The position numbers were made by a program, and so were the translations under genes. This document shows positions 1 to 64,000 of a stretch of 64,000 nt of DNA, in pieces. The notes under the pieces were generated by a model. That model was not told the origin of the DNA. It saw only the letters and a list, made by a program, of their open reading frames with translations, and searched no databases. The stretch comes from Deltaproteobacteria bacterium. GTDB taxonomy: Bacteria > Desulfobacterota > Binatia > HRBIN30 > JACQVA1. Positions within the stretch are counted from its first letter, which is position 1. Each line of letters starts with the position of its first letter. The stretch covers positions 642,951 to 706,950 of the forward strand of contig JACOST010000028.1 of the NCBI GenBank assembly GCA_016178705.1. Reading direction: 5' to 3'.

Positions 1-107
1 GTCAAGCCACCGCTGAATTCGGTCGAACTCGACGAACCGCCACCGCAGCCGGCCAAACCGGCTACCGCGGCGATACTGATGAGCACGAATCGGAACCCCA
101 ACCGCAT
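1..107 (-). CDS. Putative lipoprotein, N-terminal part only (runs off the window)
   Basis: Reading the minus strand from an ATG at 105-107 gives a typical lipoprotein leader: a short basic start (MRLGFRF), a hydrophobic stretch (VLISIAAVAGLAG), then Cys in the lipobox context LAGC, followed by a Gly/Ser-rich linker. A purine-rich AAAGGTGG lies about 7 bases upstream and supports this start. Only 35 codons are inside the window, so the mature protein is unknown. It is probably exported and lipid-anchored. It diverges from yqgE across the palindromic array at 191-1874. The leader is clear; whether a full gene follows cannot be judged here. Confidence 0.6.
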   Translation of the reverse strand, partial: MRLGFRFVLISIAAVAGLAGCGGGSSSSTEFSGGL

Positions 108-190
108 GCAACGGCCACCTTTCGGATCGCTGATAGTGACGGGCGCTAGTGTCCGTGCTTTCGGGTTCGATTGTCAAGCGAAGAAACTGT

Positions 191-720
191 CATCGGATGC
201 GGGGCTACGCCCCTGCGCCCCTACGAGGAGAAAACCGAGCGCGGTTTTCTCCTCGTGCTCCTCTTTCGCGCGGAGCGCCGGGCAAATGCCTGTCCTGAGT
301 AGCGAAGCGTATCGAAGGGGGTCGCGGCAGTGTGAGTCGGCCTCGCGCCGTGCCTTCGCCCAGCTCGATCGCCGCGTTTCCGCCCATGATGCGCGTTGCG
401 CCGCGACCGGCGGCCTCTGGCGCGACAGTTGGCTGATCGCGTTGGGGTTGTCGCGAGCGCTCGCATCGGATTGCCCGGCGCAGAGAGGAGGCAAGTCTTG
501 ATCGGCGATAACGATGGCGATCGCGTCATCCACAACAGAGGCCGCCGTCGCCCGCCCGCAGCGCAGCATGGTATCGCAGCTCGGTCGACGAAGGCGCGCT
601 TTCCGCGTGAGGCCGGCTCACAATGCCGTGGCCCATTGCGGAGCGCAGCGAAAGCGAAAGGGAGCGCGAGGGAAAACCGCGCCTCGGTTTTCCCTCGCTG
701 GGTGCAGGGCGCAGCCCGCC
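191..720. repeat. Near-palindromic composite element, copy 1
   Basis: The left arm (191-347 plus flank) and right arm (607-720) are diverged inverted copies of one sequence. Each arm carries a 13-14 bp perfect hairpin with the core GAAAACCG/CGGTTTTC (left at about 225-254, right at about 666-698). Each also has a GGGGC-TAC-GCCCC type mini-hairpin at the outer end and a GTGAG/CTCAC mini-hairpin inside. The centre (about 425-515) is not palindromic and contains GGATTGCCCGGCGC followed by a purine-rich AGAGGAGG. The same layout recurs twice more downstream. No transposase lies in the element. It looks like a MITE-like or BIME-like mobile palindrome, or a template for a structured RNA. Confidence 0.75.
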
Positions 721-792
721 AGCGACCACCGCATCGAGTACGTGCATCGCGCGGTCGCTGGTTCAGGCGGTTGCGGCTACGCCCAAAGCGGT

Positions 793-1291
793 CATCGGAT
801 GCGGGGCTTCGCCCCTGCGCCCCTACGAGGAGAAAACCGAGCGCGGTTTTCTCCTCGTGCTCCTCTTTCCCGCGGAGCGCCGGGCAAATGCGGCGCGGCG
901 TTGTGAGCCGGCCTCGTGCGCTGGCCTCGACAGATTCCACCGCTGCATTCCCGCCAATGATGGGCGTTGCTCTGCGACCGGTGCCTTGGCGAAGGCACCC
1001 ACCGACGGTGATAGCCATTGTCGCGAGCACTCGCCTCGGATTGCCCGGCGCAAGAGAGGAGCTGAGCAATGATGTGCGCCAATGACGGCGATCGCGTTGA
1101 CCCTACAGAGGCCACCGTTGCCTGTTAGCAGCCCATCATTGGTATCGCAGCTCGGTAGCGTTGAGCCCGCCGTCCGCGTGAGGCCGGCTCACAATGCCGC
1201 GGCCCATTGCGGAGCGCAGCGAAAGCGAAAGGGAGCGCGAGGGAAAACCGCGCCTCGGTTTTCCCTCGCTGGGTGCAGGGCGCAGCCCGCC
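793..1291. repeat. Near-palindromic composite element, copy 2
   Basis: Second copy of the element at 191-720. The left arm with its long hairpin lies at 793-917 and the right arm at 1178-1291, with about 260 bases of flank and core between. The 114-base right arm is almost letter-for-letter identical to that of copy 1, while the central part has diverged more. The core again has GGATTGCCCGGCGC followed by AGAGAGGAG. Open frames crossing this copy are translations of the repeat, not genes. Confidence 0.75.
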
Positions 1292-1360
1292 AGCAACGAT
1301 CGTCTCGAGTGCGTCGTCGGGGTGCGCCGGTTCACGCAGGGGGCCTACAGCAAACGGGAT

Positions 1361-1874
1361 CATCGGAAGCGGGGCTGCGCCCCTGCGCCCCTACGAGGAG
1401 AAAACCGGGCGCGGTTTTCTCCTCGTGCTCCTCTTTCGCGCGGAGCGCCGGGCAAACGGGGTACAGCGTTGTGAGGCGGCCTCACGCAATGGCTTCGATG
1501 GTTCCATCGTTGTGTTCTCCTCGACGATGGGCATTGCGTTGCAACCGGCGGCCTCTGGCGGACTTCCGACTGACAGCGCTGAGGTTGTTGCAAACATCGC
1601 TGTCGGATTGCCCGGCGCAAGAGATGACCGGAGACGCAAGAGATGACCGGAGAAAGGAGGCGACCATGACCGATTGCATCACCCACCCCCGAGGCCGCCG
1701 TTGCCGCCCAGCAGCGCCGCATTGGTATCGCAGCGCGGTCGCGCTGCGTGCGCGTCCCGCGTGAGGCCGGCTCACAATGCCGCGGCCCATAGCGGAGCGC
1801 AGCGAGAGCGAAAGGGAGCGCGAGGGAAAACCGCGCCTCGGTTTTCCCTCGCTGGGTGCAGGGCGCAGCCCGCC
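1361..1874. repeat. Near-palindromic composite element, copy 3
   Basis: Third copy of the same element. The left arm is at 1361-1486 and the right arm at 1761-1874. The long hairpins are intact (about 1395-1424 and 1820-1852). The core contains a short internal duplication of AAGAGATGACCGGAGA around 1620-1655 that the other two copies lack. The copy ends about 60 bases before yqgE, so its right-arm hairpin would sit in the 5' region of any transcript reading into yqgE. Confidence 0.75.
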
Positions 1875-1935
1875 ACGGACGCACAGGAGCAACGATCGTG
1901 AAGGGATATGGAAATCTCCTCTGCGGCGCCTTATC

Positions 1936-2511
1936 ATGCACCTCATGAGCGATCTGGATGGACCCACCAACTCGCTGGCACCGACACTGTTGCTGTCGAT
2001 GCCACAACTCAACGACCCGAACTTCAAGCGCAGCGTGGTGCTGCTGTGCGAGCACACGCCCGAGGGCGCGTTCGGGTTGGTGCTCAACCGCCCCACCGGC
2101 ACGCCGGCGGCGCAGTTGATCGAGCTGGAGCCGCCGCTCGCGCACGACAACGGCCTGCAGTTGTGGGTCGGCGGTCCGGTGGAACCGCAGCGCGGCTGGA
2201 TTCTGGTTGGCGATGAGCCGACCGGCGTCGAGTACGTCGGCATCTTGAGTGGCTTGTATCTGTCGGGTTCGCCCACACTGTTGCGGCGACTGATTGAAGG
2301 CCCGCCGCCGTCGCGCAGTCGTTTCCTGATTGGCTACGCTGGTTGGGGGCCGGGCCAACTCGACGGGGAGTTGCTGCAGTCGGCATGGCTCACCAGCGAC
2401 GTCGCGCTCGACCTCATCTTCGACGTCGACGCCGACGCAATGTGGGAAGCGGCGATCCGCCGCCTCGGCGTCGATCCAAACGCGTTGCAGATGAGTCCCG
2501 GCATACACTGA
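1936..2511 (+). CDS. yqgE: YqgE/AlgH family protein (UPF0301)
   Basis: A 191-residue cytoplasmic protein of the UPF0301 family, close to the usual length of about 185-190. The family pattern is clear: an early LAPTLLLSMP, then GAFGLVLNRP, WVGGPV and GYAGWGPGQL. The family fold is known but its biochemical role is not settled; AlgH has been linked to alginate regulation in Pseudomonas. I chose the ATG at 1936; a second ATG at 1945 is equally possible, and the longer open frame back to 1777 only reads through the repeat. A GNAT acetyltransferase starts 25 bases downstream and may be co-transcribed. Confidence 0.9.
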   Translation: MHLMSDLDGPTNSLAPTLLLSMPQLNDPNFKRSVVLLCEHTPEGAFGLVLNRPTGTPAAQLIELEPPLAHDNGLQLWVGGPVEPQRGWILVGDEPTGVEYVGILSGLYLSGSPTLLRRLIEGPPPSRSRFLIGYAGWGPGQLDGELLQSAWLTSDVALDLIFDVDADAMWEAAIRRLGVDPNALQMSPGIH

Positions 2512-2536
2512 ACGATCTCGACGCGCGGATCAGTCG

Positions 2537-3133
2537 ATGGAGATCAGTCCGGTCACGCTCAACGGCCGCGTCGTGCGGTTAGAACCGCTCACGCCGGCTC
2601 ATGGCGAAGCGTTCGCGACCCTCGGCGTCGAGGGCGACATCTTTCGGTACTTTCCGATTGCATTGAAAACGCGGGACGAGCTGTTGCGCTACGTAGAGTT
2701 CAGCGTCGGGGCGCAGGCTGCCGGCCTGGGTGTATCGTGGGCGACGGTCGCGCTCGCATCCGGCGACGTGATCGGCGGCACCAGCTTCCTCAACATTGAC
2801 CCGCAGAACCGGCGGTTAGAGATCGGCGGCACCTGGATCGCGCCGGCGTGGCAAGGCAGCGCGTGCAATGCCGAGGCGAAATATCTCCAACTCCGCCACG
2901 CGTTCGAGGAACTCGGCTGCATTCGGGTCGAATTCAAGACCGACTCGCGCAATGAACGCTCGCGCGCCGCGCTGCGCCGCATCGGCGCCACCGAAGAAGG
3001 CACGCTACGCAATCACATGATCATGCCCGACGGCCACCTGCGGCACAGCGTCTACTTCAGCATCATCGACTCCGAGTGGCCGCAGGTGAAGGCGAACTTG
3101 GAGACACGCATCGAGCGGTTGTTGAGTCGGTGA
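2537..3133 (+). CDS. GNAT family N-acetyltransferase (RimJ/RimL-like)
   Basis: A 198-residue acetyl-CoA-dependent acetyltransferase. The start (VTLNGRVVRLEPLTPAH) is the first strand and helix typical of RimJ/RimL-type Acetyltransf_3 proteins. The middle has the family's IGGTW.IAPAWQGS region, equivalent to the RSYWGKG segment that precedes the acetyl-CoA loop. The C-terminal half has the characteristic T.S.NERSRAALRRIGATEEG motif. The substrate (ribosomal N-terminus, small amine or antibiotic) cannot be read from sequence. It follows yqgE on the same strand and converges with the amidohydrolase at 3146-4768. Confidence 0.88.
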   Translation: MEISPVTLNGRVVRLEPLTPAHGEAFATLGVEGDIFRYFPIALKTRDELLRYVEFSVGAQAAGLGVSWATVALASGDVIGGTSFLNIDPQNRRLEIGGTWIAPAWQGSACNAEAKYLQLRHAFEELGCIRVEFKTDSRNERSRAALRRIGATEEGTLRNHMIMPDGHLRHSVYFSIIDSEWPQVKANLETRIERLLSR

Positions 3134-3145
3134 ATCCGGCGCGGG

Positions 3146-4768
3146 TTATCCGCGCAGCACCTGCCCAGAGCGTGACGCGCGATCGAATTTTCCTTCCTTC
3201 ACCACGACTCGGCCGTTGAGCACCACCGTCTCGATGCCGGATGGTGAGGTACTCGGCGCGCGCCTCGTCGTGTTGTCGCCGACGGTCGCGGGATCGAACA
3301 CGACCAGATCGGCGGCCAGCCCCTTGGCGATGCGGCCGCGGTCGCGCAGGCCCATGCGCTCGGCGGAGAAACTGGTCATGCGCCGCACGGCTTCGGACAA
3401 CGAGAACAACTTCAGCTCGCGCACGTAACGGCCGAGGATACGGGGGAAGGTGCCGTACGACGCCGGGTTGTCGAAACCGTTGCCGGTGAGGATCGTGTCG
3501 GTCTCGAAACAGGTTCGCGAATGTTCGAGCACCTTGCGCAGGCTGGTCTCCTCGTCGTCACGGCCGCTGTAGTTCCAGTTAATGATGCGCGCTTGACTGC
3601 CGAGTTCGCCGACCAGATCGAGATACGTTTCAGTGGGATCTTGTTTACGATCGCGGGCGATATCGGCGATCGTCATGCCTTCGTAGTGCGCGACACGACG
3701 ATCGGGCACCCACATGATCTGCGTGTCTTCCCAACGCATGCCGAGGTGCGGCAGCACCCAATTGAGCGTGCCGGCGGCGCGTTGGCGCTGCTCGGGATCG
3801 CTGACGGCGCCCCGCACGTTGGGCAAGGCCCACGGCGGCATGAACACCACCAACGTGGTGTTGCCACCGACGTAGGGAAACGCATCGCAGGCGATGTCGA
3901 TGCCCTCCGCAATGAGTTCATCGAGATGTTCGATCACGCGGTCGGTGGTCGGCCACGTGGCGTCGCCAACGAAGATCAGATGCGAGTGCTGGACCGGAAC
4001 GCCGTGCGCGCGAAAGACGGTGGCGGTCTCGTCCAGGGCGCGTAAATTTGACGGCTGCTGCTCCGGATCGTCGAGGCTGCCGAGGGAGATGTAGCTGCGC
4101 GCATGTGAGGTATAGACACCGCCGCGCTCCTTCAGCGGCGCGGTGACGCCGAGCAATTCATCGGTGTCGGCGAACACACCCGGCGCGTAGCCGAGGCCGG
4201 TCGAGAATCCGATCGCCCCTTCATCGAGTGCGGCGCGCACGAGATCGGCCATCGCAGCAACTTGTGTGGGTGTCGCCGGACCCGGCGTGATGCCGTTCAC
4301 CGCGGTGCGCACGGTACCGTGGCCGACGAGCTGCGCCACGTTGAGCGCGAGCCCTTGGCGTTCGAGCCCGCTCAGGAACTCGCCCATGCTCGACCACCGG
4401 TAGTCGAGATCGTGATCGTGCAACATGCGGCCGATGAGTGGCAGCAGCGCGCGGTTGCCATCCACGAACGGCGCCGGCGAGCAGCCGCAGTTGCCGGCCA
4501 CGATGGTGGTGACGCCTTGCTCCAACAACGGCGCGAGCACCGCGCCGTGATCGGGTTGCGGGATCACCCAATCACTGTGCGAGTGCATGTCGATGAAACC
4601 TGGCGCGATCACTTTGCCGGTGCAGTCGATGGTGCGCGCCGCGGTGGTGCCGCTCAGGTCGCCCACGGCCGCGATGCGGCCATCGGTGACCGCGACCGAT
4701 GCCGCGACGCCATCAGTCCCAGTGCCGTCCAGAACGATCCCGTGTGCAAGCAGCATGTCGACATTCAT
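3146..4768 (-). CDS. N-acyl-D-amino-acid deacylase-type amidohydrolase
   Basis: A 540-residue metal-dependent hydrolase of the D-aminoacylase branch of the amidohydrolase superfamily, which removes acyl groups from N-acyl-D-amino acids or related amides. It opens with the small beta domain, then GFIDMHSHSD with the metal-binding His62-x-His64. GNCGCSPAPF follows, typical of D-aminoacylases that use a bridging Cys. The C-terminus returns to the beta domain with GRIAKGLAADLVVFDP. The ATG at 4768 was chosen because the open frame upstream (to 4864) has no family similarity and is Arg-rich. The exact substrate is unknown. Confidence 0.88.
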   Translation of the reverse strand: MNVDMLLAHGIVLDGTGTDGVAASVAVTDGRIAAVGDLSGTTAARTIDCTGKVIAPGFIDMHSHSDWVIPQPDHGAVLAPLLEQGVTTIVAGNCGCSPAPFVDGNRALLPLIGRMLHDHDLDYRWSSMGEFLSGLERQGLALNVAQLVGHGTVRTAVNGITPGPATPTQVAAMADLVRAALDEGAIGFSTGLGYAPGVFADTDELLGVTAPLKERGGVYTSHARSYISLGSLDDPEQQPSNLRALDETATVFRAHGVPVQHSHLIFVGDATWPTTDRVIEHLDELIAEGIDIACDAFPYVGGNTTLVVFMPPWALPNVRGAVSDPEQRQRAAGTLNWVLPHLGMRWEDTQIMWVPDRRVAHYEGMTIADIARDRKQDPTETYLDLVGELGSQARIINWNYSGRDDEETSLRKVLEHSRTCFETDTILTGNGFDNPASYGTFPRILGRYVRELKLFSLSEAVRRMTSFSAERMGLRDRGRIAKGLAADLVVFDPATVGDNTTRRAPSTSPSGIETVVLNGRVVVKEGKFDRASRSGQVLRG

Positions 4769-4994
4769 GCCGCGACGATCGCACGAAACCCGGCGGCCAA
4801 CAACTCGGCGGCGAGGCCGCTTCATTAGGCAGCGTGAATTGAGCACAAAGAGCAGCGCTGGCAATTTTCATTTGACGGCCGGGCTGCTCCTGCGGTCGAG
4901 TGCAGGTGTAAACGACAGTCGAATCGCGAGCGCGGGCTCAGTGGGGGGCGCGGGCGGCGAACGGGTGGAGCCTGCAAGCGCGGCAGGAGGAGTG

Positions 4995-6830
4995 ATGGGG
5001 TCGCGCGGCCTGCTCGTTGTCATCAGCGTCCTGGGACTGCTGGCGCCCGGAAGGGTGCGGGCGGGCGGACTCACCGCCGGGTGTGTAGTCAACCACGCAC
5101 TCGATCGCGTCGAGATCGCGATCGACGTGCACAACGACACCGGGGCCGCGGTCACCGAGGTCACCGCGGCGCCATTGCAAGTGACGGCGAGTCGCGGCGC
5201 CACGCTCATGGTGATGACCGCGCCCCACCCATGGCGCGAGTTGCTGCGCAGCAAGAGCGTCACGTTCAAGTGGAAGGCGCGCGTCGATGGCGTCGGGAGT
5301 ATCGTAGTTCGCACGGAGATCACGGCCACCGACGCAGGTGGCGCTGTGCTGACCACGGGGCCGGTGATCTGTGCGCCCGTCATTCTCGGCTGGCAACGGC
5401 CGACGCCAACGCCGACGGCCACTCCGACGCCCGCGGCCGTGCGGCCTGCCGCCTCGCCAACGCGGCGGCCGACGCGTGCTGCGACGGTGCAGCGCAACCC
5501 GGCCCCGCTACGCACCAACACGCCCATACCGTGCCGGGCGCGGGGCGGACTCGCGGCGCGTTGCTGGATCGAGCAGCGCAATGGGTATGCGACGATCTTC
5601 GTGCGGGCGGAGAACGGCACGCGCAGCAGTCTGACCAACGTCACGGCAGCGCTCGACGCCGCGCGCACGCCGACGGCCGAGCTGCGACTGAGCACGGGGC
5701 CGAAGAGTCGGCGCGAGCTGATTTGCAACAACGGCGTCACCTTCAAGTGGCGAGCGCGAGTCCGTGGTAGCGGGTCGATCAGCCCCACGGCTGCGGTGTC
5801 CGCGTTCGATTCACAAGGTGGGCACCTCGCTCTGAACCACTTGACCTGCGGGAGTCTTGCACCGCCGACACGGCTGGGCGCAACGCCGACGCACGCCCCG
5901 GCACCACCGCGCGAGGTCGAGATTCTCCTTCGGCCCTTGGACCGGATAATCCGTCAGGGCGATACCCAGAAGATCAAAGTCAAACTGTCGCGGCGCGACG
6001 CGAGGGGCGACTTGACCGTCACGATCGAGCAACGCGACGGTACGCTCGTAAAGAAGATCGGATTTCACGAAGGTGCGGAAGACGGCCAAGAGTTCGAAGA
6101 CACATGGGACGGCACAACCACGGAGAACAAGCTTGCCGATCCAGGGAACTACGTCGTCAGGGCCGAGTGGGACCTTGGCCCCAAGGACAAACCAATTCAG
6201 GAGCGCCAGATCATAGAAGCGGACCCCGTAGACATCCGCGTTACAAAGCCCGAGTGTCCCGACTCGGTGAAGGTGGATCTGGCGAACGTCAAGACACTGG
6301 ACTCTGTGGACCTGGCAGACGCGAGTGCTCGCGATGGGTCCCAAACGCTCGGCACCTTCGGCGGCGCGAACGTGCTAATACGAGTGGAGCCTGACAGGCA
6401 GAACTGGGATGGAACTTTGATTGACGAAACCGTTTCGCCAACCAAATCGAACACGTGTAACCCCAAGGCCGAGGCCTTCACCGACAAAGCTGAACTCGCA
6501 GCTGCTGAAAAAGCCGCGCAAGAACTCGCCAGCATTTGCGACCAGAAATCGAAATTCATCGTTGGAGAGGGGCTCGGCCGTCTAGGCGGCGACAACTTCC
6601 CGGCAACACGCAACGCCTTTTGGGACAGCAACATTCTTGTTACCTCGAAGGATTTTCTCACCATCATGAAGCTGCGGGATCAAGGCTGCGAACTCAAGTG
6701 CAAACAGGAACTCTTTTGCAAGGGGACACTCAAGGGTGAGGGTTCAATTGTACTCACGCTTAAGATCGCAACTCGCAATCCGGGCAAACCAAACGAAGGT
6801 CCCTTCACGCTGGTGATCGTGACGAGGTAG
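4995..6830 (+). CDS. Secreted protein with two tandem beta domains, Thr-Pro linker and FlgD-like Ig domain
   Basis: A 611-residue exported protein of unknown role. The ATG at 4995 follows a strong GGCAGGAGGA ribosome site and begins a signal peptide (MGSRGLLVVISVLGLLAPGRVRA). Two homologous domains follow (about residues 25-135 and 180-295); both carry FKW(K/R)AR near the end of the repeat and G(V/S)GSI just after. A short TPTPTATPTP linker joins them. The next domain (about 300-415) resembles a FlgD-type Ig domain, with TWDGTT then ADPGNYVVRAEWD. The Cys-containing C-terminal 200 residues are unrecognised. Likely periplasmic or extracellular. Confidence 0.8.
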   Translation: MGSRGLLVVISVLGLLAPGRVRAGGLTAGCVVNHALDRVEIAIDVHNDTGAAVTEVTAAPLQVTASRGATLMVMTAPHPWRELLRSKSVTFKWKARVDGVGSIVVRTEITATDAGGAVLTTGPVICAPVILGWQRPTPTPTATPTPAAVRPAASPTRRPTRAATVQRNPAPLRTNTPIPCRARGGLAARCWIEQRNGYATIFVRAENGTRSSLTNVTAALDAARTPTAELRLSTGPKSRRELICNNGVTFKWRARVRGSGSISPTAAVSAFDSQGGHLALNHLTCGSLAPPTRLGATPTHAPAPPREVEILLRPLDRIIRQGDTQKIKVKLSRRDARGDLTVTIEQRDGTLVKKIGFHEGAEDGQEFEDTWDGTTTENKLADPGNYVVRAEWDLGPKDKPIQERQIIEADPVDIRVTKPECPDSVKVDLANVKTLDSVDLADASARDGSQTLGTFGGANVLIRVEPDRQNWDGTLIDETVSPTKSNTCNPKAEAFTDKAELAAAEKAAQELASICDQKSKFIVGEGLGRLGGDNFPATRNAFWDSNILVTSKDFLTIMKLRDQGCELKCKQELFCKGTLKGEGSIVLTLKIATRNPGKPNEGPFTLVIVTR

Positions 6831-6906
6831 ACGACGATACGAGCGGGCGTCGGGTGGGTGGTCTGCCGAATGAATCTGACTGGAAATCTGGTTGACCGAC
6901 TGTCCT

Positions 6907-9297
6907 TTATCGCGCCTGCTCCGGCTCGTGGAAGTAGTCCCACAAGATTTCGTTGAGCACGGCGTCGGGAACGCGATCGGGGCGGCTGAAGTCGTACTGG
7001 CGCGAGAGCTGAGCCGCGCGCGAGCGGTTGTCGATCGCGGCCGCACTGGCGGGCAGATCGAGTGGCACTTCTTGCGGTCGCGCCGTGAACGGCGTGAAAT
7101 CCGGCGTGTCGGTGAACACGTCGCGCATGACGATCGCCATTTGATCGAACCGGCTCATCGGCGGCAGACCGAGAATGAGTTCCATGGTGCGGTGCATGCT
7201 CCCCATATCATAGCGGGTGTGGTTCACCTGGTGGCGGCGCACGTACGGACCGATGACGGTGCCGACGGTCCGATGCGAATCGACGTGGTCGCCACCGGAC
7301 TGCGAATCGTCCTCGATCACGAAGATGACCGACTGCTTCCAGATGTCGGTGGCCGCCGAGATCGTCTCGACGATTTTGCCGAGGGCAAAATCGTTGTCGG
7401 CGACGTACGCGTCCGGCTTTGCCAGGCCCGCACTCCCACCACCGGTATGGTCGTTGGGGAGCGCGATGTAGGTGAACCGCGGCACGGTGCCACCTGCGAT
7501 CTGCTGCGTGAACTCGTTGCGCCAGGTTTCGAAGCGGCTCACATCGGAGACCGACAAATCGAATACGCGAAAGTCCAGGCTGGTGTTCTGCAACCAATAG
7601 TCGATCGGGTTGCCGGCGTCGTCGACGCGGAGAAATTCGCCGTAATTGCGGAAGCTGAGGCCGTGATTGAAACAGTTGTCGAACCAGAAGCCGCCCTCGG
7701 GCGCCGCGATCGGTCCCATGATGCCGCGGACCGTTTCGCCGATGTCGTTCGAATGGTGGCTGCCGATGTCGTCGGGGCGGACGTTGAAGGTGACCGGCAC
7801 CCAGGTCCGCTCTTCGTAGTCGGTGTCGATCGCCCCCGCGGTCCACGCATGACCGGGCTCGCTCTTCTCGCTGTTGGCGAAGAGCCGATCGAGCAGTGCG
7901 AACTCGCGCACGAGGGCGCGCACGTTGGGCGTGGTCTTCGGCTTGTAGATCTGCAGGCTGGGATCGCCGTCGCCTTCGGGGAGATCCCCGAGGATCTGAT
8001 CGTAGGTCTTGTTCTCGCGCACGACGAAGAACACGTGCTGCATCGGACTCTCGTCGGCGCCGGTGCATGGAATCGGCGAGCACGCGGTGACCGTGGGTTG
8101 ATGATTGCTCGGACGCACACCGGTATCCCACCCGTTGTTGGCCACCACGCGGTGCGTGAACCCGCGCAGGCGCGGCTCGGAAGGGCGACGAACGATCTGC
8201 AGCGTACCGTGCACACCGTAGGTGCCCCCGAGGTTGATGTTGAAGAGGAAGTCGAGTCGCTGAATCTTGCGGGTGCGCGGATAGGTGCGGTCACCCTTCA
8301 TATTGGCGATGTAAATGAACTGGCTGTTGTGGCTGACGGCGATCGCGCTGGGATAGAAACCGGTCGGGATGTAGCCACGCACCGTCTCACTCGCCGTGTC
8401 GATCATGGCCACGGCGTTTTCCCACGACGTGGCCACGTACACGTTGCGGCCATCCGGGCTGATGGCGAGTGCCGACGGGCTGCTGCCGGGGCGCGCGCCC
8501 TCGAACGGCGTCAGCGAGATCGTGCGCGCGGTCGCCGGACTGAGCACGTCGAACACGGTGACATCGTCGCTGTTGGCGTTGGCGATGAACACCTTCGCTC
8601 CATCGGGCGTGACCGCGATCGCGTTCGGGTTCACGCCGGTGGTCACCGTGCCGCGGACGACGTTCATGTCGGTGTCGATGATCGTCGCCGTGCGGTCGCC
8701 GCGATTGGTGACGTACAGCTCATGACGGGTCGGGTGGATCGCCAATCCCCAGGGCGACTTGCCGACCGGGATACTGGTGAGCACGGTGCGGCTGGCCACG
8801 TCGATCACCGCCACGGCGTGGGCGAGATTTTGCGTCACGTACAGGCGTTGGCCATCGGGACTGATCACCATGCCAGCGGGGAAGCCGGACAGCGGGATCT
8901 CGTCTTCCTCGGTCAGCGAGCCATCATCCGCGATGGTGACCGGGCGCACGACGTCGGTCGGCCCCCCCGAGGCAAAGCCGGTTCGACCGTTGGGCGCGAG
9001 CGCGATGCCCTGGAACAGCTGGTTGAAGCCAAGGCCGATCTTGACCTCGTGAATGGCGTGCGTCGCCGTGTTGAAGGTCATCAGCGATTGGTTGGTGAAG
9101 CCGTTGTTGGTGATGAACAAGAACCCGCCGTCTTGGCTCATCACCATGCCGGCCGGAAATAGACCGAACTGGATCAGCTCGAATTGCGAGCCGCGCCCGC
9201 TGACCCGTTGGTTCGAGGGCAACAAACCGGTACGCGCGAACGTCGGGCTCACCCACGCCGCGACAATGATCGCAAGAACGATGATTCGAATCCGCAC
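6907..9297 (-). CDS. YncE-type beta-propeller fused to phosphoesterase-family (alkaline/acid phosphatase-like) domain
   Basis: A 796-residue exported fusion. After a signal peptide (MRIRIIVLAIIVAAWVSPTFA) come YVTN-type propeller repeats to about residue 340, for example LYVTNRGDRTATIIDT, VFIANANSDDVTVFDV and VYVATSWENAVAMIDT. The second half is a phosphoesterase domain of the phospholipase C/acid phosphatase group, beginning VVRENKTYDQILGDL, then GHAWTAGAID and, near the end, VIFVIEDDSQSGGDHVDSHR. Such fusions are annotated in many genomes, but their substrates are unknown. It is transcribed away from the gene at 9551; the 253 bases between them must hold both promoters. Confidence 0.88.
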   Translation of the reverse strand: MRIRIIVLAIIVAAWVSPTFARTGLLPSNQRVSGRGSQFELIQFGLFPAGMVMSQDGGFLFITNNGFTNQSLMTFNTATHAIHEVKIGLGFNQLFQGIALAPNGRTGFASGGPTDVVRPVTIADDGSLTEEDEIPLSGFPAGMVISPDGQRLYVTQNLAHAVAVIDVASRTVLTSIPVGKSPWGLAIHPTRHELYVTNRGDRTATIIDTDMNVVRGTVTTGVNPNAIAVTPDGAKVFIANANSDDVTVFDVLSPATARTISLTPFEGARPGSSPSALAISPDGRNVYVATSWENAVAMIDTASETVRGYIPTGFYPSAIAVSHNSQFIYIANMKGDRTYPRTRKIQRLDFLFNINLGGTYGVHGTLQIVRRPSEPRLRGFTHRVVANNGWDTGVRPSNHQPTVTACSPIPCTGADESPMQHVFFVVRENKTYDQILGDLPEGDGDPSLQIYKPKTTPNVRALVREFALLDRLFANSEKSEPGHAWTAGAIDTDYEERTWVPVTFNVRPDDIGSHHSNDIGETVRGIMGPIAAPEGGFWFDNCFNHGLSFRNYGEFLRVDDAGNPIDYWLQNTSLDFRVFDLSVSDVSRFETWRNEFTQQIAGGTVPRFTYIALPNDHTGGGSAGLAKPDAYVADNDFALGKIVETISAATDIWKQSVIFVIEDDSQSGGDHVDSHRTVGTVIGPYVRRHQVNHTRYDMGSMHRTMELILGLPPMSRFDQMAIVMRDVFTDTPDFTPFTARPQEVPLDLPASAAAIDNRSRAAQLSRQYDFSRPDRVPDAVLNEILWDYFHEPEQAR

Positions 9298-9550
9298 TGC
9301 TCCCTCTCTTCCCCGCCGGTGGACGCTCAGTGTAGGTATTCCATACCGAGCGCCCTGCGTGCCGAGCGGCGGCTTGGCTATAGCACGCGCGAAAGCGCTT
9401 GAGCCAATCCCTTTTTTTTGGCTTGCCGTTGACGGGTGGATTTGCAGAATTCGCCGCGTTCAGGTGGTCAGGTTCAGATTGACGCCAAGGGGTGTTCTGG
9501 ACTAGGCGTGAGACTTCGCTACTTTCATTCGACCGGAGAGGAGAAGACGA

Positions 9551-10282
9551 ATGGCGCGCACCACTGCAGCGGTTACGAAAACGCAAACGGGGAGTACCGG
9601 CAACGGACACGCACACCCGGCGATTAACCAGCCGAGCGCTGAGCCCACCGCTGGCGTGAGCCAAGAGTTCGAGGCAAGGCAACTGCTCAAAGCGTACCGC
9701 AAGGGGCTGATCTCCGACGCGCTGTTCGCAGAACAAATGCGCGAGATCGGGATCACCGCTCCGGCCGGCGCCAGCGGCAAGACCTACCAGATCAACGGCC
9801 GCGCGTATGCGAGCGAGCGCAAGATGCTGGTGTCGTTCCTCGACAAATTCCGCGCCGGCGAGAAGTATGCGTCGGAAGTGTTGCCGTTGTGGATCGAGAC
9901 CTGTCGGGTCCCCGAGTTGAAGGGCGGTTTGCGCACCGTCTGCCATCGCGAGTTCATGCACAGCCAACTGCTCGAGCAGCGCCTCTGCGAGTTGGGCGGC
10001 GAGCTGCGCGCGGCGATTCCCGACGAGATCCGCATCAAGGCGCGCGCGATGCTCGCCTCGACCGCACTCTCCGACGGCGAGAAGCTGCGCGACTTCATCG
10101 CCCGCAACCCGGACGTCGAATCCGCGATCAAACCGATCAAAGACGTCATCTGTCAGATCGATGAAGATCAGGAGACCAAGGCGCTGTTGCAAACCATCTG
10201 CGATGACGAAGCCGCCACCGCCGGCTGGCTGCGCGCGATGTGCGAGTGTCTGACCTCGACGAGTGCCCGCACCAACGCATGA
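9551..10282 (+). CDS. Conserved hypothetical protein, all-helical, possibly ferritin-like
   Basis: A 243-residue protein I do not recognise. It starts with a low-complexity Thr/Gly/Ala tail (residues 1-37). The rest is predicted by eye to be helical: EARQLLKAYRKGLISDALFAEQ, then HSQLLEQRLCELGGELRAAI, a Glu/His-containing helix of the sort seen in ferritin-like and YciF/DUF892-type proteins. The spacing of Glu and His is suggestive but not enough to assign iron binding. A good GGAGAGGAGAAG ribosome site precedes the ATG. It converges with miaB, and no operon partner is evident. Confidence 0.7.
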   Translation: MARTTAAVTKTQTGSTGNGHAHPAINQPSAEPTAGVSQEFEARQLLKAYRKGLISDALFAEQMREIGITAPAGASGKTYQINGRAYASERKMLVSFLDKFRAGEKYASEVLPLWIETCRVPELKGGLRTVCHREFMHSQLLEQRLCELGGELRAAIPDEIRIKARAMLASTALSDGEKLRDFIARNPDVESAIKPIKDVICQIDEDQETKALLQTICDDEAATAGWLRAMCECLTSTSARTNA

Positions 10283-10311
10283 TGATGTGAGGATCGAGTA
10301 GGATCCGCTGC

Positions 10312-11601
10312 TCAGGCCGCCTCGCCAACCAACGTGTGCCCGTTGGCGGAGGTCACGCGCACGGCGACCGTGTCGCCTGCCTGTGCCCCATCGGCTGAGA
10401 ACACCGTGGTCTTGAACTGCGGCGTCTTGCCGGCGAGCCGGCCCGGGCTGCGGCGTGCCGGGCCTTCGACCAACACGTCAAACGTCGCACCGACCAACGC
10501 CTGATTGATCGCGGTCGACGTCTGCTCTTGCAGCGCGATGATCGCTTGCAATCGCCGCCCCTTCTCCGCATCGGAAACCGTTTCCGGCCAATCGAACGAC
10601 TTGGTGTGCTCGCGCGGCGAGTATTTGAACATGAACGCGCTGTCGTAGCGGACCGCGCGCATCAGCTCGTGAGTGGCCTCAAAGTCGGCGTCAGTCTCGC
10701 CGGGGAACCCGACGATGATGTCGGTGCTGAGCGCGACGCCCGGCTTGGCAGCGCGCAAGCGTTCCACGAGCCGGAGGTATTGGTCGCGCGTATACCCGCG
10801 CTCCATGCGCGCCAGCACCGCGTCGGAACCCGACTGTAGGGGCAGATGAATCTGCGGACAGACTTTCGTGCACTCCGCCAGCGCCGCGATCACCGACTCG
10901 GTCATGTCGGCCGGATGCGGTGAGGTGAAGCGGATGCGTTCGATACCGTCGATCGCCGCAGTGCGACGAAGCAACTCGCCGAAATCGACGGCGCCATCGC
11001 GATAGGCATTGACCGTCTGTCCGAGGAATACCACTTCCCGATACCCGTCGTCGGCGACGGCGCGCACTTGCTCGAGCACAGCATGAGCGGGCAAGCTGCG
11101 CTCGCGCCCACGGACGTAGGGGACCACGCAGAAGGTGCAGAACTTGTCGCATCCCCGCATGATCGACAGCCATGCGCGCACGCCGGCGGCGCGCGCGGGC
11201 GCGATGTCGGCGTAGGTTTCGTCGCGGCCGAGGCGCACCTCGACGAACGCATCGCCCTGCGCCAGCATCGCGGGTAAGCGGCGATACGAATCGGGGCCGA
11301 CGACGAAGTCGACGAACGGGGCGCGCGCCGTGAGCTGGTCGCGTAAGTGTTGCGCCATGCAACCGGCGAGACCGAGCTGAACCTCGGGCCGCCGCGCCTT
11401 GTGGTGCTGCAACTCGCCGAGGCGACCGAGCACGCGCTCCTCGGCGCGCTCACGGATGGCGCAGGTGTTGAGCAGGATCACGTCGGCCGCGGCCGGATCG
11501 TCGGTACGGGTGTAGCCGCTGCGGCCCAGGTGGCCGAGCAACAGTTCCGTGTCTGCCACGTTCATCTGGCAGCCGTAGGTTTCGACGTACACGGCGCGCA
11601 T
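10312..11601 (-). CDS. miaB: tRNA-2-methylthio-N6-dimethylallyladenosine synthase MiaB
   Basis: A 429-residue radical-SAM methylthiotransferase that converts i6A37 to ms2i6A37 in tRNAs reading UNN codons. The N-terminal UPF0004 domain begins VYVETYGCQMNVADTE with its first cluster Cys at position 11, and NTCAIRERAEERV carries the second. The radical-SAM motif is intact (GCDKFCTFCVVPYVRG, Cys-x3-Cys-x2-Cys), as is the LPLQSGSD.VLARM segment typical of MiaB. A TRAM-like C-terminus (from LVGATFDVLVEG) follows. I start at 11601 because the upstream extension is not conserved. The genes on either side are unrelated. Confidence 0.95.
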   Translation of the reverse strand: MRAVYVETYGCQMNVADTELLLGHLGRSGYTRTDDPAAADVILLNTCAIRERAEERVLGRLGELQHHKARRPEVQLGLAGCMAQHLRDQLTARAPFVDFVVGPDSYRRLPAMLAQGDAFVEVRLGRDETYADIAPARAAGVRAWLSIMRGCDKFCTFCVVPYVRGRERSLPAHAVLEQVRAVADDGYREVVFLGQTVNAYRDGAVDFGELLRRTAAIDGIERIRFTSPHPADMTESVIAALAECTKVCPQIHLPLQSGSDAVLARMERGYTRDQYLRLVERLRAAKPGVALSTDIIVGFPGETDADFEATHELMRAVRYDSAFMFKYSPREHTKSFDWPETVSDAEKGRRLQAIIALQEQTSTAINQALVGATFDVLVEGPARRSPGRLAGKTPQFKTTVFSADGAQAGDTVAVRVTSANGHTLVGEAA

Positions 11602-11656
11602 GTTGAACCGCTCTGCGGGAGGCCTTATAACGGCCGCGTCAGCTGAACACAATTCG

Positions 11657-11851
11657 ATGCCGCGACCACCACATCCGCAAGCCTCCTACGACCAGCTCGA
11701 AGCCTCGCTGTTGTTCTGCCCCACGTGCCGGCAGGCGATGCCGGTGCGTAAGCGATTGCTGATCGTGCTCCTCGGCGCTGACAAGTACGAGTACGTTTGT
11801 CAGCGCTGCGGCTCGACCTGCGGCGACAAGCTTGAGCCGCCGCCACGGTGA
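11657..11851 (+). CDS. Small zinc-ribbon protein
   Basis: A 64-residue protein with two Cys pairs in zinc-ribbon spacing: FCPTC at about residue 22 and CQRCGSTCG near the C-terminus, separated by a hydrophobic RKRLLIVLLGADKYEYV stretch. This suits a single Zn-finger fold and looks selected rather than accidental. The function is unknown. The ATG at 11657 removes an upstream extension that overlaps the miaB 5' region. Its TGA overlaps a GTG that could start the next gene, so the two are probably translationally coupled. Confidence 0.65.
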   Translation: MPRPPHPQASYDQLEASLLFCPTCRQAMPVRKRLLIVLLGADKYEYVCQRCGSTCGDKLEPPPR

Positions 11852-11859
11852 GGCGCCGC

Positions 11860-12780
11860 ATGTCTGCCCGCATCATCTCCCTGCTCCCCAGCGCCACCGA
11901 GATCGTGTGCGCTCTGGGCCTCGCCGATCAACTCGTCGGAATCTCGCACGAGTGCGACTACCCGCCAACAATCGTCGGACGACCGGTGCTCACCGAGCCG
12001 AAGATTGACGCGCGCCGCGCGTCGGCGGCGATCGACCACGACGTGCGGGCGTTGGTACGCGACGGTCTGAGCGTCTACCGCATCAAGATCGACGTGTTGC
12101 AGCGCCTGAAACCCGATCTGATCATCACCCAAGACCAGTGCGAAGTGTGCGCCGTGTCGTCGACCGAAGTCGAACGGGCGGCGCGAGACTGTTTCGGCAA
12201 CGATGTCGCGATCGTGTCGCTGAAGGCAAACACGCTCGACGACATTCTTGACGACATCGCGCGCGTGGCCGCCGCAACCGATCGAACCAGCGAGGGCGCG
12301 GCTGTCATCGCCCAGATGCGCCGCCGCATCGACGCCATCCGCGAACGCGCGCTACAAGTGCACAGCCGCCCGCGCGTCGCGTGCATCGAATGGATTGAGC
12401 CGCTGATGGTCGGCGGCAACTGGATTCCGGAGTTGGTCACGCTCGCTGGTGGCCGCTACGACCTCGTGCAACCGGGCGCGCACAGTCCGACGATAACGTG
12501 GGTGGATCTCGTCGCGTATGCGCCCGAAGCGATCGTCGTGATGCCGTGCGGCTTCAAGCTGCCGCAAACGCGAACCGAGCTGTCACAACTCACCGATCAT
12601 TCTGAGTGGAAGACGCTGCCGGCGGTGCGCAACCGTCGCGTCTATCTCGCCGACGGCAACGCCTACCTCAACCGCCCCGGTCCACGCATCGTTGAGAGTG
12701 CCGAACTACTCGCCGGTCTCATTCAGCCCGGCTTGTTCGCCGCGGGGATTCCACCCGGCAGTTGCGCGCGGGTCGACTAG
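11860..12780 (+). CDS. BtuF-like cobalamin-binding protein (ABC transporter solute-binding fold)
   Basis: A 306-residue protein of the BtuF/TroA-like helical-backbone binding family. Family signatures are RIISLLPSATEIVCALGLADQLVGISHECDYP at the start, LKPDLIITQDQCEVCAVS in the first lobe and CIEWIEPLMVGGNWIPELV at the beginning of the second. It has no signal peptide. This cytoplasmic-looking subgroup, with the QDQC.VCAVS motif, is widespread and its role in corrinoid handling is inferred only. No BtuC/D permease or ATPase genes are nearby. The ATG at 11860 is preceded by GTGAGG; a GTG at 11848 overlapping the previous stop is an alternative start. Confidence 0.85.
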   Translation: MSARIISLLPSATEIVCALGLADQLVGISHECDYPPTIVGRPVLTEPKIDARRASAAIDHDVRALVRDGLSVYRIKIDVLQRLKPDLIITQDQCEVCAVSSTEVERAARDCFGNDVAIVSLKANTLDDILDDIARVAAATDRTSEGAAVIAQMRRRIDAIRERALQVHSRPRVACIEWIEPLMVGGNWIPELVTLAGGRYDLVQPGAHSPTITWVDLVAYAPEAIVVMPCGFKLPQTRTELSQLTDHSEWKTLPAVRNRRVYLADGNAYLNRPGPRIVESAELLAGLIQPGLFAAGIPPGSCARVD

Positions 12781-14036
12781 GCAAGCGACAGCTTCGTTGG
12801 CGTGAAGCGGCACGGCATGCGCTTGATGCCGTGGATGAAGGCCGACAGCAGCATGTCAGGCGGCCCGCTGATCTCAATATCCGGCAAATGTTGGAACAGT
12901 TCCTCGAACATGACCGCGATCTCGCGGCGGGCAAGATTCGCCCCGAGGCAGAAGTGTGGACCGCCGGCGCCGAAGCCGACATGTTCGTTGGGGTCGCGCG
13001 TGACGTCAAAGCGATACGGATCGGCAAACTGCTCTCCATCGCGATTCGCCGAGTTGTACCACATCACCACCTTCTCGCCGGCTTTGATCGCTTGGCCACT
13101 GAGTTCGGTGTCTTCGGTGGCGGTGCGGCGGAAATGAATCACCGGCGAGGCCCAGCGGACGATCTCTTCCACCGCGGTCGGGGTGACGCGTGCGAAGTCG
13201 TGTTGCCACTTCGCACGCTCGGCGGGAAAATCGGTGAGCGCCTTCATCCCGTGGCTGATCGCGTTGCGCGTGGTTTCGTTGCCGGCCACCACGAGGAGGA
13301 TGAAGAACGACCCGAACTCTTGCGGGCTGAGGCGCTGCCCTTCGACTTCGGCGTGCATCATCGCCGAGGTGATGTCCTCGGTCGGCGTGACGAGCCGCTC
13401 CTCGCCCAGCCGCTGCGCGTACTGCGCCAGCTCCATGCCGGCTGCCATCAGCTGTTCGATGGTGCTGGCGTACTCCGGATCGCCGACGCCGAGGATGGTG
13501 TTGGTGAGTTCGAATACGCGCCGGTAGTCCGACGGGGGGATGCCCATCATGTCGCAGATGATTTCGAGCGGCAGCGCGGCGGCGATGTCGTTGACGAAGT
13601 CGCACTCGCCGCGTTCGGCCACGGCGGCGATGATCTTGCGCGCCTTCTCACGCACCGTGTGCTCGACGTTGCCGACCCGGCGCGGCGTAAAGCCGCGGTT
13701 GACGATCAAGCGCAGCTTGGTGTGGCGTGGCGCGTCCATGTTGATCATCGAGCCGAAGAACTCAGCCAGATCGATCGGCAAGTCGCCGATGTTCGACCCT
13801 TGTCCCGAGATGAAGCGTTGCGGATTGCGGCTCACCGTCCAGACATCGGCGTAGCGCGTGATAGCCCAGAATCCGGGCCCCAGCGGCAGGCCCGGGTACT
13901 CCATCTCTTCATGGAACGACACCGGCCGCTCGGCGCGGAGCTTAGCGAACGCGCCTTCGCGGTCGGTACGCGCCCAGAAAAACGGATCGGAAAGTTTGAT
14001 TTCATCGACGCTGAGGTCGGTATGCGGAGTGGCCAT
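12777..14036 (-). CDS. Cytochrome P450 (class I bacterial type)
   Basis: A 419-residue heme monooxygenase that inserts one oxygen atom into an organic substrate using electrons from a ferredoxin and reductase. All hallmarks are present: the I-helix VVAGNETTRN (oxygen-activating Thr), the K-helix EEIVR (ExxR), and the heme loop FGAGGPHFCLGANLAR with the ligand at Cys363. The overall pattern resembles the CYP125/CYP142/CYP124 group that hydroxylates steroids, terpenes or alkyl chains, but I cannot fix the substrate. No ferredoxin gene is adjacent. Its 3' end overlaps the convergent BtuF-like gene by 4 bases. Confidence 0.93.
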   Translation of the reverse strand: MATPHTDLSVDEIKLSDPFFWARTDREGAFAKLRAERPVSFHEEMEYPGLPLGPGFWAITRYADVWTVSRNPQRFISGQGSNIGDLPIDLAEFFGSMINMDAPRHTKLRLIVNRGFTPRRVGNVEHTVREKARKIIAAVAERGECDFVNDIAAALPLEIICDMMGIPPSDYRRVFELTNTILGVGDPEYASTIEQLMAAGMELAQYAQRLGEERLVTPTEDITSAMMHAEVEGQRLSPQEFGSFFILLVVAGNETTRNAISHGMKALTDFPAERAKWQHDFARVTPTAVEEIVRWASPVIHFRRTATEDTELSGQAIKAGEKVVMWYNSANRDGEQFADPYRFDVTRDPNEHVGFGAGGPHFCLGANLARREIAVMFEELFQHLPDIEISGPPDMLLSAFIHGIKRMPCRFTPTKLSLA

Positions 14037-14206
14037 GCCGCCCTTATAGCGCTGTGCCGGCGTCTGTCCATCTCACGGCCGGTGCGCGCGGCCGGGACTT
14101 GTTCCTCACGGTATATCATCATACCCTGAGCGGTATTGAGCTGTGCGTCCGCGCCCGAGCATGCGCGTGTGCTGGCGAGTGTGAACGGAAATCTGAAGGG
14201 TCGATC

Positions 14207-16972
14207 GTGAGCACGCTGGACTTCATCAACGGCGCCAACGCCGAGTACGTCGAAGATCTCTATCACCGGTTCCTGCAGGATCCGGCGGCCGTCGACGCGC
14301 AATGGGCGCTGTTCTTTGCCGGTTTCGAAATGGCGCGAGGGAGCAACGGCGCGGCGGCGGTCGTGGCGCCCGCGGTGGCGGCCACCGCCAAACTCCCCGC
14401 GCCGGTCATCGGCGTGTTCGACCTCATCCATTCGTACCGAGAACTCGGTCACCTGATCGCCAACCTCGACCCGCTCGGCCACAATCAAGTTCACCATCCG
14501 TTGTTAGAGATGTCCGAGTTCGGTTTCGCTGACCACGACCTCGATCGCACGGTCGAGTGTGGCAACTTCCGCGCCTTTACCACCGCCACCCTGCGCGAGT
14601 TGATCGGCGCCCTGCGCGACACGTACTGCGGCACTCTCGGCGTCGAGTACATGGAGATGGCCGACAAGGAGCAACGCGATTGGCTGCGCGATCGCATGGA
14701 GCCCACGCGCAATCGGCCGGCGTTGACGCGCGATGACCGCGTGCGTGTGCTGTCTCAACTCATCCAAGCCGAAGACTTCGAACGTTTCTTGCACACGAAG
14801 TATCCGACGGTGAAACGCTTCTCGCTCGAAGGCAGCGAGGCACTCATCCCAATGCTGGCGGAAGTCGTGGCCGGCGCCGGCGACCTGGGGGTCGAGGAGA
14901 TGGTGCTCGGCATGGCTCATCGCGGCCGCCTCAATGTGCTCGCCAATATTCTGCGCAAACCGTACGAGATGATTTTCTCCGAGTTCGAAGGCACGTTTCT
15001 GCCCGCCGACGTCCAGGGCGACGGTGACGTGAAGTATCATCTCGGGTACTCGCGCGATTTCACCACCGCCAGCGGCCACAAGATCCACCTCTCGCTGAGC
15101 TCCAATCCGAGCCACCTCGAAGTCGTCAACCCCGTCGTCGAGGGCATGGTGCGCGCCAAACAGAATCATCTCGGCGACCGCGAACGCAGCCGCGTGGTGC
15201 CGGTGCTGATGCACGGCGACGCCGCGTTCACCGGTGAAGGCATCGTGCCGGAAACCTTGGCGCTCTCGGAACTCGAGGCCTACGGTACCGGCGGCACGAT
15301 TCACATCATCGTCGACAATCAAGTCGGCTTTACCGCCGGGCCGAGCGACCTGCGCTTCACTCGCTACCCGAGCGATGTCGCCAAGATCATCGGCGCACCG
15401 GTCTTTCACGTCAACGGCGACGACCCGGAGGCCGCCGTGCAAGCGGCGCGACTCGCCATCGGCTTCCGCCAACGCTTCAAGAAGGACGTCATCATTCACC
15501 TGGTGTGCTACCGCCGTCACGGGCACAACGAGGTCGACGATCCGACCTTCACGCAGCCGGTGATGTATCGTGAGATCGGCACGCATCCGACTGTGCGCGC
15601 GCTGTACCGCGATCGCCTCATCCAGCCCGGCGTCGCGACGGCCGATGAAATTGACGCGATCACCGCCGACTTTCGCGAGGTGCTCGACGCCGCGCTGATG
15701 TACAGCCGCGACTTCTCGCCACGGCAGCAAGTGTTCACGCTCGGCGGCGTATGGAAAGGGTTTCAGTGGGCGGGCAGCGACTGGAGCGCGCGCACCGCCG
15801 TACCTCAGGAACAATTGCAACAAGTCGCCGCCGCGTTCACGCACTACCCCGACGGTTTTCACGTCCACCCGAAGGCGCACCGCTTGATGGAAGCGCGTGT
15901 GCAGATGGTGACGCAGGGCGAGCAAATCGATTGGGCCTGCGCCGAAGCGCTCGCGATCGGCTCGCTGCTGCTCGAAGGCACGGCGGTGCGGCTGACAGGG
16001 CAAGACAGCGGCCGCGGCACCTTCAGCCATCGGCACGCCGTGCTGCGCGACATCGAGACCAACGAGAAGCATGTCCCGCTCAATCACATCGCGGAGACGC
16101 AAGGCCGTTTCGAGATCGTCGACACCATGCTCTCGGAAGCCGCCGTGCTCGGCTTCGAGTATGGGCTCAGTTCGGCGAATCCGTACGTGTTGGTGATGTG
16201 GGAAGCGCAGTTCGGCGACTTCGCCAACATGGCGCAGGTGATGATCGATCAATTTATCGCCAGCGCCGAATCCAAATGGCAGCGCATGAACGGCATCGTG
16301 CTGCTGTTGCCGCACGGCTACGAAGGCCAGGGGCCGGAGCATTCGAGCGCGCGGCTCGAACGCTTTCTCCAACTCTGCGCCGAGAACAACCTGCAAGTGT
16401 GCAACCTGACCACGCCGGCGCAGTACTTCCACGTCCTGCGGCGGCAGATGCACCGCACCTTCCGCAAGCCGCTCATCATCATGACCCCGAAGAGCTTGCT
16501 GCGGCACCGTGCCGCCGTGTCACCGTTGCGCGATCTGAGCGACCCAGACTTCCAAGTCATCATCGACGATGGCCCGGAGATCCCGCGCGAGCGCGTCACA
16601 CGCGTCCTGCTGTGCAGCGGTAAGGTGTACTACGCGTTGTTGGCCGGACGCGCCGAGCGGGCCATCGATTCGGTCGCGATCGTCCGCGTCGAGCAACTTT
16701 ATCCATTTCCCGGCGACGAGATCGCGGCCGTGTTGCGAACCTACCCCGAAGCGCGTGACCTGCGTTGGGTGCAGGAAGAACCGCAGAACCAAGGCGCGTG
16801 GGAATTCGTCGCGCCGCGTTTGCGCGCGCTCCTGCCTGACGACTCCCGACTGGCGTACATCGGGCGCGAGGAAGCCGCCAGTCCCGCCAGCGGTTCGTAC
16901 AAACTTCATCAGAAAGAGGAGGCCGAACTGGTGCACCAGGCATTGTTCGTGAGGCGCGCACATGGCGGTTGA
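14207..16972 (+). CDS. sucA: 2-oxoglutarate dehydrogenase E1 component
   Basis: A 921-residue thiamine-diphosphate enzyme that decarboxylates 2-oxoglutarate and transfers the succinyl group to E2 in the TCA cycle. The N-terminus ([22 protein letters not shown]) is the E2-docking segment typical of OdhA/SucA. The active-site region [15 protein letters not shown] and the ThDP/metal region [18 protein letters not shown], then VDNQVGFT, are intact, and the C-terminus has the transketolase-like Pyr and C domains. I start at the GTG at 14207 because AAGGG lies 6-10 bases upstream and the docking motif begins there; the open frame to 14054 adds non-conserved sequence. It overlaps sucB by 11 bases. 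Confidence 0.95.
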
Positions 16973-18137
16973 CGTACTCATCCCAACGCTCGGCGAGTCG
17001 ATCACCGAAGCGGTCATTGTGAAGTGGGCCAAAGCCGACGGCGACGCGGTGGCCACTGACGATCTGCTGCTCGAACTCGAAACCGAGAAGGCCAGCGTGG
17101 AGATCCGCGCCGAGCAAGCCGGCGTGCTGCAATTGGTGCGCCGCGAGGGCGAAACAGTTCAGGTTGGCGATGTGGTCGCACGCATAACCGAGAGCGACGG
17201 GCGCGCCACCAAGAAGTCGCCCGCAGCGGTCGCCGCACCCACCAGTGCACCCGCGTCGCCAGCCGCACCGAGTACCGCGCCGCTCAGTCCCGCGGTGGCG
17301 CGACTGGTGCGCGAGCACGACATCGATCCGGCGACAGTTCCGGGTTCCGGTCCAAAGGGACGACTCACCAAGGGCGACGTCCTGGCGCATCTCGAAAAGC
17401 CTGCACCGGCTCCGGCAACACGGCCGGCTGCATCGAAAGACGGCGAAGACATCGTCGCGCTGACGCCACTGCGCCGGCGCATCGCCGATCGCTTGGTGCA
17501 GGCGCAACACACCGCGGCCATTCTGACCACGTTCAACGAGATCGACATGACCGGCGTGCTGGCGCTGCGCGCGCGCTACAAGGAACGTTTTAAGGAACGT
17601 CACGGCGTGGGGCTGGGGTTCATGTCGTTCTTCGCGCGCGCCTGCGTCACCGCATTGCACGAGATCCCAGCCGTCAACGCGGAGATTCGCGGCACCGACG
17701 TGGTGTACAAGCGCTACGTCAACCTCGGCGTCGCGGTCGGCAGCGAGCGGGGCTTGGTGGTGCCGGTGGTGCCCCACGCGGAGCAGCGCACGTTTGCCGA
17801 ACTCGAAAAAGAGATCGAGCGGCTCGCGGGTCTAGCGCGCAGCGGCAAGCTCAGCATCGATGACCTCAGCGGCGGCACGTTCACGATTTCCAACGGCGGG
17901 GTTTACGGCTCGCTGATGTCGACGCCGATCCTCAATCCGCCGCAGAGCGGCATCCTCGGCATGCACAAGATCGAGAAGCGCCCGGTGGTTGTCGACGACC
18001 AGATCGTCATCCGTCCGATGATGTACGTCGCGCTCTCCTACGATCATCGTCTCGTCGACGGCGAGCAAGCGGTCACCTTCCTGGTGCGCGTCAAAGAGCG
18101 CATCGAAGATCCGAGCCGGCTGCTGCTCGAAGTGTGA
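16962..18137 (+). CDS. sucB: Dihydrolipoyllysine-residue succinyltransferase (2-OGDH E2)
   Basis: A 391-residue core subunit of the 2-oxoglutarate dehydrogenase complex. The lipoyl domain (residues 1-75) has the attachment Lys43 in ETEKASVEI. An Ala/Pro-rich linker leads to the peripheral subunit-binding domain (about 108-146, [19 protein letters not shown]). The catalytic domain ends with [12 protein letters not shown], whose His362 and Asp366 are the acyltransferase residues. It starts inside the end of sucA, so translation is coupled. E3 (lpdA) comes only after two unrelated-looking genes, all on the same strand. Confidence 0.95.
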
Positions 18138-18155
18138 GCGTTCGCAGATGCCGGT

Positions 18156-19925
18156 ATGAGTGACCCCGCGAGTGAAGTGGGCACGCGCGCCGAGTTGATC
18201 GCGCTGTTCCTGCGATTCCACCGTGCATTGTCGGTCGCATGGGTTGTCTGCACGATCGTGGTCACTCTCGGCATCTGTATCTTCTCCGTGAAAGTTCTTG
18301 ATCCGGCGCAATGGAAAACGGTCTTGGATGTTCGCCACACGTCCAAGAGTGAGCCCGAATTGTACGGGGTCGCGTGGGTTCTCAGTGGCGCGGTGATGGT
18401 CTTACAGGCATGCACCATCGCCGCGCTGTCGGCGCGCCTCAATCGAATGCGCATCCTCCAATTCGTGTTTCGCGCGGTGGCGTTGGCTGGGTTTGGGCTC
18501 TGGCTGCTGCTGAGCGATTTGTGGGTTCTTTTCACCCTTGGAAACATGGACAATTTCAATAGCCCCATCACGTCTGATCTCGCATGGATTGTTTTCGCGG
18601 CGATCTATCTCGCGGGATGCTGGTGGTGGATGCGGATATCGTTCGCCTCGGCACTCCTGCGCCTCGGCCTGCTCAGCCTCGCGACTTTTGTTTTGGCTGC
18701 CGCCAATTGGGTTGGTCTGCAAGTTGCGCGGGCTGGGGGCATGGATGATCTGGCCATGCTGATGTTCGCCCTGCCGGTGGCGGGACCACTGCTCTATCTG
18801 ACCAGATCTTGGAAAACTGAAACGACGACGAACTTTCCCAAGACCAGCGACTTCAAGAGTGGCTCCTATCTCTCTTCCGCGCGCACGCTGTCGCTGCTGT
18901 TACTCGCCACCCTTGCGTTGGCCTCGAATCTGGCGCCGGCCTACCGAGCGCGGGAGACAATGCTCCGAACCGCGCGCGAAGTCTTCGCCAAGGAATACGT
19001 CGCCGAGGCGCTCCGAACCTGCGGGCCGCGCAGCGAACCCGCTAAAGCGGACGAGGGTGATTTGGGAAGTGCCGACTGTGCGGTTGAGAAAGGTAGGGTC
19101 ACGGTCTCGTTCGCGCGACCGCAGGGGTATGCCCGCTTTCTGTTCGCGGGGGGCTACCGTGTCGGAGTCTCCGCGACGGCCACATTCAATCTGAACGCAG
19201 AGCCGGAGTGGTCAACTCACTTTGAAAGAGATGCCGAGGAGGGCGAGCGACCATGGCACGACTTGGGAAGTCTCGACCTATGGCGGAAGGCTACCGTTCC
19301 GAAGGCCGACGCGAACGACGCTGGTCTCGAGCACGCATACAAGGAGCTCGCCCGGATCGCTCGTGAAGTTGAAGCAAAGTCAGCCGCGGAGGGTGAGACG
19401 ATCGACGGTCTCCGAACGCTCTATGAGGGTATCGAAGCGGAAGTGACGAAGAAGCGGGTGGAAGTCCCCACCCTTGGCATCGAGATGGAATCGCGTCTGG
19501 CGATGTGGATCATCTCCGGCGTTGCCATTGGTCTCCTGCTGCTCATGCGTAATCAACTGCGTTACGTCCTTCGCGACCGGACACTGGCGGACGAGGAACC
19601 TTGGCTGGTGCTGGATGGGGAGTCGGGGATCGAATGGTGCGGGTCGGGTGCGTGGCTGATGGGCCTGCTGTTGAGCCCGTGGATACTGCATACGCTGGTC
19701 GTCACGGTGCAAGCCAGCGAAACCGTCGCGCGCGGCGGATCGCCGTCCGCCACGCAACACATCGCCATTTGCATATTGCTGATCTCGACCACCCTCTGCG
19801 GCGCATGGCTTTCCGTGACCACGGTCGCAAAACTCTATCGGCTACGTGGGTTGCGAATGCGCTACCGCCGACAGCTCCCCACTGACCCAGGCCAAAGCTC
19901 CTTGGTCTCACCCGCCTCAGATTGA
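18156..19925 (+). CDS. Multi-pass membrane protein of unknown function
   Basis: A 589-residue protein I do not recognise. By eye it has a cluster of about six hydrophobic segments (residues 26-48, 68-92, 100-125, 140-160, 165-185, 195-212) and a seventh near 240-260. A charged soluble domain follows (about 262-440, with AREVFAKEYVAEALRTC and a helical AREVEAKSAAEGETIDGL). Two or three more membrane spans lie near 452-470, 500-520 and 535-560. It sits 18 bases after sucB and ends 3 bases before the histidine kinase, so the two may form a pair, perhaps sensor and kinase (inference). The DNA looks somewhat less GC-rich than sucAB. Confidence 0.75.
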   Translation: MSDPASEVGTRAELIALFLRFHRALSVAWVVCTIVVTLGICIFSVKVLDPAQWKTVLDVRHTSKSEPELYGVAWVLSGAVMVLQACTIAALSARLNRMRILQFVFRAVALAGFGLWLLLSDLWVLFTLGNMDNFNSPITSDLAWIVFAAIYLAGCWWWMRISFASALLRLGLLSLATFVLAAANWVGLQVARAGGMDDLAMLMFALPVAGPLLYLTRSWKTETTTNFPKTSDFKSGSYLSSARTLSLLLLATLALASNLAPAYRARETMLRTAREVFAKEYVAEALRTCGPRSEPAKADEGDLGSADCAVEKGRVTVSFARPQGYARFLFAGGYRVGVSATATFNLNAEPEWSTHFERDAEEGERPWHDLGSLDLWRKATVPKADANDAGLEHAYKELARIAREVEAKSAAEGETIDGLRTLYEGIEAEVTKKRVEVPTLGIEMESRLAMWIISGVAIGLLLLMRNQLRYVLRDRTLADEEPWLVLDGESGIEWCGSGAWLMGLLLSPWILHTLVVTVQASETVARGGSPSATQHIAICILLISTTLCGAWLSVTTVAKLYRLRGLRMRYRRQLPTDPGQSSLVSPASD

Positions 19926-19928
19926 CGC

Positions 19929-21653
19929 ATGAACCCGCTGCCGGTTGCTGGCGCCCATCCACCAGTTGCGGAATCCTTTGCCAAACAACGCAACGATCTC
20001 GTCGCTGCCAGTGCGCCGACGTTCGGGATCACCGTCTTTGCTGTCACCGCGCTGTATGCGCTGAGCCAGTGGATCATGCGGCCGGCGCAACTGCGCGGCG
20101 CGTTGACGTTGTATCTGCTGCAACTGGCGATTCCGCTGGTGAACGCCGGGCTGATGCGGACGCCCCTGCGGCGTCACGCGCAGATGGTCGTCCTCGATGC
20201 GGAACTCTCCTATACGGCGTGCCTCACCGCGCAGCTTCTCATTCCCGAAACCAACACCTCGGCCACGATCGTCTTTCTGTGTTTGAAGCTGATGGCCACT
20301 GCCCTCTTCTTTCCCTGGAGTGCGCGCCTCCAGTACGTGTCGGCGGGCGTGACCGTGGCACTCTACTGGACCTGCCTGCTCGTCACCGGTCGACCCTACG
20401 ACGAAGCGCCGCGCTCCCATCACTACGTCGCGATCGCCATCGCCGCGGTGCTGTCAGCCGCCGGGGCGACCCGCGCCGATCGTCTGCGCCGCGATTTGTT
20501 TCAGCACGATGCGGAACGCGAGGAGCTGCTCTCGCGTCTGCAGCTCATCCTCGATCACATGCCGATCGGGTGCATCATCAATGACGCCGAGTTTCGCTAT
20601 ACGTACTGGAACGCAGCGGCCGAACAGCTCTTTGGCTATCGGTTCGACGAAGTGCGCGGGAAACATCCCTTCGATGTCATTACCCCGAAATCCCAACATC
20701 AGGGTGTCCGTGAGGCGTTGCGCCGTATGGAAACTGAGCACGTCGTCGTCTCGGCGCGTTCGCAAAATGTCACCCGCGACGGCCGGCTCATCGTCTGCGA
20801 GTGGAATAGTGCGCCGCTCCGGCGTCGGGACGGAACCTTCGTCGGCTTGCTGTCAATGTGCCAAGACGTCACGGTCCGCCAGCGAGATGAAGAAGAGAAG
20901 CAAGTCCTGCTCGAAGAGTTGCGCGCCGCCAACCGTCTCAAGTCGGACTTTGTGGCCACCATGTCGCACGAGCTGCGGACGCCGCTCAATGTCATCCTCG
21001 GCTACCACGACCTGCTGCAAGAGCAGGCCTTCGGCGCACTCGGCGACGAGCAAGCCGCGGTGCTGCGCCGCATGCGACAGAGCGCCGTCGAGCTGCTGGA
21101 GCTGATCAACGCGACGTTGGATGTGAGTCGTTTGGAATCCGGTCGAGTCGAAGTGGAGAAGCATCGGCTGTCCGTCGGCGACGTGATCGCCCAAGTGAAC
21201 GCCGAGACGCGCGAGCTGCAGGACAAGCCGGGCGTGCACGTCGAGTGGCGCATCGACCCGGAGCTGCCGCCAGTTTATTCCGACGCGGCGAAACTCAAGA
21301 TCATCCTCAAGAACCTGGTGAGCAACGCCCTCAAGTTCACCGAAGCCGGCTCGGTTGTGGTGAGCGCGCACGAACGCGACGGCGGTGTGGAGATGCAAGT
21401 GACCGACACGGGGGTGGGCATCGCCGCGGAGGCGTTGCCGATCATCTTCGAGCCGTTTCGTCAGATCGGCGAATCGCCAACGCGCCAACATGGCGGGGTC
21501 GGGCTCGGCCTCTACATCGTCCGGCGCTTGGTCGACATGATCGGCGCGACGTTGGACGTGGAGAGTGAACCGGGGCGCGGCACCACGTTCCGCGTCTGGG
21601 TGCCGTCGGCGCTCGACGAGTCGGCGGTCATCGTCGACACGGCGCAGCAGTGA
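19929..21653 (+). CDS. PAS-domain membrane sensor histidine kinase
   Basis: A 574-residue kinase. Residues about 25-185 hold five or six hydrophobic segments acting as a membrane sensor. A PAS domain follows (about 205-320, with NDAEFRYTYWNAAAEQLFGY). The dimerisation/phosphoacceptor helix has MSHELRTPLNVILGY with the phosphorylated His347. The ATPase domain has the N-box KNLVSNALKFTEAG, G1 box DTGVGIA and G2 box GVGLGLYIVRR. No receiver domain or response regulator gene is adjacent, so its partner is elsewhere (orphan kinase). It follows the membrane protein by 3 bases and precedes lpdA by 67. Confidence 0.93.
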   Translation: MNPLPVAGAHPPVAESFAKQRNDLVAASAPTFGITVFAVTALYALSQWIMRPAQLRGALTLYLLQLAIPLVNAGLMRTPLRRHAQMVVLDAELSYTACLTAQLLIPETNTSATIVFLCLKLMATALFFPWSARLQYVSAGVTVALYWTCLLVTGRPYDEAPRSHHYVAIAIAAVLSAAGATRADRLRRDLFQHDAEREELLSRLQLILDHMPIGCIINDAEFRYTYWNAAAEQLFGYRFDEVRGKHPFDVITPKSQHQGVREALRRMETEHVVVSARSQNVTRDGRLIVCEWNSAPLRRRDGTFVGLLSMCQDVTVRQRDEEEKQVLLEELRAANRLKSDFVATMSHELRTPLNVILGYHDLLQEQAFGALGDEQAAVLRRMRQSAVELLELINATLDVSRLESGRVEVEKHRLSVGDVIAQVNAETRELQDKPGVHVEWRIDPELPPVYSDAAKLKIILKNLVSNALKFTEAGSVVVSAHERDGGVEMQVTDTGVGIAAEALPIIFEPFRQIGESPTRQHGGVGLGLYIVRRLVDMIGATLDVESEPGRGTTFRVWVPSALDESAVIVDTAQQ

Positions 21654-21720
21654 GCGCATTTCTCCCGCAAACTCTCCGCATCGGCTTGGCTCTCCGACGT
21701 GAAGCCGATAAGTGAACGGT

Positions 21721-23121
21721 ATGGCAGAGCAGGCTTTCGATCTTGTCGTCATCGGCTCCGGACCAGGCGGATACATCGCAGCGATCCGCGCCGCCCAGCT
21801 CGGTTTGCGCGTCGCCTGTGTCGAGAAGGACGCCGCGCTCGGCGGCACCTGCCTGAACGTCGGCTGCATTCCGAGCAAGGCGCTGCTCGATTCGAGTGAG
21901 CACTTCGCGCAAGCCCAAGACGGCCTCGCCGTTCACGGCGTGAAGGTCGGACCCGTCAGCCTCGATCTGCCGGCGATGCTGGCGCGCAAAGACAAGATCG
22001 TGAAGACGCTGACCACCGGCATCGCCGGACTCTTTCGCAAGAACAAGGTCGAACGGGTGCAAGGCCTCGGCCGCATCGTGAACGCATCCACCATCGAAGT
22101 CCGCGGCGAGAGCGGTACGCGCACGCTCTCCACCAAGCGCATCCTCATCGCCACCGGTAGTGAGCCGATCGATTTGAAAGATCTGCCGTTCGACGGCCAG
22201 CGCATCATCAGCTCGACCGAGGCATTGCGTTTGCCTGCGGTGCCGCAGCGCATGCTGGTGGTCGGCGGCGGCGCGATCGGGCTCGAACTCGGTTCGGTGT
22301 GGAGCCGCCTCGGCAGCGAAGTCGTGGTCGCCGAGTTCATGGATCGCATCGTCCCCGGCACGGATGTGCAGATGGGGCGCGAGCTGCAGAAGGCGCTGAC
22401 CAAGCAAGGCCTGAAGTTTCATCTGCGCACGTCGGCAAAGTCCGCGAGCATCAAGCAGAGCAAGGTCTTCGTGACGCTCGATAGCGAAGGCACAGCGAGC
22501 GAGGAAGTGGTCGACGTCGTCTTGGTCGCCGTCGGCCGCCGCCCCCACGACCAGGGACTCGGAGCGCGCGAAGCGGGCGTGGCGTACGACGAGCGCGGCC
22601 GCATCAACGTCGATCGCGCGTACGCCACCAGCGTGCCCGGCATCTATGCGATCGGCGACGTGATCGCGGGGCCGATGTTGGCGCACAAGGCGGAAGAGGA
22701 AGGCGTCGCCGCAGTCGAGCAGATGGCCGGTGTCGCCGGCCACGTGAACTACGACGCGATCCCCAACGTCGTCTACACCTGGCCCGAGTTGGCCAGTGTC
22801 GGTCTCTCCGAAGAGGAAGCTAGTAACCGCGGCCTCGTCGTAAAGATCGGCAGCTTTCCGTTCATCGCCAATGCCCGCGCCCGCTGCCTGAACGAAACCG
22901 AGGGACTGGTGAAGATGCTCGCTGATGCCAAGACCGACCGCATCGTCGGCGTCCACATCCTCGGCCCGCGCGCGTCCGACCTCATCGCCGAGGCCGCGCT
23001 GGCGATGGAGTTCGGCGCCAGCGCCGAAGACATCGCCCGCTCCGTCCACGCGCATCCGACGTTAGCCGAAGCCTTCAAAGAAGCCGCGCTCGCCGTCGAC
23101 AAGCGGGCGCTGAACATTTGA
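21721..23121 (+). CDS. lpdA: Dihydrolipoyl dehydrogenase (E3)
   Basis: A 466-residue flavoprotein that reoxidises dihydrolipoamide on E2 and reduces NAD+. The FAD site is VVIGSGPGGYIAAIRAAQLG, the redox disulfide is Cys44/Cys49 in GGTCLNVGCIPSK, the NAD site is LVVGGGAIGLELGSVWSRLG, and the C-terminal active-site pair is in HAHPTLAEA. I start at the ATG at 21721; an in-frame GTG at 21712 is possible. It completes the sucA-sucB-E3 set even though two genes separate it from sucB. It converges with the reductase gene at 23212, with a hairpin-forming repeat between. Confidence 0.95.
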   Translation: MAEQAFDLVVIGSGPGGYIAAIRAAQLGLRVACVEKDAALGGTCLNVGCIPSKALLDSSEHFAQAQDGLAVHGVKVGPVSLDLPAMLARKDKIVKTLTTGIAGLFRKNKVERVQGLGRIVNASTIEVRGESGTRTLSTKRILIATGSEPIDLKDLPFDGQRIISSTEALRLPAVPQRMLVVGGGAIGLELGSVWSRLGSEVVVAEFMDRIVPGTDVQMGRELQKALTKQGLKFHLRTSAKSASIKQSKVFVTLDSEGTASEEVVDVVLVAVGRRPHDQGLGAREAGVAYDERGRINVDRAYATSVPGIYAIGDVIAGPMLAHKAEEEGVAAVEQMAGVAGHVNYDAIPNVVYTWPELASVGLSEEEASNRGLVVKIGSFPFIANARARCLNETEGLVKMLADAKTDRIVGVHILGPRASDLIAEAALAMEFGASAEDIARSVHAHPTLAEAFKEAALAVDKRALNI

Positions 23122-23127
23122 AATCGT

Positions 23128-23207
23128 AAGGCGTGAGACGTGAAGCGTGAGACGTGAGGAGCCAGGCCTTTCCGATCCCCTCACGCCTCACGTCTCACCC
23201 CTCACGT
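23128..23207. repeat. GTGAGACGTGAGG-type inverted repeat between convergent genes
   Basis: The left arm (about 23130-23159) consists of short direct copies of a CGTGAGA/CGTGAAG heptamer-like unit. The right arm (about 23177-23206) carries the complementary CTCACG units. The two arms can pair around a ~17-base loop. It lies exactly between the stop codons of the convergent lpdA and the ketopantoate reductase gene. It may act as a two-way terminator, although no T-run follows either arm. A related CACGAA/CACGCC-rich stretch occurs at 24334-24399. Confidence 0.55.
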
Positions 23208-23211
23208 TATT

Positions 23212-24333
23212 TCACGCCGGCGGCGCGGCTTCGATTGGGATACCGTCGCCGCGCAGGGGCGAGCGCGGCTTGTTGACCGGACCGATATCGTTGCGGCTGT
23301 CGCGGTAGAGTTGGCGCAAGAGATCGAGGCTTGGACGCGCAGCGCCGCGGGCGATGGCGTGGATGAGCGTGCGCACGCGCGCGTTGATGGGCGTCGGAAT
23401 GCCGAGCTGCAAGCCGCGCGTGACCACCTCGCCGTTGAGAAAATCGACCGCCGGCTCGCGGCCGCGCTCGATCGCAGCCAACATCGACGAACGCAAGCGG
23501 CGAAACTTGGCGCCGACGGCGAGCAGCAGCGCATGCTTCGTCATCAGCGACGGCGAACCGGGTCCGACGAGATCCGCTGATGTGAGCGCAATCCAATCGA
23601 GGTCGATCGTGCCCGCCACTTTCTCCAACCGCACGCGGGATGCGCGCGCGACGGCGACGGCTTCGGTCATCACTTCCAATCCCAGCCGGCGCGCAAAGCG
23701 ATAGCGCAGCAACGCGCCAAGACGATCGCCGCCGATGGTGCCGAGCGAGCTGATGGCGCAGTTGATCGCCAGCTTGCTCCAGCGGCTGCCGGCGAGGTTG
23801 TCGGTGATCGTTACCGGACCGATCGGAGTGAGCACACGGCTCAACTCAGTCAGCCGCTCGTCGCGCGTGTCGCCGTCGAGTCGCCCGACGACGAAGCCGC
23901 CCGCCGAGGTACGTTCACACACTCCGGGCGCGACCATCGATGCGCCCCAGGCGACGATCGCGCCGAGCGTACGATCGCCGCCGGCGATTTCCGCCACGCG
24001 GTGCTCACATAGACCGTTCTGGAAACACACCATCGCGCCGGTGGCGGCCAGATGCGGCAGCGCCGCGCGCGCCGCGTCTTCCACCTGCCCCGGTTGCGTC
24101 GCCAGCAGCACCAAATCGAAGTGGCCGGGATTCGCGGGGATCGTCACGTGCGCCAGCGCCGCGGCGTGGCGGTGTGTTTCGCCGTCGATCACTTCGAAGC
24201 CGCGCGCAGTAATCGCCGCCGCGATCGCCTCGTTGTGCGTGACCGCGACCAACTCGCAATCGCCTTCACTCAGCGAGGCGCCGAGAATGCCGCCAACGCC
24301 GCCACATCCCATCAACAAGATCCGCAGTTTCAT
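23212..24333 (-). CDS. Ketopantoate reductase family protein (2-dehydropantoate 2-reductase)
   Basis: A 373-residue NADPH-dependent oxidoreductase of the ApbA/PanE family, which reduces 2-dehydropantoate to pantoate for coenzyme A synthesis. The Rossmann motif MGCGGVGGILGA is at the N-terminus. The ATQPGQVEDA and CFQNGLCEHRV segments are family features, and the C-terminal helical domain has NLAGSRWSKLAINCAISSLGTIGG with the catalytic Lys region. At 373 residues it is longer than classical PanE (about 300); the extra C-terminus is Pro/Arg-rich. Other family members act on different 2-oxo acids, so the pantothenate role is likely but not certain. Confidence 0.82.
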   Translation of the reverse strand: MKLRILLMGCGGVGGILGASLSEGDCELVAVTHNEAIAAAITARGFEVIDGETHRHAAALAHVTIPANPGHFDLVLLATQPGQVEDAARAALPHLAATGAMVCFQNGLCEHRVAEIAGGDRTLGAIVAWGASMVAPGVCERTSAGGFVVGRLDGDTRDERLTELSRVLTPIGPVTITDNLAGSRWSKLAINCAISSLGTIGGDRLGALLRYRFARRLGLEVMTEAVAVARASRVRLEKVAGTIDLDWIALTSADLVGPGSPSLMTKHALLLAVGAKFRRLRSSMLAAIERGREPAVDFLNGEVVTRGLQLGIPTPINARVRTLIHAIARGAARPSLDLLRQLYRDSRNDIGPVNKPRSPLRGDGIPIEAAPPA

Positions 24334-24399
24334 CGCCCCTCACCAACACGAACCACGAACACGAGCCACGATCACGAGTCCCGACTCACGAATCACGCC
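24334..24399. repeat. CACGA-rich short tandem repeat
   Basis: The gap between two same-strand genes consists largely of degenerate 7-8 base units (CACGAAC, CACGAGC, CACGATC, CACGCCT). It resembles the unit in the repeat at 23128-23207 read on the other strand. No promoter or hairpin is obvious. It looks like a microsatellite-type expansion or part of a dispersed family. Confidence 0.4.
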
Positions 24400-25050
24400 T
24401 CACGACTTGAACGGCTGATTACCAAACCGATCGAGATGCACAACCTCGCCGACCGGGCGCCGGGTCGTCGGCCCGTACTTTCCCTTCGGCCAACCGAGCG
24501 GGATGACCGCGCACGGCGCAACGCTCCACGGCAAACCTAATGCGCGACGCGCCAGCCACGTACTCCACAGCGGCATGGTGATCAGCGCCGCACCGAGTCC
24601 AGCCGCGCGCGCCGCCAGTAACAGGTTCTGCACCGACGGATAGATCGAACCGTAGTACGAGGTGGCGACGATCGGCGGAAACGGCAGACGCATTCCACGC
24701 AAGCAGGCAACAACGAGAACCGGAATCTCTTCGAAGTGATCGGTTTGCCACTGTACGGCATCGAGGATCTTGCCCATCTTCGGATCATTGCGAGCGACGC
24801 GGCGGCCGATGCTGCCGTAGATCCGCCACGGCATCCGTGTCAGCGAAGCGAGCCGCGCTTTCACCGCGCGGTCACGCACGACGATGAACTCCCAGTTCTG
24901 CTGATTGCTTCCGCTCGGCGCATTGAGCGCCAGCTCGATCAAATGCAGCACCAACGCATCGTCCACCGCATCCGGCTTGAGCCGCCGAATCGCCCGCTGC
25001 GTCCGCATCGCTTCTTCGATCGGCATGGTGAGATTGATTGGGTCAGACAT
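24400..25050 (-). CDS. Nitroreductase family protein
   Basis: A 216-residue FMN-dependent oxidoreductase that reduces nitro compounds, quinones or similar acceptors with NAD(P)H. The N-terminal QRAIRRLKPDAV is the phosphate-binding Arg motif. LNAPSGSNQQNWEFIVVRD and VQNLLLAARAAGLGAALITMP are standard nitroreductase segments, and the C-terminus has VIPLGWPKGKYGPTTRRPV. The physiological substrate is unknown. It may be co-transcribed with the ketopantoate reductase gene downstream. It diverges from the large NTPase at 25218, and the 167 bases between should contain both promoters. Confidence 0.9.
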   Translation of the reverse strand: MSDPINLTMPIEEAMRTQRAIRRLKPDAVDDALVLHLIELALNAPSGSNQQNWEFIVVRDRAVKARLASLTRMPWRIYGSIGRRVARNDPKMGKILDAVQWQTDHFEEIPVLVVACLRGMRLPFPPIVATSYYGSIYPSVQNLLLAARAAGLGAALITMPLWSTWLARRALGLPWSVAPCAVIPLGWPKGKYGPTTRRPVGEVVHLDRFGNQPFKS

Positions 25051-25217
25051 GCGCGGAGGTTACATCATTGCTAACCGGTCCGGTCAACGCATTCCGTTCA
25101 TGGCCAAGGTCATGCACGGTGCTGCCGATGAAACGCAACCTCGACTCCGATGTGAGCTGGCGGGCGTCGGAATAGCTAGTTGGTTCAGCTCTTGCCGTCG
25201 GTCACAAAATCACGGAG

Positions 25218-28200
25218 ATGTCTATCAGCATGGCGAATGGCGGAATTCCGGATTTCGTAGAGCTCGATCGTACGTTCCGGCCTCTACATCCTGCAACCAA
25301 TCCGGAAGAGGCCGCTGCGTCAAGCTACACCCGCACTCTGCCTGGGCTCCAGCCCGCAATCGGCTGGGCTGACCTTCTGAAGAGGCGACTCGTCGTAGTC
25401 CTGGGGGAACCCGGCAGTGGCAAGAGTTGGGAGTTTAAGCATCGCGCCACTCTCGAGGGGCAGCGCGCGTTTTATGTCCGACTCGACGCCCTGACCAATG
25501 AATGCCTGGAGCCAGTTTTGGGTTTCTCAGAATACGGACGGTTCCGCGACTGGCTCGGTAGTCGGTACGAAGCGATGTTCTTCCTGGACTCAGTGGATGA
25601 GGCGAAGCTGCGAAGCTCTGCGGACTTCTACCGCGCTCTCGACAGGTTTCGGCATGAAATTGGCACGGCCAACTTGACGCGCGCGAAAATCTTCATCAGC
25701 TCTCGCATAAGTCAGTGGGAACCTGAGAGCGACGCCCATGAGGTGCTGATTCAATTTGGGCAGCGACAGCGCTCGAAGGACATTGGATCAGGACAGATCG
25801 CCGGCGGCGGGACGGATGCGGAACCCATCTATGTCGTTCACCTTCAACCGCTCGATCAACGGCAGGTCGAGGTTTTCGCCACCGCGCGTGAGGTGGCCGA
25901 TGTGGCTGCATTCATAGCCGCGCTCAACACCGCGCACGCCTGGGAATTCGCACGAAGGCCAATCGATGTAATGGATCTCGTCCGGTTCTGGCTTGAGCGC
26001 GGTCGGCTGGGCTCGCTGACCGAACTCATCGAATCCGGTGCCGAGCGAAGTCTTCGCGAGACGCGAAGAGGCGATCCCCTCTCGCCCAAGAAGGCGCGCG
26101 AAGGGGCACAGGCGCTCGCCGCTGCAACGATACTGTGCCAGCAGTTGGATTTCAGAGTGCCCGATGATGCGTTTATTGGATCACCAGCATTGGACGCGCT
26201 CTCGTGTTTGCCCGACGAATGGCGACCGGAGGAAGTTCGTGCGCTGCTCGAGCGGGCGATATTCGATGGCGCCAGCTACGGCCGCATTCGGTTCCACCAC
26301 CGTCGCGTGGGCGAGTACCTTGCTGCCAAATGGCTAGAAGCGCGCATTCGAGATGGTTGCCCGATCAGCACACTCGAAGCGCTGATTTTCGATCGACGTA
26401 ACCGGAGACGAGTGCTGCGCCCGACCCTGGCACCAGTCGCAGCGTGGTTGTGTTGCGGCAACGAGCGATGGAACGCAGATCTCCGGGGATGGATGCTCGA
26501 AGCGGCACCGGAGATCCATCTGCAATACGGCGATCCGAGCTGTCTGCCTCTGGAATACAAACGGAGCCTGATCCACAGACTGGTGAGTAACTTCGCGGGC
26601 CGAAACCGCGTGTGGGTCCATTCAGATCCGGAGTGCCTTAGTCGCTTGGCGGATCCCGGCCTTGCACCAGATGTCTCGGCGATCATCGCAGACCGTGCCG
26701 CTCCGATCGACATCCGGTCCCGGATGCTGCAGCTTGCCCGGCATGGACGGCTCCGTGACTGCTTGAGTACCGCGCTCGACATAGTCGCTTCTAGCGAAGA
26801 GCCGGGTGAACTCAAGTCGTATGCGGCGGCTGCAATCCGCGACATCGGCGACCTTGCTACCCACGAGCGCCTTGCGAACATCGCCGCCGGTCTCACGCAG
26901 ATTTCGAATTCTCTGTGCGGGACAATTTGCGAAGCTCTGTACCCCTCCACTATCAATGCTCGGGAGCTTGTCGCGCTCCTTCGCAAGACAAGTCCCGTCC
27001 CACAGCTCAGCGTCGACCTGCCCTACTTCCTAGGCGCGCAGCTCAAATCGGAGTTGAGGCCGGAACACGGCGGCGCGTTACTTGCCGAGTTGGTCGAGCT
27101 TGTGCGGACGCCTCCGCATTTGTCGCTTCACCGGAGGAGTGCGCGTGTGTCACAACAGTTCTCCTGGGTAGTGCAGATGCTGCCCACTGTGCTCACGGTT
27201 CTCCTGACCAAGGCCTCCCTGACGCAGCAGGAAGCCGAAGCCGCCGCGGCGTCGATCCAGCTCCTCGGTACTCTCCGTCATCATCACGAAGCCGTTGGCT
27301 ATGAGAAGCTTCCAGACCTCAACGCTTTTACGAGGCGGCATCCGTTAGTCAGGAGGCTCTACTTTTGGTTTGAGGTCGAAAGCTGGCGAGAGGAGAACGA
27401 GGGCGAGCCATTCTACCTCCTCCAGGTGTTTGGCCATGGAGAGATTGTGCAACCCTGCATCGAAGATCTTGATTGGCTTTTGATCGACATCAACCAGCGC
27501 CCAACGGCGCGCGACCGTGGATTGGCACTCCGCCTGGCGACAGACCTATGGAACAACTCTGGTCGGCGCTGGAGAGAGCGCCGCCACATCGTCGACGCGG
27601 TCAGGAACACACCTCCTCTGTTGGCGATTTTCCGGCAGCTCGCAGCACGCGAGCGTTGGCCGCACTTCAAACGGATCTGGTACCAGTACGTTACTGTCAA
27701 GCTTGCGAGCAAATGGTGGTGGGAGCGGCGCCTGTACGAGATGAAACGTCGCTGGCGAGAAATCCGAGCACAATGCAATCTACTGCTTCACATCAGAGCC
27801 CTCCGCTCTGGCGTGGAGACCGGGTGGCTCGCCCAATTGGTGTTCGAAGCACCCGAACGGGGCGGCGAGAACCACCTTACGCCGAAATCCCGGAACCGAA
27901 TGCGCCAGAAGCGCCGGCGATTGATTACATGGGCAACAAGAGAGGGGTGCAAACGTGTGTGGCGCCGGTTCGTGCCGCCGTTGCCTCACGAGAAGCAAAA
28001 CCCGGGAGCGATCGACAACCGACTCATAGCCGGCTTGGCCGGTCTGCAAGCCTCATTGGCCGACGGCCAGCTTGACTTCTCAAACCTGCCGGGACAGGAG
28101 GCGGAGCTGGCTGTCCGCTACGCCGTCAACGAAATCAACGGCTTTCCTCCGTGGTTCGGCGATCTCGTCGCACGCCGCCCCGATGCAGTCCACCGCGTCC

Positions 28201-29534
28201 TGTCCCAATGTATCCAGGGCGAATGGCAGTTTGCTGCGGACCGAGAACATGTGCATGAGGTTATGGCCGACCTTGCTTGGCGGGGCGACGCCCTTGTCCC
28301 GCTCGTACGCGATACCTTGATTGATCTGCTCCGCGCTAGCGACCCGCCGAATCGCTGGATACTTCAGTTCGCGCTGACGATCTTGCTCCGTGGAGCTCAG
28401 CCCATGTGTTCAGAGTTGACGACCATCGCTCGCGAGAGGGCACAGCAAGCCATGCCCGGTGGCCCATCGCTCGTGATGTGGCTTGCCGTCTTGCTTCAGC
28501 TAGATGCTCCAAGCGCGCTGGATCTCATCGAACAAGGCACTGATGGAAGCTGGCCTGACCCCGATCAGACGATGACGCGCCTGTGCGCGGCGCTGAACGG
28601 GTCCCTCGGAGGCTTCGAAGCAGTGCCGGCAATTTCAAAGCCAGATTACGCCATGCCTATCCATCTCCGCCGATTCATTCCTCTCGTTTTCCGGCACATC
28701 AGGCCGCGTGACGATATCGAGCGCGCGGGCAGTGGCGTGTACTCGCCCGGCGAACGAGACTGGGCCCAAGATTTCCGAAACGGGTTACTCATCAGGCTGT
28801 CCGCACTTCATTCCGAAGAGGCGAGACGAGTCCTCAGCGAACTGATCGGTGACCCGGCGCTGTCAAACACGCGCGACTGGGCGGCGCACCTACTCGATGA
28901 TCTAACGCAAAAGCTGGCCGACTCGCCGCCGTGGACTGCCAACGATGTGAGGTGCTTCTCCGCCGAGTACGAGAGGGATGCCAAGACGGATGGCGACTTG
29001 TTCAAGATCGCCTGCGACCGGTTCGGAGACATCAAGCGCGACGTGGAAGAGTCCGACAACAGCCTGCGCGAGGAACTGCGTGCGGATGATGACGAACTTG
29101 TGTTCAGACGGTGGCTAGCTCGCAAGCTAAACGAGCGCTCGCGCCAGCGCTACACGGTTCCGCAGGAGGAGGAAATCGATCTGCGGCAGAGACCCGACCT
29201 GCGGATAGAGAATCCGAGGACTGCCCCGGTATCCATTGAAGTCAAGTGGGCCGACAAGTTGGCGCTAGCCGAGTTGCTGGAGCGTCTTGAGAATCAGCTG
29301 GTAGGGCAGTATCTGCGGGCAAATAACTCACGCTACGGCATCTACATCCTCGGCACGTTTGGCCGCAAAGGATACTGGGAAGAATCCGCCAGCGGCCGAC
29401 GACTCGCCTTCGAGGAAGTCGTCGATGTCATCCGGCGCCGGGCCAGCGAACTAGAAGGCGCCCGCTCCGATGTCAGCGGTATTGACGTCGTATCAGTTGA
29501 CTTCCGTAATCCTCGGGTGAGGTCATCAAGCTGA
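25218..29534 (+). CDS. NACHT/STAND-type NTPase with HEAT-like middle and C-terminal PD-(D/E)xK nuclease; candidate antiviral protein
   Basis: A 1,438-residue protein. The NTPase core lies at the very N-terminus: Walker A GEPGSGKS (residues 63-70), Walker B MFFLDSVDEAK (about 120-130) and the ISSRIS segment (160-165) that matches the NACHT sensor Arg. A long helical region follows; around residues 500-640 it reads as HEAT-like pairs. The last 115 residues look like a restriction-type PD-(D/E)xK nuclease: Asp1327 in RPDLRIEN, Glu1341-x-Lys1343 in VSIEVKWADK, then a helix with a Gln (LENQLVGQYL). Known Avs/STAND defence proteins usually carry the nuclease at the N-terminus. Codon use looks less GC-biased than in neighbouring genes. 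Function is inferred. Confidence 0.8.
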   Translation: MSISMANGGIPDFVELDRTFRPLHPATNPEEAAASSYTRTLPGLQPAIGWADLLKRRLVVVLGEPGSGKSWEFKHRATLEGQRAFYVRLDALTNECLEPVLGFSEYGRFRDWLGSRYEAMFFLDSVDEAKLRSSADFYRALDRFRHEIGTANLTRAKIFISSRISQWEPESDAHEVLIQFGQRQRSKDIGSGQIAGGGTDAEPIYVVHLQPLDQRQVEVFATAREVADVAAFIAALNTAHAWEFARRPIDVMDLVRFWLERGRLGSLTELIESGAERSLRETRRGDPLSPKKAREGAQALAAATILCQQLDFRVPDDAFIGSPALDALSCLPDEWRPEEVRALLERAIFDGASYGRIRFHHRRVGEYLAAKWLEARIRDGCPISTLEALIFDRRNRRRVLRPTLAPVAAWLCCGNERWNADLRGWMLEAAPEIHLQYGDPSCLPLEYKRSLIHRLVSNFAGRNRVWVHSDPECLSRLADPGLAPDVSAIIADRAAPIDIRSRMLQLARHGRLRDCLSTALDIVASSEEPGELKSYAAAAIRDIGDLATHERLANIAAGLTQISNSLCGTICEALYPSTINARELVALLRKTSPVPQLSVDLPYFLGAQLKSELRPEHGGALLAELVELVRTPPHLSLHRRSARVSQQFSWVVQMLPTVLTVLLTKASLTQQEAEAAAASIQLLGTLRHHHEAVGYEKLPDLNAFTRRHPLVRRLYFWFEVESWREENEGEPFYLLQVFGHGEIVQPCIEDLDWLLIDINQRPTARDRGLALRLATDLWNNSGRRWRERRHIVDAVRNTPPLLAIFRQLAARERWPHFKRIWYQYVTVKLASKWWWERRLYEMKRRWREIRAQCNLLLHIRALRSGVETGWLAQLVFEAPERGGENHLTPKSRNRMRQKRRRLITWATREGCKRVWRRFVPPLPHEKQNPGAIDNRLIAGLAGLQASLADGQLDFSNLPGQEAELAVRYAVNEINGFPPWFGDLVARRPDAVHRVLSQCIQGEWQFAADREHVHEVMADLAWRGDALVPLVRDTLIDLLRASDPPNRWILQFALTILLRGAQPMCSELTTIARERAQQAMPGGPSLVMWLAVLLQLDAPSALDLIEQGTDGSWPDPDQTMTRLCAALNGSLGGFEAVPAISKPDYAMPIHLRRFIPLVFRHIRPRDDIERAGSGVYSPGERDWAQDFRNGLLIRLSALHSEEARRVLSELIGDPALSNTRDWAAHLLDDLTQKLADSPPWTANDVRCFSAEYERDAKTDGDLFKIACDRFGDIKRDVEESDNSLREELRADDDELVFRRWLARKLNERSRQRYTVPQEEEIDLRQRPDLRIENPRTAPVSIEVKWADKLALAELLERLENQLVGQYLRANNSRYGIYILGTFGRKGYWEESASGRRLAFEEVVDVIRRRASELEGARSDVSGIDVVSVDFRNPRVRSSS

Positions 29535-30056
29535 TCCTCCCTCCAAGTCTCCCCTCGGAAGTCGGCCTCGGCCGGGGCGATTGACTATACCGACGGAGAG
29601 AGTTTTCTGCGCCGCCTGGTGTTTATCACGCATGAAGAAGAGCTTGGCGGCTCCTCTTTCAACCGAAGAAGCTCCGATGCGCGGAGACAGATCTGGCAAC
29701 GTCTGAAGATCTCCAGCGAGACAGAACCGGATCGCTTCGATACACCGCTCTTCCCTCCAACGGCTATCCGCCGACGCCCCTCCCGCTCAAACGCTTCTCC
29801 AGTGGTGACTTCGTGCTGTCCCGGGTGCGGATCGAGACTCGGCGAGGTTCGAGGCGGCCTCGTTTAAGCACGTGGCACAGAAGGCCGCGGTGTCGAGGAT
29901 CGTGCCGCCCAATCAGGCGACCACGCGAAACGCGATGCGGGTGCCGCGATCACAGTCACAAAGTTTGGGCTGCATCGCTCGATCCTCCTCTGGCAACCGA
30001 CCAAACGCAGGCCCTCCATCCGCGCTGGATTCTCTGATTGTCCCGTGTTGCGAGCA
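29535..30056. other. 520-base gene-poor gap after the NACHT-nuclease gene
   Basis: I see no credible gene here. Short open frames exist (for example 29619-29867 on plus and 29864-30097 on minus), but neither shows a ribosome site, a recognisable motif or gene-like composition. The stretch may be eroded coding DNA. It separates the large accessory gene from the Gfo/Idh/MocA gene whose stop codon is at 30057. Confidence 0.4.
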
Positions 30057-31148
30057 TCACGGCGACGGCGTCCAACCAATTGGCGCGATCTCTGCACCGG
30101 TTCGCGCCGCTTCGTAGCACGCGGCGGCGAGGCGTTGGGCCTCTACGCCAGCGCCGATGTCGGGTGCGGCCGGCCGATCGGCGAGCAGCGACTCGATGAA
30201 CGACAGGTCTTGCAGCATGTACGGCAAGCCGTACCAATCGCGGAAGCGATGCTCGCTTCGTTGCAACAGCGCCTCGAAGCGTTGCAGCACCTCCGGTGGC
30301 GCGATGCGGTGTTCCTCACCGTCGCCAACTTGGAGCAGGATATCGCCGATCATGTCGTAGTCACTGGCGAGGAAGCCGGCTTGGCAGAAGATCTCCAAGC
30401 GGCGATTGGAATTGCGCTCGACCATGTTGTGCCACAGGTTCACCAGTTGGGCGCGCAAGCCAGTCGCAAACTCCAACTCGACGGCCATGTAGTCTTCGAC
30501 GCCGGGATGTCCGGCGCGGTTCTGTTGCCACGCGCGCAGACGCGCAATCGGACCGAACAGGGTCGTCAGCAGATCGAGATCGTGGACGCCGTGCTCGATC
30601 AGCGTGCCGCCGGCGGTCTGCGCGCGGTCCTTGCGCCAGGCGGTGTTGTGGCCGCCGCGGATCGGGAAGCATTGGTCGTCGCGGAATACTACAGCCATCG
30701 GCGCGCCCATCTCGGGCTGCGCCAGCTGCGCCGCCATCACGCAATAGACGGCGGAGAAGCGCAGCACCAAGCCGATCTGATTGATCACTCCTGCGCGTTG
30801 CACTGATTTGTGGATCGCGACCGCTTCGGCGTAAGTCATCGCCAACGGCTTCTCGCAAAAGATGTGCAGCTTGCGATCCGCGGCGGCGCAAACCAATTCC
30901 GCGTGCGATACCGTCGGCGTGCAGATGAAGACCGCGTTGATGTCGGCGCGCAGCAACTCACTTGCAGTCGCGAACGCATGGCGGAAACCGTAGCGCTTTT
31001 GGAAGAGCTGCCGTCGCTCGGGCACGGCGTCGCAAACCGCGGTCAGCTCGACCGCGTCGCCGAGTCGCTCGGCGATCTCGCGCAACATGATCGCATGCGT
31101 CGAGCCGATGAGACCGGCACCGATGAGGCCGATGCGAACGCGATCCAT
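30057..31148 (-). CDS. Gfo/Idh/MocA family NAD(P)-dependent oxidoreductase
   Basis: A 363-residue sugar or inositol dehydrogenase-type enzyme. The N-terminal Rossmann fold starts RIGLIGAGLIGSTHAIML. AVFICTPTVSHAELVCAAA and HIFCEKPLAM follow, the latter holding the family Lys (EKP). The second domain has GGTLIEHGVHDLDLLTTLFG with the catalytic-region His and Asp. Enzymes of this family oxidise sugars, inositols or their phosphates; this substrate is not identifiable. The ATG at 31148 was preferred because 86 upstream codons are unrelated to the family. The DsbA-fold gene on the same strand ends only 49 bases upstream. Confidence 0.9.
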   Translation of the reverse strand: MDRVRIGLIGAGLIGSTHAIMLREIAERLGDAVELTAVCDAVPERRQLFQKRYGFRHAFATASELLRADINAVFICTPTVSHAELVCAAADRKLHIFCEKPLAMTYAEAVAIHKSVQRAGVINQIGLVLRFSAVYCVMAAQLAQPEMGAPMAVVFRDDQCFPIRGGHNTAWRKDRAQTAGGTLIEHGVHDLDLLTTLFGPIARLRAWQQNRAGHPGVEDYMAVELEFATGLRAQLVNLWHNMVERNSNRRLEIFCQAGFLASDYDMIGDILLQVGDGEEHRIAPPEVLQRFEALLQRSEHRFRDWYGLPYMLQDLSFIESLLADRPAAPDIGAGVEAQRLAAACYEAARTGAEIAPIGWTPSP

Positions 31149-31197
31149 GCGCCCGGACCTAACACATCCACTGCCGGCGCCGAAGGGCCGCGACACT

Positions 31198-31860
31198 TCA
31201 CGCAACGAGCGACCGCACTCGCTCCGCCAGCCAATCGACGCGGTCCTTGCCCCAGAAGCGCTCGCCCAAAGGCTCGCTAGGGCCGTCGCAATGAACGATC
31301 CATGTCGGCACGCCGGGGCAGTCGTCACGATCGAACGCGGCGAGCGCGTCGTAAACGGCGCGCCCCACCTCGTCTTGGCGCGCGCGGTCGAGCAGCGCGT
31401 CGGCATCGAGCCCGGCCACTACCGCGGCGTGACGCACGACTACGTCGTCGTTGACATCGAGTCCCTCGACCCACGCGGCGCGGAACAGCGCGCGATCGAA
31501 CTCGGCTTCCTTGCCGGTGCCGAGCGACGCGTAGTACGCGCGCGCCGGCAATTCTTCGCGGGCGTAGGGTGATTGGTGCCAGCGCGCCGCGCGCTCATCG
31601 AACTCACCGGGCGCGAGCAGGCGCAACTCGATGCCGTGCCGCTGCGCCCAGCGCAGGCAATCTTCGCGATGATACGAAGTCTGCGCCGCCGTCTCCTTGC
31701 CGCCGACCAGATCGGCGACCTTGACGCCGCGATCCTTCGGGATGCAGATCGGGCGTCGTTCGATAACAACGGGGAGATTCGCCAACGCGCGCTCCGCCAG
31801 CAACACGCCGAGATAGGCGTTGGGTGAGTGGTAGATCGTATAGCTGACGATCGTGATCAT
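31198..31860 (-). CDS. DsbA-fold oxidoreductase (HCCA isomerase-like)
   Basis: A 220-residue protein with the thioredoxin-plus-helical-insert fold of DsbA and 2-hydroxychromene-2-carboxylate isomerase. Clues are the start MITIVSYTIYHSPNAYLGVLL and the fold's C-terminal GVPTWIVHCDGPSEPLGERFWGKDRVDWL, where GVPT is the conserved cis-Pro loop. The CxxC of a true disulfide oxidase is absent; SPNA occupies that position, as in the isomerase/kappa-GST branch. It is the first of two such proteins within 1.5 kb. It may act on glutathione-linked or aromatic intermediates (inference). Confidence 0.75.
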   Translation of the reverse strand: MITIVSYTIYHSPNAYLGVLLAERALANLPVVIERRPICIPKDRGVKVADLVGGKETAAQTSYHREDCLRWAQRHGIELRLLAPGEFDERAARWHQSPYAREELPARAYYASLGTGKEAEFDRALFRAAWVEGLDVNDDVVVRHAAVVAGLDADALLDRARQDEVGRAVYDALAAFDRDDCPGVPTWIVHCDGPSEPLGERFWGKDRVDWLAERVRSLVA

Positions 31861-31892
31861 CGGTCGTGTACTAGCCTTGAAGTGACAGAACA

Positions 31893-32050
31893 CTCACCGC
31901 CGAGAACGCGGAGATCGCAGAGCGGGGCGTCATCGGAAGAACACAGCGAGTCGTTTCAATAAGCTCATCGAGAATGGACTTTGGTTTTGACCATTCGGCT
32001 TTCACTGATTTGTGTCTCGGCGCGCTTGGTGAGCTCTGCGGTGAATCCGC
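31893..32050. repeat. Dispersed ~158 bp element, copy 1 (inverted relative to 37402-37556)
   Basis: The left end reads CTCACCGCCGAGAACGCGGA and the right end CTCTGCGGTGAATCCGCT. Reverse-complemented, these match the two ends of the segment at 37402-37556 almost exactly, and short blocks inside (AAAGTCCATT, GATGA) are shared. It is non-coding and lies between two minus-strand genes. Elements with CACCGC.GAG termini are common as dispersed intergenic repeats in environmental genomes (general knowledge). No transposase is encoded. Confidence 0.65.
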
Positions 32051-32086
32051 TCAAGTCACACCAGGGTTAGGTCTCCTCTCCATCGC

Positions 32087-32536
32087 CTATCCAGGCTCAT
32101 CCCAGTGATGCATGCGATGGCGCCGTTGCGCGCGGAAATTGGTGACCTCCAAGCGGATGCCGTCCGGATCGACGAAGAAGGTGGCGAAGTAGTCGGGGGC
32201 GTACTCGGGGTAGTAACGCGGCTCGCTCGCGTCGATGCCGCGCATCTGCAATTCGCTCGCGGCGCGGTGCACCGCCGCTTCGTCTTCGACGCGGAAACAG
32301 AAGTGGTGCAGCCCCGGCGCATAGGGGTCATGCAGCGGGGCGCCGGCGCGGGCGGGCCGGATCGAGAATCCGTACTGCCGGTTGTAGTAGTGCCGATGCG
32401 GTTCACCGGCGATCGGCGCCGAGCCTTTGCGAAAGCCGAGCACTTCGATCATCACGCGGTCGTAGAACGCTTCCGCGCGCGCGAAGTCACTCACCGCGAG
32501 ATAGATGTGATCGATGCCGATGACTTCAACAGGCAT
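32087..32536 (-). CDS. VOC family protein (glyoxalase/dioxygenase fold)
   Basis: A 149-residue vicinal-oxygen-chelate protein. It has two beta-alpha-beta-beta-beta modules, beginning GIDHIYLAVSDFARAEAFYD and LHHFCFRVEDEAAVHRAA. Candidate metal ligands are the His of IDHIYL, the His of GLHHFCF and Glu129 in RLEVTNF, the usual His/His/Glu set. Members include glyoxalase I, ring-cleaving dioxygenases and resistance proteins; the reaction here is unknown. It lies upstream of the oxidoreductase genes and next to a second DsbA-fold isomerase, which hints at aromatic or electrophile metabolism. Confidence 0.85.
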   Translation of the reverse strand: MPVEVIGIDHIYLAVSDFARAEAFYDRVMIEVLGFRKGSAPIAGEPHRHYYNRQYGFSIRPARAGAPLHDPYAPGLHHFCFRVEDEAAVHRAASELQMRGIDASEPRYYPEYAPDYFATFFVDPDGIRLEVTNFRAQRRHRMHHWDEPG

Positions 32537-32629
32537 GCGCGATGTCCTCTCCCCGGCGTTCTCTTGAAGCGCCTGTCGACTGGTCCTGACGAGTAGGGCG
32601 ATGCTTGCTTCGCCCTCCGTCTTCCGCGA

Positions 32630-33220
32630 TCAAGAAACGCACCACGCCAACGCGTCTTCGAGCCGATCGTTGCCCCAGAACATCTCTTCGTCGACGGTGA
32701 ACGTTGGCGCACCGAAGATGCCGAGCGCCACGGCTCGCTCGGTCTGTAGCCGCAAGCGCTCCTTGTTCGCCGCGGCTTCCGCGCGCGCGATCAGCTCAGC
32801 GCTCGGCTGACCCAGCGCGGTCAGAATCGCGGCGACGGTTTCCGCCTGCGCGATGTCGCGATCCTCGGCGAGGTTGGCGCGGTAAACGGCGCGCACGAAG
32901 TCAGGACACCAAGCCTCGCGCGCGACCAGACAGGCGACGCGTGCGGCGAGCAGGCCATTGCGTGGAAATTGCGTCGGGCGTTTCAGCGGTAGGCAATACT
33001 TCGCGCACAACCGCTCCAGGTCGCGCCACATGTAGCGGCCCTTCACCGGATAGATGTTGAAGGGGGAATCGCTCCATCCTTGGCTCTTGAAGATTGGGCC
33101 GAGCAGAAACGGTTTCCACTCGACCGCGACACCCGACGCCGTCGCGAGCGCTTCGATGCGCGCCGCGGCGGGATACGAGTAGGTGCTGCCGAACTCGAAC
33201 CAGAACTCGAGCGTGCGCAT
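32630..33220 (-). CDS. 2-hydroxychromene-2-carboxylate isomerase family protein
   Basis: A 196-residue DsbA-fold isomerase, the usual family length. The hallmark start LEFWFEFGSTYSYPAAARIE places Ser at the glutathione-activating position. WKPFLLGPIFKSQGW and the C-terminal GIFGAPTFTVDEEMFWGNDRLE are diagnostic of the HCCA isomerase (NahD) branch. In naphthalene breakdown the enzyme interconverts 2-hydroxychromene-2-carboxylate and o-hydroxybenzylidenepyruvate using glutathione. Here no dioxygenase cluster surrounds it, so it may serve another glutathione-dependent isomerisation. The VOC gene lies 93 bases downstream on the same strand. Confidence 0.9.
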   Translation of the reverse strand: MRTLEFWFEFGSTYSYPAAARIEALATASGVAVEWKPFLLGPIFKSQGWSDSPFNIYPVKGRYMWRDLERLCAKYCLPLKRPTQFPRNGLLAARVACLVAREAWCPDFVRAVYRANLAEDRDIAQAETVAAILTALGQPSAELIARAEAAANKERLRLQTERAVALGIFGAPTFTVDEEMFWGNDRLEDALAWCVS

Positions 33221-33270
33221 AGTGTTCGCACCCTACACGAGGGCGCGGCCCATCGGGAAGCGAGTTTCCA

Positions 33271-33957
33271 CTACCGTGTGTCGGCCTGCCACAGCACCGC
33301 AGTCGATGCGCCGAAGAAGACGATGTGCGCGAGATTGGGGGCGGCGGGAATGACGTACGATGCAATGGCCGGTGCCGGAAGTGTCGCGAGACTGGCGAGC
33401 GCCACGAGCACGACCGGATTGGCGAACGCGAACCAGCGCGGATACGCGGTGCGCGTGGTCAGGATGACGAGCGTGAAGAGCGCCGAACCCGCCAGCGCGA
33501 GCACGCCGAGTAGCAGCCACAGCGGCAGGAGGTACGGCGCATACGGCGCCAGCGCCGCGAACGGATCGCCGGGCGCGTTTGGATCCGCCGGCGACGCGCG
33601 AATGATGAGCGCGGTGAGCCCATGGACGGCACCGCCGAGCGCGCTCGCATACGCGCCGAGCGCGAACACCCAGCGCGCGCGCCAGTCGTTCGCGCCGAGA
33701 CCACGCGAGACCTGCCAGTAGCCGATTCCATAGAGCGGAATCGTCAGCACCCCGAGGTAGTGCCCAGTGAGCAGCTCTGGCCAACACGCCATGCGCGCGA
33801 TGCCGCAGTCCTCCGGTCCGAGCTGGGCCACGTGCAGCAGCAACAGATCGCCGATGCTGGCAAGCAGCGCAGCGCCGGTCGCGATCAATCCAGTCACGCG
33901 GACGACGCCCGCCACGCGGATGGCGTAAGGCACGGTCCCTTTTCCCTCTTGTGGCAC
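33271..33957 (-). CDS. Six-to-seven-span integral membrane protein, unknown function
   Basis: A 228-residue membrane protein with hydrophobic segments near residues 15-40, 65-85, 95-120, 145-165, 175-190 and 200-220. The segment ATGAALLASIGDLLLLHV followed by YLGVLTIPLYGIGYWQVSRGL resembles the DUF6796-like group of uncharacterised membrane proteins. I cannot name a function. A competing frame on the same strand (33233-34015) is Arg/Ala-rich and not membrane-like, so I reject it. The gene diverges from the cyclase remnant at 34033. Confidence 0.75.
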   Translation of the reverse strand: MPQEGKGTVPYAIRVAGVVRVTGLIATGAALLASIGDLLLLHVAQLGPEDCGIARMACWPELLTGHYLGVLTIPLYGIGYWQVSRGLGANDWRARWVFALGAYASALGGAVHGLTALIIRASPADPNAPGDPFAALAPYAPYLLPLWLLLGVLALAGSALFTLVILTTRTAYPRWFAFANPVVLVALASLATLPAPAIASYVIPAAPNLAHIVFFGASTAVLWQADTR

Positions 33958-34032
33958 GACAGGGCAAACGCGCCGACGACTCTCGCTCCGCGACCTCTAC
34001 CCCGTGCGGCTCCATGCGGTGGGCACTGATTC

Positions 34033-34278
34033 ATGTCTGGTACGGTTACGGTGCTCTTCACCGATCTGGTCGGGTCGATCGAACTACTCGCGCAGCTCGG
34101 TGACGATGCGATGCAGGCGGTACGCCGCACGCGTCTCGCGCTGGCGCGCGTGCTGCTGCAGCGGAGCGGCGCTGGCGACCGCGAGCGGGCGCGCGCCCTC
34201 CTGGATCAAGTCGTCGGCGCTGCCGCCGCCATGGGCATGGCCGGCGTCGAGCGTGACGCACGAGCGTTGCTGACGTAG
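34033..34278 (+). pseudogene. Collapsed adenylate cyclase/ATPase remnant
   Basis: The 81-residue frame begins with GTVTVLFTDLVGSIELLAQLGDDA, the first strand and metal-binding Asp of a class III nucleotide cyclase domain. From about residue 45 it continues GDRERARALLDQVVGAAAAMGMAGVERDARALL, the typical last helices of the long cyclase-ATPase-TPR regulators. The ~900 residues normally between them are missing, so this is an in-frame internal deletion. It cannot be catalytically active. An intact, unrelated class III cyclase lies 2.3 kb away at 36313. Confidence 0.65.
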
Positions 34279-34328
34279 CTGTCCACCTCGGTCGCGAGTC
34301 ACCTCGCGGCGGATGGTCGTGACGGGGT

Positions 34329-34727
34329 TCACCACACGCTTTGCACGTGGCGGTACGAACGGATCTTGCGATCGGCGGTCACCACCGGTGCCGACAACAG
34401 GCGGGCGGTGGCGACGATGATTTGGTCGGCGGGATCGCCGCGGAACGCCCCCGGTAGCTCCGTGCTCTCAAGACACACCTCTGGCGACACCGGGTGCATC
34501 GTGATGCCGTCGGCGCGCATGGCCGCCGCGAGCCATTCACGGCAGGGCAGCGCCAACTCCAGCTTCCCCTTCTGCACGAGTTTCGCGATCTCCCAGGTGG
34601 AAAAGACCGACACGGCCAGACCGGCGCCCGGTCGCGCCCGGTCGATCGCATCGCGAGCGGCGCGCGACAACTTCTCGGGCGCGGCGCACAGCCATAGCCA
34701 TGCGCACGTGTCCAAAACCACCGGCAT
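34329..34727 (-). CDS. PIN-domain ribonuclease toxin (VapC-like)
   Basis: A 132-residue PIN protein. Acidic metal-binding residues are in place: Asp6 in VVLDTCAWLW, Glu46 in FSTWEIAKL, and Asp98/Asp101 in RGDPADQIIVATARLL. The LDTCAWLWL start and YRHVQ-type end match the PIN toxins that pair with Phd/YefM antitoxins. Such toxins cleave tRNA or rRNA and stop translation when the antitoxin is lost. Its ATG overlaps the antitoxin stop codon (TAATG), the classic coupling for a toxin-antitoxin pair. Confidence 0.88.
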   Translation of the reverse strand: MPVVLDTCAWLWLCAAPEKLSRAARDAIDRARPGAGLAVSVFSTWEIAKLVQKGKLELALPCREWLAAAMRADGITMHPVSPEVCLESTELPGAFRGDPADQIIVATARLLSAPVVTADRKIRSYRHVQSVW

Positions 34728-34954
34728 TACGTGTCAGCGTCCCAGCGTTCGCCGGTGGAAAAAATGTTCGCGGCCGCGCGCACAATCGTCCCCCGCAGCG
34801 ATCGTGATCGTGGGGATTCGCTGATCGGAACGATGCGCACGTACGGCTTCCCCCGCTTCGTCACCGTCAGCGGGACGTGCTGCTTGCGCACGTCTTCCAT
34901 CAATTTCAGACAGGAATTTTTGAACTCGGTCGCGGGTATCGTTCGTGTCTTCAT
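34727..34954 (-). CDS. Type II antitoxin, Phd/YefM family
   Basis: A 75-residue antitoxin. The N-terminus MKTRTIPATEFKNSCLKLMEDVRKQ is the Phd/YefM DNA-binding fold, and KRGKPYVRIVPI is its conserved second half. The C-terminus binds the PIN toxin encoded immediately downstream with a one-base overlap. Autorepression of the operon by the antitoxin and the toxin-antitoxin complex is expected from the family. The upstream region up to 35100 is shared with the divergent MFS gene. Confidence 0.88.
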   Translation of the reverse strand: MKTRTIPATEFKNSCLKLMEDVRKQHVPLTVTKRGKPYVRIVPISESPRSRSLRGTIVRAAANIFSTGERWDADT

Positions 34955-35100
34955 CGGGCTCCTTTACCTGGCCATGTCATATGGCCACTTCGTGACGAAG
35001 GCAAGTACCGAGGCCCAAACGGCGCGAATGATCTCGCGTCCTTTCGCCGAGCGTGCCGAACCCTTGCGTCTGCGGCGGCGGGCTGGAAGCTTGGGCGACG

Positions 35101-36297
35101 ATGTTTCCGCGCGACTTCCGCTTCTACCTTGCCAGCCGCTTCTGCGCTGGAACGGCAATGACCATGATGCGCGCGGCCATCGCGTGGCACGTGTTCGATC
35201 TCTCGCATTCGGCGTTTCACCTCGGGTTGGTCGGACTGGTCCAATTCATTCCGGCGCTCAGCCTGGTGCTGGTCGGGGGCGCGGTCGCGGATACCTACGA
35301 CCGTCGCCGCATCATCATGGCGGCACAGTCGCTCGCGTTCACCGCCGCGATCGTGCTGTTCGTCGCCACCTACCGAGACTTGGCGACCTTGCCGCTGCTC
35401 TACGGCACCGTGTTCTTTATCGCCATCGCCGCGGCGTTCGACAATCCCGCGCGCGCGGCGCTGCTGCCGACCATCGTACCTCGCGAGAGCTTCCCGCGTG
35501 CGGTTACCATCTCGTCCACCAATCAAGCGCTGGCGTTCATCAGCGGACCGACGCTCTGTGGTCTGGTCATCGCCTCAGCCGGCATCGGCACGGTGTACGC
35601 CGTCTACGGGATTCTGATTCTCGGATCGATCATCGGCGTAAGCCTCCTGCATCAGCGACCGCACAACGGCGAGCGCCGCGTGGTGAGCCTGCACGCGATT
35701 CGCGAAGGCCTGCGTTTCGTCCGCCGCCAGCAGATCGTCCTCGGTTGCATGACGCTCGACATGTTCGCGGTGATCTTCGGTGGCGCGACGGCGCTGCTGC
35801 CGATCTACGCCAACGAGATTCTCCAAGTCGGCCCGCGCGGCTACGGCTTGCTGACGTCGTCGCTCGAGATCGGCGCGCTGCTGACATCACTAGCGCTGAT
35901 GACCGCGCGGCCAATCCGGCATGCCGGCAACGCGTTGCTCATGGCAGTGGGTGGCTTCGGCATCGCGACGATCGTGTTCGGTCTGTCGCGCTGGTTTCCG
36001 CTCTCGATCGCCGCCTACATGGCGGCCGGCGTCGCCGACCAAATCAGCGTGGTCATGCGCAGCACGGCGATCCAGCTTTCCACCCCCGACGAGTTGCGCG
36101 GCCGCGTCAGCTCGGTGAACTTCCTGTTCATCGGCGCTTCGAACCAACTGGGCGCGGTGGAGTCCGGCTTCGTGGCCGCACTGACCAACGCGACGTTCTC
36201 CGTCGTCAGCGGCGGCGTCGGGTGCCTGATCGTATTGGTGATCGTGGCCCTCACCATGCCCGAGCTGCGCCGCTATCGAATCGATCATCGAAGCTGA
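35101..36297 (+). CDS. MFS exporter (EntS/MFS_3-like)
   Basis: A 398-residue, twelve-span major facilitator transporter. Features are FRFYLASRFCAGTAMTMMRAAIAWHVFDLSHS at the start, GGAVADTYDRRRIIMAAQ (the loop 2-3 motif A with D.YDRR) and PTIVPRESFPRAVTISSTNQALAFISGP in the middle. This pattern matches the MFS_3 group, which exports siderophores such as enterobactin and other small molecules by proton antiport. The substrate is unknown. I start at the ATG at 35101, since the 16 upstream codons of the longer frame are Cys/Gly-rich and unlike the family. Confidence 0.88.
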   Translation: MFPRDFRFYLASRFCAGTAMTMMRAAIAWHVFDLSHSAFHLGLVGLVQFIPALSLVLVGGAVADTYDRRRIIMAAQSLAFTAAIVLFVATYRDLATLPLLYGTVFFIAIAAAFDNPARAALLPTIVPRESFPRAVTISSTNQALAFISGPTLCGLVIASAGIGTVYAVYGILILGSIIGVSLLHQRPHNGERRVVSLHAIREGLRFVRRQQIVLGCMTLDMFAVIFGGATALLPIYANEILQVGPRGYGLLTSSLEIGALLTSLALMTARPIRHAGNALLMAVGGFGIATIVFGLSRWFPLSIAAYMAAGVADQISVVMRSTAIQLSTPDELRGRVSSVNFLFIGASNQLGAVESGFVAALTNATFSVVSGGVGCLIVLVIVALTMPELRRYRIDHRS

Positions 36298-36312
36298 CTC
36301 AGCTCTCGGGAT

Positions 36313-37287
36313 TCAATTCTTCGGTGGCTTGCGGCGCTGACCTCCCAATCCGCTCGCCGCCACGATCACGCCGGCGAGTAGGAACAGTCCATTGGTGAGC
36401 TTGCTCCAGTTCGTCCACGCCGCGCCGGACGCGAGGCCGATGCCGAGCGCGATCAACAGATTGCCCGACCGCCGCGTGCGGCGCGCCCACTCGCGCCCGA
36501 GCGCGAGACTGAGGAGGATCGCACCGCCGGTGGCCAGCACGCCGCCCGTTGAAAACAGCAGGATCGGGCTCAGCAGCAGAAACGCTCCCGTGCTCGACAA
36601 GATCAATGTGCTCGCCCCCAAGAATTCGACGCCAACGGGCGTGGGCATCAAGTCGGCGCGTTCAGCAACCGGTGCGGGCGGCGGCGGCGCGGGTTCGTCG
36701 TCGCGAGGCGCCTCACGAACCGGCGCCACCTTATAGAGGCGGATCGGGTGCTCGATGTTCTTCAACTGCTTTAGCCCGACATCTTCCATCGGCAGGTCGA
36801 GCTTGTTGCGAATCTGTTGATACACCGCTTCGGAGATGCAGATGCCGCCGGGATCGGCGAGCGGTTCGAGGCGCGCGGCGATGTTCACACCGTCACCGTA
36901 GACGCGATAGTCTTCCACGATCACGTCGCCGAGATGCACACCGATGCGGGTTTCGATGCGCGCGTCGGGCTGCTGCCCGGCGTTGCGCGCGGTTTGTTCT
37001 TCCTGAATGCGGCACGCGCAGCGCACGGCGTTGACGACGCTGTCGAACTCGCCGAACACCGAATCACCGGCGGTGTCGACCACACGGCCTTCGAACTGCT
37101 CGACCAGCCTCAGCACGCGATCGTGAAATTCCTTGATGAGGTCGACGGTGGCGTCTTCGTTCTTGCCCATCATGCGGCTGAAGCCGCTGACGTCGGCCAT
37201 CATGATGGCCGAGAGTTTCCGCCGCCGGCGCGCCTGCGGGTCCGTCGATGATGTGTCGGGCGGAGCGGGTGACTTGGGATCAGCCAT
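36313..37287 (-). CDS. Class III adenylate/guanylate cyclase with C-terminal membrane segments
   Basis: A 324-residue cyclase. The catalytic domain is N-terminal (about 25-190): SAIMMADVSGFSRMM holds the first metal Asp, VDTAGDSVFGEFDSV the second, and VYGDGVNIAARLE the transition-state region. A Pro-rich hinge (PAPPPPAPVAERA) leads to three or four hydrophobic spans (about 220-310) ending RRKPPKN. Most relatives carry TPR or ATPase domains there; a bare membrane tail is less common. It should make cAMP or cGMP at the membrane. I use the ATG at 37287; an in-frame GTG at 37299 is an alternative. Confidence 0.88.
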   Translation of the reverse strand: MADPKSPAPPDTSSTDPQARRRRKLSAIMMADVSGFSRMMGKNEDATVDLIKEFHDRVLRLVEQFEGRVVDTAGDSVFGEFDSVVNAVRCACRIQEEQTARNAGQQPDARIETRIGVHLGDVIVEDYRVYGDGVNIAARLEPLADPGGICISEAVYQQIRNKLDLPMEDVGLKQLKNIEHPIRLYKVAPVREAPRDDEPAPPPPAPVAERADLMPTPVGVEFLGASTLILSSTGAFLLLSPILLFSTGGVLATGGAILLSLALGREWARRTRRSGNLLIALGIGLASGAAWTNWSKLTNGLFLLAGVIVAASGLGGQRRKPPKN

Positions 37288-37401
37288 CGCTCGAATCACC
37301 CACGCGCGGTGCCTGCCTGCCGCATGCGTATAGGACTACGACAAACGCGAAGGGCGGATCAAGGCGAGCGCGGTTCGTGGTTAACCTTGATCTGACATGA
37401 A

Positions 37402-37556
37402 CGGATTCACCGCAGAGGGCGCCGAGAGCGCCGAGCCAAAGAGCTGGAGACCACGAAGGAGCACACGAAAGTCCATTGCCAGTGAGGTTGATGAAAATCG
37501 CCGAATACTCTCGTGCCGACTCTCTCTCTGCGATCTCCGCGCTCTCGGCGGTGAGT
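37402..37556. repeat. Dispersed ~155 bp element, copy 2 (inverted relative to 31893-32050)
   Basis: It begins CGGATTCACCGCAGAGGGCG and ends CTGCGATCTCCGCGCTCTCG followed by GCGGTGAG. Both ends match the reverse complement of the copy at 31893-32050. It sits in the gap between the cyclase and GNAT genes, with the GNAT stop 13 bases beyond its end. The two copies face opposite ways and bracket about 5.3 kb. Confidence 0.65.
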
Positions 37557-37568
37557 CTTAGTGTCCGA

Positions 37569-38009
37569 TCAAAGTTGAGGCCGCGGGCTGACGCGCTCCA
37601 TGTGCCGGTCGGGATGCGCAAGCGGCGTGAAAGCAAACTGGCGATAGAGTTCCTGCGCGTCGTTGGTGATCAAATGAAAGCGGCGCAGCCCCTGCAAGTC
37701 CGGATGCGCCAGGATGCAGCGCATCAGCCACTTCGACAGCCCGCGGCCGCGATGCGACGGCAGCAGGAAAACGTCGGCCAAGTAGGCGAACGTCGCGTAG
37801 TCGGAGACGACGCGCGCAAAGCCCACCTGGATCTGTTCCTCGTACACACCGAAGCAGAGCGAGTGGTTGATCGAACGCACGACGGTCTCGCGGGAGCGAT
37901 CGAGCGCCCAATACGCTGACTGCGACAGAAACGTGTGAATGGTGTCGATGCTGAGGCGTGCGGGATCGGTCGAGATCGTGAACGGTCCTTCGCTACACTC
38001 GTAATCCAT
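37569..38009 (-). CDS. GNAT family N-acetyltransferase
   Basis: A 146-residue acetyltransferase, the compact size of the YjhQ/YpeA-like type. The acetyl-CoA loop is clear: LADVFLLPSHRGRGLSKWLM (R/Q-x-x-G-x-G/A pattern). It is followed by HPDLQGLRRFHLITNDAQELYRQFAF with the conserved Tyr near the catalytic position. The N-terminus has SIDTIHTFLSQSAYWA, typical of the group. The substrate is unknown. It is 9 bases from the membrane protein gene upstream on the same strand, so the two may be co-transcribed. Confidence 0.9.
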   Translation of the reverse strand: MDYECSEGPFTISTDPARLSIDTIHTFLSQSAYWALDRSRETVVRSINHSLCFGVYEEQIQVGFARVVSDYATFAYLADVFLLPSHRGRGLSKWLMRCILAHPDLQGLRRFHLITNDAQELYRQFAFTPLAHPDRHMERVSPRPQL

Positions 38010-38018
38010 CCGATCCTC

Positions 38019-38633
38019 TCACCCCCGGCGCAGCTTGGCATATGCGCGCAAGCCTATCGCTGCGATCAGCAACGCCGCGAACGGTATGTACGCAGGCGTG
38101 GTCAGCGCTCGCGGCAGATACGACACGAAGAATATCGCCCAGATCCAGTACATCCCCACGGTGTGCAACCGCCGCCACGTGCGCGCGCCCAGCCACTGAG
38201 TGGTGCGATCGAACGACGTGGCCGTCATCGCCGCGATGAACACGTAAGCCATGCCGCCACCGATGAGAGCCGCTGGACCAGTTGTGAAATCGGCAGCGAC
38301 CCGCGTCAGCGCGATGATGAAGGCGAGATGCATCGTGTGCGAGACCGCGAACGATACGCCGAGGTAGCGCCGGTTCTTCAACAGCCAGCAACTGACGGGC
38401 GTTGGCCACGTGCGCTGCAGCGCCGAGGCGACGAAGGCGGCGAGGAACAGCACAAACGAGGTCTGCGCGCTGGTGCGAACGAGGGCGCGGACGCCAGGCT
38501 CCGTGACACCAACCGCGAGCGCAATCACCGCGAAGAAGATCGTCAGGATGGCAGCCGCCCAGCCCACCAACGGCCAGCCGCCAAACTCGTCCACGCTTCT
38601 CGATCGACGAGAGAGTTCCTGTTCGGCAATCAT
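38019..38633 (-). CDS. Ferric-reductase-like heme membrane protein (MsrQ/YedZ-like fold)
   Basis: A 204-residue protein with about six membrane segments. His residues fall in the positions expected for a b-type heme pair in the ferric-reductase-like domain: SHTMHLAFIIALTRV and RTWRRLHTVGMYWIWAIFF. TSAQTSFVLFLAAFVASAL also fits the family. It probably moves electrons across the inner membrane, but the MsrP partner gene is not here. The ATG at 38633 was chosen because the extended frame to 38819 runs antisense over the next gene's promoter region and is not membrane-like. Confidence 0.78.
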   Translation of the reverse strand: MIAEQELSRRSRSVDEFGGWPLVGWAAAILTIFFAVIALAVGVTEPGVRALVRTSAQTSFVLFLAAFVASALQRTWPTPVSCWLLKNRRYLGVSFAVSHTMHLAFIIALTRVAADFTTGPAALIGGGMAYVFIAAMTATSFDRTTQWLGARTWRRLHTVGMYWIWAIFFVSYLPRALTTPAYIPFAALLIAAIGLRAYAKLRRG

Positions 38634-38817
38634 GGGCACAGAAAACCACAACGACGCATGTCTTGTGAAGTCGGCGCGTGATGATCTGTTTCGACGGTTG
38701 TCCGCCGATTTCTTCCCCCCCGGCGAGTATCCGACTGTTGATGGAAGAACGTCACTTCGGCTACCCTGCCCTCTCACTACTGAGGGGAAAAATCTCTCAG
38801 GCGAGGGGGGGCGTTTC

Positions 38818-40500
38818 ATGTGGGCGTGGCTTAAGCAGTTTCTTCCGGACTATTTGGTCGGGACGGCGCTTGATCAATTTCTGGACAGCAAATGGGGAAA
38901 ACGCTTTCAGGGTTGGCTTGTGGTCGCAGTGATTACCTACATCGGCAACGTTGCCGCGTGGCTCTCTGGATTGAGCCCGGCCTTGAAATACATCTCGTTG
39001 GGTGCCGCCGGGGCTTTCACCCTTGGAACCATCGTCACCGGCACGTTTGCTATCCGCGACAAGCGACGTGCGGACGTGAGGTCACCCAGTCCGCGAGCTG
39101 CCCCGAGGGAGCGGGCAACAATTGTCCGGACTCCTGCGCAAAATGAAGCAGAAACGGCAACCAGATTCCCCCCACGGTTGATGGAGAGGCTGAATGGTGA
39201 GCTTACCAATGTGTATCTGAAATTACGGCGCGGTGTTAGTGAAGTGTCGCTCGAAACGGGAATGCTGCTTCGCGATGCGATAGAAGAGCTAGAGCGAACG
39301 TTTGCCTATAACGATCACGATCTGCATCAACCGGTGCGTGACATCGTCGAACGTTCGCTCAATGAGGCCAAGAAGACCCTGGACGGTTTGGCACAGTGGC
39401 TTGATGGTGGCAGTGTTGGTTCAAGCAAAAACACGATTGCGGAACGAATAAACTTTGCGCAGCAAGCCTTTGAAAATGGGCGAACTGAGTTTGTGGATTT
39501 CTATCGCGACCTACGAAGCGGAAAGATCGCCCTTGGCCAGAATCTGCCGTCCCGAGCGAACTCGCCCTCAGTCGAAGCGGGAGAGCGCACAAGCGAATTG
39601 CGTTCCCTGCTCCTTGCAACCATGGCTGAGATTGGCCACAACGAAAAACTGAAAGCACCAGCGCCGCTTGACGAACGATTTGGCACGGACGAGCCGCTGC
39701 GCGGGTGGCTTGATGAGTTTCTGGAGAATGTCGGGCGCTACAATCTCGGATCGGAAGGGACGAAACTGGTTGACGCGCTTGGTGCTTTGAGTGGTGCGAC
39801 GGATTCAATTTCGCCGACTAAAGGCCCCATCAGGCGAAGCCCATTCAATCTTTTGGAGCCAAATCCCTATTCGGCGGCTGCACAAAGGGCGCGCACGGCA
39901 ATCAACGACTATCTCACCGGACCAGGGGATCGCCGAACGCAAATAGTGCTTGGGGAGGGCGCAAAGACGGGAGATATTCACAATCTGAAATGCGAACGTG
40001 ATCCGACCAAAGGTGGCTTGTCCCTATCCCGAGTCATTAGGGTTTTCCCTATCGGAAGGAAGGACCGCTGGCACATAGACTTGAAGGCGGTGTTCCGCGT
40101 TGACAACGATACAAATCGCCCCGTGAACGTTCGCACTGCCCTCGCGGTTGTCGATGGGCAAGGGCTAACAATAGCCGGCGGTGGCAAGGGTGGTCATTTT
40201 GAAAAGTGGCCAAACATCGGGCGACCGGGCAGCAATTTTCAGAGGCTTCCCCAGAAGGAGGCAGATATTGGATCACCGGAGCTACGGCTTGCTGCTTATG
40301 AAGTCGTGGAGGCGTGCCTTGTCCACAATTTCATGATCATTCCGACCTCGGTAGCGGATTCGATCACCGACAAACACAAGCTCAATTTGGTCCTCTATAC
40401 GAACGAGTCTGAGCACTCCGAGTCGATTTCAATCGATAGAAGAGCGGCCCTGCTAAATGGGGCAGAGGAACGGAAGAGAAGGATTGGGACGCTAGGATGA
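38818..40500 (+). CDS. Membrane-anchored protein of unknown function, lower-GC accessory gene
   Basis: A 560-residue protein I do not recognise. Two hydrophobic segments (about residues 33-52 and 56-80) form an N-terminal hairpin anchor. Charged, helical sequence follows (about 115-260, with LMERLNGELTNVYLKLRRG and VRDIVERSLNEAKKTLDGL). The mixed C-terminal domain (about 380-540) looks beta-rich. The ATG at 38818 follows a very G-rich GAGGGGGGGCG ribosome site. Base composition is visibly more AT-rich than its neighbours and codon use is relaxed, pointing to transfer. It sits beside transposase and repeat debris at 40.7-41.0 kb. Confidence 0.75.
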   Translation: MWAWLKQFLPDYLVGTALDQFLDSKWGKRFQGWLVVAVITYIGNVAAWLSGLSPALKYISLGAAGAFTLGTIVTGTFAIRDKRRADVRSPSPRAAPRERATIVRTPAQNEAETATRFPPRLMERLNGELTNVYLKLRRGVSEVSLETGMLLRDAIEELERTFAYNDHDLHQPVRDIVERSLNEAKKTLDGLAQWLDGGSVGSSKNTIAERINFAQQAFENGRTEFVDFYRDLRSGKIALGQNLPSRANSPSVEAGERTSELRSLLLATMAEIGHNEKLKAPAPLDERFGTDEPLRGWLDEFLENVGRYNLGSEGTKLVDALGALSGATDSISPTKGPIRRSPFNLLEPNPYSAAAQRARTAINDYLTGPGDRRTQIVLGEGAKTGDIHNLKCERDPTKGGLSLSRVIRVFPIGRKDRWHIDLKAVFRVDNDTNRPVNVRTALAVVDGQGLTIAGGGKGGHFEKWPNIGRPGSNFQRLPQKEADIGSPELRLAAYEVVEACLVHNFMIIPTSVADSITDKHKLNLVLYTNESEHSESISIDRRAALLNGAEERKRRIGTLG

Positions 40501-40539
40501 ACGCCAGGGTCGGCGCGGTGCAAAACTAGGCGGACGCCC

Positions 40540-40701
40540 ATGGGAGCGAGATCAGCACAGAAGATCATCTTTTTCTACTGCCATAAGTGCAAGCAGTATG
40601 AACCCAAGACGAGCGCGCACTTCCGCAATCAACGGCGTCGCTTCGCCCGGCGACGCAAGGCGGAGCGCGAGGAAACAACCGCGAATGGTAGCTCCAACTG
40701 A
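40540..40701 (+). CDS. Small Cys-pair protein (53 residues), hypothetical
   Basis: An ATG at 40540 opens a 53-codon frame: a hydrophobic start (KIIFFYCHKCKQYEP) with a CxxC pair like half of a zinc ribbon, then a very basic helix (FRNQRRRFARRRKAEREE). It lies 37 bases after the unknown membrane-anchored gene. It could be a tiny nucleic-acid-binding protein, or a chance frame in remnant DNA. No strong ribosome site is visible. Confidence 0.35.
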   Translation: MGARSAQKIIFFYCHKCKQYEPKTSAHFRNQRRRFARRRKAEREETTANGSSN

Positions 40702-40759
40702 ATCGGCTTGCTGGCGTCGCTCTGACGGGCCGCTGAAAGCGCCCGCCAGTTGCCGCGCT

Positions 40760-40846
40760 TCAGCATCCTGCTATCGCCGCCTCGAAAATTTCTTCGTTGT
40801 GGCGGTTGTTGTAGCGGAACACGAACTCGTTGATGTAGAGCGGCAA
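40760..40846 (-). pseudogene. C-terminal scrap of an IS1595/ISXO2-type transposase
   Basis: The minus strand from 40846 down to the TGA at 40760-40762 reads LPLYINEFVFRYNNRHNEEI then FEAAIAGC. The NEF.FRYN(N/H)R signature is the usual tail of ISXO2-like DDE transposases of the IS1595 family. Nothing upstream of it in that frame is transposase-like: the frame runs into a poly-G repeat at 40843-40910. So only the last 28 or so residues survive. Confidence 0.55.
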
Positions 40847-40910
40847 GGGGGCAAGGGGGATTTTCTGAACATCTGACCAAGTCCCCCTCATTTTTCAAAA
40901 GGGGGAAGTC
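40843..40910. repeat. Poly-G/poly-C dispersed hairpin
   Basis: GGCAAGGGGGCAAGGGGGAT is followed by TCCCCCT (40882-40888) and AGGGGGA (40900-40906), which pair around a T/A-rich loop. This TCCCCCT...AAAGGGGGA motif is a familiar intergenic repeat type in environmental bacterial genomes (general knowledge). Here it truncates the transposase remnant. Confidence 0.5.
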
Positions 40911-40943
40911 GAGTGCGGACCAACGCGGCGAGCCAGATCCTCG

Positions 40944-41040
40944 GTCATTGCGAGCCCTGCAAGGGCGAAGCAACCTTGATGCGCGAGCAGCCGCCCTCAC
41001 TGCGGCGAGATTGCTTCGTCGCTCCGCTCCTCGCAATGAC
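40944..41040. repeat. 97 bp ERIC-like palindromic element (GTCATTGCGAG ends)
   Basis: It has perfect 11-base inverted ends, GTCATTGCGAG and CTCGCAATGAC, with a second inverted pair inside (CGAAGCAA and TTGCTTCG). It is a typical non-autonomous dispersed element. It lies about 110 bases upstream of the metallo-beta-lactamase-fold gene, so it may sit in that gene's leader or promoter region. Frames crossing it give the usual meaningless Arg/Ala-rich translations. Confidence 0.75.
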
Positions 41041-41148
41041 GACTTCCAATGCACTCAGGGTTTGGTTCAACCCGAGAAACCACCGTCCCCCCGCGCTGGT
41101 GTCGCGCCACCGGTCACGCTATGGAGCCGGCGATTTGCGGAGGGGTGT

Positions 41149-42114
41149 ATGGTGAAGAAGCTCCTACTCGGGCTGTTGACGATGATCGTGCTGGCGATCG
41201 TCGTAGTGGGGGTCATCCTCACCCGCGCGCACCTGGCGATTCGGCGCGAGCGCGCGCCGCTGCCAACCGACGAAGCGATCGTGGCGGCGAGCGTCGCGAG
41301 CGACGACTTCCCCGTGCGTCTCACCTGGATCAACACCGCCAGCCAGCCCATGCCGCGCTCGGTGGTGCTCGAACCCACGCGCGACCCACGCCCCAACGAT
41401 GCGTATGTGATGAGCCATCCGGCGTTCGTGCTCGAATGGACCGACGGCCGCCTGCTGCTTGTCGATGTCGGCATGAACCGCGAAGGTGCCATCGCGTTCG
41501 GCAAGCCGATCGAACTGCTCAGCGGCGGCCAGGCGCTTCAACCATTGGCAGCGACCGCCGAGCGACTCGGCAACAAGGCGTCACGCGTGCAAGGCGCCAT
41601 TTTCACGCATCTTCACCTCGACCACGTCGGTGGCGTCGCCGACCTCTGCCGCGCCGTGAAGCATCCGGTGCATGTTTTCCAAACCGAAGCACAAGCGGAA
41701 CGAACGAACCACACCACCAGTGCTGGCCTAGCACTGTTGAAGCAGCAACAGAGCTGCGTGGAGGTGACGCGGCTCGGCGGATCGCCGCTGCTACCGGTTG
41801 CGGGTTTTCCCGGCGTGTTCGTCATCGCGGCCGGCGGACATACACCGGGCAGTCAACTCGTCATCGCCTTCGTCAAGACTGCCGACGGCGTGCGCCGCTA
41901 TCTCTTCACCGGCGACATCGTCAACAACATCGACGGCGTCTCGTACGACATCCCGAAGCCGTATCTCTATCGCCTGCTGCTGGTACCCGAAGACGACGTG
42001 CGCCAAGCCCAGCTGCGCACGTTCTTGCGCCGCCAGCGCGATCAAAACAACTTCACCCTGTTGGTCTCGCACGATCAGCGCCAACTCGAACAGAGCGGCG
42101 TCCCGGCGTGGTGA
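41149..42114 (+). CDS. Membrane-anchored MBL-fold metallo-hydrolase
   Basis: A 321-residue metallo-beta-lactamase-fold hydrolase. The N-terminus KKLLLGLLTMIVLAIVVVGVIL is a signal anchor, so the enzyme faces the periplasm. The metal motif is intact: FTHLHLDHVGG with His154, His156, Asp158 and His159. Further ligands are in GGHTPGSQLV, YLFTGDIV and a late SHDQRQLE. Relatives include lactonases and other hydrolases; the substrate is unknown. The ATG at 41149 follows a strong GGAGGGG ribosome site. The open frame upstream to 40948 is only the ERIC-like element. Confidence 0.87.
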   Translation: MVKKLLLGLLTMIVLAIVVVGVILTRAHLAIRRERAPLPTDEAIVAASVASDDFPVRLTWINTASQPMPRSVVLEPTRDPRPNDAYVMSHPAFVLEWTDGRLLLVDVGMNREGAIAFGKPIELLSGGQALQPLAATAERLGNKASRVQGAIFTHLHLDHVGGVADLCRAVKHPVHVFQTEAQAERTNHTTSAGLALLKQQQSCVEVTRLGGSPLLPVAGFPGVFVIAAGGHTPGSQLVIAFVKTADGVRRYLFTGDIVNNIDGVSYDIPKPYLYRLLLVPEDDVRQAQLRTFLRRQRDQNNFTLLVSHDQRQLEQSGVPAW

Positions 42115-42297
42115 GGGCGACATGGCAACGCTTTAGTACCGTCCGCCCCGATCGTGATAGAGGTTGCTTCTGTTGCTGTTGATGCCCCTAATCTTCGACC
42201 ACCGCGCGATGGAGATCGCACAGAGTCGGCCGGATCTAAGTCGGCTGCGACGAGTCCCAACATTCGCTCGCTGTGAGGTCAAGCTCAGGAGCCTTCC

Positions 42298-43194
42298 ATG
42301 AGCGCGGAACCGCCCTCGATCGTAGGTGCGCATCCCTTGCTGATTCAAGCGTTAGATCTCGCCAAGCGCGCCGCGCAGGTCGAGTCACCGATCCTCATCA
42401 CTGGTGAGCCTGGCACAGGCAAGAGCCTCGTCGCACGCTCCATTCACGCGCGCAGCCCTCGATTCGGAAGTGTTTTCGTCTCCGTTGGTTGCAGTTCAGT
42501 GACCCCTGAGCTGTTCGAGCAGAGGCTCAATGAGGCGCGTGGGGGCACGTTGTTTCTCAGTCATGTCTCTGAGCTCACCCTACAACCGCAGGCACGGTTG
42601 AGCGCCTACCTGAGCGAGAGGGACGCCGGCGGCGCCGCCGCGCCGCAGACCGCCACTCGCCTCATTGCCGCTGCCGATCAAGATCTCGCGCTCCAAGTCA
42701 AGAACGGGCTGTTTCGAAAAGATCTTTACTATCGCCTTGCAGTGCTTCAACTGAGTCTCCCACCTCTGCGCGAGCGACGGTCAGACATCCCGGCCCTAGC
42801 AAAGTACTTCCTCGACCTGCCTTCACGAGCCAAGCCTGGAGTGATCCCGCAACTGACTGACGAAGCGCTGACATTCATGTGGCAATACGACTGGCCAGGG
42901 AACGTTCGTGAGTTGGCGAACGTCATCGACCAAATGACTACCTCCAGCTCAAGCGCCAGTCTCGGGATCGAGGCGCTTCCGACCGCGATTCGTCGCCTCG
43001 ACCTTCAGCGGATCGCGCCTGAAGTGGCAATCGATCCGAAGGGGATGGACCTCGATCGCGTCGTTCAAGATTTTGAGGACCGCTTGATCGACGAGGCATT
43101 GAAAAGAACGAGGGGAAACAAGCAAGCCGCGGCTCACATGCTTGGCCTCAAGCGTACGACCTTGGTCGCGAAGCTGCGTCGCCGCGAGATTTGA
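42298..43194 (+). CDS. Sigma-54-activator-like AAA+ protein lacking GAFTGA and Walker B residues
   Basis: A 298-residue protein built like an NtrC-family activator without a receiver domain. Walker A is intact (GEPGTGKS, residues 36-43). The segment that should carry GAFTGA is missing: FVSVGCSSVTPELFE runs directly into QRLNEARGG. Walker B reads TLFLSHVSE instead of the usual LFLDEIGE. Downstream motifs remain: FRKDLYYRLAVLQLSLPPLRERRSDIPAL and WPGNVRELANV. A Fis-type HTH ends the protein (NKQAAAHMLGLKRTTLVAKL). It should bind DNA but probably cannot hydrolyse ATP or remodel sigma-54. It may be a repressor or a decaying gene. Confidence 0.82.
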   Translation: MSAEPPSIVGAHPLLIQALDLAKRAAQVESPILITGEPGTGKSLVARSIHARSPRFGSVFVSVGCSSVTPELFEQRLNEARGGTLFLSHVSELTLQPQARLSAYLSERDAGGAAAPQTATRLIAAADQDLALQVKNGLFRKDLYYRLAVLQLSLPPLRERRSDIPALAKYFLDLPSRAKPGVIPQLTDEALTFMWQYDWPGNVRELANVIDQMTTSSSSASLGIEALPTAIRRLDLQRIAPEVAIDPKGMDLDRVVQDFEDRLIDEALKRTRGNKQAAAHMLGLKRTTLVAKLRRREI

Positions 43195-43379
43195 TGACGA
43201 GCGTCGACAAGCACAACGGCGACGGTTTCTGCCGCGTGGCCATCCAACCCAGCCCCCGCCCGGTGTTCATCAAAGAGGGCGACGAAGAGCATCTCTACAT
43301 CCGCAGCGGCAACTCCACCCGCCGCCTGACCAGCAAGGAAACCGTCGACTACTGCAAGACCCGGTGGAGGCCGGCATGA
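43194..43379 (+). pseudogene. C-terminal fragment of an AlbA_2/Schlafen-type protein
   Basis: A 61-codon frame whose sequence CRVAIQPSPRPVFIKEGDEE then LYIRSGNSTRRLTSKETVDY matches the end of AlbA_2 (Schlafen AlbA_2, divergent AAA-4) proteins. That region normally reads PVF....YIRSGNST..L...EA..Y....W. The N-terminal nucleotide-binding core is absent, so it is most likely a remnant joined to the end of the activator gene by deletion. Its ATG overlaps the TGA of that gene, so it might still be translated. Confidence 0.6.
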
Positions 43380-43515
43380 AGGCGCTTCGCTACAGCGTCA
43401 TCCACGACGAGGACGACGAAATTCGTGGCTTCGCCGCTCAACGCAAGCACACGCACTTAGTTTGTGAGAACGCACTCCGGGGCCGGCCCTGGAATCGATC
43501 GCGATCAACCGAGGG

Positions 43516-43839
43516 TCAACCCCATCTGTCGGGCAACGCTGCTTCCCATGCGCGCACGAGCGCGTCGACTGCCTTGTTAATTTCAGCTTCAGTGGTAGCG
43601 CGAAGCACCGCGTCGAATTCGGGTGATAGGCTCGAATCGAGAATGTGCGCCGTGTCCGACGGAATGCCCTGCTCACTTTCCCAAATCTCTTGGTCCAAGT
43701 GCCAGAGGATGTCGGTGACGACGTAGCGATAGATTGGATACTTGGCGAGTCGGCGGTCGAGCTCAACCCGCAACCGCTTGATGTGTTGGGGCAGGCGTGT
43801 CCGCATGAGTCTCATGCCAACGGGCTTCGAGATTTGCAC
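43516..43839 (-). CDS. Hypothetical protein overlapping the end of pyrE
   Basis: A 107-residue frame, unrecognised. It has an acidic, helical look (RRLAKYPIYRYVVTDILWHL, then EAEINKAVDALVRAWEAAL) and protein-like composition. In-frame ATGs at 43839, 43815 and 43806 would give overlaps with pyrE of 77, 53 and 44 bases; the shortest is the most plausible. Overlap in the same direction suggests translational coupling. I cannot assign a function, and a frameshifted pyrE tail is not supported, since pyrE already has full length. Confidence 0.55.
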   Translation of the reverse strand: MQISKPVGMRLMRTRLPQHIKRLRVELDRRLAKYPIYRYVVTDILWHLDQEIWESEQGIPSDTAHILDSSLSPEFDAVLRATTEAEINKAVDALVRAWEAALPDRWG

Positions 43840-44374
43840 GCGTGAAGACCGCGCGAACCGGAACGTTTGGACCTACAGCGCGCCGAATCTTTTCTATCCC
43901 GTCGTCTTCCTGACGGTCTACCAACACCACCACGGCAACGATTTGAAGCTTCTCTTCGTGACATTTTCGGATCGCATCGATCGTGGAGCCACCGGTGGTC
44001 ACGACGTCATCAACGACGGCAACACGGCTTCCAGCCTTCGCGCAGCCTTCGATCCATTTGCACAGCCCATGCTCCTTCGCTTCCTTGCGAACTGAGAACA
44101 TGTCGACGTGCCGGCGAGTGGACTGAGAAAAAAATACGACGGCATTGGCGATTGGATCAGCCCCCATCGTAAGTCCGCCTACCGCCTGGACTCCGGCGGG
44201 GAGAAGCTGGAGCACTGCTTCGCCAACAAGCGGCATGGCCTCGCCACGCATCGTGGTCATCTTGCAGTCGATGTAGAAGTTGCTCAACTTCCCGGAGGCG
44301 AGACGAAACGAAGGCGTGTCCGAATGCCGATATGAGTGAGTGATAAGCAGATCGAGCAACTTTCTCCCCGCCAT
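43763..44374 (-). CDS. pyrE: Orotate phosphoribosyltransferase
   Basis: A 203-residue enzyme that joins orotate to PRPP in pyrimidine synthesis. Family features are LASGKLSNFYIDCKMTTMRGEAMPLVGEAV, GGLTMGADPIANAV and the PRPP loop VAVVDDVVTTGGSTIDAI. It is close to the usual length. The ATG at 44374 begins MAGRKLLDLLI just before the conserved start; 34 upstream codons of the longer frame are Lys/Arg/Thr-rich and not conserved. No other pyr genes are adjacent. A possible promoter lies at 44449-44477. Confidence 0.92.
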   Translation of the reverse strand: MAGRKLLDLLITHSYRHSDTPSFRLASGKLSNFYIDCKMTTMRGEAMPLVGEAVLQLLPAGVQAVGGLTMGADPIANAVVFFSQSTRRHVDMFSVRKEAKEHGLCKWIEGCAKAGSRVAVVDDVVTTGGSTIDAIRKCHEEKLQIVAVVVLVDRQEDDGIEKIRRAVGPNVPVRAVFTRANLEARWHETHADTPAPTHQAVAG

Positions 44375-44739
44375 AGCCCCCTCCTCGCCCTTCGTTGCCA
44401 CAACTGGTTGGATTCCACTCTGTCCCACGATACCACCGGTTGCGGTCGCTCTACGTCTTGCGGCTTTTTTTGTCAACCAAAAGTCTGCCCATATGATTTG
44501 GTTGCGGCGAATACCGGCTCGATAAATCTAGCGTATGGGCGGGATCTACTCCAGCGGTTTTGCGGTGAGGGGCAATTGACGCGATCCGGGCCGTGACCCT
44601 CGGGCAACGTCACGGCGCTTGCGGCCCAGCCGTATCACCTTCGGCTGCCAACGAGGGCCGCTGACGTCTCAACCTACTCGAATCAGCTCCGCGCGTAGTG
44701 TAGCGTCGCGGCCATCACGGTAAGAAAGGGAGACGTACG
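44375..44739. other. 365-base divergent intergenic region between pyrE and the LLM oxidoreductase gene
   Basis: The region contains a T-rich patch and a TTGACA-like box on the minus strand (44472-44477) and otherwise no convincing gene, repeat or RNA. The last 20 bases before the plus-strand gene hold AAAGGGAGA, a good ribosome site. The two genes diverge, so both promoters should be here. Confidence 0.5.
44449..44477 (-). promoter_or_regulatory. Possible sigma-70 type promoter for pyrE
   Basis: On the minus strand TTGACA (44477-44472) is a perfect -35 box, followed by an A7 run. A weak -10 candidate (TAGAGC, spacing 18) ends near 44448, about 75 bases before the pyrE ATG. The -35 is good and the -10 is poor, so this is tentative. 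Confidence 0.25.
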
Positions 44740-45690
44740 ATGGCGACGACACATCCGATTCGCTTTGGGATTCAGACCGGCCAACAAGGCATCGAGTGGG
44801 GGCAGATGCTCGAGCTGTGGCAGAAGGCCGATGCCTTGGGCTACGATTCGTTGTGGAACTTCGATCACTTCTATCCGATCTTCGTCGACCCCGAAGGCCC
44901 ATGCTTCGAAGGCTGGACGACGCTGAGCGCGTTGGCGCGGGCGACCAAACGCGCCCGCATCGGTCATCTGGTGAACGGCAACACCTATCGCCACCCGTGC
45001 GTGACCGCGAAGATGGCCGCGACGCTCGATCACATCAGCGGCGGCCGCCTCAACTTCGGCATCGGCGCCGGCTGGTTCGAGCTCGAACATCAGAACTTCG
45101 GCATCGATTTCAAGACCGTGCCCGGCCGCCTCGCCGCGCTCGACGAAGCCTGCCAAATCATCCGCGGCATGTTCACGCAGCCGAAGACCACGGTGCACGG
45201 CAAGCACTACACGGTCACCGATGCGATGTGTCTGCCCAAACCGCTGCAGCAGCCGCACCCGCCGATCATGATCGGCGGTACCGGCCAGAAGGTGTTGCTG
45301 AAGATCGTTGCCAAGTACGCTGACATGTGGAACGCCAGCGGCAGCACCGAAACGATGAAGACGCTGATCGACGTAATCAAGCGGCATGGTGACACGGTGA
45401 AGCGCGACACCGATCGGATCGAGAAAACCGCGATGATCCCGCTCTGCTACAACGCGGCGCCACCGCGCCAAGAATTCATGTGCAGCCTGATCGCCAACAT
45501 GCGGCAAACCACGCCGGAAGCGGCGCGCAAGCAAATCATGATCGGCGACAAGGGCGAGTGCCTCGACACCATCGAACGCTATCGCGCGGTGGGGGTCACC
45601 CACTTCATCTTCATGGTGTTCGCGCCGTACTTCATGGACGAGATCCAGGGATTCGCCGAAGACGTGATGCCGGCCGCGCGCCGGCTGTAG
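44740..45690 (+). CDS. LLM-class F420-dependent oxidoreductase
   Basis: A 316-residue luciferase-like TIM-barrel enzyme that probably uses coenzyme F420. Features: IRFGIQTGQQGIEWGQMLEL at the start, SLWNFDHFYPI, GHLVNGNTYRHPCVTAKMAATLDHISGGRLNFGIGAGW in the core, and PPIMIGGTGQKVLLKIVAKYADMWN, the family's phosphate-binding region. The end (GVTHFIFMVFAP) is typical of the TIGR03560-like branch. The substrate is unknown. F420-type enzymes are common in actinobacteria and several uncultivated lineages, including Binatota. A strong AAAGGGAGA precedes the ATG. Confidence 0.9.
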   Translation: MATTHPIRFGIQTGQQGIEWGQMLELWQKADALGYDSLWNFDHFYPIFVDPEGPCFEGWTTLSALARATKRARIGHLVNGNTYRHPCVTAKMAATLDHISGGRLNFGIGAGWFELEHQNFGIDFKTVPGRLAALDEACQIIRGMFTQPKTTVHGKHYTVTDAMCLPKPLQQPHPPIMIGGTGQKVLLKIVAKYADMWNASGSTETMKTLIDVIKRHGDTVKRDTDRIEKTAMIPLCYNAAPPRQEFMCSLIANMRQTTPEAARKQIMIGDKGECLDTIERYRAVGVTHFIFMVFAPYFMDEIQGFAEDVMPAARRL

Positions 45691-45746
45691 TAGTTGCTCG
45701 TCGTTGTGGGGGCGGGTCGCAAACCCGCCCCTTCCTTCACAACCCG

Positions 45747-47099
45747 CTACTGGGTTGGTACCGGACAATTCCCCAGCGCCGCGTTCACCGCGGTGATCAG
45801 TTCTTCGACCGTCACGTCGCCGCTGTGGTCGGCGTCAAACGACGGGCAACTCGTGAGCGGCGCGGTGCCGAGCGCGATGTTCACGCCGATGATGAGTTCT
45901 TCGACGGTGACGGTGTTGCTCAGGTCGCAGTCGCCGACACAGGTGATCGGGGTCGCGGTGGCGCTCGGTGTTGGTGTCGACGTCTCGGTTGCCGTCGCGC
46001 TTACCGTGGCGGTGGCGCTCGGCGTGGTGGTGTCGGTGGGTAGCGAGGTGGCCGATCCGGTAGGCGTGGCGGTCGCGGTGCGCGTGGGTGGCAGCGTTGG
46101 TGTGCGCGTGATGGTCGCGGTGATGGTCACTGTCGGCGTCAGCGTTGCGGTTTCGGTATGAGTGATCGTCGGCGTCGGCGTCGGCGTGTCCGTGGTGGTC
46201 AAGGTTGGCGTCTGAGTTACGGTCGGGGTCTTCGTCGGCGTTTCCGTGCGCGTGCTGGTGGCTGTGTGCGTGAACGTCGGTGTGCGCGTCGGCCGCACGG
46301 TGGCGGTGTCGGTGGGTGTTGGGGTCTCGGTCGCGGTTGCGGTCGGCGGCAGCGTTGGTGATTCGGTTGGGGTGAGGGATGGCGTGCGCGTGCGCGTCGG
46401 GACGTGGGTAAACGTTGCCGTGGGGGTAGGCTGGCGCGTCACCGTGAAGGTGCGTGTGCGCGTCGGGCGCCGCGTGCGGGTCGCCGTGCGGGTCGGCGAA
46501 TCGGCTGGAGTCGGCGTCTCGGTCTCGCTCGGCGTGGCGGTATTGCTGGGCGTGATGGTGGCGCTGGCGGTCGCGGTGCGCGTTGGTCGAAGAGTCGGGG
46601 TGAATGTCCCGGTGGGTGACGAAGTGACGGTGGCGGTCGGCGTGCGCGACGGCCGCGGTGTGCGCGTGACGGTTACCGTCGCCGTCAGTGTCGGCGACGG
46701 CGTGATCGACGGGGTGGCGGTGATCGTCTGCGTGACGGTTGGACGGTGCGTGAATGTCGCCGTGCGCGTCGGCCGCTGCGTGTGCGTCACGCTGACAGTC
46801 GGCGTCTTTGTCGGCGTCCGGGTCGGGCCGGTCGGAGTTGTGCTCGGGGTCAGCGTAGCGCTGGGCGACTGGGTGATCGTCCTGGTGAGAGTCGGTTTTG
46901 GCGTATTCGTGTGGGTCTTGGTGAAATCGGGTGTTCCAGTTGGTGGTGTGTTCGTTGGAGTTCTCGTGACGGTCACGGTCGGCGATATTGTCTTGGTCAC
47001 GGTCTGCGCTTGCGCCGAGACGGCTATCGCGATCAGCGCACCGGCAAAGGCCGCGCTGCACATGATTCTGACTCGTTTTGCTCGCGTGAACACTGCCAT
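45747..47099 (-). CDS. Secreted Thr-Pro stalk protein with C-terminal dockerin-like EF-hand pair
   Basis: A 450-residue exported protein. After a signal peptide (RIMCSAAFAGALIAIAVSAQAQ) about 350 residues are a degenerate T-x-T-P / T-P-T stalk. The last 65 residues hold two EF-hand loops in dockerin style: DCDLSNTVTVEE and DADHSGDVTVEE, each followed by LI..VN.ALG, with Cys residues that could pair. This looks like a calcium-dependent adhesion or docking module on a long flexible stalk. No cohesin is visible nearby. I use the ATG at 47099; the open frame begins with a GTG at 47129. Confidence 0.8.
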   Translation of the reverse strand: MAVFTRAKRVRIMCSAAFAGALIAIAVSAQAQTVTKTISPTVTVTRTPTNTPPTGTPDFTKTHTNTPKPTLTRTITQSPSATLTPSTTPTGPTRTPTKTPTVSVTHTQRPTRTATFTHRPTVTQTITATPSITPSPTLTATVTVTRTPRPSRTPTATVTSSPTGTFTPTLRPTRTATASATITPSNTATPSETETPTPADSPTRTATRTRRPTRTRTFTVTRQPTPTATFTHVPTRTRTPSLTPTESPTLPPTATATETPTPTDTATVRPTRTPTFTHTATSTRTETPTKTPTVTQTPTLTTTDTPTPTPTITHTETATLTPTVTITATITRTPTLPPTRTATATPTGSATSLPTDTTTPSATATVSATATETSTPTPSATATPITCVGDCDLSNTVTVEELIIGVNIALGTAPLTSCPSFDADHSGDVTVEELITAVNAALGNCPVPTQ

Positions 47100-47206
47100 G
47101 CGTCGCTCGGAGAGTGGCTTCAATATCACGCGTTCGGCAGCCCCGCTACGAGATTTTCTAGGGGCCTGTGTGTCGATGCCACGAAGTTCTGCGATGAAGA
47201 CGGCTC

Positions 47207-48457
47207 TCAGTCCGCGAGCGGCAAGCCACGGTAAGCGCGATCGAGCGCCTCGACCGGGTGACGCACGGTGATGTGGCGACCGCGCTGTGCCAGCCCGGAT
47301 TGAATCTGCAGGATGCAGCCGGGGTTGGCGGCGACGACCACAGCGGCGCCGGTGTCTTCGATGTGACCGATCTTACGGGATTGCAGCCGCGCCGCCATCG
47401 CCGGTTCGGTGAGGTTGAAGCTGCCGGCGCTGCCGCAGCACAGCTCGGACTCGGGTAGCTCGATCAACTCGACGCCGGGAATCGCGCGCAGCAGCGCGCG
47501 CGGTTGTTCGCGCACCTGTTGTCCGTGGGCGAGATGGCAGGCGTCGTGGTAAGTCACGCGCACCGGCGGCACCGCCGGCGGCGGATCGATCGACACGGTC
47601 GCAAGCCATTCGCTGATGTCACGGACATTGGCGCTGAAGCGTCGCGCGCGTTCCGCATACACCGGATCGTCTCGAAGCAGTTCGCCGTATTGCCGCAGCA
47701 TGGCGCCGCAACCGGCGGCGTTGACGATGATCGCGTCGAGATCCTCCGCAAACGTGTCGATGGTGCGGCGCGCGAAATCGAGCGCCGCCGCGCGCGAACC
47801 GTTGTGCAGTGAGAGCGCGCCGCAGCACCGCTGCGTCGCCGGCGCGATGACCGTGCAGCCGTTGTGGGCGAGCACGCGCGCGCTCGCGTGATTGGTCTCA
47901 CCGAACAGCACCGACGCTACGCAGCCGGTGAGCAAGCCGACGCGCGCGCGTTCCGTGCCTTGCGCCGGGGTGAGCGGCGATAGCCGTGGCGCGGCCTCAG
48001 CGGCGGGCAGCAAGGCAGCGGCCGGCATCAACTGCGTGATCGCCGGCCACAGCCCAAGTCTCCGCGCCCAGCGCACCGGTGCGAGCAGCAGGCGCAGGCG
48101 CCGTGCGTGCGGAAAGATCCATTCGATCGCGCGCCGGCGCAGGCGATCGCTCACGCCGCGGCGGTGATGCGCTTCGACGAACGAGCGCGCCCCTTCGATC
48201 AGCTCGCCGTAGTGAACGCCCGATGGACACGCGGTCTCGCACGCGCGGCAGCCGAGGCAGAGGTCGAGGTGATGGACGACATCCCGCGTCAGCGCGAGCG
48301 TGCCGTCGCTGAGTGCGCGCATCAGATGAATGCGCCCGCGCGGCGAATCCATCTCGGTGCCCAACTCGATGTAGGTTGGGCAGGCGTTGAGACACAACCC
48401 GCAATGCACGCAGTCGAGGAAGCGCTCGTAGGGGACGAACGGCTTGGGCTTGCTCAT
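47207..48457 (-). CDS. glcF: Glycolate oxidase iron-sulfur subunit
   Basis: A 416-residue subunit of membrane-associated glycolate dehydrogenase. Two [4Fe-4S] ferredoxin motifs are at the N-terminus: CVHCGLCLNACPTY and CLGCRACETACPSG. Two CCG-type Cys-rich domains follow (GLLTGCVASVLFGE..., CCGALSLHNG, YHDACHLAHGQ and LCCGSAGSFNL). It passes electrons from the GlcD/GlcE flavins to quinone. Its ATG overlaps the end of glcE, completing a tight glcD-glcE-glcF operon on the minus strand. The DsPRGRIHLMRAL segment is standard for GlcF. Confidence 0.94.
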   Translation of the reverse strand: MSKPKPFVPYERFLDCVHCGLCLNACPTYIELGTEMDSPRGRIHLMRALSDGTLALTRDVVHHLDLCLGCRACETACPSGVHYGELIEGARSFVEAHHRRGVSDRLRRRAIEWIFPHARRLRLLLAPVRWARRLGLWPAITQLMPAAALLPAAEAAPRLSPLTPAQGTERARVGLLTGCVASVLFGETNHASARVLAHNGCTVIAPATQRCCGALSLHNGSRAAALDFARRTIDTFAEDLDAIIVNAAGCGAMLRQYGELLRDDPVYAERARRFSANVRDISEWLATVSIDPPPAVPPVRVTYHDACHLAHGQQVREQPRALLRAIPGVELIELPESELCCGSAGSFNLTEPAMAARLQSRKIGHIEDTGAAVVVAANPGCILQIQSGLAQRGRHITVRHPVEALDRAYRGLPLAD

Positions 48458-49770
48458 ATCCCGCCCACGAACCGTCCCGGGCTCAACGTACCGCGCGGAT
48501 CGAGTTGCCGCTTGATGCCCTCCATCAGCGTCAGCGCGGCCGTGCGGTAACCGAACGGTTCGACCTGCCCGTGTAAGCCGACCGGCAACGAATCGAACAC
48601 GACCCAACCCCCACGCGCCCGCACTGCGATGCGCAGCCACTCGATGAACAACAAGGCCTGCCCCTCGTCGCCGCGCAGATGCAGGCGGGCGACGCCGTTG
48701 CCGGCGTGCGTCACCACAGCGGCCTCGAGTCCGCGCGCGACCGCTTCCGGTGTCAGGCGCGGCAGCAAGCCGGCCAACTCGGTTGGCAGCAAGCTGATGC
48801 GCGCGGTCAGCGTCGCCGCTGCCTGGCGCGGGAACTCGCGCAGCCAGTGCGTAAGCTGCGCCGCCTCGCGATCGTCGCATACGCGTGCGGAGCGCCCGCA
48901 GTAGTCGACGATGACCGTTTGCTGCGCGTCCAATTCTTCCGCGATGCCGCCGAGAGCGAGCGCGATCCCCCCACTGGTCTGCCCGCACGCCGCCGCCGCC
49001 GTGGTGTTCAAGACTTCGACGAATAGCGGCGCCAGCTTCGCATCGAGCAGCGTCAGCGCCAGCTCGGCGGCGTCTTGATCATCGTACGTGGTGATCCACA
49101 GCACGCGAGTCTGCTCGGGACACGGACGAATCTTGAACGTGGCCTCGACGATCACGCCGAGAGTGCCGAACGATCCGGCGAACAGCTTGCCGAGGTCGTA
49201 GCCGGCGACGTTCTTGACGACGCGTCCGCCGGCTTTCGCAATCGAGCCGTCGGCGAGCACGACGGTGATGCCGATCAGCAGGTCCCGCACCTTACCTTGC
49301 GACAAGCGCAGCGGCCCGTTGAGATCGGCGGCAATGAGTCCACCGATGGTAACCTGCTCGGCCAACGGCGGATCGAGTGGCAACCACTGTCGTGCTTGCG
49401 CCAGCGCCGTGTTCAACGCGCCGAGGGTGACGCCGGCCTCGACCGTAACCGTCATGTCGGCGGCTTCATGCGCGACGATGCGCGCCAGACGCTGCAGCGA
49501 CAACGCGATGTCATATTGCGCCGGCGGCGCGCCGACGCGCAGGTGCGTGGCATTGCCGACCGGTATGACGGCCCAATCGCGCTTGGTGGCGAACGCGAGT
49601 AATTCGCCGACCTGCTCGATCTGCAACGGCCGGACCACGCACGCGGGCGCGCCGCCCGCGATCGTGAACGCCGCGGTATCGTCGCTGACCGCATCGGCGC
49701 CGAAGCGCGCGCGCAGAGCGGCGATCAGTTCGCGCGCGTGATCGGATGTCGGCACGGGGTCCGGCTCCAT
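48454..49770 (-). CDS. glcE: Glycolate oxidase FAD-binding subunit
   Basis: A 438-residue FAD subunit, somewhat longer than E. coli GlcE (about 350). The FAD_binding_4 core is clear: WAVIPVGNATHLRVGAPP, TVEAGVTLGALNTALA, EQVTIGGLIAADLNGPLR and GGRVVKNVAGYDLGKLFAGSFGTLG, and the C-terminus reads LDPRGTLSPGRFVGGI. It works with GlcD and GlcF to oxidise glycolate to glyoxylate. The ATG at 49770 overlaps the glcD stop codon (TGATG), and glcF starts in its last codons. Confidence 0.93.
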   Translation of the reverse strand: MEPDPVPTSDHARELIAALRARFGADAVSDDTAAFTIAGGAPACVVRPLQIEQVGELLAFATKRDWAVIPVGNATHLRVGAPPAQYDIALSLQRLARIVAHEAADMTVTVEAGVTLGALNTALAQARQWLPLDPPLAEQVTIGGLIAADLNGPLRLSQGKVRDLLIGITVVLADGSIAKAGGRVVKNVAGYDLGKLFAGSFGTLGVIVEATFKIRPCPEQTRVLWITTYDDQDAAELALTLLDAKLAPLFVEVLNTTAAAACGQTSGGIALALGGIAEELDAQQTVIVDYCGRSARVCDDREAAQLTHWLREFPRQAAATLTARISLLPTELAGLLPRLTPEAVARGLEAAVVTHAGNGVARLHLRGDEGQALLFIEWLRIAVRARGGWVVFDSLPVGLHGQVEPFGYRTAALTLMEGIKRQLDPRGTLSPGRFVGGI

Positions 49771-51197
49771 CACATCGCGGCGCGACGCATCGGGCGCGTG
49801 GTTTCCACGCACACGCCGGGGGTGGGAAAGATCTTGCCTGGGTTGCTGCGCAGGGTGGGATCGAACACTTTTCGAAGCTGCTGCATCACCAGCAAGTCGG
49901 TCGGACTGAAGATCAGCGGCATCTGCTGGATCTTCTCAACGCCGATGCCGTGTTCACCGGTGACGCTGCCACCAAGTGCCACACACGCTTCGAGGATCTC
50001 GCGGCCGGCGGCGAGCACGCGCTCGACCTCATCGGCGTTACGTTCGTCATAGAGCAGGATCGGATGAATGTTGCCGTCGCCGGCGTGGAAGACGTTGGCG
50101 ATGCGCAACCGATAGTGCACGCCGATGCGGGTGATCGCTCGCAGGATGTCGGGCAGCTTGGTGCGCGGCACGACGCCGTCTTGCGTGCAGTAACTCGGCG
50201 CCAGGCGCCCGACCGCGCCAAAGGCCCGTTTGCGACTCTTCCACAGCGCGGCGCGCTCGGCCTCGTCTTTCGCCACCTTCACTTCGCGGGAGTGATTGGC
50301 GCGGCAGATCTCCACGACCTGCTGGGCCTGCCGCTCCAGGCCGGCCGCAAGCCCGTCGAGTTCGATGATGAGCACTGCGCCCGCGTCGGTGGGAAAGCCG
50401 AAGTGGTACGCCGCCTCGATGGCTTCGACGATCAGCCGGTCCATCATTTCGAGCGCGGCCGGCACGATGCCGGCGGCGATGATGCCGGAGACCGTTTGCG
50501 TTGCGTCGTTCACCGATTCGAACACCGCCAGCAGTGTCTTCCACGACTCCGGTTGGCGCGACAGACGCAACGTGGCCTGGGTGACGATGCCAAACGTGCC
50601 CTCGCTGCCGACGGTAAGGCCGACGAGGTCGTAGCCGGGCACGTCTTCGACTGCGCCGCCGAGCTGTACAATTTCACCGCTCGGCAACACCAGTTCGAGC
50701 CCGAGCACGTGATTGGTGGTGACGCCGTACTTCAGCGTATGCGGGCCGCCGGAATTTTCGGCGACGTTGCCACCGATGGTGCACGCCTGTTGGCTCGATG
50801 GATCGGGGGCGTAGTACAAGCCGCGGCTCTTCACTTCGTTGGTGACCGCGAGATTGGCGACGCCGGCTTCGACGGTGGCGCGACGGTTGGCGAAGTCGAT
50901 GGCGACGATCCGCTTCATCCGGCTGGTGCAGACCATCACCGGCGCGTCAATCGGCAGGCAGCCGCCGCTCAGACCGGTGCCGGCGCCACGCGGAACAAAC
51001 GCGATACGCTCGCTGTGCAACACCGTGAGAATGGCGGCGACTTCGGCGGTCGACTTCGGCAACACGACCACCTGCGGCGTGCTCCTTTCCAGCGTGTAGC
51101 CGTCGCACTCGTACACGCGCAGCTCACTGTCGCGCGCGATCACCCCGTCGGCGCCGACGATGTCGCGCAACTGTTCGATCACTCCGGCTGACAGCAT
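49770..51197 (-). CDS. glcD: Glycolate oxidase catalytic subunit
   Basis: A 475-residue flavoprotein, first gene of the glcDEF operon. It oxidises glycolate, and in many relatives D-lactate. The FAD_binding_4 domain has FVPRGAGTGLSGGCLPID and ACTIGGNVAENSGGPHTLKYGVT. The FAD-oxidase C domain has NVFHAGDGNIHPILLYD and GSVTGEHGIGVEK, which carry the substrate and metal residues. Length and motifs match GlcD. The aminotransferase gene diverges from it 55 bases away, which suggests shared control of glyoxylate supply and use. Confidence 0.94.
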   Translation of the reverse strand: MLSAGVIEQLRDIVGADGVIARDSELRVYECDGYTLERSTPQVVVLPKSTAEVAAILTVLHSERIAFVPRGAGTGLSGGCLPIDAPVMVCTSRMKRIVAIDFANRRATVEAGVANLAVTNEVKSRGLYYAPDPSSQQACTIGGNVAENSGGPHTLKYGVTTNHVLGLELVLPSGEIVQLGGAVEDVPGYDLVGLTVGSEGTFGIVTQATLRLSRQPESWKTLLAVFESVNDATQTVSGIIAAGIVPAALEMMDRLIVEAIEAAYHFGFPTDAGAVLIIELDGLAAGLERQAQQVVEICRANHSREVKVAKDEAERAALWKSRKRAFGAVGRLAPSYCTQDGVVPRTKLPDILRAITRIGVHYRLRIANVFHAGDGNIHPILLYDERNADEVERVLAAGREILEACVALGGSVTGEHGIGVEKIQQMPLIFSPTDLLVMQQLRKVFDPTLRSNPGKIFPTPGVCVETTRPMRRAAM

Positions 51198-51252
51198 GCT
51201 TTGACACGCTTACCCACCCCCCGATAAAAGCTCAAGCGCAGCTCGGAGGATC

Positions 51253-52428
51253 ATGAAGACTTACGCGTCACCGCCATTGCGGACCTTACTCGGTCCCGGA
51301 CCCAGCATGGTGCATCCGCGAGTGCTGCGCGCGCTCAGCATGCCGCTGGTCGGCCACCTCGATCCGGCGTTCCTCGACATCATGGAGGAGAGCAAGCGAC
51401 TGCTGCGTGCCGTGTTTCAAACTCAGAACGAGCTGACGATTCCCATCTCCGGTACCGGCAGCGCCGGAATGGAAGCGTGCCTGGTGAATCTGATCGAGCC
51501 AGGCGACGAAGTGATCGTCGGGGTCAACGGCGTTTTCGGCACACGCATGACCGACATCGTCGGACGTTGCGGCGGCACCGTGGTGAAGGTCGAGGCGCCG
51601 TGGGGGCGCATCATCGATCCGGCGGACATTGCGGCCGCGCTCAAGCGCAGCAAGGCGCCCAAGCTGGTGGTCGTGGTGCACGCCGAGACCTCGACCGGCG
51701 CGTGGCAGCCGCTCGATGACATCAGTACGCTGACCCACGCAGCCGGCGCGTTGTTCGCCGTCGACGCGGTCACTTCGCTCGGCGGCTGCCCGGTGCGTCT
51801 CGACGAGTGGAGCGTCGACGCTTGCTACAGCGGCACGCAGAAGTGTTTGAGCTGTCCGCCCGGCCTGTCGCCGATTTCGTTCAGCCCACGCGCGCTCGAC
51901 GCGCTCAAGCGCCGCAAGACCAAGGTGCAGAGTTGGTACCTCGACCTGACCATGATCGCGCAGTACTGGGGCGAGGAGCGCGTCTACCATCACACCGCAC
52001 CGATCTCGATGAACTACGCGTTGCTCGAAGCGCTGCGACTGGTCGATGAGGAAGGCCTCGAAGCGCGCTGGCGCCGGCACGAACGCAATCACCGCGCGCT
52101 CAAGGCGGGCCTGGCGGCGATTGGCATCGAGTTGGCGTCGCAAGAGGGGCATCAACTGTGGATGCTCAACAGCGTGCGCATCCCTGATGGAGTGGACGAC
52201 GCGGCGGTGCGGCGCGCGCTGCTCGATGAGTTCAGCATCGAGATCGGCGGCGGGCTGGGCGCGTTGAAAGGCAAGACCTGGCGCATCGGTCTGATGGGCG
52301 AATCGAGCACCGCCGCCAACGTCCTCACGGTGCTCAGCGCGCTCGAGCAATTGCTGCCGCGGCACGGCTACCGCGTAACGGCCGGCGCGGCGGTGGCGGC
52401 GGCGAGCGGCGTGTACGCGAAGCCGTGA
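51253..52428 (+). CDS. Alanine/serine--glyoxylate aminotransferase family protein
   Basis: A 391-residue PLP enzyme of class V that transfers an amino group to glyoxylate to form glycine. The N-terminus LLGPGPSMVHPRVLRALS and ISGTGSAGMEACLVNL are diagnostic. The PLP Lys is Lys197 in YSGTQKCLSCPPG, and the AVDAVTSLGG Asp lies before it. Relatives use alanine or serine as donor; which one applies here cannot be told. It is encoded divergently from glcDEF, so glycolate oxidation and glyoxylate amination are probably linked. GCTCGGAGGATC before the ATG is a good ribosome site. Confidence 0.92.
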   Translation: MKTYASPPLRTLLGPGPSMVHPRVLRALSMPLVGHLDPAFLDIMEESKRLLRAVFQTQNELTIPISGTGSAGMEACLVNLIEPGDEVIVGVNGVFGTRMTDIVGRCGGTVVKVEAPWGRIIDPADIAAALKRSKAPKLVVVVHAETSTGAWQPLDDISTLTHAAGALFAVDAVTSLGGCPVRLDEWSVDACYSGTQKCLSCPPGLSPISFSPRALDALKRRKTKVQSWYLDLTMIAQYWGEERVYHHTAPISMNYALLEALRLVDEEGLEARWRRHERNHRALKAGLAAIGIELASQEGHQLWMLNSVRIPDGVDDAAVRRALLDEFSIEIGGGLGALKGKTWRIGLMGESSTAANVLTVLSALEQLLPRHGYRVTAGAAVAAASGVYAKP

Positions 52429-53579
52429 CCCACTTCCGCTCGCAGTTAGTCTCCTTCGGACTCTCACTCGGACTGTTGCTGCCGCAGTGCACGTTGGTCG
52501 AGCACGTGGCGTCGCAAAAATCGGCGGCGCTGCGCCCGCTGTCGCGCGACGAGTGCCGCACTGAGTTGATTGATCAGGCCGATCTCTCGACCGTGCCGCG
52601 AGCGGCCGAACAGAGTCTGGAGTACTACCGGCGGCTGCCGGAAGATCGCGCGCTACCGCTGCTCGATCGCACCGTCAGCGTGCGCGGGCTGCGCAGCGTC
52701 ATCGAGTCGCTGTTCGCTCAGCCGCTCAAGCCAGGCGACGTCGCGGCACTGTGCGACCGCTTTGTACTGACCAAGGCGACGCCGTCGCAGCCGCTGTTGG
52801 TCACCGGTTACTACGAACCCGAGTTGGAAGCGCGGCGGCGGCGCGGCGGACGCTTTCGCTATCCGTTGTACGCATTGCCCGACGATCTGGTGGAGGTCGA
52901 GCTATCCACGTTCTGCCCGACGTGTGGAGACAAACGCGGGGTCGGTCGCGTGCGCGACGGGCAGTTGGTGCCGTACTGCAGCCGCGCCGAGATCGACGCC
53001 GGTGCCATCGACGGCCACGCGGCAGTGATCGCGTGGCTCGATGATCCGGTCGAAGTTTTCGTTCTACATTTGCAGGGATCGGCGCTGCTGCACTTCGACG
53101 ACGGAGTCCATGTCCACATCAGCGTCAACGGCTCCAATGGCCGGCCGTACACCAGCATTAGCCGCGCGTTAGTCGACGCTGGCAAGTTGTCGGCCGAGCA
53201 CGTGTCGCTGGCATCGCTCAAGGACTATCTGCGCGCGCACGCCGACGAGCGCGACGCGCTGGTGCAGCGCAACGAGCGCTACATATTCTTTCGCACCGTG
53301 CCGGCGGGGCCGGTCGGCAGCCTGGCGGTGCCGTTGACCGCGGGGCGATCGCTCGCCGCCGATGCGCACATCTATCCGACGGGCGCGCTGGTCCTGTTGA
53401 AGACCGCGAGTGAAGGTGGCGCGGCAGGGCTATCGCGGCTCGCCTTCGTGCAAGACACGGGCGCCACCATCACGGGCGATCACCGCCTCGACGTATTCTG
53501 GGGCACGGGCGATACCGCCGCCGCAATCGCCAGCGGAATGCGCGCACCGGGGGAGTTGTATTTTCTGCTGCCGCGGTAA
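52425..53579 (+). CDS. mltA: Membrane-bound lytic murein transglycosylase A
   Basis: A 384-residue peptidoglycan lytic transglycosylase that cleaves glycan strands to 1,6-anhydro products. The N-terminus has a short hydrophobic leader ending LLLPQC, probably a lipoprotein signal. The MltA domain is recognisable: LLVTGYYEPELEARRRRGGRF, then FRYPLYALP, YCSRAEIDAG, VFVLHLQGSALLHFDDG and NGRPYTSISRALVDAG. The 3D domain at the end has DTGATITGDHRLDVFWGTG with the catalytic Asp. It starts with GTG inside the aminotransferase stop (GTGA overlap), so translation is coupled although the functions are unrelated. Confidence 0.93.
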   Translation: MTHFRSQLVSFGLSLGLLLPQCTLVEHVASQKSAALRPLSRDECRTELIDQADLSTVPRAAEQSLEYYRRLPEDRALPLLDRTVSVRGLRSVIESLFAQPLKPGDVAALCDRFVLTKATPSQPLLVTGYYEPELEARRRRGGRFRYPLYALPDDLVEVELSTFCPTCGDKRGVGRVRDGQLVPYCSRAEIDAGAIDGHAAVIAWLDDPVEVFVLHLQGSALLHFDDGVHVHISVNGSNGRPYTSISRALVDAGKLSAEHVSLASLKDYLRAHADERDALVQRNERYIFFRTVPAGPVGSLAVPLTAGRSLAADAHIYPTGALVLLKTASEGGAAGLSRLAFVQDTGATITGDHRLDVFWGTGDTAAAIASGMRAPGELYFLLPR

Positions 53580-53676
53580 CACAGTGCCCGGCTGTCTGTC
53601 TTACGAAGGATCACCGTTCGGAAGATTTCGTACTTCAGACCGAACGCTGCCGAAGTCGGGTCGGTCGCCAGGGGCC

Positions 53677-54564
53677 TCAGTGAGGGTTGCCGACGTTGAT
53701 CCCGAGGCTCCCAGTCATGGCTTTCACGGAGGCTGGAGGCTGGCCGAGGAGGTCGCTGGCGTTGGGGCCTTGCGCGATGCCGCCCGCGCCGTTGTTCGCC
53801 AAGCCGATCGGCTCTGGACCAGCGGCAAGGACGGGGCCGCGATCCGGCTGTGGTACACCCGCCCCTGCAACGATTTGATGACCAGTGCTCAAACCGGCCG
53901 CACCGATGCTGATGAAATCGGTGCCCTGCAAGTATCGTTTGAAGGTCTTGTCATCCAATTTCTCAGGCTCGCTCGGCAGTCCGCCGGCCGGAACGTTGGT
54001 CGCCTCACTTGCCGTGATCAATACGCCGGGCCCGGTAGGGTCCGCCGCGCTGTGGACGGAGACGGCCCCAGTGATCCCGATGACCTCGGTCAAGTCAGTT
54101 TCGGGATCGTAAGTCATCAGAAACTCGGTGCCGCGGACCCCGGCTACGGCAGTCGAGGACTTGACTTCGAATCTCGTGCCCAGCCGGCCATAGTAGGAGT
54201 TGACCAGCGCGTGCACCTTGCCCTGGAGGAGACCGAACGCCGAATCCGCCTCACCCTCCTTCGAGTTGAAAACCTGTCGGTCGACGGTCAGGTGCGAATC
54301 ATCGCTCAGGATGATCACACTGTCGTCCTGGAAGACGACTTTGAGGTGGCCTGGCCGGCCGGTGCGAAGCTCGTCCTTCTCCTGGATCGGTGCGCCGACG
54401 GTCGCGGGTGTCCATTCCTCATCCCGACCGATCTCGGCGCTGCCTTCCATCGCGGCCACCGTACCGATCTCTGTGGCCGCTGCCGGCAGAGCAATAGCGA
54501 TGAGTAGCGTGAAGGTCGCGAGAAGTCTGACCCGTCGCATTCTGCGTATTTCAAGATGACCCAT
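53677..54564 (-). CDS. Secreted FecR-domain protein
   Basis: A 295-residue exported protein. A long basic n-region (MGHLEIRRMRRVR) leads a signal peptide (LLATFTLLIAIALPAAA). The FecR domain spans about 30-190: KDELRTGRPGHLKVVFQDDSVIILSDDSHLTVD, then RLGTRFEVKSSTAVAGVRGTEF. It has no anti-sigma N-domain, so it is not a classical FecR regulator but the stand-alone periplasmic or surface type. The Gly/Ala/Pro-rich tail is unrecognised. GGGAGGTATTAGCCC before the ATG supports the start. It begins 3 bases after the TPR-barrel gene and is the last gene of the set. Confidence 0.85.
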   Translation of the reverse strand: MGHLEIRRMRRVRLLATFTLLIAIALPAAATEIGTVAAMEGSAEIGRDEEWTPATVGAPIQEKDELRTGRPGHLKVVFQDDSVIILSDDSHLTVDRQVFNSKEGEADSAFGLLQGKVHALVNSYYGRLGTRFEVKSSTAVAGVRGTEFLMTYDPETDLTEVIGITGAVSVHSAADPTGPGVLITASEATNVPAGGLPSEPEKLDDKTFKRYLQGTDFISIGAAGLSTGHQIVAGAGVPQPDRGPVLAAGPEPIGLANNGAGGIAQGPNASDLLGQPPASVKAMTGSLGINVGNPH

Positions 54565-54567
54565 GGG

Positions 54568-56118
54568 CTAATACCTCCCCTCGATGCCGAGTGACACGAT
54601 CTGGCGATCGTATTCGTAAGACGGATTGTTGGAGCCGTTGAAGTCCGCCAAGAACGCGGCTGTCAAAGCCACGTGCTCCCACAGCTCGCGACGCGCGGCC
54701 AGAATGACCACGTGCTCGTTATCGCGGCGCCGGTTACCCGATGGGGTAAACATCCCGCTTTCTTCTGCGTACACCTCGTGACGGAACGAATACGTCAGCA
54801 CCGTTGTCACGTCAGCCGGCAACGGTAGGCCGACCCCCACGTTCACTTCGTCGCCGTGGTAGCCGAAGCTTTCAGCGGCCGCCTCGGTGAACTCGCCTTC
54901 TTGTACCAGGCGTTGGCTGATCACTGGATCGTCCCGATCAAATTGGTATCCGAGCGACAGGTATCGGTTGCTGGATCCAAAGTACATGTACTGTTGCACA
55001 GCCACTGCGTAATGAAAAGCATCCAGGACGCTGTAGGCGCGCTGCTTGTAGTCCCGACGGATGACGTCGAACGACAGATCGGTTCGGCCAAAGTTTCCCA
55101 ATGGGACGGACAGCCAGGGAACAGCCGTCGCCTGCTGCAGAAAGCTCTGGCTGCCGAGGAGATAGTAGTCGTAACGGCCCAGCAGACCGAGCCGTACGCC
55201 GGCGATCTCGCCCGCAAGTTGCAAGCTCGGGCCATCGTCCTGCAAGTCGAACTCGTGCAGGTTGAAGTGCACACTCTGAAAGAAGTCGTAGCCCACGGAC
55301 AGGGTCACGTCGTCGGTCTGCCAGGGCACCGCCGTTCCACCAACGGTGAAGACCGTCAGGCCGTCGTCTTGGTGGCTGACGCCGAGGATATCCTCAGCCG
55401 TACCGGAGTTCCCGGACGGCGCGAGGATGACATTGCTATCGTACTGCAATCCGATGCCGCCATAGAGCCCATAGCGACGACGTTCGCGCTGGCCGAGCGC
55501 GCTCAAGAATGCCGCCGCCTCATGACCGACTGCGGAATCCCGATCCGTGGCGACGACGTAGGAGAAGCTCTCCCTCGCCGCCGACCAGTTGCCAGTCTGA
55601 TAGTCGACGACTCCTAGGTAATATGTGGCGGCTAAGTGTTCCTTGGGACTCTCGGCAGCGCGTTGAAAATTTTGTCGGGCCTCCTGCATTTGTCTCAAAC
55701 GGAGCTGCGCGAGTCCGAGGAAGAGTGAAGCCCGGGTGTTGAGTTCATGGTCGGCTTGCGCCTGCTCGAGCCAGGGAAGCGCGTCGCGATATTGCTGCGT
55801 CTCGATTAGGGCGACGCCGAGATCGAGCGCCGCTAGATGAAGGTCGGGCTTGGCCGCCAGAACGACGCGCAGGTCGGCAATGGCGCCTTCGTTGTCGTGC
55901 AAGCGCGACCGAGCGACGGCGCGGTAGTAGCGCGCATAGACGTCGGCCTCATCGTCGGCAACCGCCTGGTCGAGGAGCGCCAGTGCTTCGGAGTAGTGTG
56001 CCGCATTCAATTCGACCAGACCGCGCGAGGTCAGGAGCTGCGATCGCTCAGTGGCGAGCGCAAGCTGCGATGTCAGGAGCGCTCCCACGAGAGCAATGGC
56101 GGTAAACCGGTTCGCCAT
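54568..56118 (-). CDS. TPR plus outer-membrane beta-barrel protein (Slam-like architecture)
   Basis: A 516-residue exported protein. The signal peptide (MANRFTAIALVGALLTSQLALA) is followed by five to six TPR repeats (about 25-235, for example YSEALALLDQAVADDEADVYARYY and DALPWLEQAQADHELNTRASLFL). From about 250 it is beta-barrel-like, with alternating aromatic strands (RRYGLYGGIGLQYDSNVIL, DDVTLSVGYDFFQSVHF) and a final strand ending ...VSLGIEGRY, an outer-membrane signature. TPR plus barrel is the layout of Slam (DUF560) proteins, which move lipoproteins to the cell surface, but sequence identity to Slam is not shown. It starts 6 bases after the lipoprotein gene. Confidence 0.82.
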   Translation of the reverse strand: MANRFTAIALVGALLTSQLALATERSQLLTSRGLVELNAAHYSEALALLDQAVADDEADVYARYYRAVARSRLHDNEGAIADLRVVLAAKPDLHLAALDLGVALIETQQYRDALPWLEQAQADHELNTRASLFLGLAQLRLRQMQEARQNFQRAAESPKEHLAATYYLGVVDYQTGNWSAARESFSYVVATDRDSAVGHEAAAFLSALGQRERRRYGLYGGIGLQYDSNVILAPSGNSGTAEDILGVSHQDDGLTVFTVGGTAVPWQTDDVTLSVGYDFFQSVHFNLHEFDLQDDGPSLQLAGEIAGVRLGLLGRYDYYLLGSQSFLQQATAVPWLSVPLGNFGRTDLSFDVIRRDYKQRAYSVLDAFHYAVAVQQYMYFGSSNRYLSLGYQFDRDDPVISQRLVQEGEFTEAAAESFGYHGDEVNVGVGLPLPADVTTVLTYSFRHEVYAEESGMFTPSGNRRRDNEHVVILAARRELWEHVALTAAFLADFNGSNNPSYEYDRQIVSLGIEGRY

Positions 56119-56123
56119 CGCTC

Positions 56124-59100
56124 TCACATTCCGGCGGACGGCGGCATGTGCGTCACGCAAATCTGGACACTGTCCACTCGAGCGGTCCGGCTGCTGATCC
56201 CGCCAATTTGCTGAGCCGAAAGCGCGGCACCAAAGGTGGCGGCGTTGACATTGACGTCGGTCCAGACCAGCCCCCATAGGTCCGTGGCCGTTCCGTAGGT
56301 CTTTGATGTATCGGTCGTTGGCCAAACGGTGGCATCCGCATTGTTATTGCCTTGGACCGTCCCTCCCTTCACGAGGCGCACCGACTCGTCAAAGACGCGG
56401 AGACGGCGGAGCGTAATCTCGTTCACGATCCACGTGACCTGGATACCTAAGATCACATCTCCGCTCGGGATGCTGAAGCCGAAATTGGTGCACTTGAGGT
56501 ATTGCGTGTTTTGCGAAGCGCTGAGCGCCGATGTCCCATAGACGGCGTTCGTGGTCGCGGCGTTGCCAGGATTCGCCCACGCGATGTTGCCCACACCGCC
56601 GGGGACCGAGTTGTCATTGACACAGTTCGCAGCGACCGGCGTTCTGCAATCCGCAACCGGGAGCGGGGTGCTCGTCGGCGTCGGTGTCCGCGTCGGGGTG
56701 CCCGTCGGCGTCGGCGTGCTGGTCGGCGTCGCCGTCGGGGTATTCGTTGGGGTCCGCGTCGGGGTGTTCGTCGGCGTCCGCGTGGGCGTGCTGGTCGGTG
56801 TTGCCGTCGGCGTGTTCGTGTTCGTCGGCGTGCTGGTTGGTGTCGCAGTCGCGGTCCGCGTCGGCGTCGCCGTCGGCGTACTCGTCGGGGTGGCCGTTGG
56901 CGTAGCAGTCGGCGTGGCTGTCGCAGTCTGAGTGGGCGTCGCGGTTGCGGTGCTCGTCGGCGTGCTGGTCGGTGTTGCCGTTGGCGTAGCGGTCGGGGTC
57001 GCCGTTGGTGTTGCTGTCGGGGTGTGAGTCGGCGTGTGAGTGGGCGTCGCCGTCGGGGTGGCCGTCGGCGTCTGCGTCGCGGTGTTGGTCGGAGTCGATG
57101 TTGGTGTGGCCGTTGGGGTCAGCGTCGGCGTGCGAGTTGGAGTCGACGTTGGCGTCAGTGTCGGGGTGTGAGTGGGCGTCGTGGTTGGCGTATCGGTCGG
57201 GGTCGCCGTTGGTGTTGCTGTCGGCGTGTGAGTCGGCGTGGCGGTGGGCGTATCCGTTGGCGTGGCGGTCGGCGTCAGCGTCGGCGTGTGAGTTGGTGTG
57301 CTCGTCGGGGTCGCCGTCGGTGTGTCAGTGGGCGTCGTTGTTGGCGTATCGGTCGGGGTCGCCGTTGGTGTTGCTGTCGGCGTGTGAGTCGGCGTGGCGG
57401 TGGGCGTATCCGTTGGCGTGGCGGTCGGCGTCAGCGTCGGCGTGTGAGTCGGTGTGCTCGTTGGAGTCGCCGTGGGTGTGTCGGTGGGCGTCGCGGTTGG
57501 CGTATCGGTCGGGGTCGCTGTTGGTGTTGACGTCGGGGTCAACGTCGGGGTGTGAGTTGGTGTGCTCGTTGGGGTCGCCGTCGGTGTGTCAGTGGGCGTC
57601 GCGGTTGGCGTATCGGTCGGGGTCGCCGTTGGTGTTGCTGTCGGCGTGTGAGTCGGCGTTGCGGTGGGTGTATCCGTTGGCGTTGCACTTGGGGTGTCGG
57701 TCGGCGTTGAAGTCGGGGTGGCCGTCGGCGTCTGCGTCGCGGTGTTGGTCGGAGTCGATGTTGGTGTGGTCGTTGGGGTCGACGTCGGCGTGCGAGTTGG
57801 TGTCGCCGTCGGCGTGTGAGTGGGCGTCGCCGTCGGGGTGTGAGTGGGCGTCGCCGTCGGGGTGGCCGTCGGCGTCAGCGTCGCGGTGTTGGTCGGAGTC
57901 GATGTTGGTGTGGCCGTTGGGGTCAGCGTCGGCGTGCGAGTTGGTGTCGCCGTCGGCGTCAGTGTCGGGGTGTGAGTGGCCGTCGATGTTGGTGTGGCCG
58001 TTGGGGTCGACGTCGGGGTGCGAGTTGGAGTCGACGTCGGGGTGGCCGTCGGGGTCAGCGTCGGCGTGTGAGTCGGCGTCGACGTCGGTGTGACCGTCGG
58101 GGTCAATGTCGGGGTACGAGTCGGCGTCGACGTTGGCGTGGCCGTCAGCGTCAACGTCGGGGTGTTGGTCGGAGTCGAAGTGGGCGTAGCCGTCGGGGTC
58201 AATGTCGGAGTGCGAGTCGACGTCGAGGTTGGCGTGGCCGTTGGCGTCAGCGTCGCGGTGTGAGTGGGCGTCGATGTTGGTGTGGCCGTTGGGGTCGCCG
58301 TCTGGGTGCGAGTTGGAGTCAACGTTGGTGTGGCCGTCGGCGTCTGCGTCGGGGTGTGAGTGGGGGTCGAGGTTGGCGTGGCGGTCGGGGTCAGTGTCGG
58401 CGTGTGAGTTGGGGTCGACGTTGGCGTGTGAGTCGGCGTCGCGGTTGCGGTGGCGGTCGGGGTCAGCGTTGGCGTCGAGGTTGGCGTGGCGGTCGGGGTC
58501 AGTGTCGGCGTGTGAGTTGGGGTCGACGTTGGCGTGGTCGTCGGCGTCTGCGTCGGCGTGTGAGTCGGCGTCGCGGTTGCGGTGGCGGTCGGGGTCAGCG
58601 TTGGCGTCGAGGTTGGCGTGGCCGTCGGGGTCAGCGTCGCGGTGCGAGTTGGCGTCGAGGTTGGCGTGGCGGTCGGGGTTAGTGTCGGCGTGTGAGTTGG
58701 GGTCGACGTTGGCGTCGCCGTTGGCGTCAGCGTCGGCGTGTGAGTCGGCGTCGCGGTTGGTGTGGCTGTCGGGGTCAGCGTCGGGGTGTGAGTTGACGTC
58801 GCGGTTGGTGTGGCCGTCGGGGTCAGCGTGGGCGTCTGAGTCGGGGTCGACGTTGGCGTGGCCGTCGGCGTCAGCGTCGGCGTATGAGTTGGCGTCAGTG
58901 TCGGCGTGTGAGTCGGCGTCGCGGTTGGCGTCGAGGTGGACGTTGCCGTGTCCGTTGGCGTTAGCGTCGGTGTGTGAGTTGGCGTGGCCGTTGGCGTCGA
59001 CGTCGGGGTCAGCGTCGCGGTGTGAGTCGGAGTCGAGGTTGGCGTGGCCGTTTGGGTTAGCGTCGCGGTGTGAGTCGGCGTCGACGTTGGCGTATCGGTG

Positions 59101-60128
59101 GGAGTCGAGCTGGGCACGCCGGCCAGGACGTTGAACGTGTACGTGAGATCGGAGCTCCGAGGTGGAGTGGTCAGGGCTTGTGCCTGAATGTAAGGTTGCG
59201 CAGCACCGACGGCGAGATCCAGGGGCGACGCGGTTGCGTGAAATCCCTTCACTTGAAGTGCAGCGCCCGGACTGCAGGGTGTCGAGGTTGAATCGTCGCA
59301 TGCGGTCAGATTGAGGGATACTGGCAAACCGTCGGGTAGCCCGGCTTGGGTGACGTCCAGCCGGATCGAACTGGGATCGATTTCATCCACCGCGTCGACC
59401 ACGGTGAAGCTCAACGGCGCGGGATTGGGAATCGATTGATTGGGGGCCGGGCTCAGATTCAAGAAGAACGGGAAAGCGAGTATGTGAACGTCATCACCGC
59501 TGGCACCCCCACCCGGTAGAATGGTGACTGCGGTGGCGGCGCTCAGATAAGCCGGAGGCAAGATCGCCGAGGGGCTACAGGGTTCGGCAATGCCCGCTGG
59601 TGTCGTCGAACACTGCTCGGTGATCCCGGGCACGGTGGTGGCGTCGGCGGTTGAGAAGCCAGCGATCGTGAGACTTGCCGGGCCCAGAGTGAGATTGGTC
59701 AACACGATTTGCTCCCCAGACGGTATACGCGCCAGATTGATGGCGACGCAGCACTTCGGTCCGGCCGCGGATTCAAACGCGATCCGGATGGTCTGTACGG
59801 CGGCAGGGATGTCGGGCAGGAGCGCGCCGCCGGGTTGCTCCCAGAGAGCCTGCAGGCCGCTGCCACTTCCTGGTGTGCTTTCAATCGGTGTGGGCGTGGC
59901 GCTAGTGGGGGTGGCGCCTTGCGGAGACAAGGTCGCCGTTGGTGGCGGGGACTGCGGGGCTGGCGTCGCGGCGGGGGTAAGTTGCGCGCCATCCGAGCTC
60001 CCTCCACTACCACGGCATCCTTCGCTGCAACCTTGAAGAACGAGACTGAACATCGCCGCCATCACCGCCAGCCATTGCAGGATTTGACGGGTGCGATTCC
60101 CAGAATAGATTGTTCGTTGCTGATCCAC
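56124..60128 (-). CDS. Giant Thr-Pro-repeat lipoprotein with C-terminal globular domain
   Basis: About 1,334 residues from a GTG at 60128. The start is a lipoprotein leader ([22 protein letters not shown]) with the Cys in LVLQGC, followed by a Pro/Thr-rich linker. A beta-rich domain of about 250 residues comes next (from about [21 protein letters not shown]). Then come about 800 residues of TPTx repeats, and a 180-residue C-terminal domain ([53 protein letters not shown]). The C-domain matches a beta-sandwich type found at the ends of other bacterial surface proteins. Likely anchored by lipid and extended outward. The start is uncertain: the frame is open to 60311. Confidence 0.8.
56664..59112. 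repeat. 12-bp-unit tandem repeat coding for (TPTx)n
   Basis: About 2.4 kb of degenerate 12-base units (TPTx, with x = A, S, H, D, L, N, Q or R). Long near-identical blocks show recent duplication: 57185 matches 57341 over more than 100 bases (offset 156), and 58369, 58477 and 58609 start matching blocks (offsets 108 and 132). All offsets are multiples of 12. A point mutation-rich but frame-preserved array like this is prone to slippage and length change. Confidence 0.9.
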
Positions 60129-60502
60129 TTGGGCCGTCGGGCGACCTTCGGGAGTCTCGAACCCACTCCGCGACGGCTTCCCGCCGACGAAGCAGTTCGT
60201 GATCACGCCCAGTCGTGATCTATCGGGTATTCTGACGCGGCGCGCAAGGCAAACAGCAACTAAGGTGCCACGCACTGCCGCACTTTTTGTCACGTGGTGT
60301 GACGCCTGCACGGATCATTCGCTGCCCAGAAATTGCGCGGTGCAAGGAAAGTGGGCAAAGTGGCGGTCCACTATCCTTTGCGAGTACTGCTGAGTTGTGT
60401 GCGTCCAGTTCAGCAAAAGCGATGATGGCCGTCCGGTCGTCTTATGGTGCGCCCTCGGTCTGAGTGAGCAACTCCGTTCGGGGGGGCTGCCACTACTACG
60501 GA
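60129..60502. other. 374-base gap between the stalk lipoprotein and DUF1028 genes
   Basis: I find no credible gene, repeat or hairpin here apart from the possible extension of the lipoprotein frame up to 60311. The region should contain the promoter of the minus-strand lipoprotein-barrel-FecR set. No clear -35/-10 pair is visible. Confidence 0.4.
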
Positions 60503-61162
60503 TCACGAGTTACCGAAGGTCTCGCGATGGAGCCCGAGCAATCGCTGGAGTTCGGCAATCGGCGTGGAGTGGTCATCGACACGGAGATCGATGGCGCGAT
60601 CGCTATAGCCGCCAATGCCGCCGTGGGCGCGCACCACTAACAACGCGGCGGATTGCTGGCCGCGGCAGTCGCCGCCCGCTGCTTGTCCGGCGCCGAGCAC
60701 TGCGATCAGCCGCTCGGCGAAGGGCAAATCGCTGCGATGTTCGATGGCGCGCGCCATCGCGCCAACGACGGCTTCGCCGGCGAGGATGTTGCCTTGGCAG
60801 CAAAATCCGTCGCCGATGATGTGACCGGCCCACGGCAAGCACTCGTTGCCGGTAAACGCAGCGGCGCGTCCCGTCCGGTCCACCACGCCGACTTGGCGCA
60901 GCTCGCGACCTCCATCGCCGCCGATCAATCCGCTGACGACTTCGTCGGCAGGGATCTCCTGTTCGAGCATGGCCAAGCCGAGCGGCCCGTAGCGCGGATT
61001 GGCCAGCGCCTGAGTCGCCACCGCGCCGATGCCCGCGCGCGCCCACGGCACGACACTGCCGGCTGCGAGGAAGCGCGACTGGACCGCAACGCCCCACGAC
61101 TTGGTCGCGGCGTCGTAAGCGGCGATCAAAAACGTCGCCACGATTGAGCGCCGATTCACCAT
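60503..61162 (-). CDS. DUF1028 family protein
   Basis: A 219-residue Ntn-hydrolase-like protein of family DUF1028. Family pattern: IVATFLIAAYDAATKSWGVAVQSRFLAAGSVVPWARAGIGAVATQALAN at the start, GGDGGRELRQVGVVD, AAAFTGNECLPWAGHIIGDGFCCQGNIL, and ending DLRVDDHSTPIAELQRLL, all characteristic. The fold is related to proteasome-like hydrolases, but no activity is established for the family. The ATG at 61162 removes a Cys/Gly-rich extension. It diverges from the LEH-like gene. Confidence 0.85.
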   Translation of the reverse strand: MVNRRSIVATFLIAAYDAATKSWGVAVQSRFLAAGSVVPWARAGIGAVATQALANPRYGPLGLAMLEQEIPADEVVSGLIGGDGGRELRQVGVVDRTGRAAAFTGNECLPWAGHIIGDGFCCQGNILAGEAVVGAMARAIEHRSDLPFAERLIAVLGAGQAAGGDCRGQQSAALLVVRAHGGIGGYSDRAIDLRVDDHSTPIAELQRLLGLHRETFGNS

Positions 61163-61313
61163 CGCGCCGGTTATCGCAAGATGTCCGCAGCCAACGCAAG
61201 CTACCGCGCCTCGTCCTGGCGTGTTGCCGCCCGTCAATGAAGGGAGCACTTGCCCTCGACGGTCCGGCTCGCTACGAGTTGGCCGCGCGCGTGCGCGCCG
61301 GACGGAGAACTCG

Positions 61314-61721
61314 ATGAGCCGAAACGCCGATCGCTTGCGACAGTTGTTTGTGGATCTCGATCGCCTCGACTTCGCGGCCGTCGCCGCTCACTGCACCGCG
61401 GACTGCGTGTACGACGACGTGCCCTACGATGCGGCCACCGCGATCGGTCCCGACGCCATTCGCGCCAAACTCGAACTTGGTCTGGGTACGCTCGAACGGA
61501 TTCCCACCACCATCCACGAGTTGCTCGAAAGCGGCGACACCATCATGGTCGAGCGCACCGAGGTGTGGCACCACCCGACGGGTGAGCGCGCGACGTTGAA
61601 AGTCGCCGCCGTGTTCAAGTTCCGCGACAGCAAGATCACGCTGTGGCGCGACTACTGGGACGCCAAGACACTCTTCGACCAGCAGCCTGCGACCTGGTTG
61701 CCGGACATCGCGCGTCCGTAG
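61314..61721 (+). CDS. SnoaL-like / limonene-1,2-epoxide-hydrolase-like protein
   Basis: A 135-residue small alpha+beta barrel protein. The C-terminal KITLWRDYWDAKTLFDQ closely resembles the active-site Asp segment of limonene-1,2-epoxide hydrolase. The Arg-x-Asp pair of that enzyme appears here as Arg81-Thr-Glu83, an Asp-to-Glu change. The catalytic triad may thus be altered, and the protein could be a SnoaL-type ketosteroid-isomerase-like enzyme instead. GACGGAGAACTCG before the ATG supports this start. mscL follows 27 bases later on the same strand. Confidence 0.8.
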   Translation: MSRNADRLRQLFVDLDRLDFAAVAAHCTADCVYDDVPYDAATAIGPDAIRAKLELGLGTLERIPTTIHELLESGDTIMVERTEVWHHPTGERATLKVAAVFKFRDSKITLWRDYWDAKTLFDQQPATWLPDIARP

Positions 61722-61748
61722 CGAATACATTCAAAAGAGGAGAGGGCG

Positions 61749-62141
61749 ATGAGCATGCTGCAGGAGTTCCGCGAATTCGCGGTGAAGGGCAACATGGTCG
61801 ACATGGCTGTGGGCGTCGTGATCGGCGGTGCGTTCGGCAAAATCGTCTCGTCCCTGGTGGCCGATGTCTTCATGCCGCCGTTGGGGCTGGTCATCGGCGG
61901 GGTCGACTTCACCAACCTGAACGTGACCCTCAAGCAAGCGGTGGACAAGGCGCCGGCGGTGACGCTCAACTACGGCAAGTTCGTGCAGACCTCGTTCGAC
62001 TTCCTGATCATCGCCTGGGCGATGTTCATGGTGGTGAAGGTGATCAACGCGCTCAAGAAGGAACCGCCACCCGCCGCTGCTCCCTCGAACACTGAAGTGT
62101 TGTTGGCGGAGATTCGCGATCTGCTGCGCCGTCAATCGTGA
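61749..62141 (+). CDS. mscL: Large-conductance mechanosensitive channel
   Basis: A 130-residue pentameric membrane channel that opens under membrane tension to release solutes during osmotic downshock. The N-terminus [44 protein letters not shown] is the TM1 region with the Gly/Ala gating face. TM2 is [20 protein letters not shown], and the C-terminal helix ends [14 protein letters not shown]. Length and motifs are standard. A GGAGAGG ribosome site lies just upstream. YihY/BrkB follows 6 bases later, a likely two-gene operon. Confidence 0.96.
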
Positions 62142-62147
62142 CGGGCG

Positions 62148-63056
62148 ATGCGGGTTGAGACCGCAGGGCAACGCAGGCTTGCGATCGTGCTGGAATCGAT
62201 CGGGAACTTTCTCAACGAGGTCTACAGCGAGTGGCGCCGCGACAACGCGCTGACTCACGGGGCGGCGCTGGCGTACTACACGCTGTTCTCGATGGCGCCG
62301 CTGCTGGTGCTCATCATCGCGATTGCCGGTCTGGCGCTCGGCCGTGCGGTGGCGGAGGGCGAACTGGTCGCCAAGATCAAAGATCTCATCGGGCCCGACA
62401 GTGCGCGAACCGTTGAAGGGATGATCAGCGAGGTCAGCTCGCCGGCGACGGGGATCATCGCCACCGCGGTGAGCTTGGCCACGATGCTGTTCGGCGCGTC
62501 CGGCGTGTTCGGTCAGTTGCAGAGTTCGCTCAATCAGATCTGGGACACGATCGTCGCCGATGGCACACCGCCGCGTGGTGTGGTGCGGCGGCGCTTGGCT
62601 TCCTTCGGCCTCATCCTCGGCATCGGGATGTTGCTGTTCTTGTCGTTGATGGTGAGTGCCGCCCTGGCGGCGCTGCACGACCTGCTCGCCCGTCACCTGC
62701 CGCAGTTGAGCGGCGCGTTGCCGCTGCTCAACACCGCGCTCTCGTTTGTCCTGACGACCTCGCTGTTCGCGATGATCTACAAGGTGCTGCCCGACGTCGA
62801 ACTGCATTGGCGCGACGTGTGGGTCGGTGCCGCGGTCACCGCAGTGCTCTTCAGCGTCGGCCGCACGCTGATCGGGGTGTACCTGGGACGTGCCGGCACC
62901 GCATCGGTCTACGGCGCGGCCGGATCGTTGGTCGTGCTGTTGCTGTGGATCTACTACTCGGCGCAGATTCTATTCATCGGCGCCGAGTTCACCGAGGTCT
63001 ACTCGCGCCGCTACGGTTCGCGCCGCGCAGCGGCGGAGCCGGTCCCCCGTATCTGA
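62148..63056 (+). CDS. YihY/BrkB family membrane protein
   Basis: A 302-residue protein with six membrane spans. Family signatures: [34 protein letters not shown] at the start, [14 protein letters not shown] in the middle, and [66 protein letters not shown] near the end. The family was once called ribonuclease BN but that activity is not its own; transport or envelope roles are suspected. It follows mscL by 6 bases. Confidence 0.93.
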
Positions 63057-63080
63057 AATCGTGCTTGCCCAAGGAAGAGC

Positions 63081-63213
63081 CCCTCGATACGCAACGCTTC
63101 GATACGAAGCCTGCGGCTTCTACTCAGCGCCGCTACTCGGGGAACCGGATGTTCTTCTCGCTTCGTCTCAAATCCGTTTGCCCGAGTAGATCGCGAAGCG
63201 ATCGTATCGAGGG
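63081..63213. repeat. Inverted CCCTCGATACG...CTACTCGGGG element
   Basis: The left arm (63081-63142) begins CCCTCGATACG and ends CTACTCGGGG. The right arm (63181-63213) reads CCCGAGTAGATCGCG to CGTATCGAGGG. The arms pair around about 38 bases. Related sequence (CTGAGTAGCGAAGCGTATCGAAGG) occurs inside the first copy of the palindromic array at about 295-319. It lies between the stop codons of convergent YihY/BrkB and P450 genes and may terminate transcription from both sides. Confidence 0.55.
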
Positions 63214-63250
63214 CCTTCGTGTAAAGAACCTTGTGCTCCTGCCTGCGCCG

Positions 63251-64000
63251 CTAGCCCCGCCACTCGACCGGGAGCGATTCGATGCCGGTGATGAAGTTGG
63301 ATTCGCGCATCGGCGGCGGAGCATCGGTCGTGAGTTCGAGCGTGGGCATTCGCGCCAGCAACTCTTCGAACAGCACGCGCAGCTCGAGCCGCGCCAGACT
63401 CGCGCCCAGACAGTAGTGCGCGCCGAAGCCGAAGGCCACGTGGTCGTTCGGCGTCCGCGCGACGTTGAAAGTGAGCGGCAGGCCGAAGACGGCGGCATCG
63501 CGATTGGCCGAAGGGTAGAGCAACAGCAGCTTGTCGCCCTGGCGGATGCGCTGGCCGTGCAGCATGACATCGCGCGTTGCGGTGCGCGCCATGTTCTGGA
63601 TCGGGCTGACCCAGCGCAGCATCTCTTCGACGGCGGTCGGAATCTTCGTCGGAACCTGCGCCAACGTGCGGCGCTGCTCGGGGTGGTGGAAGAGCTGATA
63701 CATGCCGCCGCTGATGACGTGGCGCGTGGTCTCGTCGCCGCCGATCAAGATCAATAGCGACTCCATCACCAGGGCGTCATCGTCGAGCTTCGCGCCGTCG
63801 ATCTCGGCGTGCACGAGGACGCTGACGAGATCATCTTGCGGCGGCCGCGCGCGGCGATCGGCGATCACGCGCATCTGATACTCGCGATACTCGAGGAAGG
63901 CCTGCTGCGCGCGATCGAGTCGTTCGGGGATCATCACCCCCGAGGAGCTGAGCATGTCGTCGGACCAGCGCAGGAGATCGGCGTAGGCGTCAGGCTGCAC
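63251..64000 (-). CDS. Cytochrome P450, C-terminal part (runs off the window)
   Basis: The last 249 residues of a class I P450, open at the window edge. The I-helix LLILIGGDETTRHVISGG carries the oxygen-activating Thr, EEMLRW is the K-helix ExxR and FGFGAHYCLGASLARLE the heme loop with its Cys. It resembles the actinobacterial CYP107/CYP125-like types and is clearly distinct from the complete P450 at 12777. The N-terminal half is outside. No electron-transfer partner is visible. Confidence 0.92.
   Translation of the reverse strand: MQPDAYADLLRWSDDMLSSSGVMIPERLDRAQQAFLEYREYQMRVIADRRARPPQDDLVSVLVHAEIDGAKLDDDALVMESLLILIGGDETTRHVISGGMYQLFHHPEQRRTLAQVPTKIPTAVEEMLRWVSPIQNMARTATRDVMLHGQRIRQGDKLLLLYPSANRDAAVFGLPLTFNVARTPNDHVAFGFGAHYCLGASLARLELRVLFEELLARMPTLELTTDAPPPMRESNFITGIESLPVEWRG

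Follow-up and report, generated by a model that had tools for sequence, protein, structure and literature searches.

A non-coding palindromic repeat family, probably spread as DNA, in tandem arrays beside algH and elsewhere in a Binatia genome

The stretch of DNA that we analyzed, 64,000 nucleotides long and hereafter called the window, comes from a 6.1-Mb assembly of 33 contigs (G000). At 642-646 kb of contig C28, three foldback elements (U1, U2, and U3) form an array bounded by a minus-strand lipoprotein-like gene, whose start lies near window position 107, and by the plus-strand gene algH (Table 1). The original prediction had placed three near-palindromic units, with no transposase within, between two divergent genes. 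The two flanking genes indeed diverge, genome-wide blastn returned the predicted unit boundaries exactly, and none of the six open reading frames tested inside the array matched a Pfam family.

All three units share one anatomy. Long inverted arms enclose a fast-evolving core, with a small hairpin (hp1) and a strong one (hp2) on the left and a strong hairpin (hp3) on the right, where some copies of the element have a small one too. Each window unit contains hp1, hp2, and hp3, and the 13-14-bp stems foreseen for the units were recovered as a 14-bp stem in hp2 and a 13-14-bp stem in hp3, with a hairpin core of GAAAACC..GGTTTTC. As predicted, U1-U3 resemble one another more closely in their arms than in their cores (96-100% versus 58-64% identity): the hp1/hp2 arm reached 96.9%, the right arm 97.8% and 95.7%, and hp3 100%, whereas the inner left arm stood at 76.7% and two core segments at 63.5% and 58.1%. 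The core of U3 also holds a perfect 19-bp tandem duplication (window 1616-1653). Fold tests of U2 gave z-scores of -10.60 as RNA and -10.71 as DNA, with none of 100 shuffles as stable in either test. When the array was compared with itself, a single 1135-bp alignment spanned unit, spacer, and unit, the spacers being homologous. Because this alignment is continuous through the spacer, the duplicated unit includes it; the predicted length of about 500 bp is that of the element itself, whereas the repeat period is about 570-600 bp.

Table 1. Features of the array and its right flank, in window coordinates.
Feature	Position	Strand	Remarks	Method
U1, full foldback element	191..720	+		blastn against own genome, repeat finding
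U2, full foldback element	793..1291	+		blastn, fold test, alignment
U3, full foldback element	1361..1874	+		blastn against own genome
hp1 of U1	199..216	+	small outer hairpin; mirror partner near 705-718	
hp2 of U1	224..255	+	14-bp stem; equivalents 826-857 (U2), 1394-1425 (U3)	
hp3 of U1	666..698	+	13-14-bp stem; equivalents 1237-1269 (U2), 1820-1852 (U3)	
Foreign small palindromic repeat	289..320	-	inside U1 left arm	alignment
U1-U2 spacer	721..792	+	within tandemly duplicated period	continuous alignment through spacers
U2-U3 spacer	1292..1360	+		continuous alignment through spacers
algH promoter-like site	1909..1937	+	TGGAAA-17-TATCAT; outside element, downstream of array	
algH (DUF179)	1945..2511	+	right flank of array	

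A genome-wide count of copies had been proposed together with the original prediction. Using unit 1 and the two arms as queries, our search of the G000 assembly located about 14 full or partial copies at nine loci. Eight are full units (U1, U2, U3, C11a, C28b, C28c2, C11b, and C15) and six are partial (C32a, C32b, C21a, C21b, C28c1, and C14), and four loci (the window, C32, C21, and C28c) contain more than one unit or unit part. Homology between the loci ends at the element edges, with no sequence in common directly outside the elements. The flanking genes are divergent at five of the nine loci (the window, C11a, C32, C14, and C28b), co-directional and aligned with the element at C11b and C15, and directed against it at C21 and C28c; convergent flanking genes were found at none of the nine. 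Right of the C32 array lies a gene for a 1238-residue protein (L018 12-3728), of which the 576 residues tested matched no Pfam family.

A smaller palindromic repeat of about 31 bp (31-32 bp in U1), with the core TACGCTTCGCTACTCAGGGCAGG, is inserted in U1's left arm; in C28b and C15 the alignment places it at the mirrored site of the right arm. Its entry at mirror positions of opposite arms looks as if it had targeted one spot of the folded structure. Occurrences of the small repeat were noted at window 289-320, in the right arms at L021 and L024, and at L009.

We searched 148 genomes of the class, G000 included, with covariance models of the left arm (R1) and the right arm (R2), each built from nine copies. 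Either model matched two of the 148 genomes, one of them being G000 each time; together the matches comprise G000, G008, and G014, giving relatives in two of the 147 other genomes. The G014 relative is an array of tandem copies whose hairpins follow the same order, located between rhodanese-like and SDR-like genes (named by eye from their translation). A 14-bp hairpin pattern occurred in five of 145 genomes of the class (G000, G008, G014, G030, and G037) and a 13-bp pattern in two of 145 (G000 and G003), while the reversed control pattern matched one of 145 genomes in each search; the matches in G030, G037, and G003 were taken as chance. In a genome contig database, from which records of the own genome may have been left out, a combined hp1 and hp2 pattern had five matches in unrelated organisms. 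The 14-bp pattern was also found in 37 stretches of viral contigs, which a rough estimate puts at chance level, and unit 2 had no match among plasmids and phages. A candidate right-arm remnant at L009 of G001, where R2 scored an E value of 0.015 with the small repeat included, was dropped, since its alignment score without the common small repeat was reached by 151 of 1000 shuffles.

Each of the two G008 copies is enclosed in an IS1182-like shell. The shells occupy L068 1908-3172, which has lost about 1.19 kb of the transposase middle, and about 2796-3896 of L069; an intact IS1182-like element is present in G000 on contig C9 near 32 kb (L084), with an NCBIfam IS1182 score of 268.8 bits against a cut-off of 270. 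Compared with that intact element, the G008 copy on contig C375 keeps the first 297 and the last 317 bp, and the hairpin element stands in place of about 1190 bp of transposase gene. Given that the two G008 copies have a common left junction and are 83% identical, they probably go back to one founding event, after which the shell was duplicated or transposed. Little of the long foldback survives in the G008 copy (z -2.52). Contigs C9 and C11 begin with further copies of the left end of the IS1182-like element (L086 and L087), so this element probably causes assembly breaks.

The shells raise the question of whether the hairpin element has any mobility of its own or just travels with IS1182-like insertion sequences, as a mobile insertion cassette. 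In favour of the latter are the two G008 copies enclosed in such shells with a shared left junction and the intact insertion sequence in G000. However, insertion sequence DNA or an IS end motif was found near none of the nine G000 element loci, and G014 yielded no match to the IS protein query; we therefore regard a purely passenger existence as unlikely.

One of the possibilities raised by the original prediction was that the array is a source of structured RNA, and covariance analysis had been proposed as a check. In an alignment of the eight full copies, 93.2% of the cells over 69 named pairs were paired. Measured against 500 shuffles and slid controls, all of which ignore the kinship of the eight copies, both sides had changed in 11 pairs (shuffle mean 6.1; reached by 5 of 500) and in 19 cells (shuffle mean 7.1; reached by 0 of 500), compared with 1-4 pairs and 1-5 cells in slid versions of the pairing. 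The refuting conditions set with the original prediction fail on both counts: the copies are not unique to this locus, and they do vary in ways consistent with pairing. By contrast, further standard pair types numbered 21 against a shuffle mean of 21.5 (353 of 500 shuffles reached this count); this count was not above the shuffles, which argues against reading the covariation simply as strong.

The kinds of pairs involved bear on the level at which pairing is maintained. In hp2 and hp3, 222 of 224 cells were Watson-Crick and none was G-U, with compensatory changes in 7 of 28 pairs; mismatches in the long arms comprised 18 G-U and 25 A-C (the small inserted repeat being excluded from three copies). 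A selected RNA is expected to favour G-U on its own strand. Since G-U is not in excess, we read the pairing as DNA-level, and the complete Watson-Crick swaps, the lack of G-U intermediates in the strong hairpins, and the lack of strand bias in the arms argue for upkeep of the stems at that level. The pattern fits DNA-level correction or copying and not selected RNA. Template switching is described as a process that keeps such pairing at the DNA level (PMC8794818). Selection on a DNA hairpin could also produce this pairing, and our data cannot tell the two apart.

A structured RNA family, or a long leader RNA regulating its neighbours (many of which, at these nine loci, act in acyl-CoA metabolism), would account for the strong fold, for covariation above the controls, and for the position of all nine loci upstream of at least one gene. 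The element is like large structured bacterial RNAs in its size and its stable, covarying fold; unlike them, it has no RNA-strand signature, G-U being neither in excess of A-C in the arms nor present in the strong stems, and in an Rfam scan of window 1-2600 at a relaxed threshold no family reached its gathering score. The only hit, CcsR1, scored 23.8 bits where the gathering score is 65.3 and was rejected. At the four loci where orientation could be judged, the element runs with the genes at two and against them at two, and this lack of preference gives no support for a leader RNA. Moreover, the promoter-like site of algH lies downstream of the array (TATCAT precedes algH in G001 too), and the element is absent upstream of algH in five relatives, where R1 had no match and the best R2 match had an E value of 0.11. 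An RNA function is thus improbable, and the predicted source of structured RNA was not borne out.

In kind, the family is most similar to the PATEs of Haloquadratum walsbyi. These elements are described as non-coding, with palindromes near both ends and no target duplication seen, and as having divergent copies and core deletions and being targeted by smaller mobile repeats (PMC3119063). Near-terminal palindromes, a lack of coding capacity, divergent copies, core deletions, and invasion by a smaller repeat were found here as well. Target-site duplications, for which the original prediction had proposed to look, were not seen by eye in the flanks of these copies, which are old and have uncertain ends. 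Unlike in PATEs, the arms here are long mutual inverted repeats and copies stand in tandem arrays. PATE palindromes are reported to match IS605-type transposons (PMC3119063), whereas no match was found at the six Y1 loci of G000.

Those six Y1_Tnp genes bear on the idea of a PATE- or REP-like element moved in single-stranded form by a Y1 (HUH) transposase that recognizes the terminal hairpins. Hairpins near the ends, the lack of an open reading frame and of a visible target duplication, and invasion by a smaller repeat would all suit it, as in the PATEs described (PMC3119063). However, blastn of three copies against 4-9 kb around each Y1 locus found no element sequence, R1 had no match there and R2 only a single weak one (17.6 bits, E 0.13, in L136), and GTAG at the stem foot is not conserved among the copies. 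We consider transposition by one of these enzymes rather unlikely, and the RAYT link proposed as a check did not emerge, no element lying near any of the six genes.

REPs, REPINs, BIMEs, and RAYT "TIRtrons" are similar to the family in their inverted hairpin pairs, tandem grouping, and intergenic location. REPs are described as 20-40 bp long with a GTAG or CGTC tag (PMC3733652), unlike the roughly 500-bp units found here in about 14 copies, with variable stem feet, no conserved tag, and no RAYT association. The predicted BIME-like character therefore holds as an analogy, and fails on unit size, on the missing conserved GTAG, and on the lack of elements near the Y1 genes. MITEs and mobile insertion cassettes are likewise short and non-coding with inverted ends, and the G008 copies lie within IS ends without an intact transposase; a difference is that no cognate transposon sharing the ends was found, and by eye no target duplication was visible in these old copies with uncertain ends. 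In the G000 assembly, all strong arm matches fell in the nine ORF-less loci, and none belonged to an autonomous transposon with the element's ends. A literature search of narrow scope for similar tandem foldback repeats found no paper, which is no proof of novelty.

The family's arrays appear to mark sites of past chromosome rearrangement. G001 represents another genus of the same family. There algH and a DUF4380 gene stand side by side in divergent orientation, with about 130 bp between them (the comparison with G001 stands under the label REARRANGEMENT), and the locus is element-free, with neither R1 nor R2 matching. In G000 the two genes are apart: algH is the right-hand neighbour of the window array, and the DUF4380 orthologue adjoins the left side of the C32 array, on a different contig; between the two genomes, DUF4380 is 67% identical (313 residues) and algH 68%, and the same amidohydrolase gene follows beyond algH in both. 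The C32 partial copy matches the left half of U2 at 93.6% over 312 bp, compared with 79.9% for its next best match in the window. The simplest account, suggestive as it is, would be insertion between the two genes, growth of the array, and exchange with another array. The adjacency of algH and DUF4380 was seen in one genome only, G001, which is also the sole empty site and comes from a different genus; the DUF4380 gene was not found at the four other algH loci examined (G005, G007, G009, and G012). C11a, whose ChsH2 and acyl-CoA dehydrogenase genes are separated in all five relatives in which both could be found, was considered as a further breakpoint and was not counted because gene order is too fluid at the order level.

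An assembly join between similar arrays would also part algH from DUF4380, and mis-assembly is thus a conceivable cause of the split. Repeats of this type can mislead assemblers, and the C32 array, at 250-254 kb of its contig, has a contig end about 3 kb away. That the tandem array or its flanks are themselves an artefact is nevertheless very improbable: the window units differ from one another by about 22% and therefore are not duplicates of one read, the window array is located inside an 850-kb contig, and arrays recur at other loci and in G014.

Taken together, our findings are best explained, with a probability of roughly 60%, by a lineage-restricted, non-autonomous, non-coding palindromic repeat family that has spread through the genome as DNA. 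Among the three options of the original prediction, a mobile element family is best supported, by the nine loci, the element edges, the relatives, and the element-free site in G001. The element is probably parasitic or passive DNA and not functional RNA; the family is ordinary in kind and distinct in anatomy, and its link to chromosome rearrangement is suggestive. The element (about 500 bp plus a 70-bp spacer) would spread through the genome as DNA, perhaps by a transposase acting in trans or as a passenger of insertion sequences, as suggested by the two G008 copies inside IS1182-like shells; neither a transposase nor an autonomous relative with the same ends was found. Arrays would grow by tandem duplication, spacer included, and their stems would be kept perfect mainly at the DNA level by template switching or arm-to-arm correction during replication. 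Arrays may also recombine with each other, and one such exchange may have parted algH in the window from its divergent neighbour DUF4380 at C32.

More broadly, and only tentatively, double-hairpin foldback arrays might be recurrent exchange points, at which palindrome-driven breakage and homologous exchange between dispersed arrays would reshuffle divergent gene pairs, with template switching during replication preserving perfect hairpins in the absence of any selection on an RNA. Covariation is often taken as proof of functional RNA. The approximately 14 paralogous copies in this one genome contain compensatory pairs without G-U intermediates or strand bias, and template switching, as described (PMC8794818), thereby becomes a testable alternative to functional RNA. 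A split of algH and DUF4380 exactly at two related arrays would show such repeats reshaping the gene order of a lineage.

Follow-up and report, generated by a model that had tools for sequence, protein, structure and literature searches.

Avs-type STAND defence proteins carry their effector nuclease at the N-terminus. In bNACHT25, nuclease activity is required for defence (PMC12169576). The NCBIfam collection already contains a family of single-gene antiphage NACHT proteins, HyoA (NF058534.1, named "NACHT domain-containing antiphage protein HyoA"; curated cut-off 1200 bits), with EruA (NF058535.1; curated cut-off 1000 bits) as a distant sister. A literature search found no paper on HyoA or EruA antiphage proteins, and the antiphage label is taken from NCBIfam.

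Here we describe a gene in a 64-kb stretch of DNA from a genome of the class Binatia, in the poorly studied phylum Binatota. (We refer to the whole stretch that was analysed as the window.) The reading frame stays open for 1438 codons from an ATG and is a genuine ORF. The features of this gene, with positions in the window, are:

25218..29534, + strand: hyoA-like gene, NACHT NTPase with a C-terminal nuclease (ORF; NCBIfam NF058534.1)
25365..26417, + strand: NTPase core plus helical or winged-helix-like part, about residues 50-400, an approximate boundary (AlphaFold, Foldseek)
25404..25427, + strand: Walker A (P-loop) GEPGSGKS, residues 63-70 (G68 in 94/94, K69 in 93/94)
25578..25604, + strand: Walker B of the NACHT type (D-x-x-D-E), FFLDSVDEA, residues 121-129 (invariant in 94 sequences, in part by construction; see below)
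25695..25706, + strand: sensor-1-like ISSR, residues 160-163 (R163 invariant in 94)
26418..28937, + strand: long helical HEAT-like superhelix, about residues 401-1240, presumed sensor (AlphaFold, Foldseek, profile)
28965..29531, + strand: PD-(D/E)xK-type nuclease, about residues 1250-1438, probable exchangeable effector slot (AlphaFold; exchange in relatives)
29094..29096, + strand: E1293, in the first core helix (E in 91/94)
29196..29246, + strand: D1327 ... E1341-x-K1343, predicted metal-binding or catalytic residues (88/94)
29295..29297, + strand: Q1360, in the helix after the ExK strand (Q in 88/94)

When we searched NCBIfam release 20, the window protein matched antiphage_HyoA with E = 0 and 1137.5 bits. 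The match is collinear and full-length (residues 16-1430 on positions 1-1428 of the 1430-position profile). This score is about 60 bits under the HyoA cut-off, so the formal threshold for membership is narrowly missed; EruA gave 210.5 bits, which is below its own cut-off of 1000. The nearest kin of the window protein have HyoA scores of 1110 bits (L047, from Nitrospira), 1144 bits (L048, from a member of the Planctomycetaceae), and 1212.8 bits (L049, from a member of the Syntrophaceae). Because L049, a sister sharing about 48% identity, scores above the cut-off, we read the window protein as a divergent HyoA and as a putative antiphage protein, a label that it acquires by homology. The window gene is a deep-branching addition to the family.

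A first-pass annotation of this DNA had proposed an undescribed defence system, which does not hold, as the family was already curated as antiphage; what is new is the exchange of the C-terminus among relatives. Searches with the whole window protein found no match in Pfam or in PADLOC-DB 2023. The PADLOC search had been proposed along with the annotation, but PADLOC 2023 does not include HyoA, so a search of this type would miss it. A phmmer search against the PDB gave one match, to eIF3J, which we judged to be meaningless. We also note an EruA-like protein from a different Binatia genome (L009:1444-5526, - strand; 930 bits, with a cut-off of 1000), which has the same C-terminal D-ExK residues.

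Conservation and predicted structure

We aligned 94 sequences, in which the identity of the relatives is mostly about 20-52%. All 94 have G68, D124, D127, E128, and R163, and 93 have K69, with the caveat that most of these sequences were gathered with a Walker-B pattern, so that the Walker-B column (but not the others) is conserved partly by construction. One protein alone, from Verrucomicrobia (L053:9968-14302), lacks the Walker A lysine and has an arginine there. In a set of 16 full-length proteins, made up of the window protein and relatives that are 21-28% identical to it, all 16 keep G68, K69, D124, D127, E128, R163, E1293, E1317, D1327, E1341, K1343, and Q1360. The Walker, sensor, and D-ExK-Q residues are conserved down to about 20% identity.

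The AlphaFold model of residues 1-1190 is a confident one, with a mean pLDDT of 86.2. Its best Foldseek matches in the PDB are Avs4 with a phage portal (8dgf, E = 3e-7) and human NAIP from NAIP/NLRC4 (E = 2.5e-6), followed by HEAT solenoids; sequence-profile matches to alpha-Rep HEAT proteins cover residues 521-598. These results bear out the first-pass description of the front of the protein as a NACHT-like NTPase, with Walker A, Walker B, and ISSR motifs that proved to be conserved in relatives, and of the middle as long, helical, and partly HEAT-like. We presume that the superhelix is the sensor.

The same annotation described the end of the protein (D1327, E1341-x-K1343, and a following Gln helix) as a restriction-type nuclease, and our data agree. 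Of the 94 sequences, 88 have D1327, E1341, K1343, and Q1360. The six exceptions lack the PD-(D/E)xK domain: L108 and L109 are truncated where their contigs end, and L046, L052, L107, and L128 have a C-terminus of another kind. A separate structure prediction for the C-terminus, which had been suggested as a check, was made for residues 1176-1438 from 44 sequences and was likewise confident (mean pLDDT 90.8). The order of its elements is a helix (with E1293), strands, the ExK strand, a helix (with Q1360), and strand-helix-strand, which is the PD-(D/E)xK order. D1327 opens one strand, E1341 and K1343 are in the next, and Q1360 is in the helix that follows. The top Foldseek matches of this model include McrC, EcoT38I, and Hjc from the PDB and, from a viral library, Mrr, VRR-NUC, and PD-(D/E)xK proteins; none has E < 0.001, so we consider the nuclease matches suggestive and base the predicted fold on topology and residues. 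Neither Pfam, searched with the nuclease domain alone, nor the PDB, searched with a sequence profile of this domain, gave a match.

Exchange of the C-terminus in relatives

In some relatives, the C-terminal domain differs beyond a single boundary, at positions 1245-1252 of the HyoA profile. The variants are:

L052:9926-14416, Gemmataceae: a PNP_UDP_1 phosphorylase domain (Pfam, E = 3.9e-16) replaces the nuclease; HyoA match up to profile position 1246
L128:7989-11915, phage contig: a hydrophobic, membrane-like tail after profile position 1247
L107:7128-11045: HyoA match up to profile position 1252, then no known domain
L046:6700-11585 and L150:3712-8615, near-identical, on Rhizobium plasmids: HyoA match up to about profile position 1245

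The phosphorylase variant (L052) is 40% identical to the window protein over the body, and its position in the tree adjoins the branch of the window protein (support 89). In the two Rhizobium plasmids, the gene is preceded by a Fic gene that overlaps it by 4 bases and has an intact HPFLDGNGR motif. We looked for a remnant of the nuclease nearby and found none in L107, L150, L128, or L052; in L046, there were two weak, short matches that look like noise. A shorter protein from S. fredii (L151, 1167 aa) was left out of the list of variants, as it may be a broken copy.

The four exchanges share one boundary and lie on separate branches of the tree, which is best explained if the C-terminus is an effector module, and so this part of the protein probably serves as a slot for interchangeable effectors. 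In other bacterial conflict systems, nucleoside phosphorylases and restriction-type nucleases are known to alternate at effector positions (PMC8195603). With moderate confidence, we suggest that HyoA is an inverted NLR-like platform, in which a common sensor body has been joined, always at one boundary, to a nuclease, to a nucleoside-phosphorylase domain, or to a membrane-anchored tail, or has been paired with a separate Fic enzyme. If so, effector exchange in bacterial NACHT immunity would occur at the C-terminus as well. This makes two questions testable: whether a killing domain can be driven from either end of a NACHT/STAND sensor, and whether the sensor and the effector are recombinable, independent modules. 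The pattern of exchange among relatives is more useful than one more family member, and it deserves follow-up.

Genomic setting and spread

The first-pass annotation placed the gene between a nitroreductase and a gene-free gap, and this was correct. The upstream neighbour is a divergently oriented nitroreductase (identified with Pfam), and downstream there is a gap of 522 bp without a convincing gene and then a GFO/IDH/MocA oxidoreductase. Within this gap (29535-30056), the stretch DYTDGESFLRRLVFITHEEELGG may be the remnant of a decayed gene. The annotation also held that the composition of the gene is unlike that of its neighbours, which is true only to a mild degree: its GC content is 60.3%, compared to 63.7% (s.d. 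2.0) in windows of the same size (10th lowest of 120), but other parts of the 64-kb window have lower GC than the gene does. The gene is surrounded by ordinary metabolic genes, and no defence genes were recognised beside it within the window. Scans for flanking repeats and for promoters and terminators at this gene gave only chance-level matches. A comparison to empty sites was uninformative because the genes that surround the nitroreductase and the oxidoreductase are arranged differently across the order. Elsewhere in the window, a frame of 1395 codons (56127-60311, - strand) has a lipoprotein-like start region (VLQGCSEGC) and about 800 residues of Thr-Pro repeats, which accounts for the strong strand skew at 57-59 kb.

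A scan of genome contigs that was based on the alignment and used the Walker-B pattern found at least 306 stretches that encode relatives, in many phyla; a scan of genome contigs with a single protein found none. There are 64 plasmid records with relatives, and 33 of these plasmids are predicted to be conjugative. Relatives were present in none of the 14 other genomes of the source order and in 7 of 395 genomes of the phylum, counting the source genome (E < 1e-30). In a tree of 83 rows (FastTree), the window protein groups with proteins from Nitrospirota, Thermodesulfobacteriota, and Planctomycetota (support 98). The two further proteins from Binatota are placed elsewhere. The gene tree is out of step with the host phyla, and HyoA relatives have spread horizontally.

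On plasmids, the annotated neighbours of relatives include SIR2/ATP-binding pairs, type III restriction, TIR, HEPN, CHAT, and DUF262 genes. At E < 1e-8, 143 neighbour proteins matched 331 PADLOC models and 126 control proteins matched 37, where the controls were taken from fixed places in five Binatia genomes (so from other taxa than the neighbours) and one protein can match several models, so that only the direction of the difference is safe. The models matched by neighbours include Gabija GajA, AbiLi, and AriA. The HyoA-like gene L128:7989-11915 is part of a phage genome that also carries contractile-tail genes, and it lies between the genes for endolysin and portal, which is a typical cargo site. 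We rejected matches labelled 'Acinetobacter phage' as evidence for carriage by phage, as the neighbouring genes are chromosomal (emrB, baeSR, acrB); one such record, L034 (CAKLQF020000015.1, labelled 'Acinetobacter phage MD-2021a'), is probably a bacterial contig. The first-pass annotation expected a defence gene to have homologues scattered near other defence genes, and we do find relatives on plasmids, in a prophage, and beside such genes. Purely vertical inheritance, which it named as the contrary outcome, does not fit a tree that ignores host phylum or the carriage by plasmids and phage.

Proposed mechanism and comparison with known systems

It is very probable, in our view, that the window protein is a divergent HyoA that would detect a cue with its superhelix, oligomerise through its NACHT module, and cut DNA with its C-terminal nucleases, so that phage growth stops or the cell dies. 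The superhelix (about residues 401-1240) would sense a cue of infection, which is probably a phage protein. The NACHT module, with NTP bound, would then oligomerise and draw the C-terminal PD-(D/E)xK domains (residues 1250-1438) together, which would turn on the cleavage of DNA. This cleavage would stop the growth of the phage or kill the infected cell. We infer the cue, the oligomerisation, DNA as the target, and cell death by analogy to Avs4 and bNACHT25, and the defence role of the window gene is predicted from its homology.

There is a modest chance that the window protein instead represents a separate family, sister to HyoA, that has a cue and an outcome of its own. This would fit a score of 1137.5 bits, below the cut-off, and the supported branch that the window protein forms with L047, L048, and L049, but L049 is on that same branch and passes the cut-off. 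Also, the match to HyoA is full-length and collinear, while the next family, EruA, scores just 210 bits. It is very improbable that the gene encodes a housekeeping STAND regulator that is inherited vertically and has no part in defence. Its metabolic neighbours in the window are what one would expect of such a regulator, but its absence from the other 14 genomes of the order, its rarity in the phylum (7/395), the separation of the three Binatota copies in the tree, and the carriage of relatives by plasmids and phage all argue against it.

Alternatively, the NACHT protein could be a defence sensor whose PD-(D/E)xK domain is an RNase or a non-catalytic reader of nucleic acids, rather than a killing DNase. 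Some enzymes with the PD-(D/E)xK fold do act on other substrates, and there is no significant structural match here from which the substrate could be fixed. However, every sequence that has the domain keeps D, E, K, and Q (88/94), which implies that catalysis is under selection, and relatives have swapped the domain for other predicted effector enzymes, not for binding domains, so we consider this alternative unlikely.

We return to the divergent HyoA and its closest counterparts. The window protein shares the domain order and the length of HyoA (NF058534.1; 1438 amino acids for a profile of 1430) and matches it collinearly from end to end, but it lies in a divergent branch together with proteins from Nitrospirota, Syntrophaceae, and Planctomycetota. 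EruA (NF058535.1) also has NACHT at the front and a D-ExK domain at the end, but it reaches only 210 bits and is about 20% identical to the window protein. Avs4 (AVAST type 4) combines a STAND NTPase with a long helical sensor and a nuclease effector, and it is the best structural match of residues 1-1190 (8dgf), but there is no match at the level of sequence families. As the first-pass annotation noticed, the order of domains is reversed relative to Avs: the NTPase comes first, starting near residue 50, and the nuclease comes last, at 1250-1438, so the window protein does not have the N-terminal effector of Avs proteins. Similarly, bNACHT25 and bNACHT32 (clade 6) join NACHT to a PD-(D/E)xK DNase effector, and bNACHT defence needs the nuclease (PMC12169576), but their effector is N-terminal and they have an NCH1 C-terminal sensor domain. 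The window protein would work like Avs and the clade-6 bNACHT proteins with the effector at the opposite end, and it is a member of neither group.
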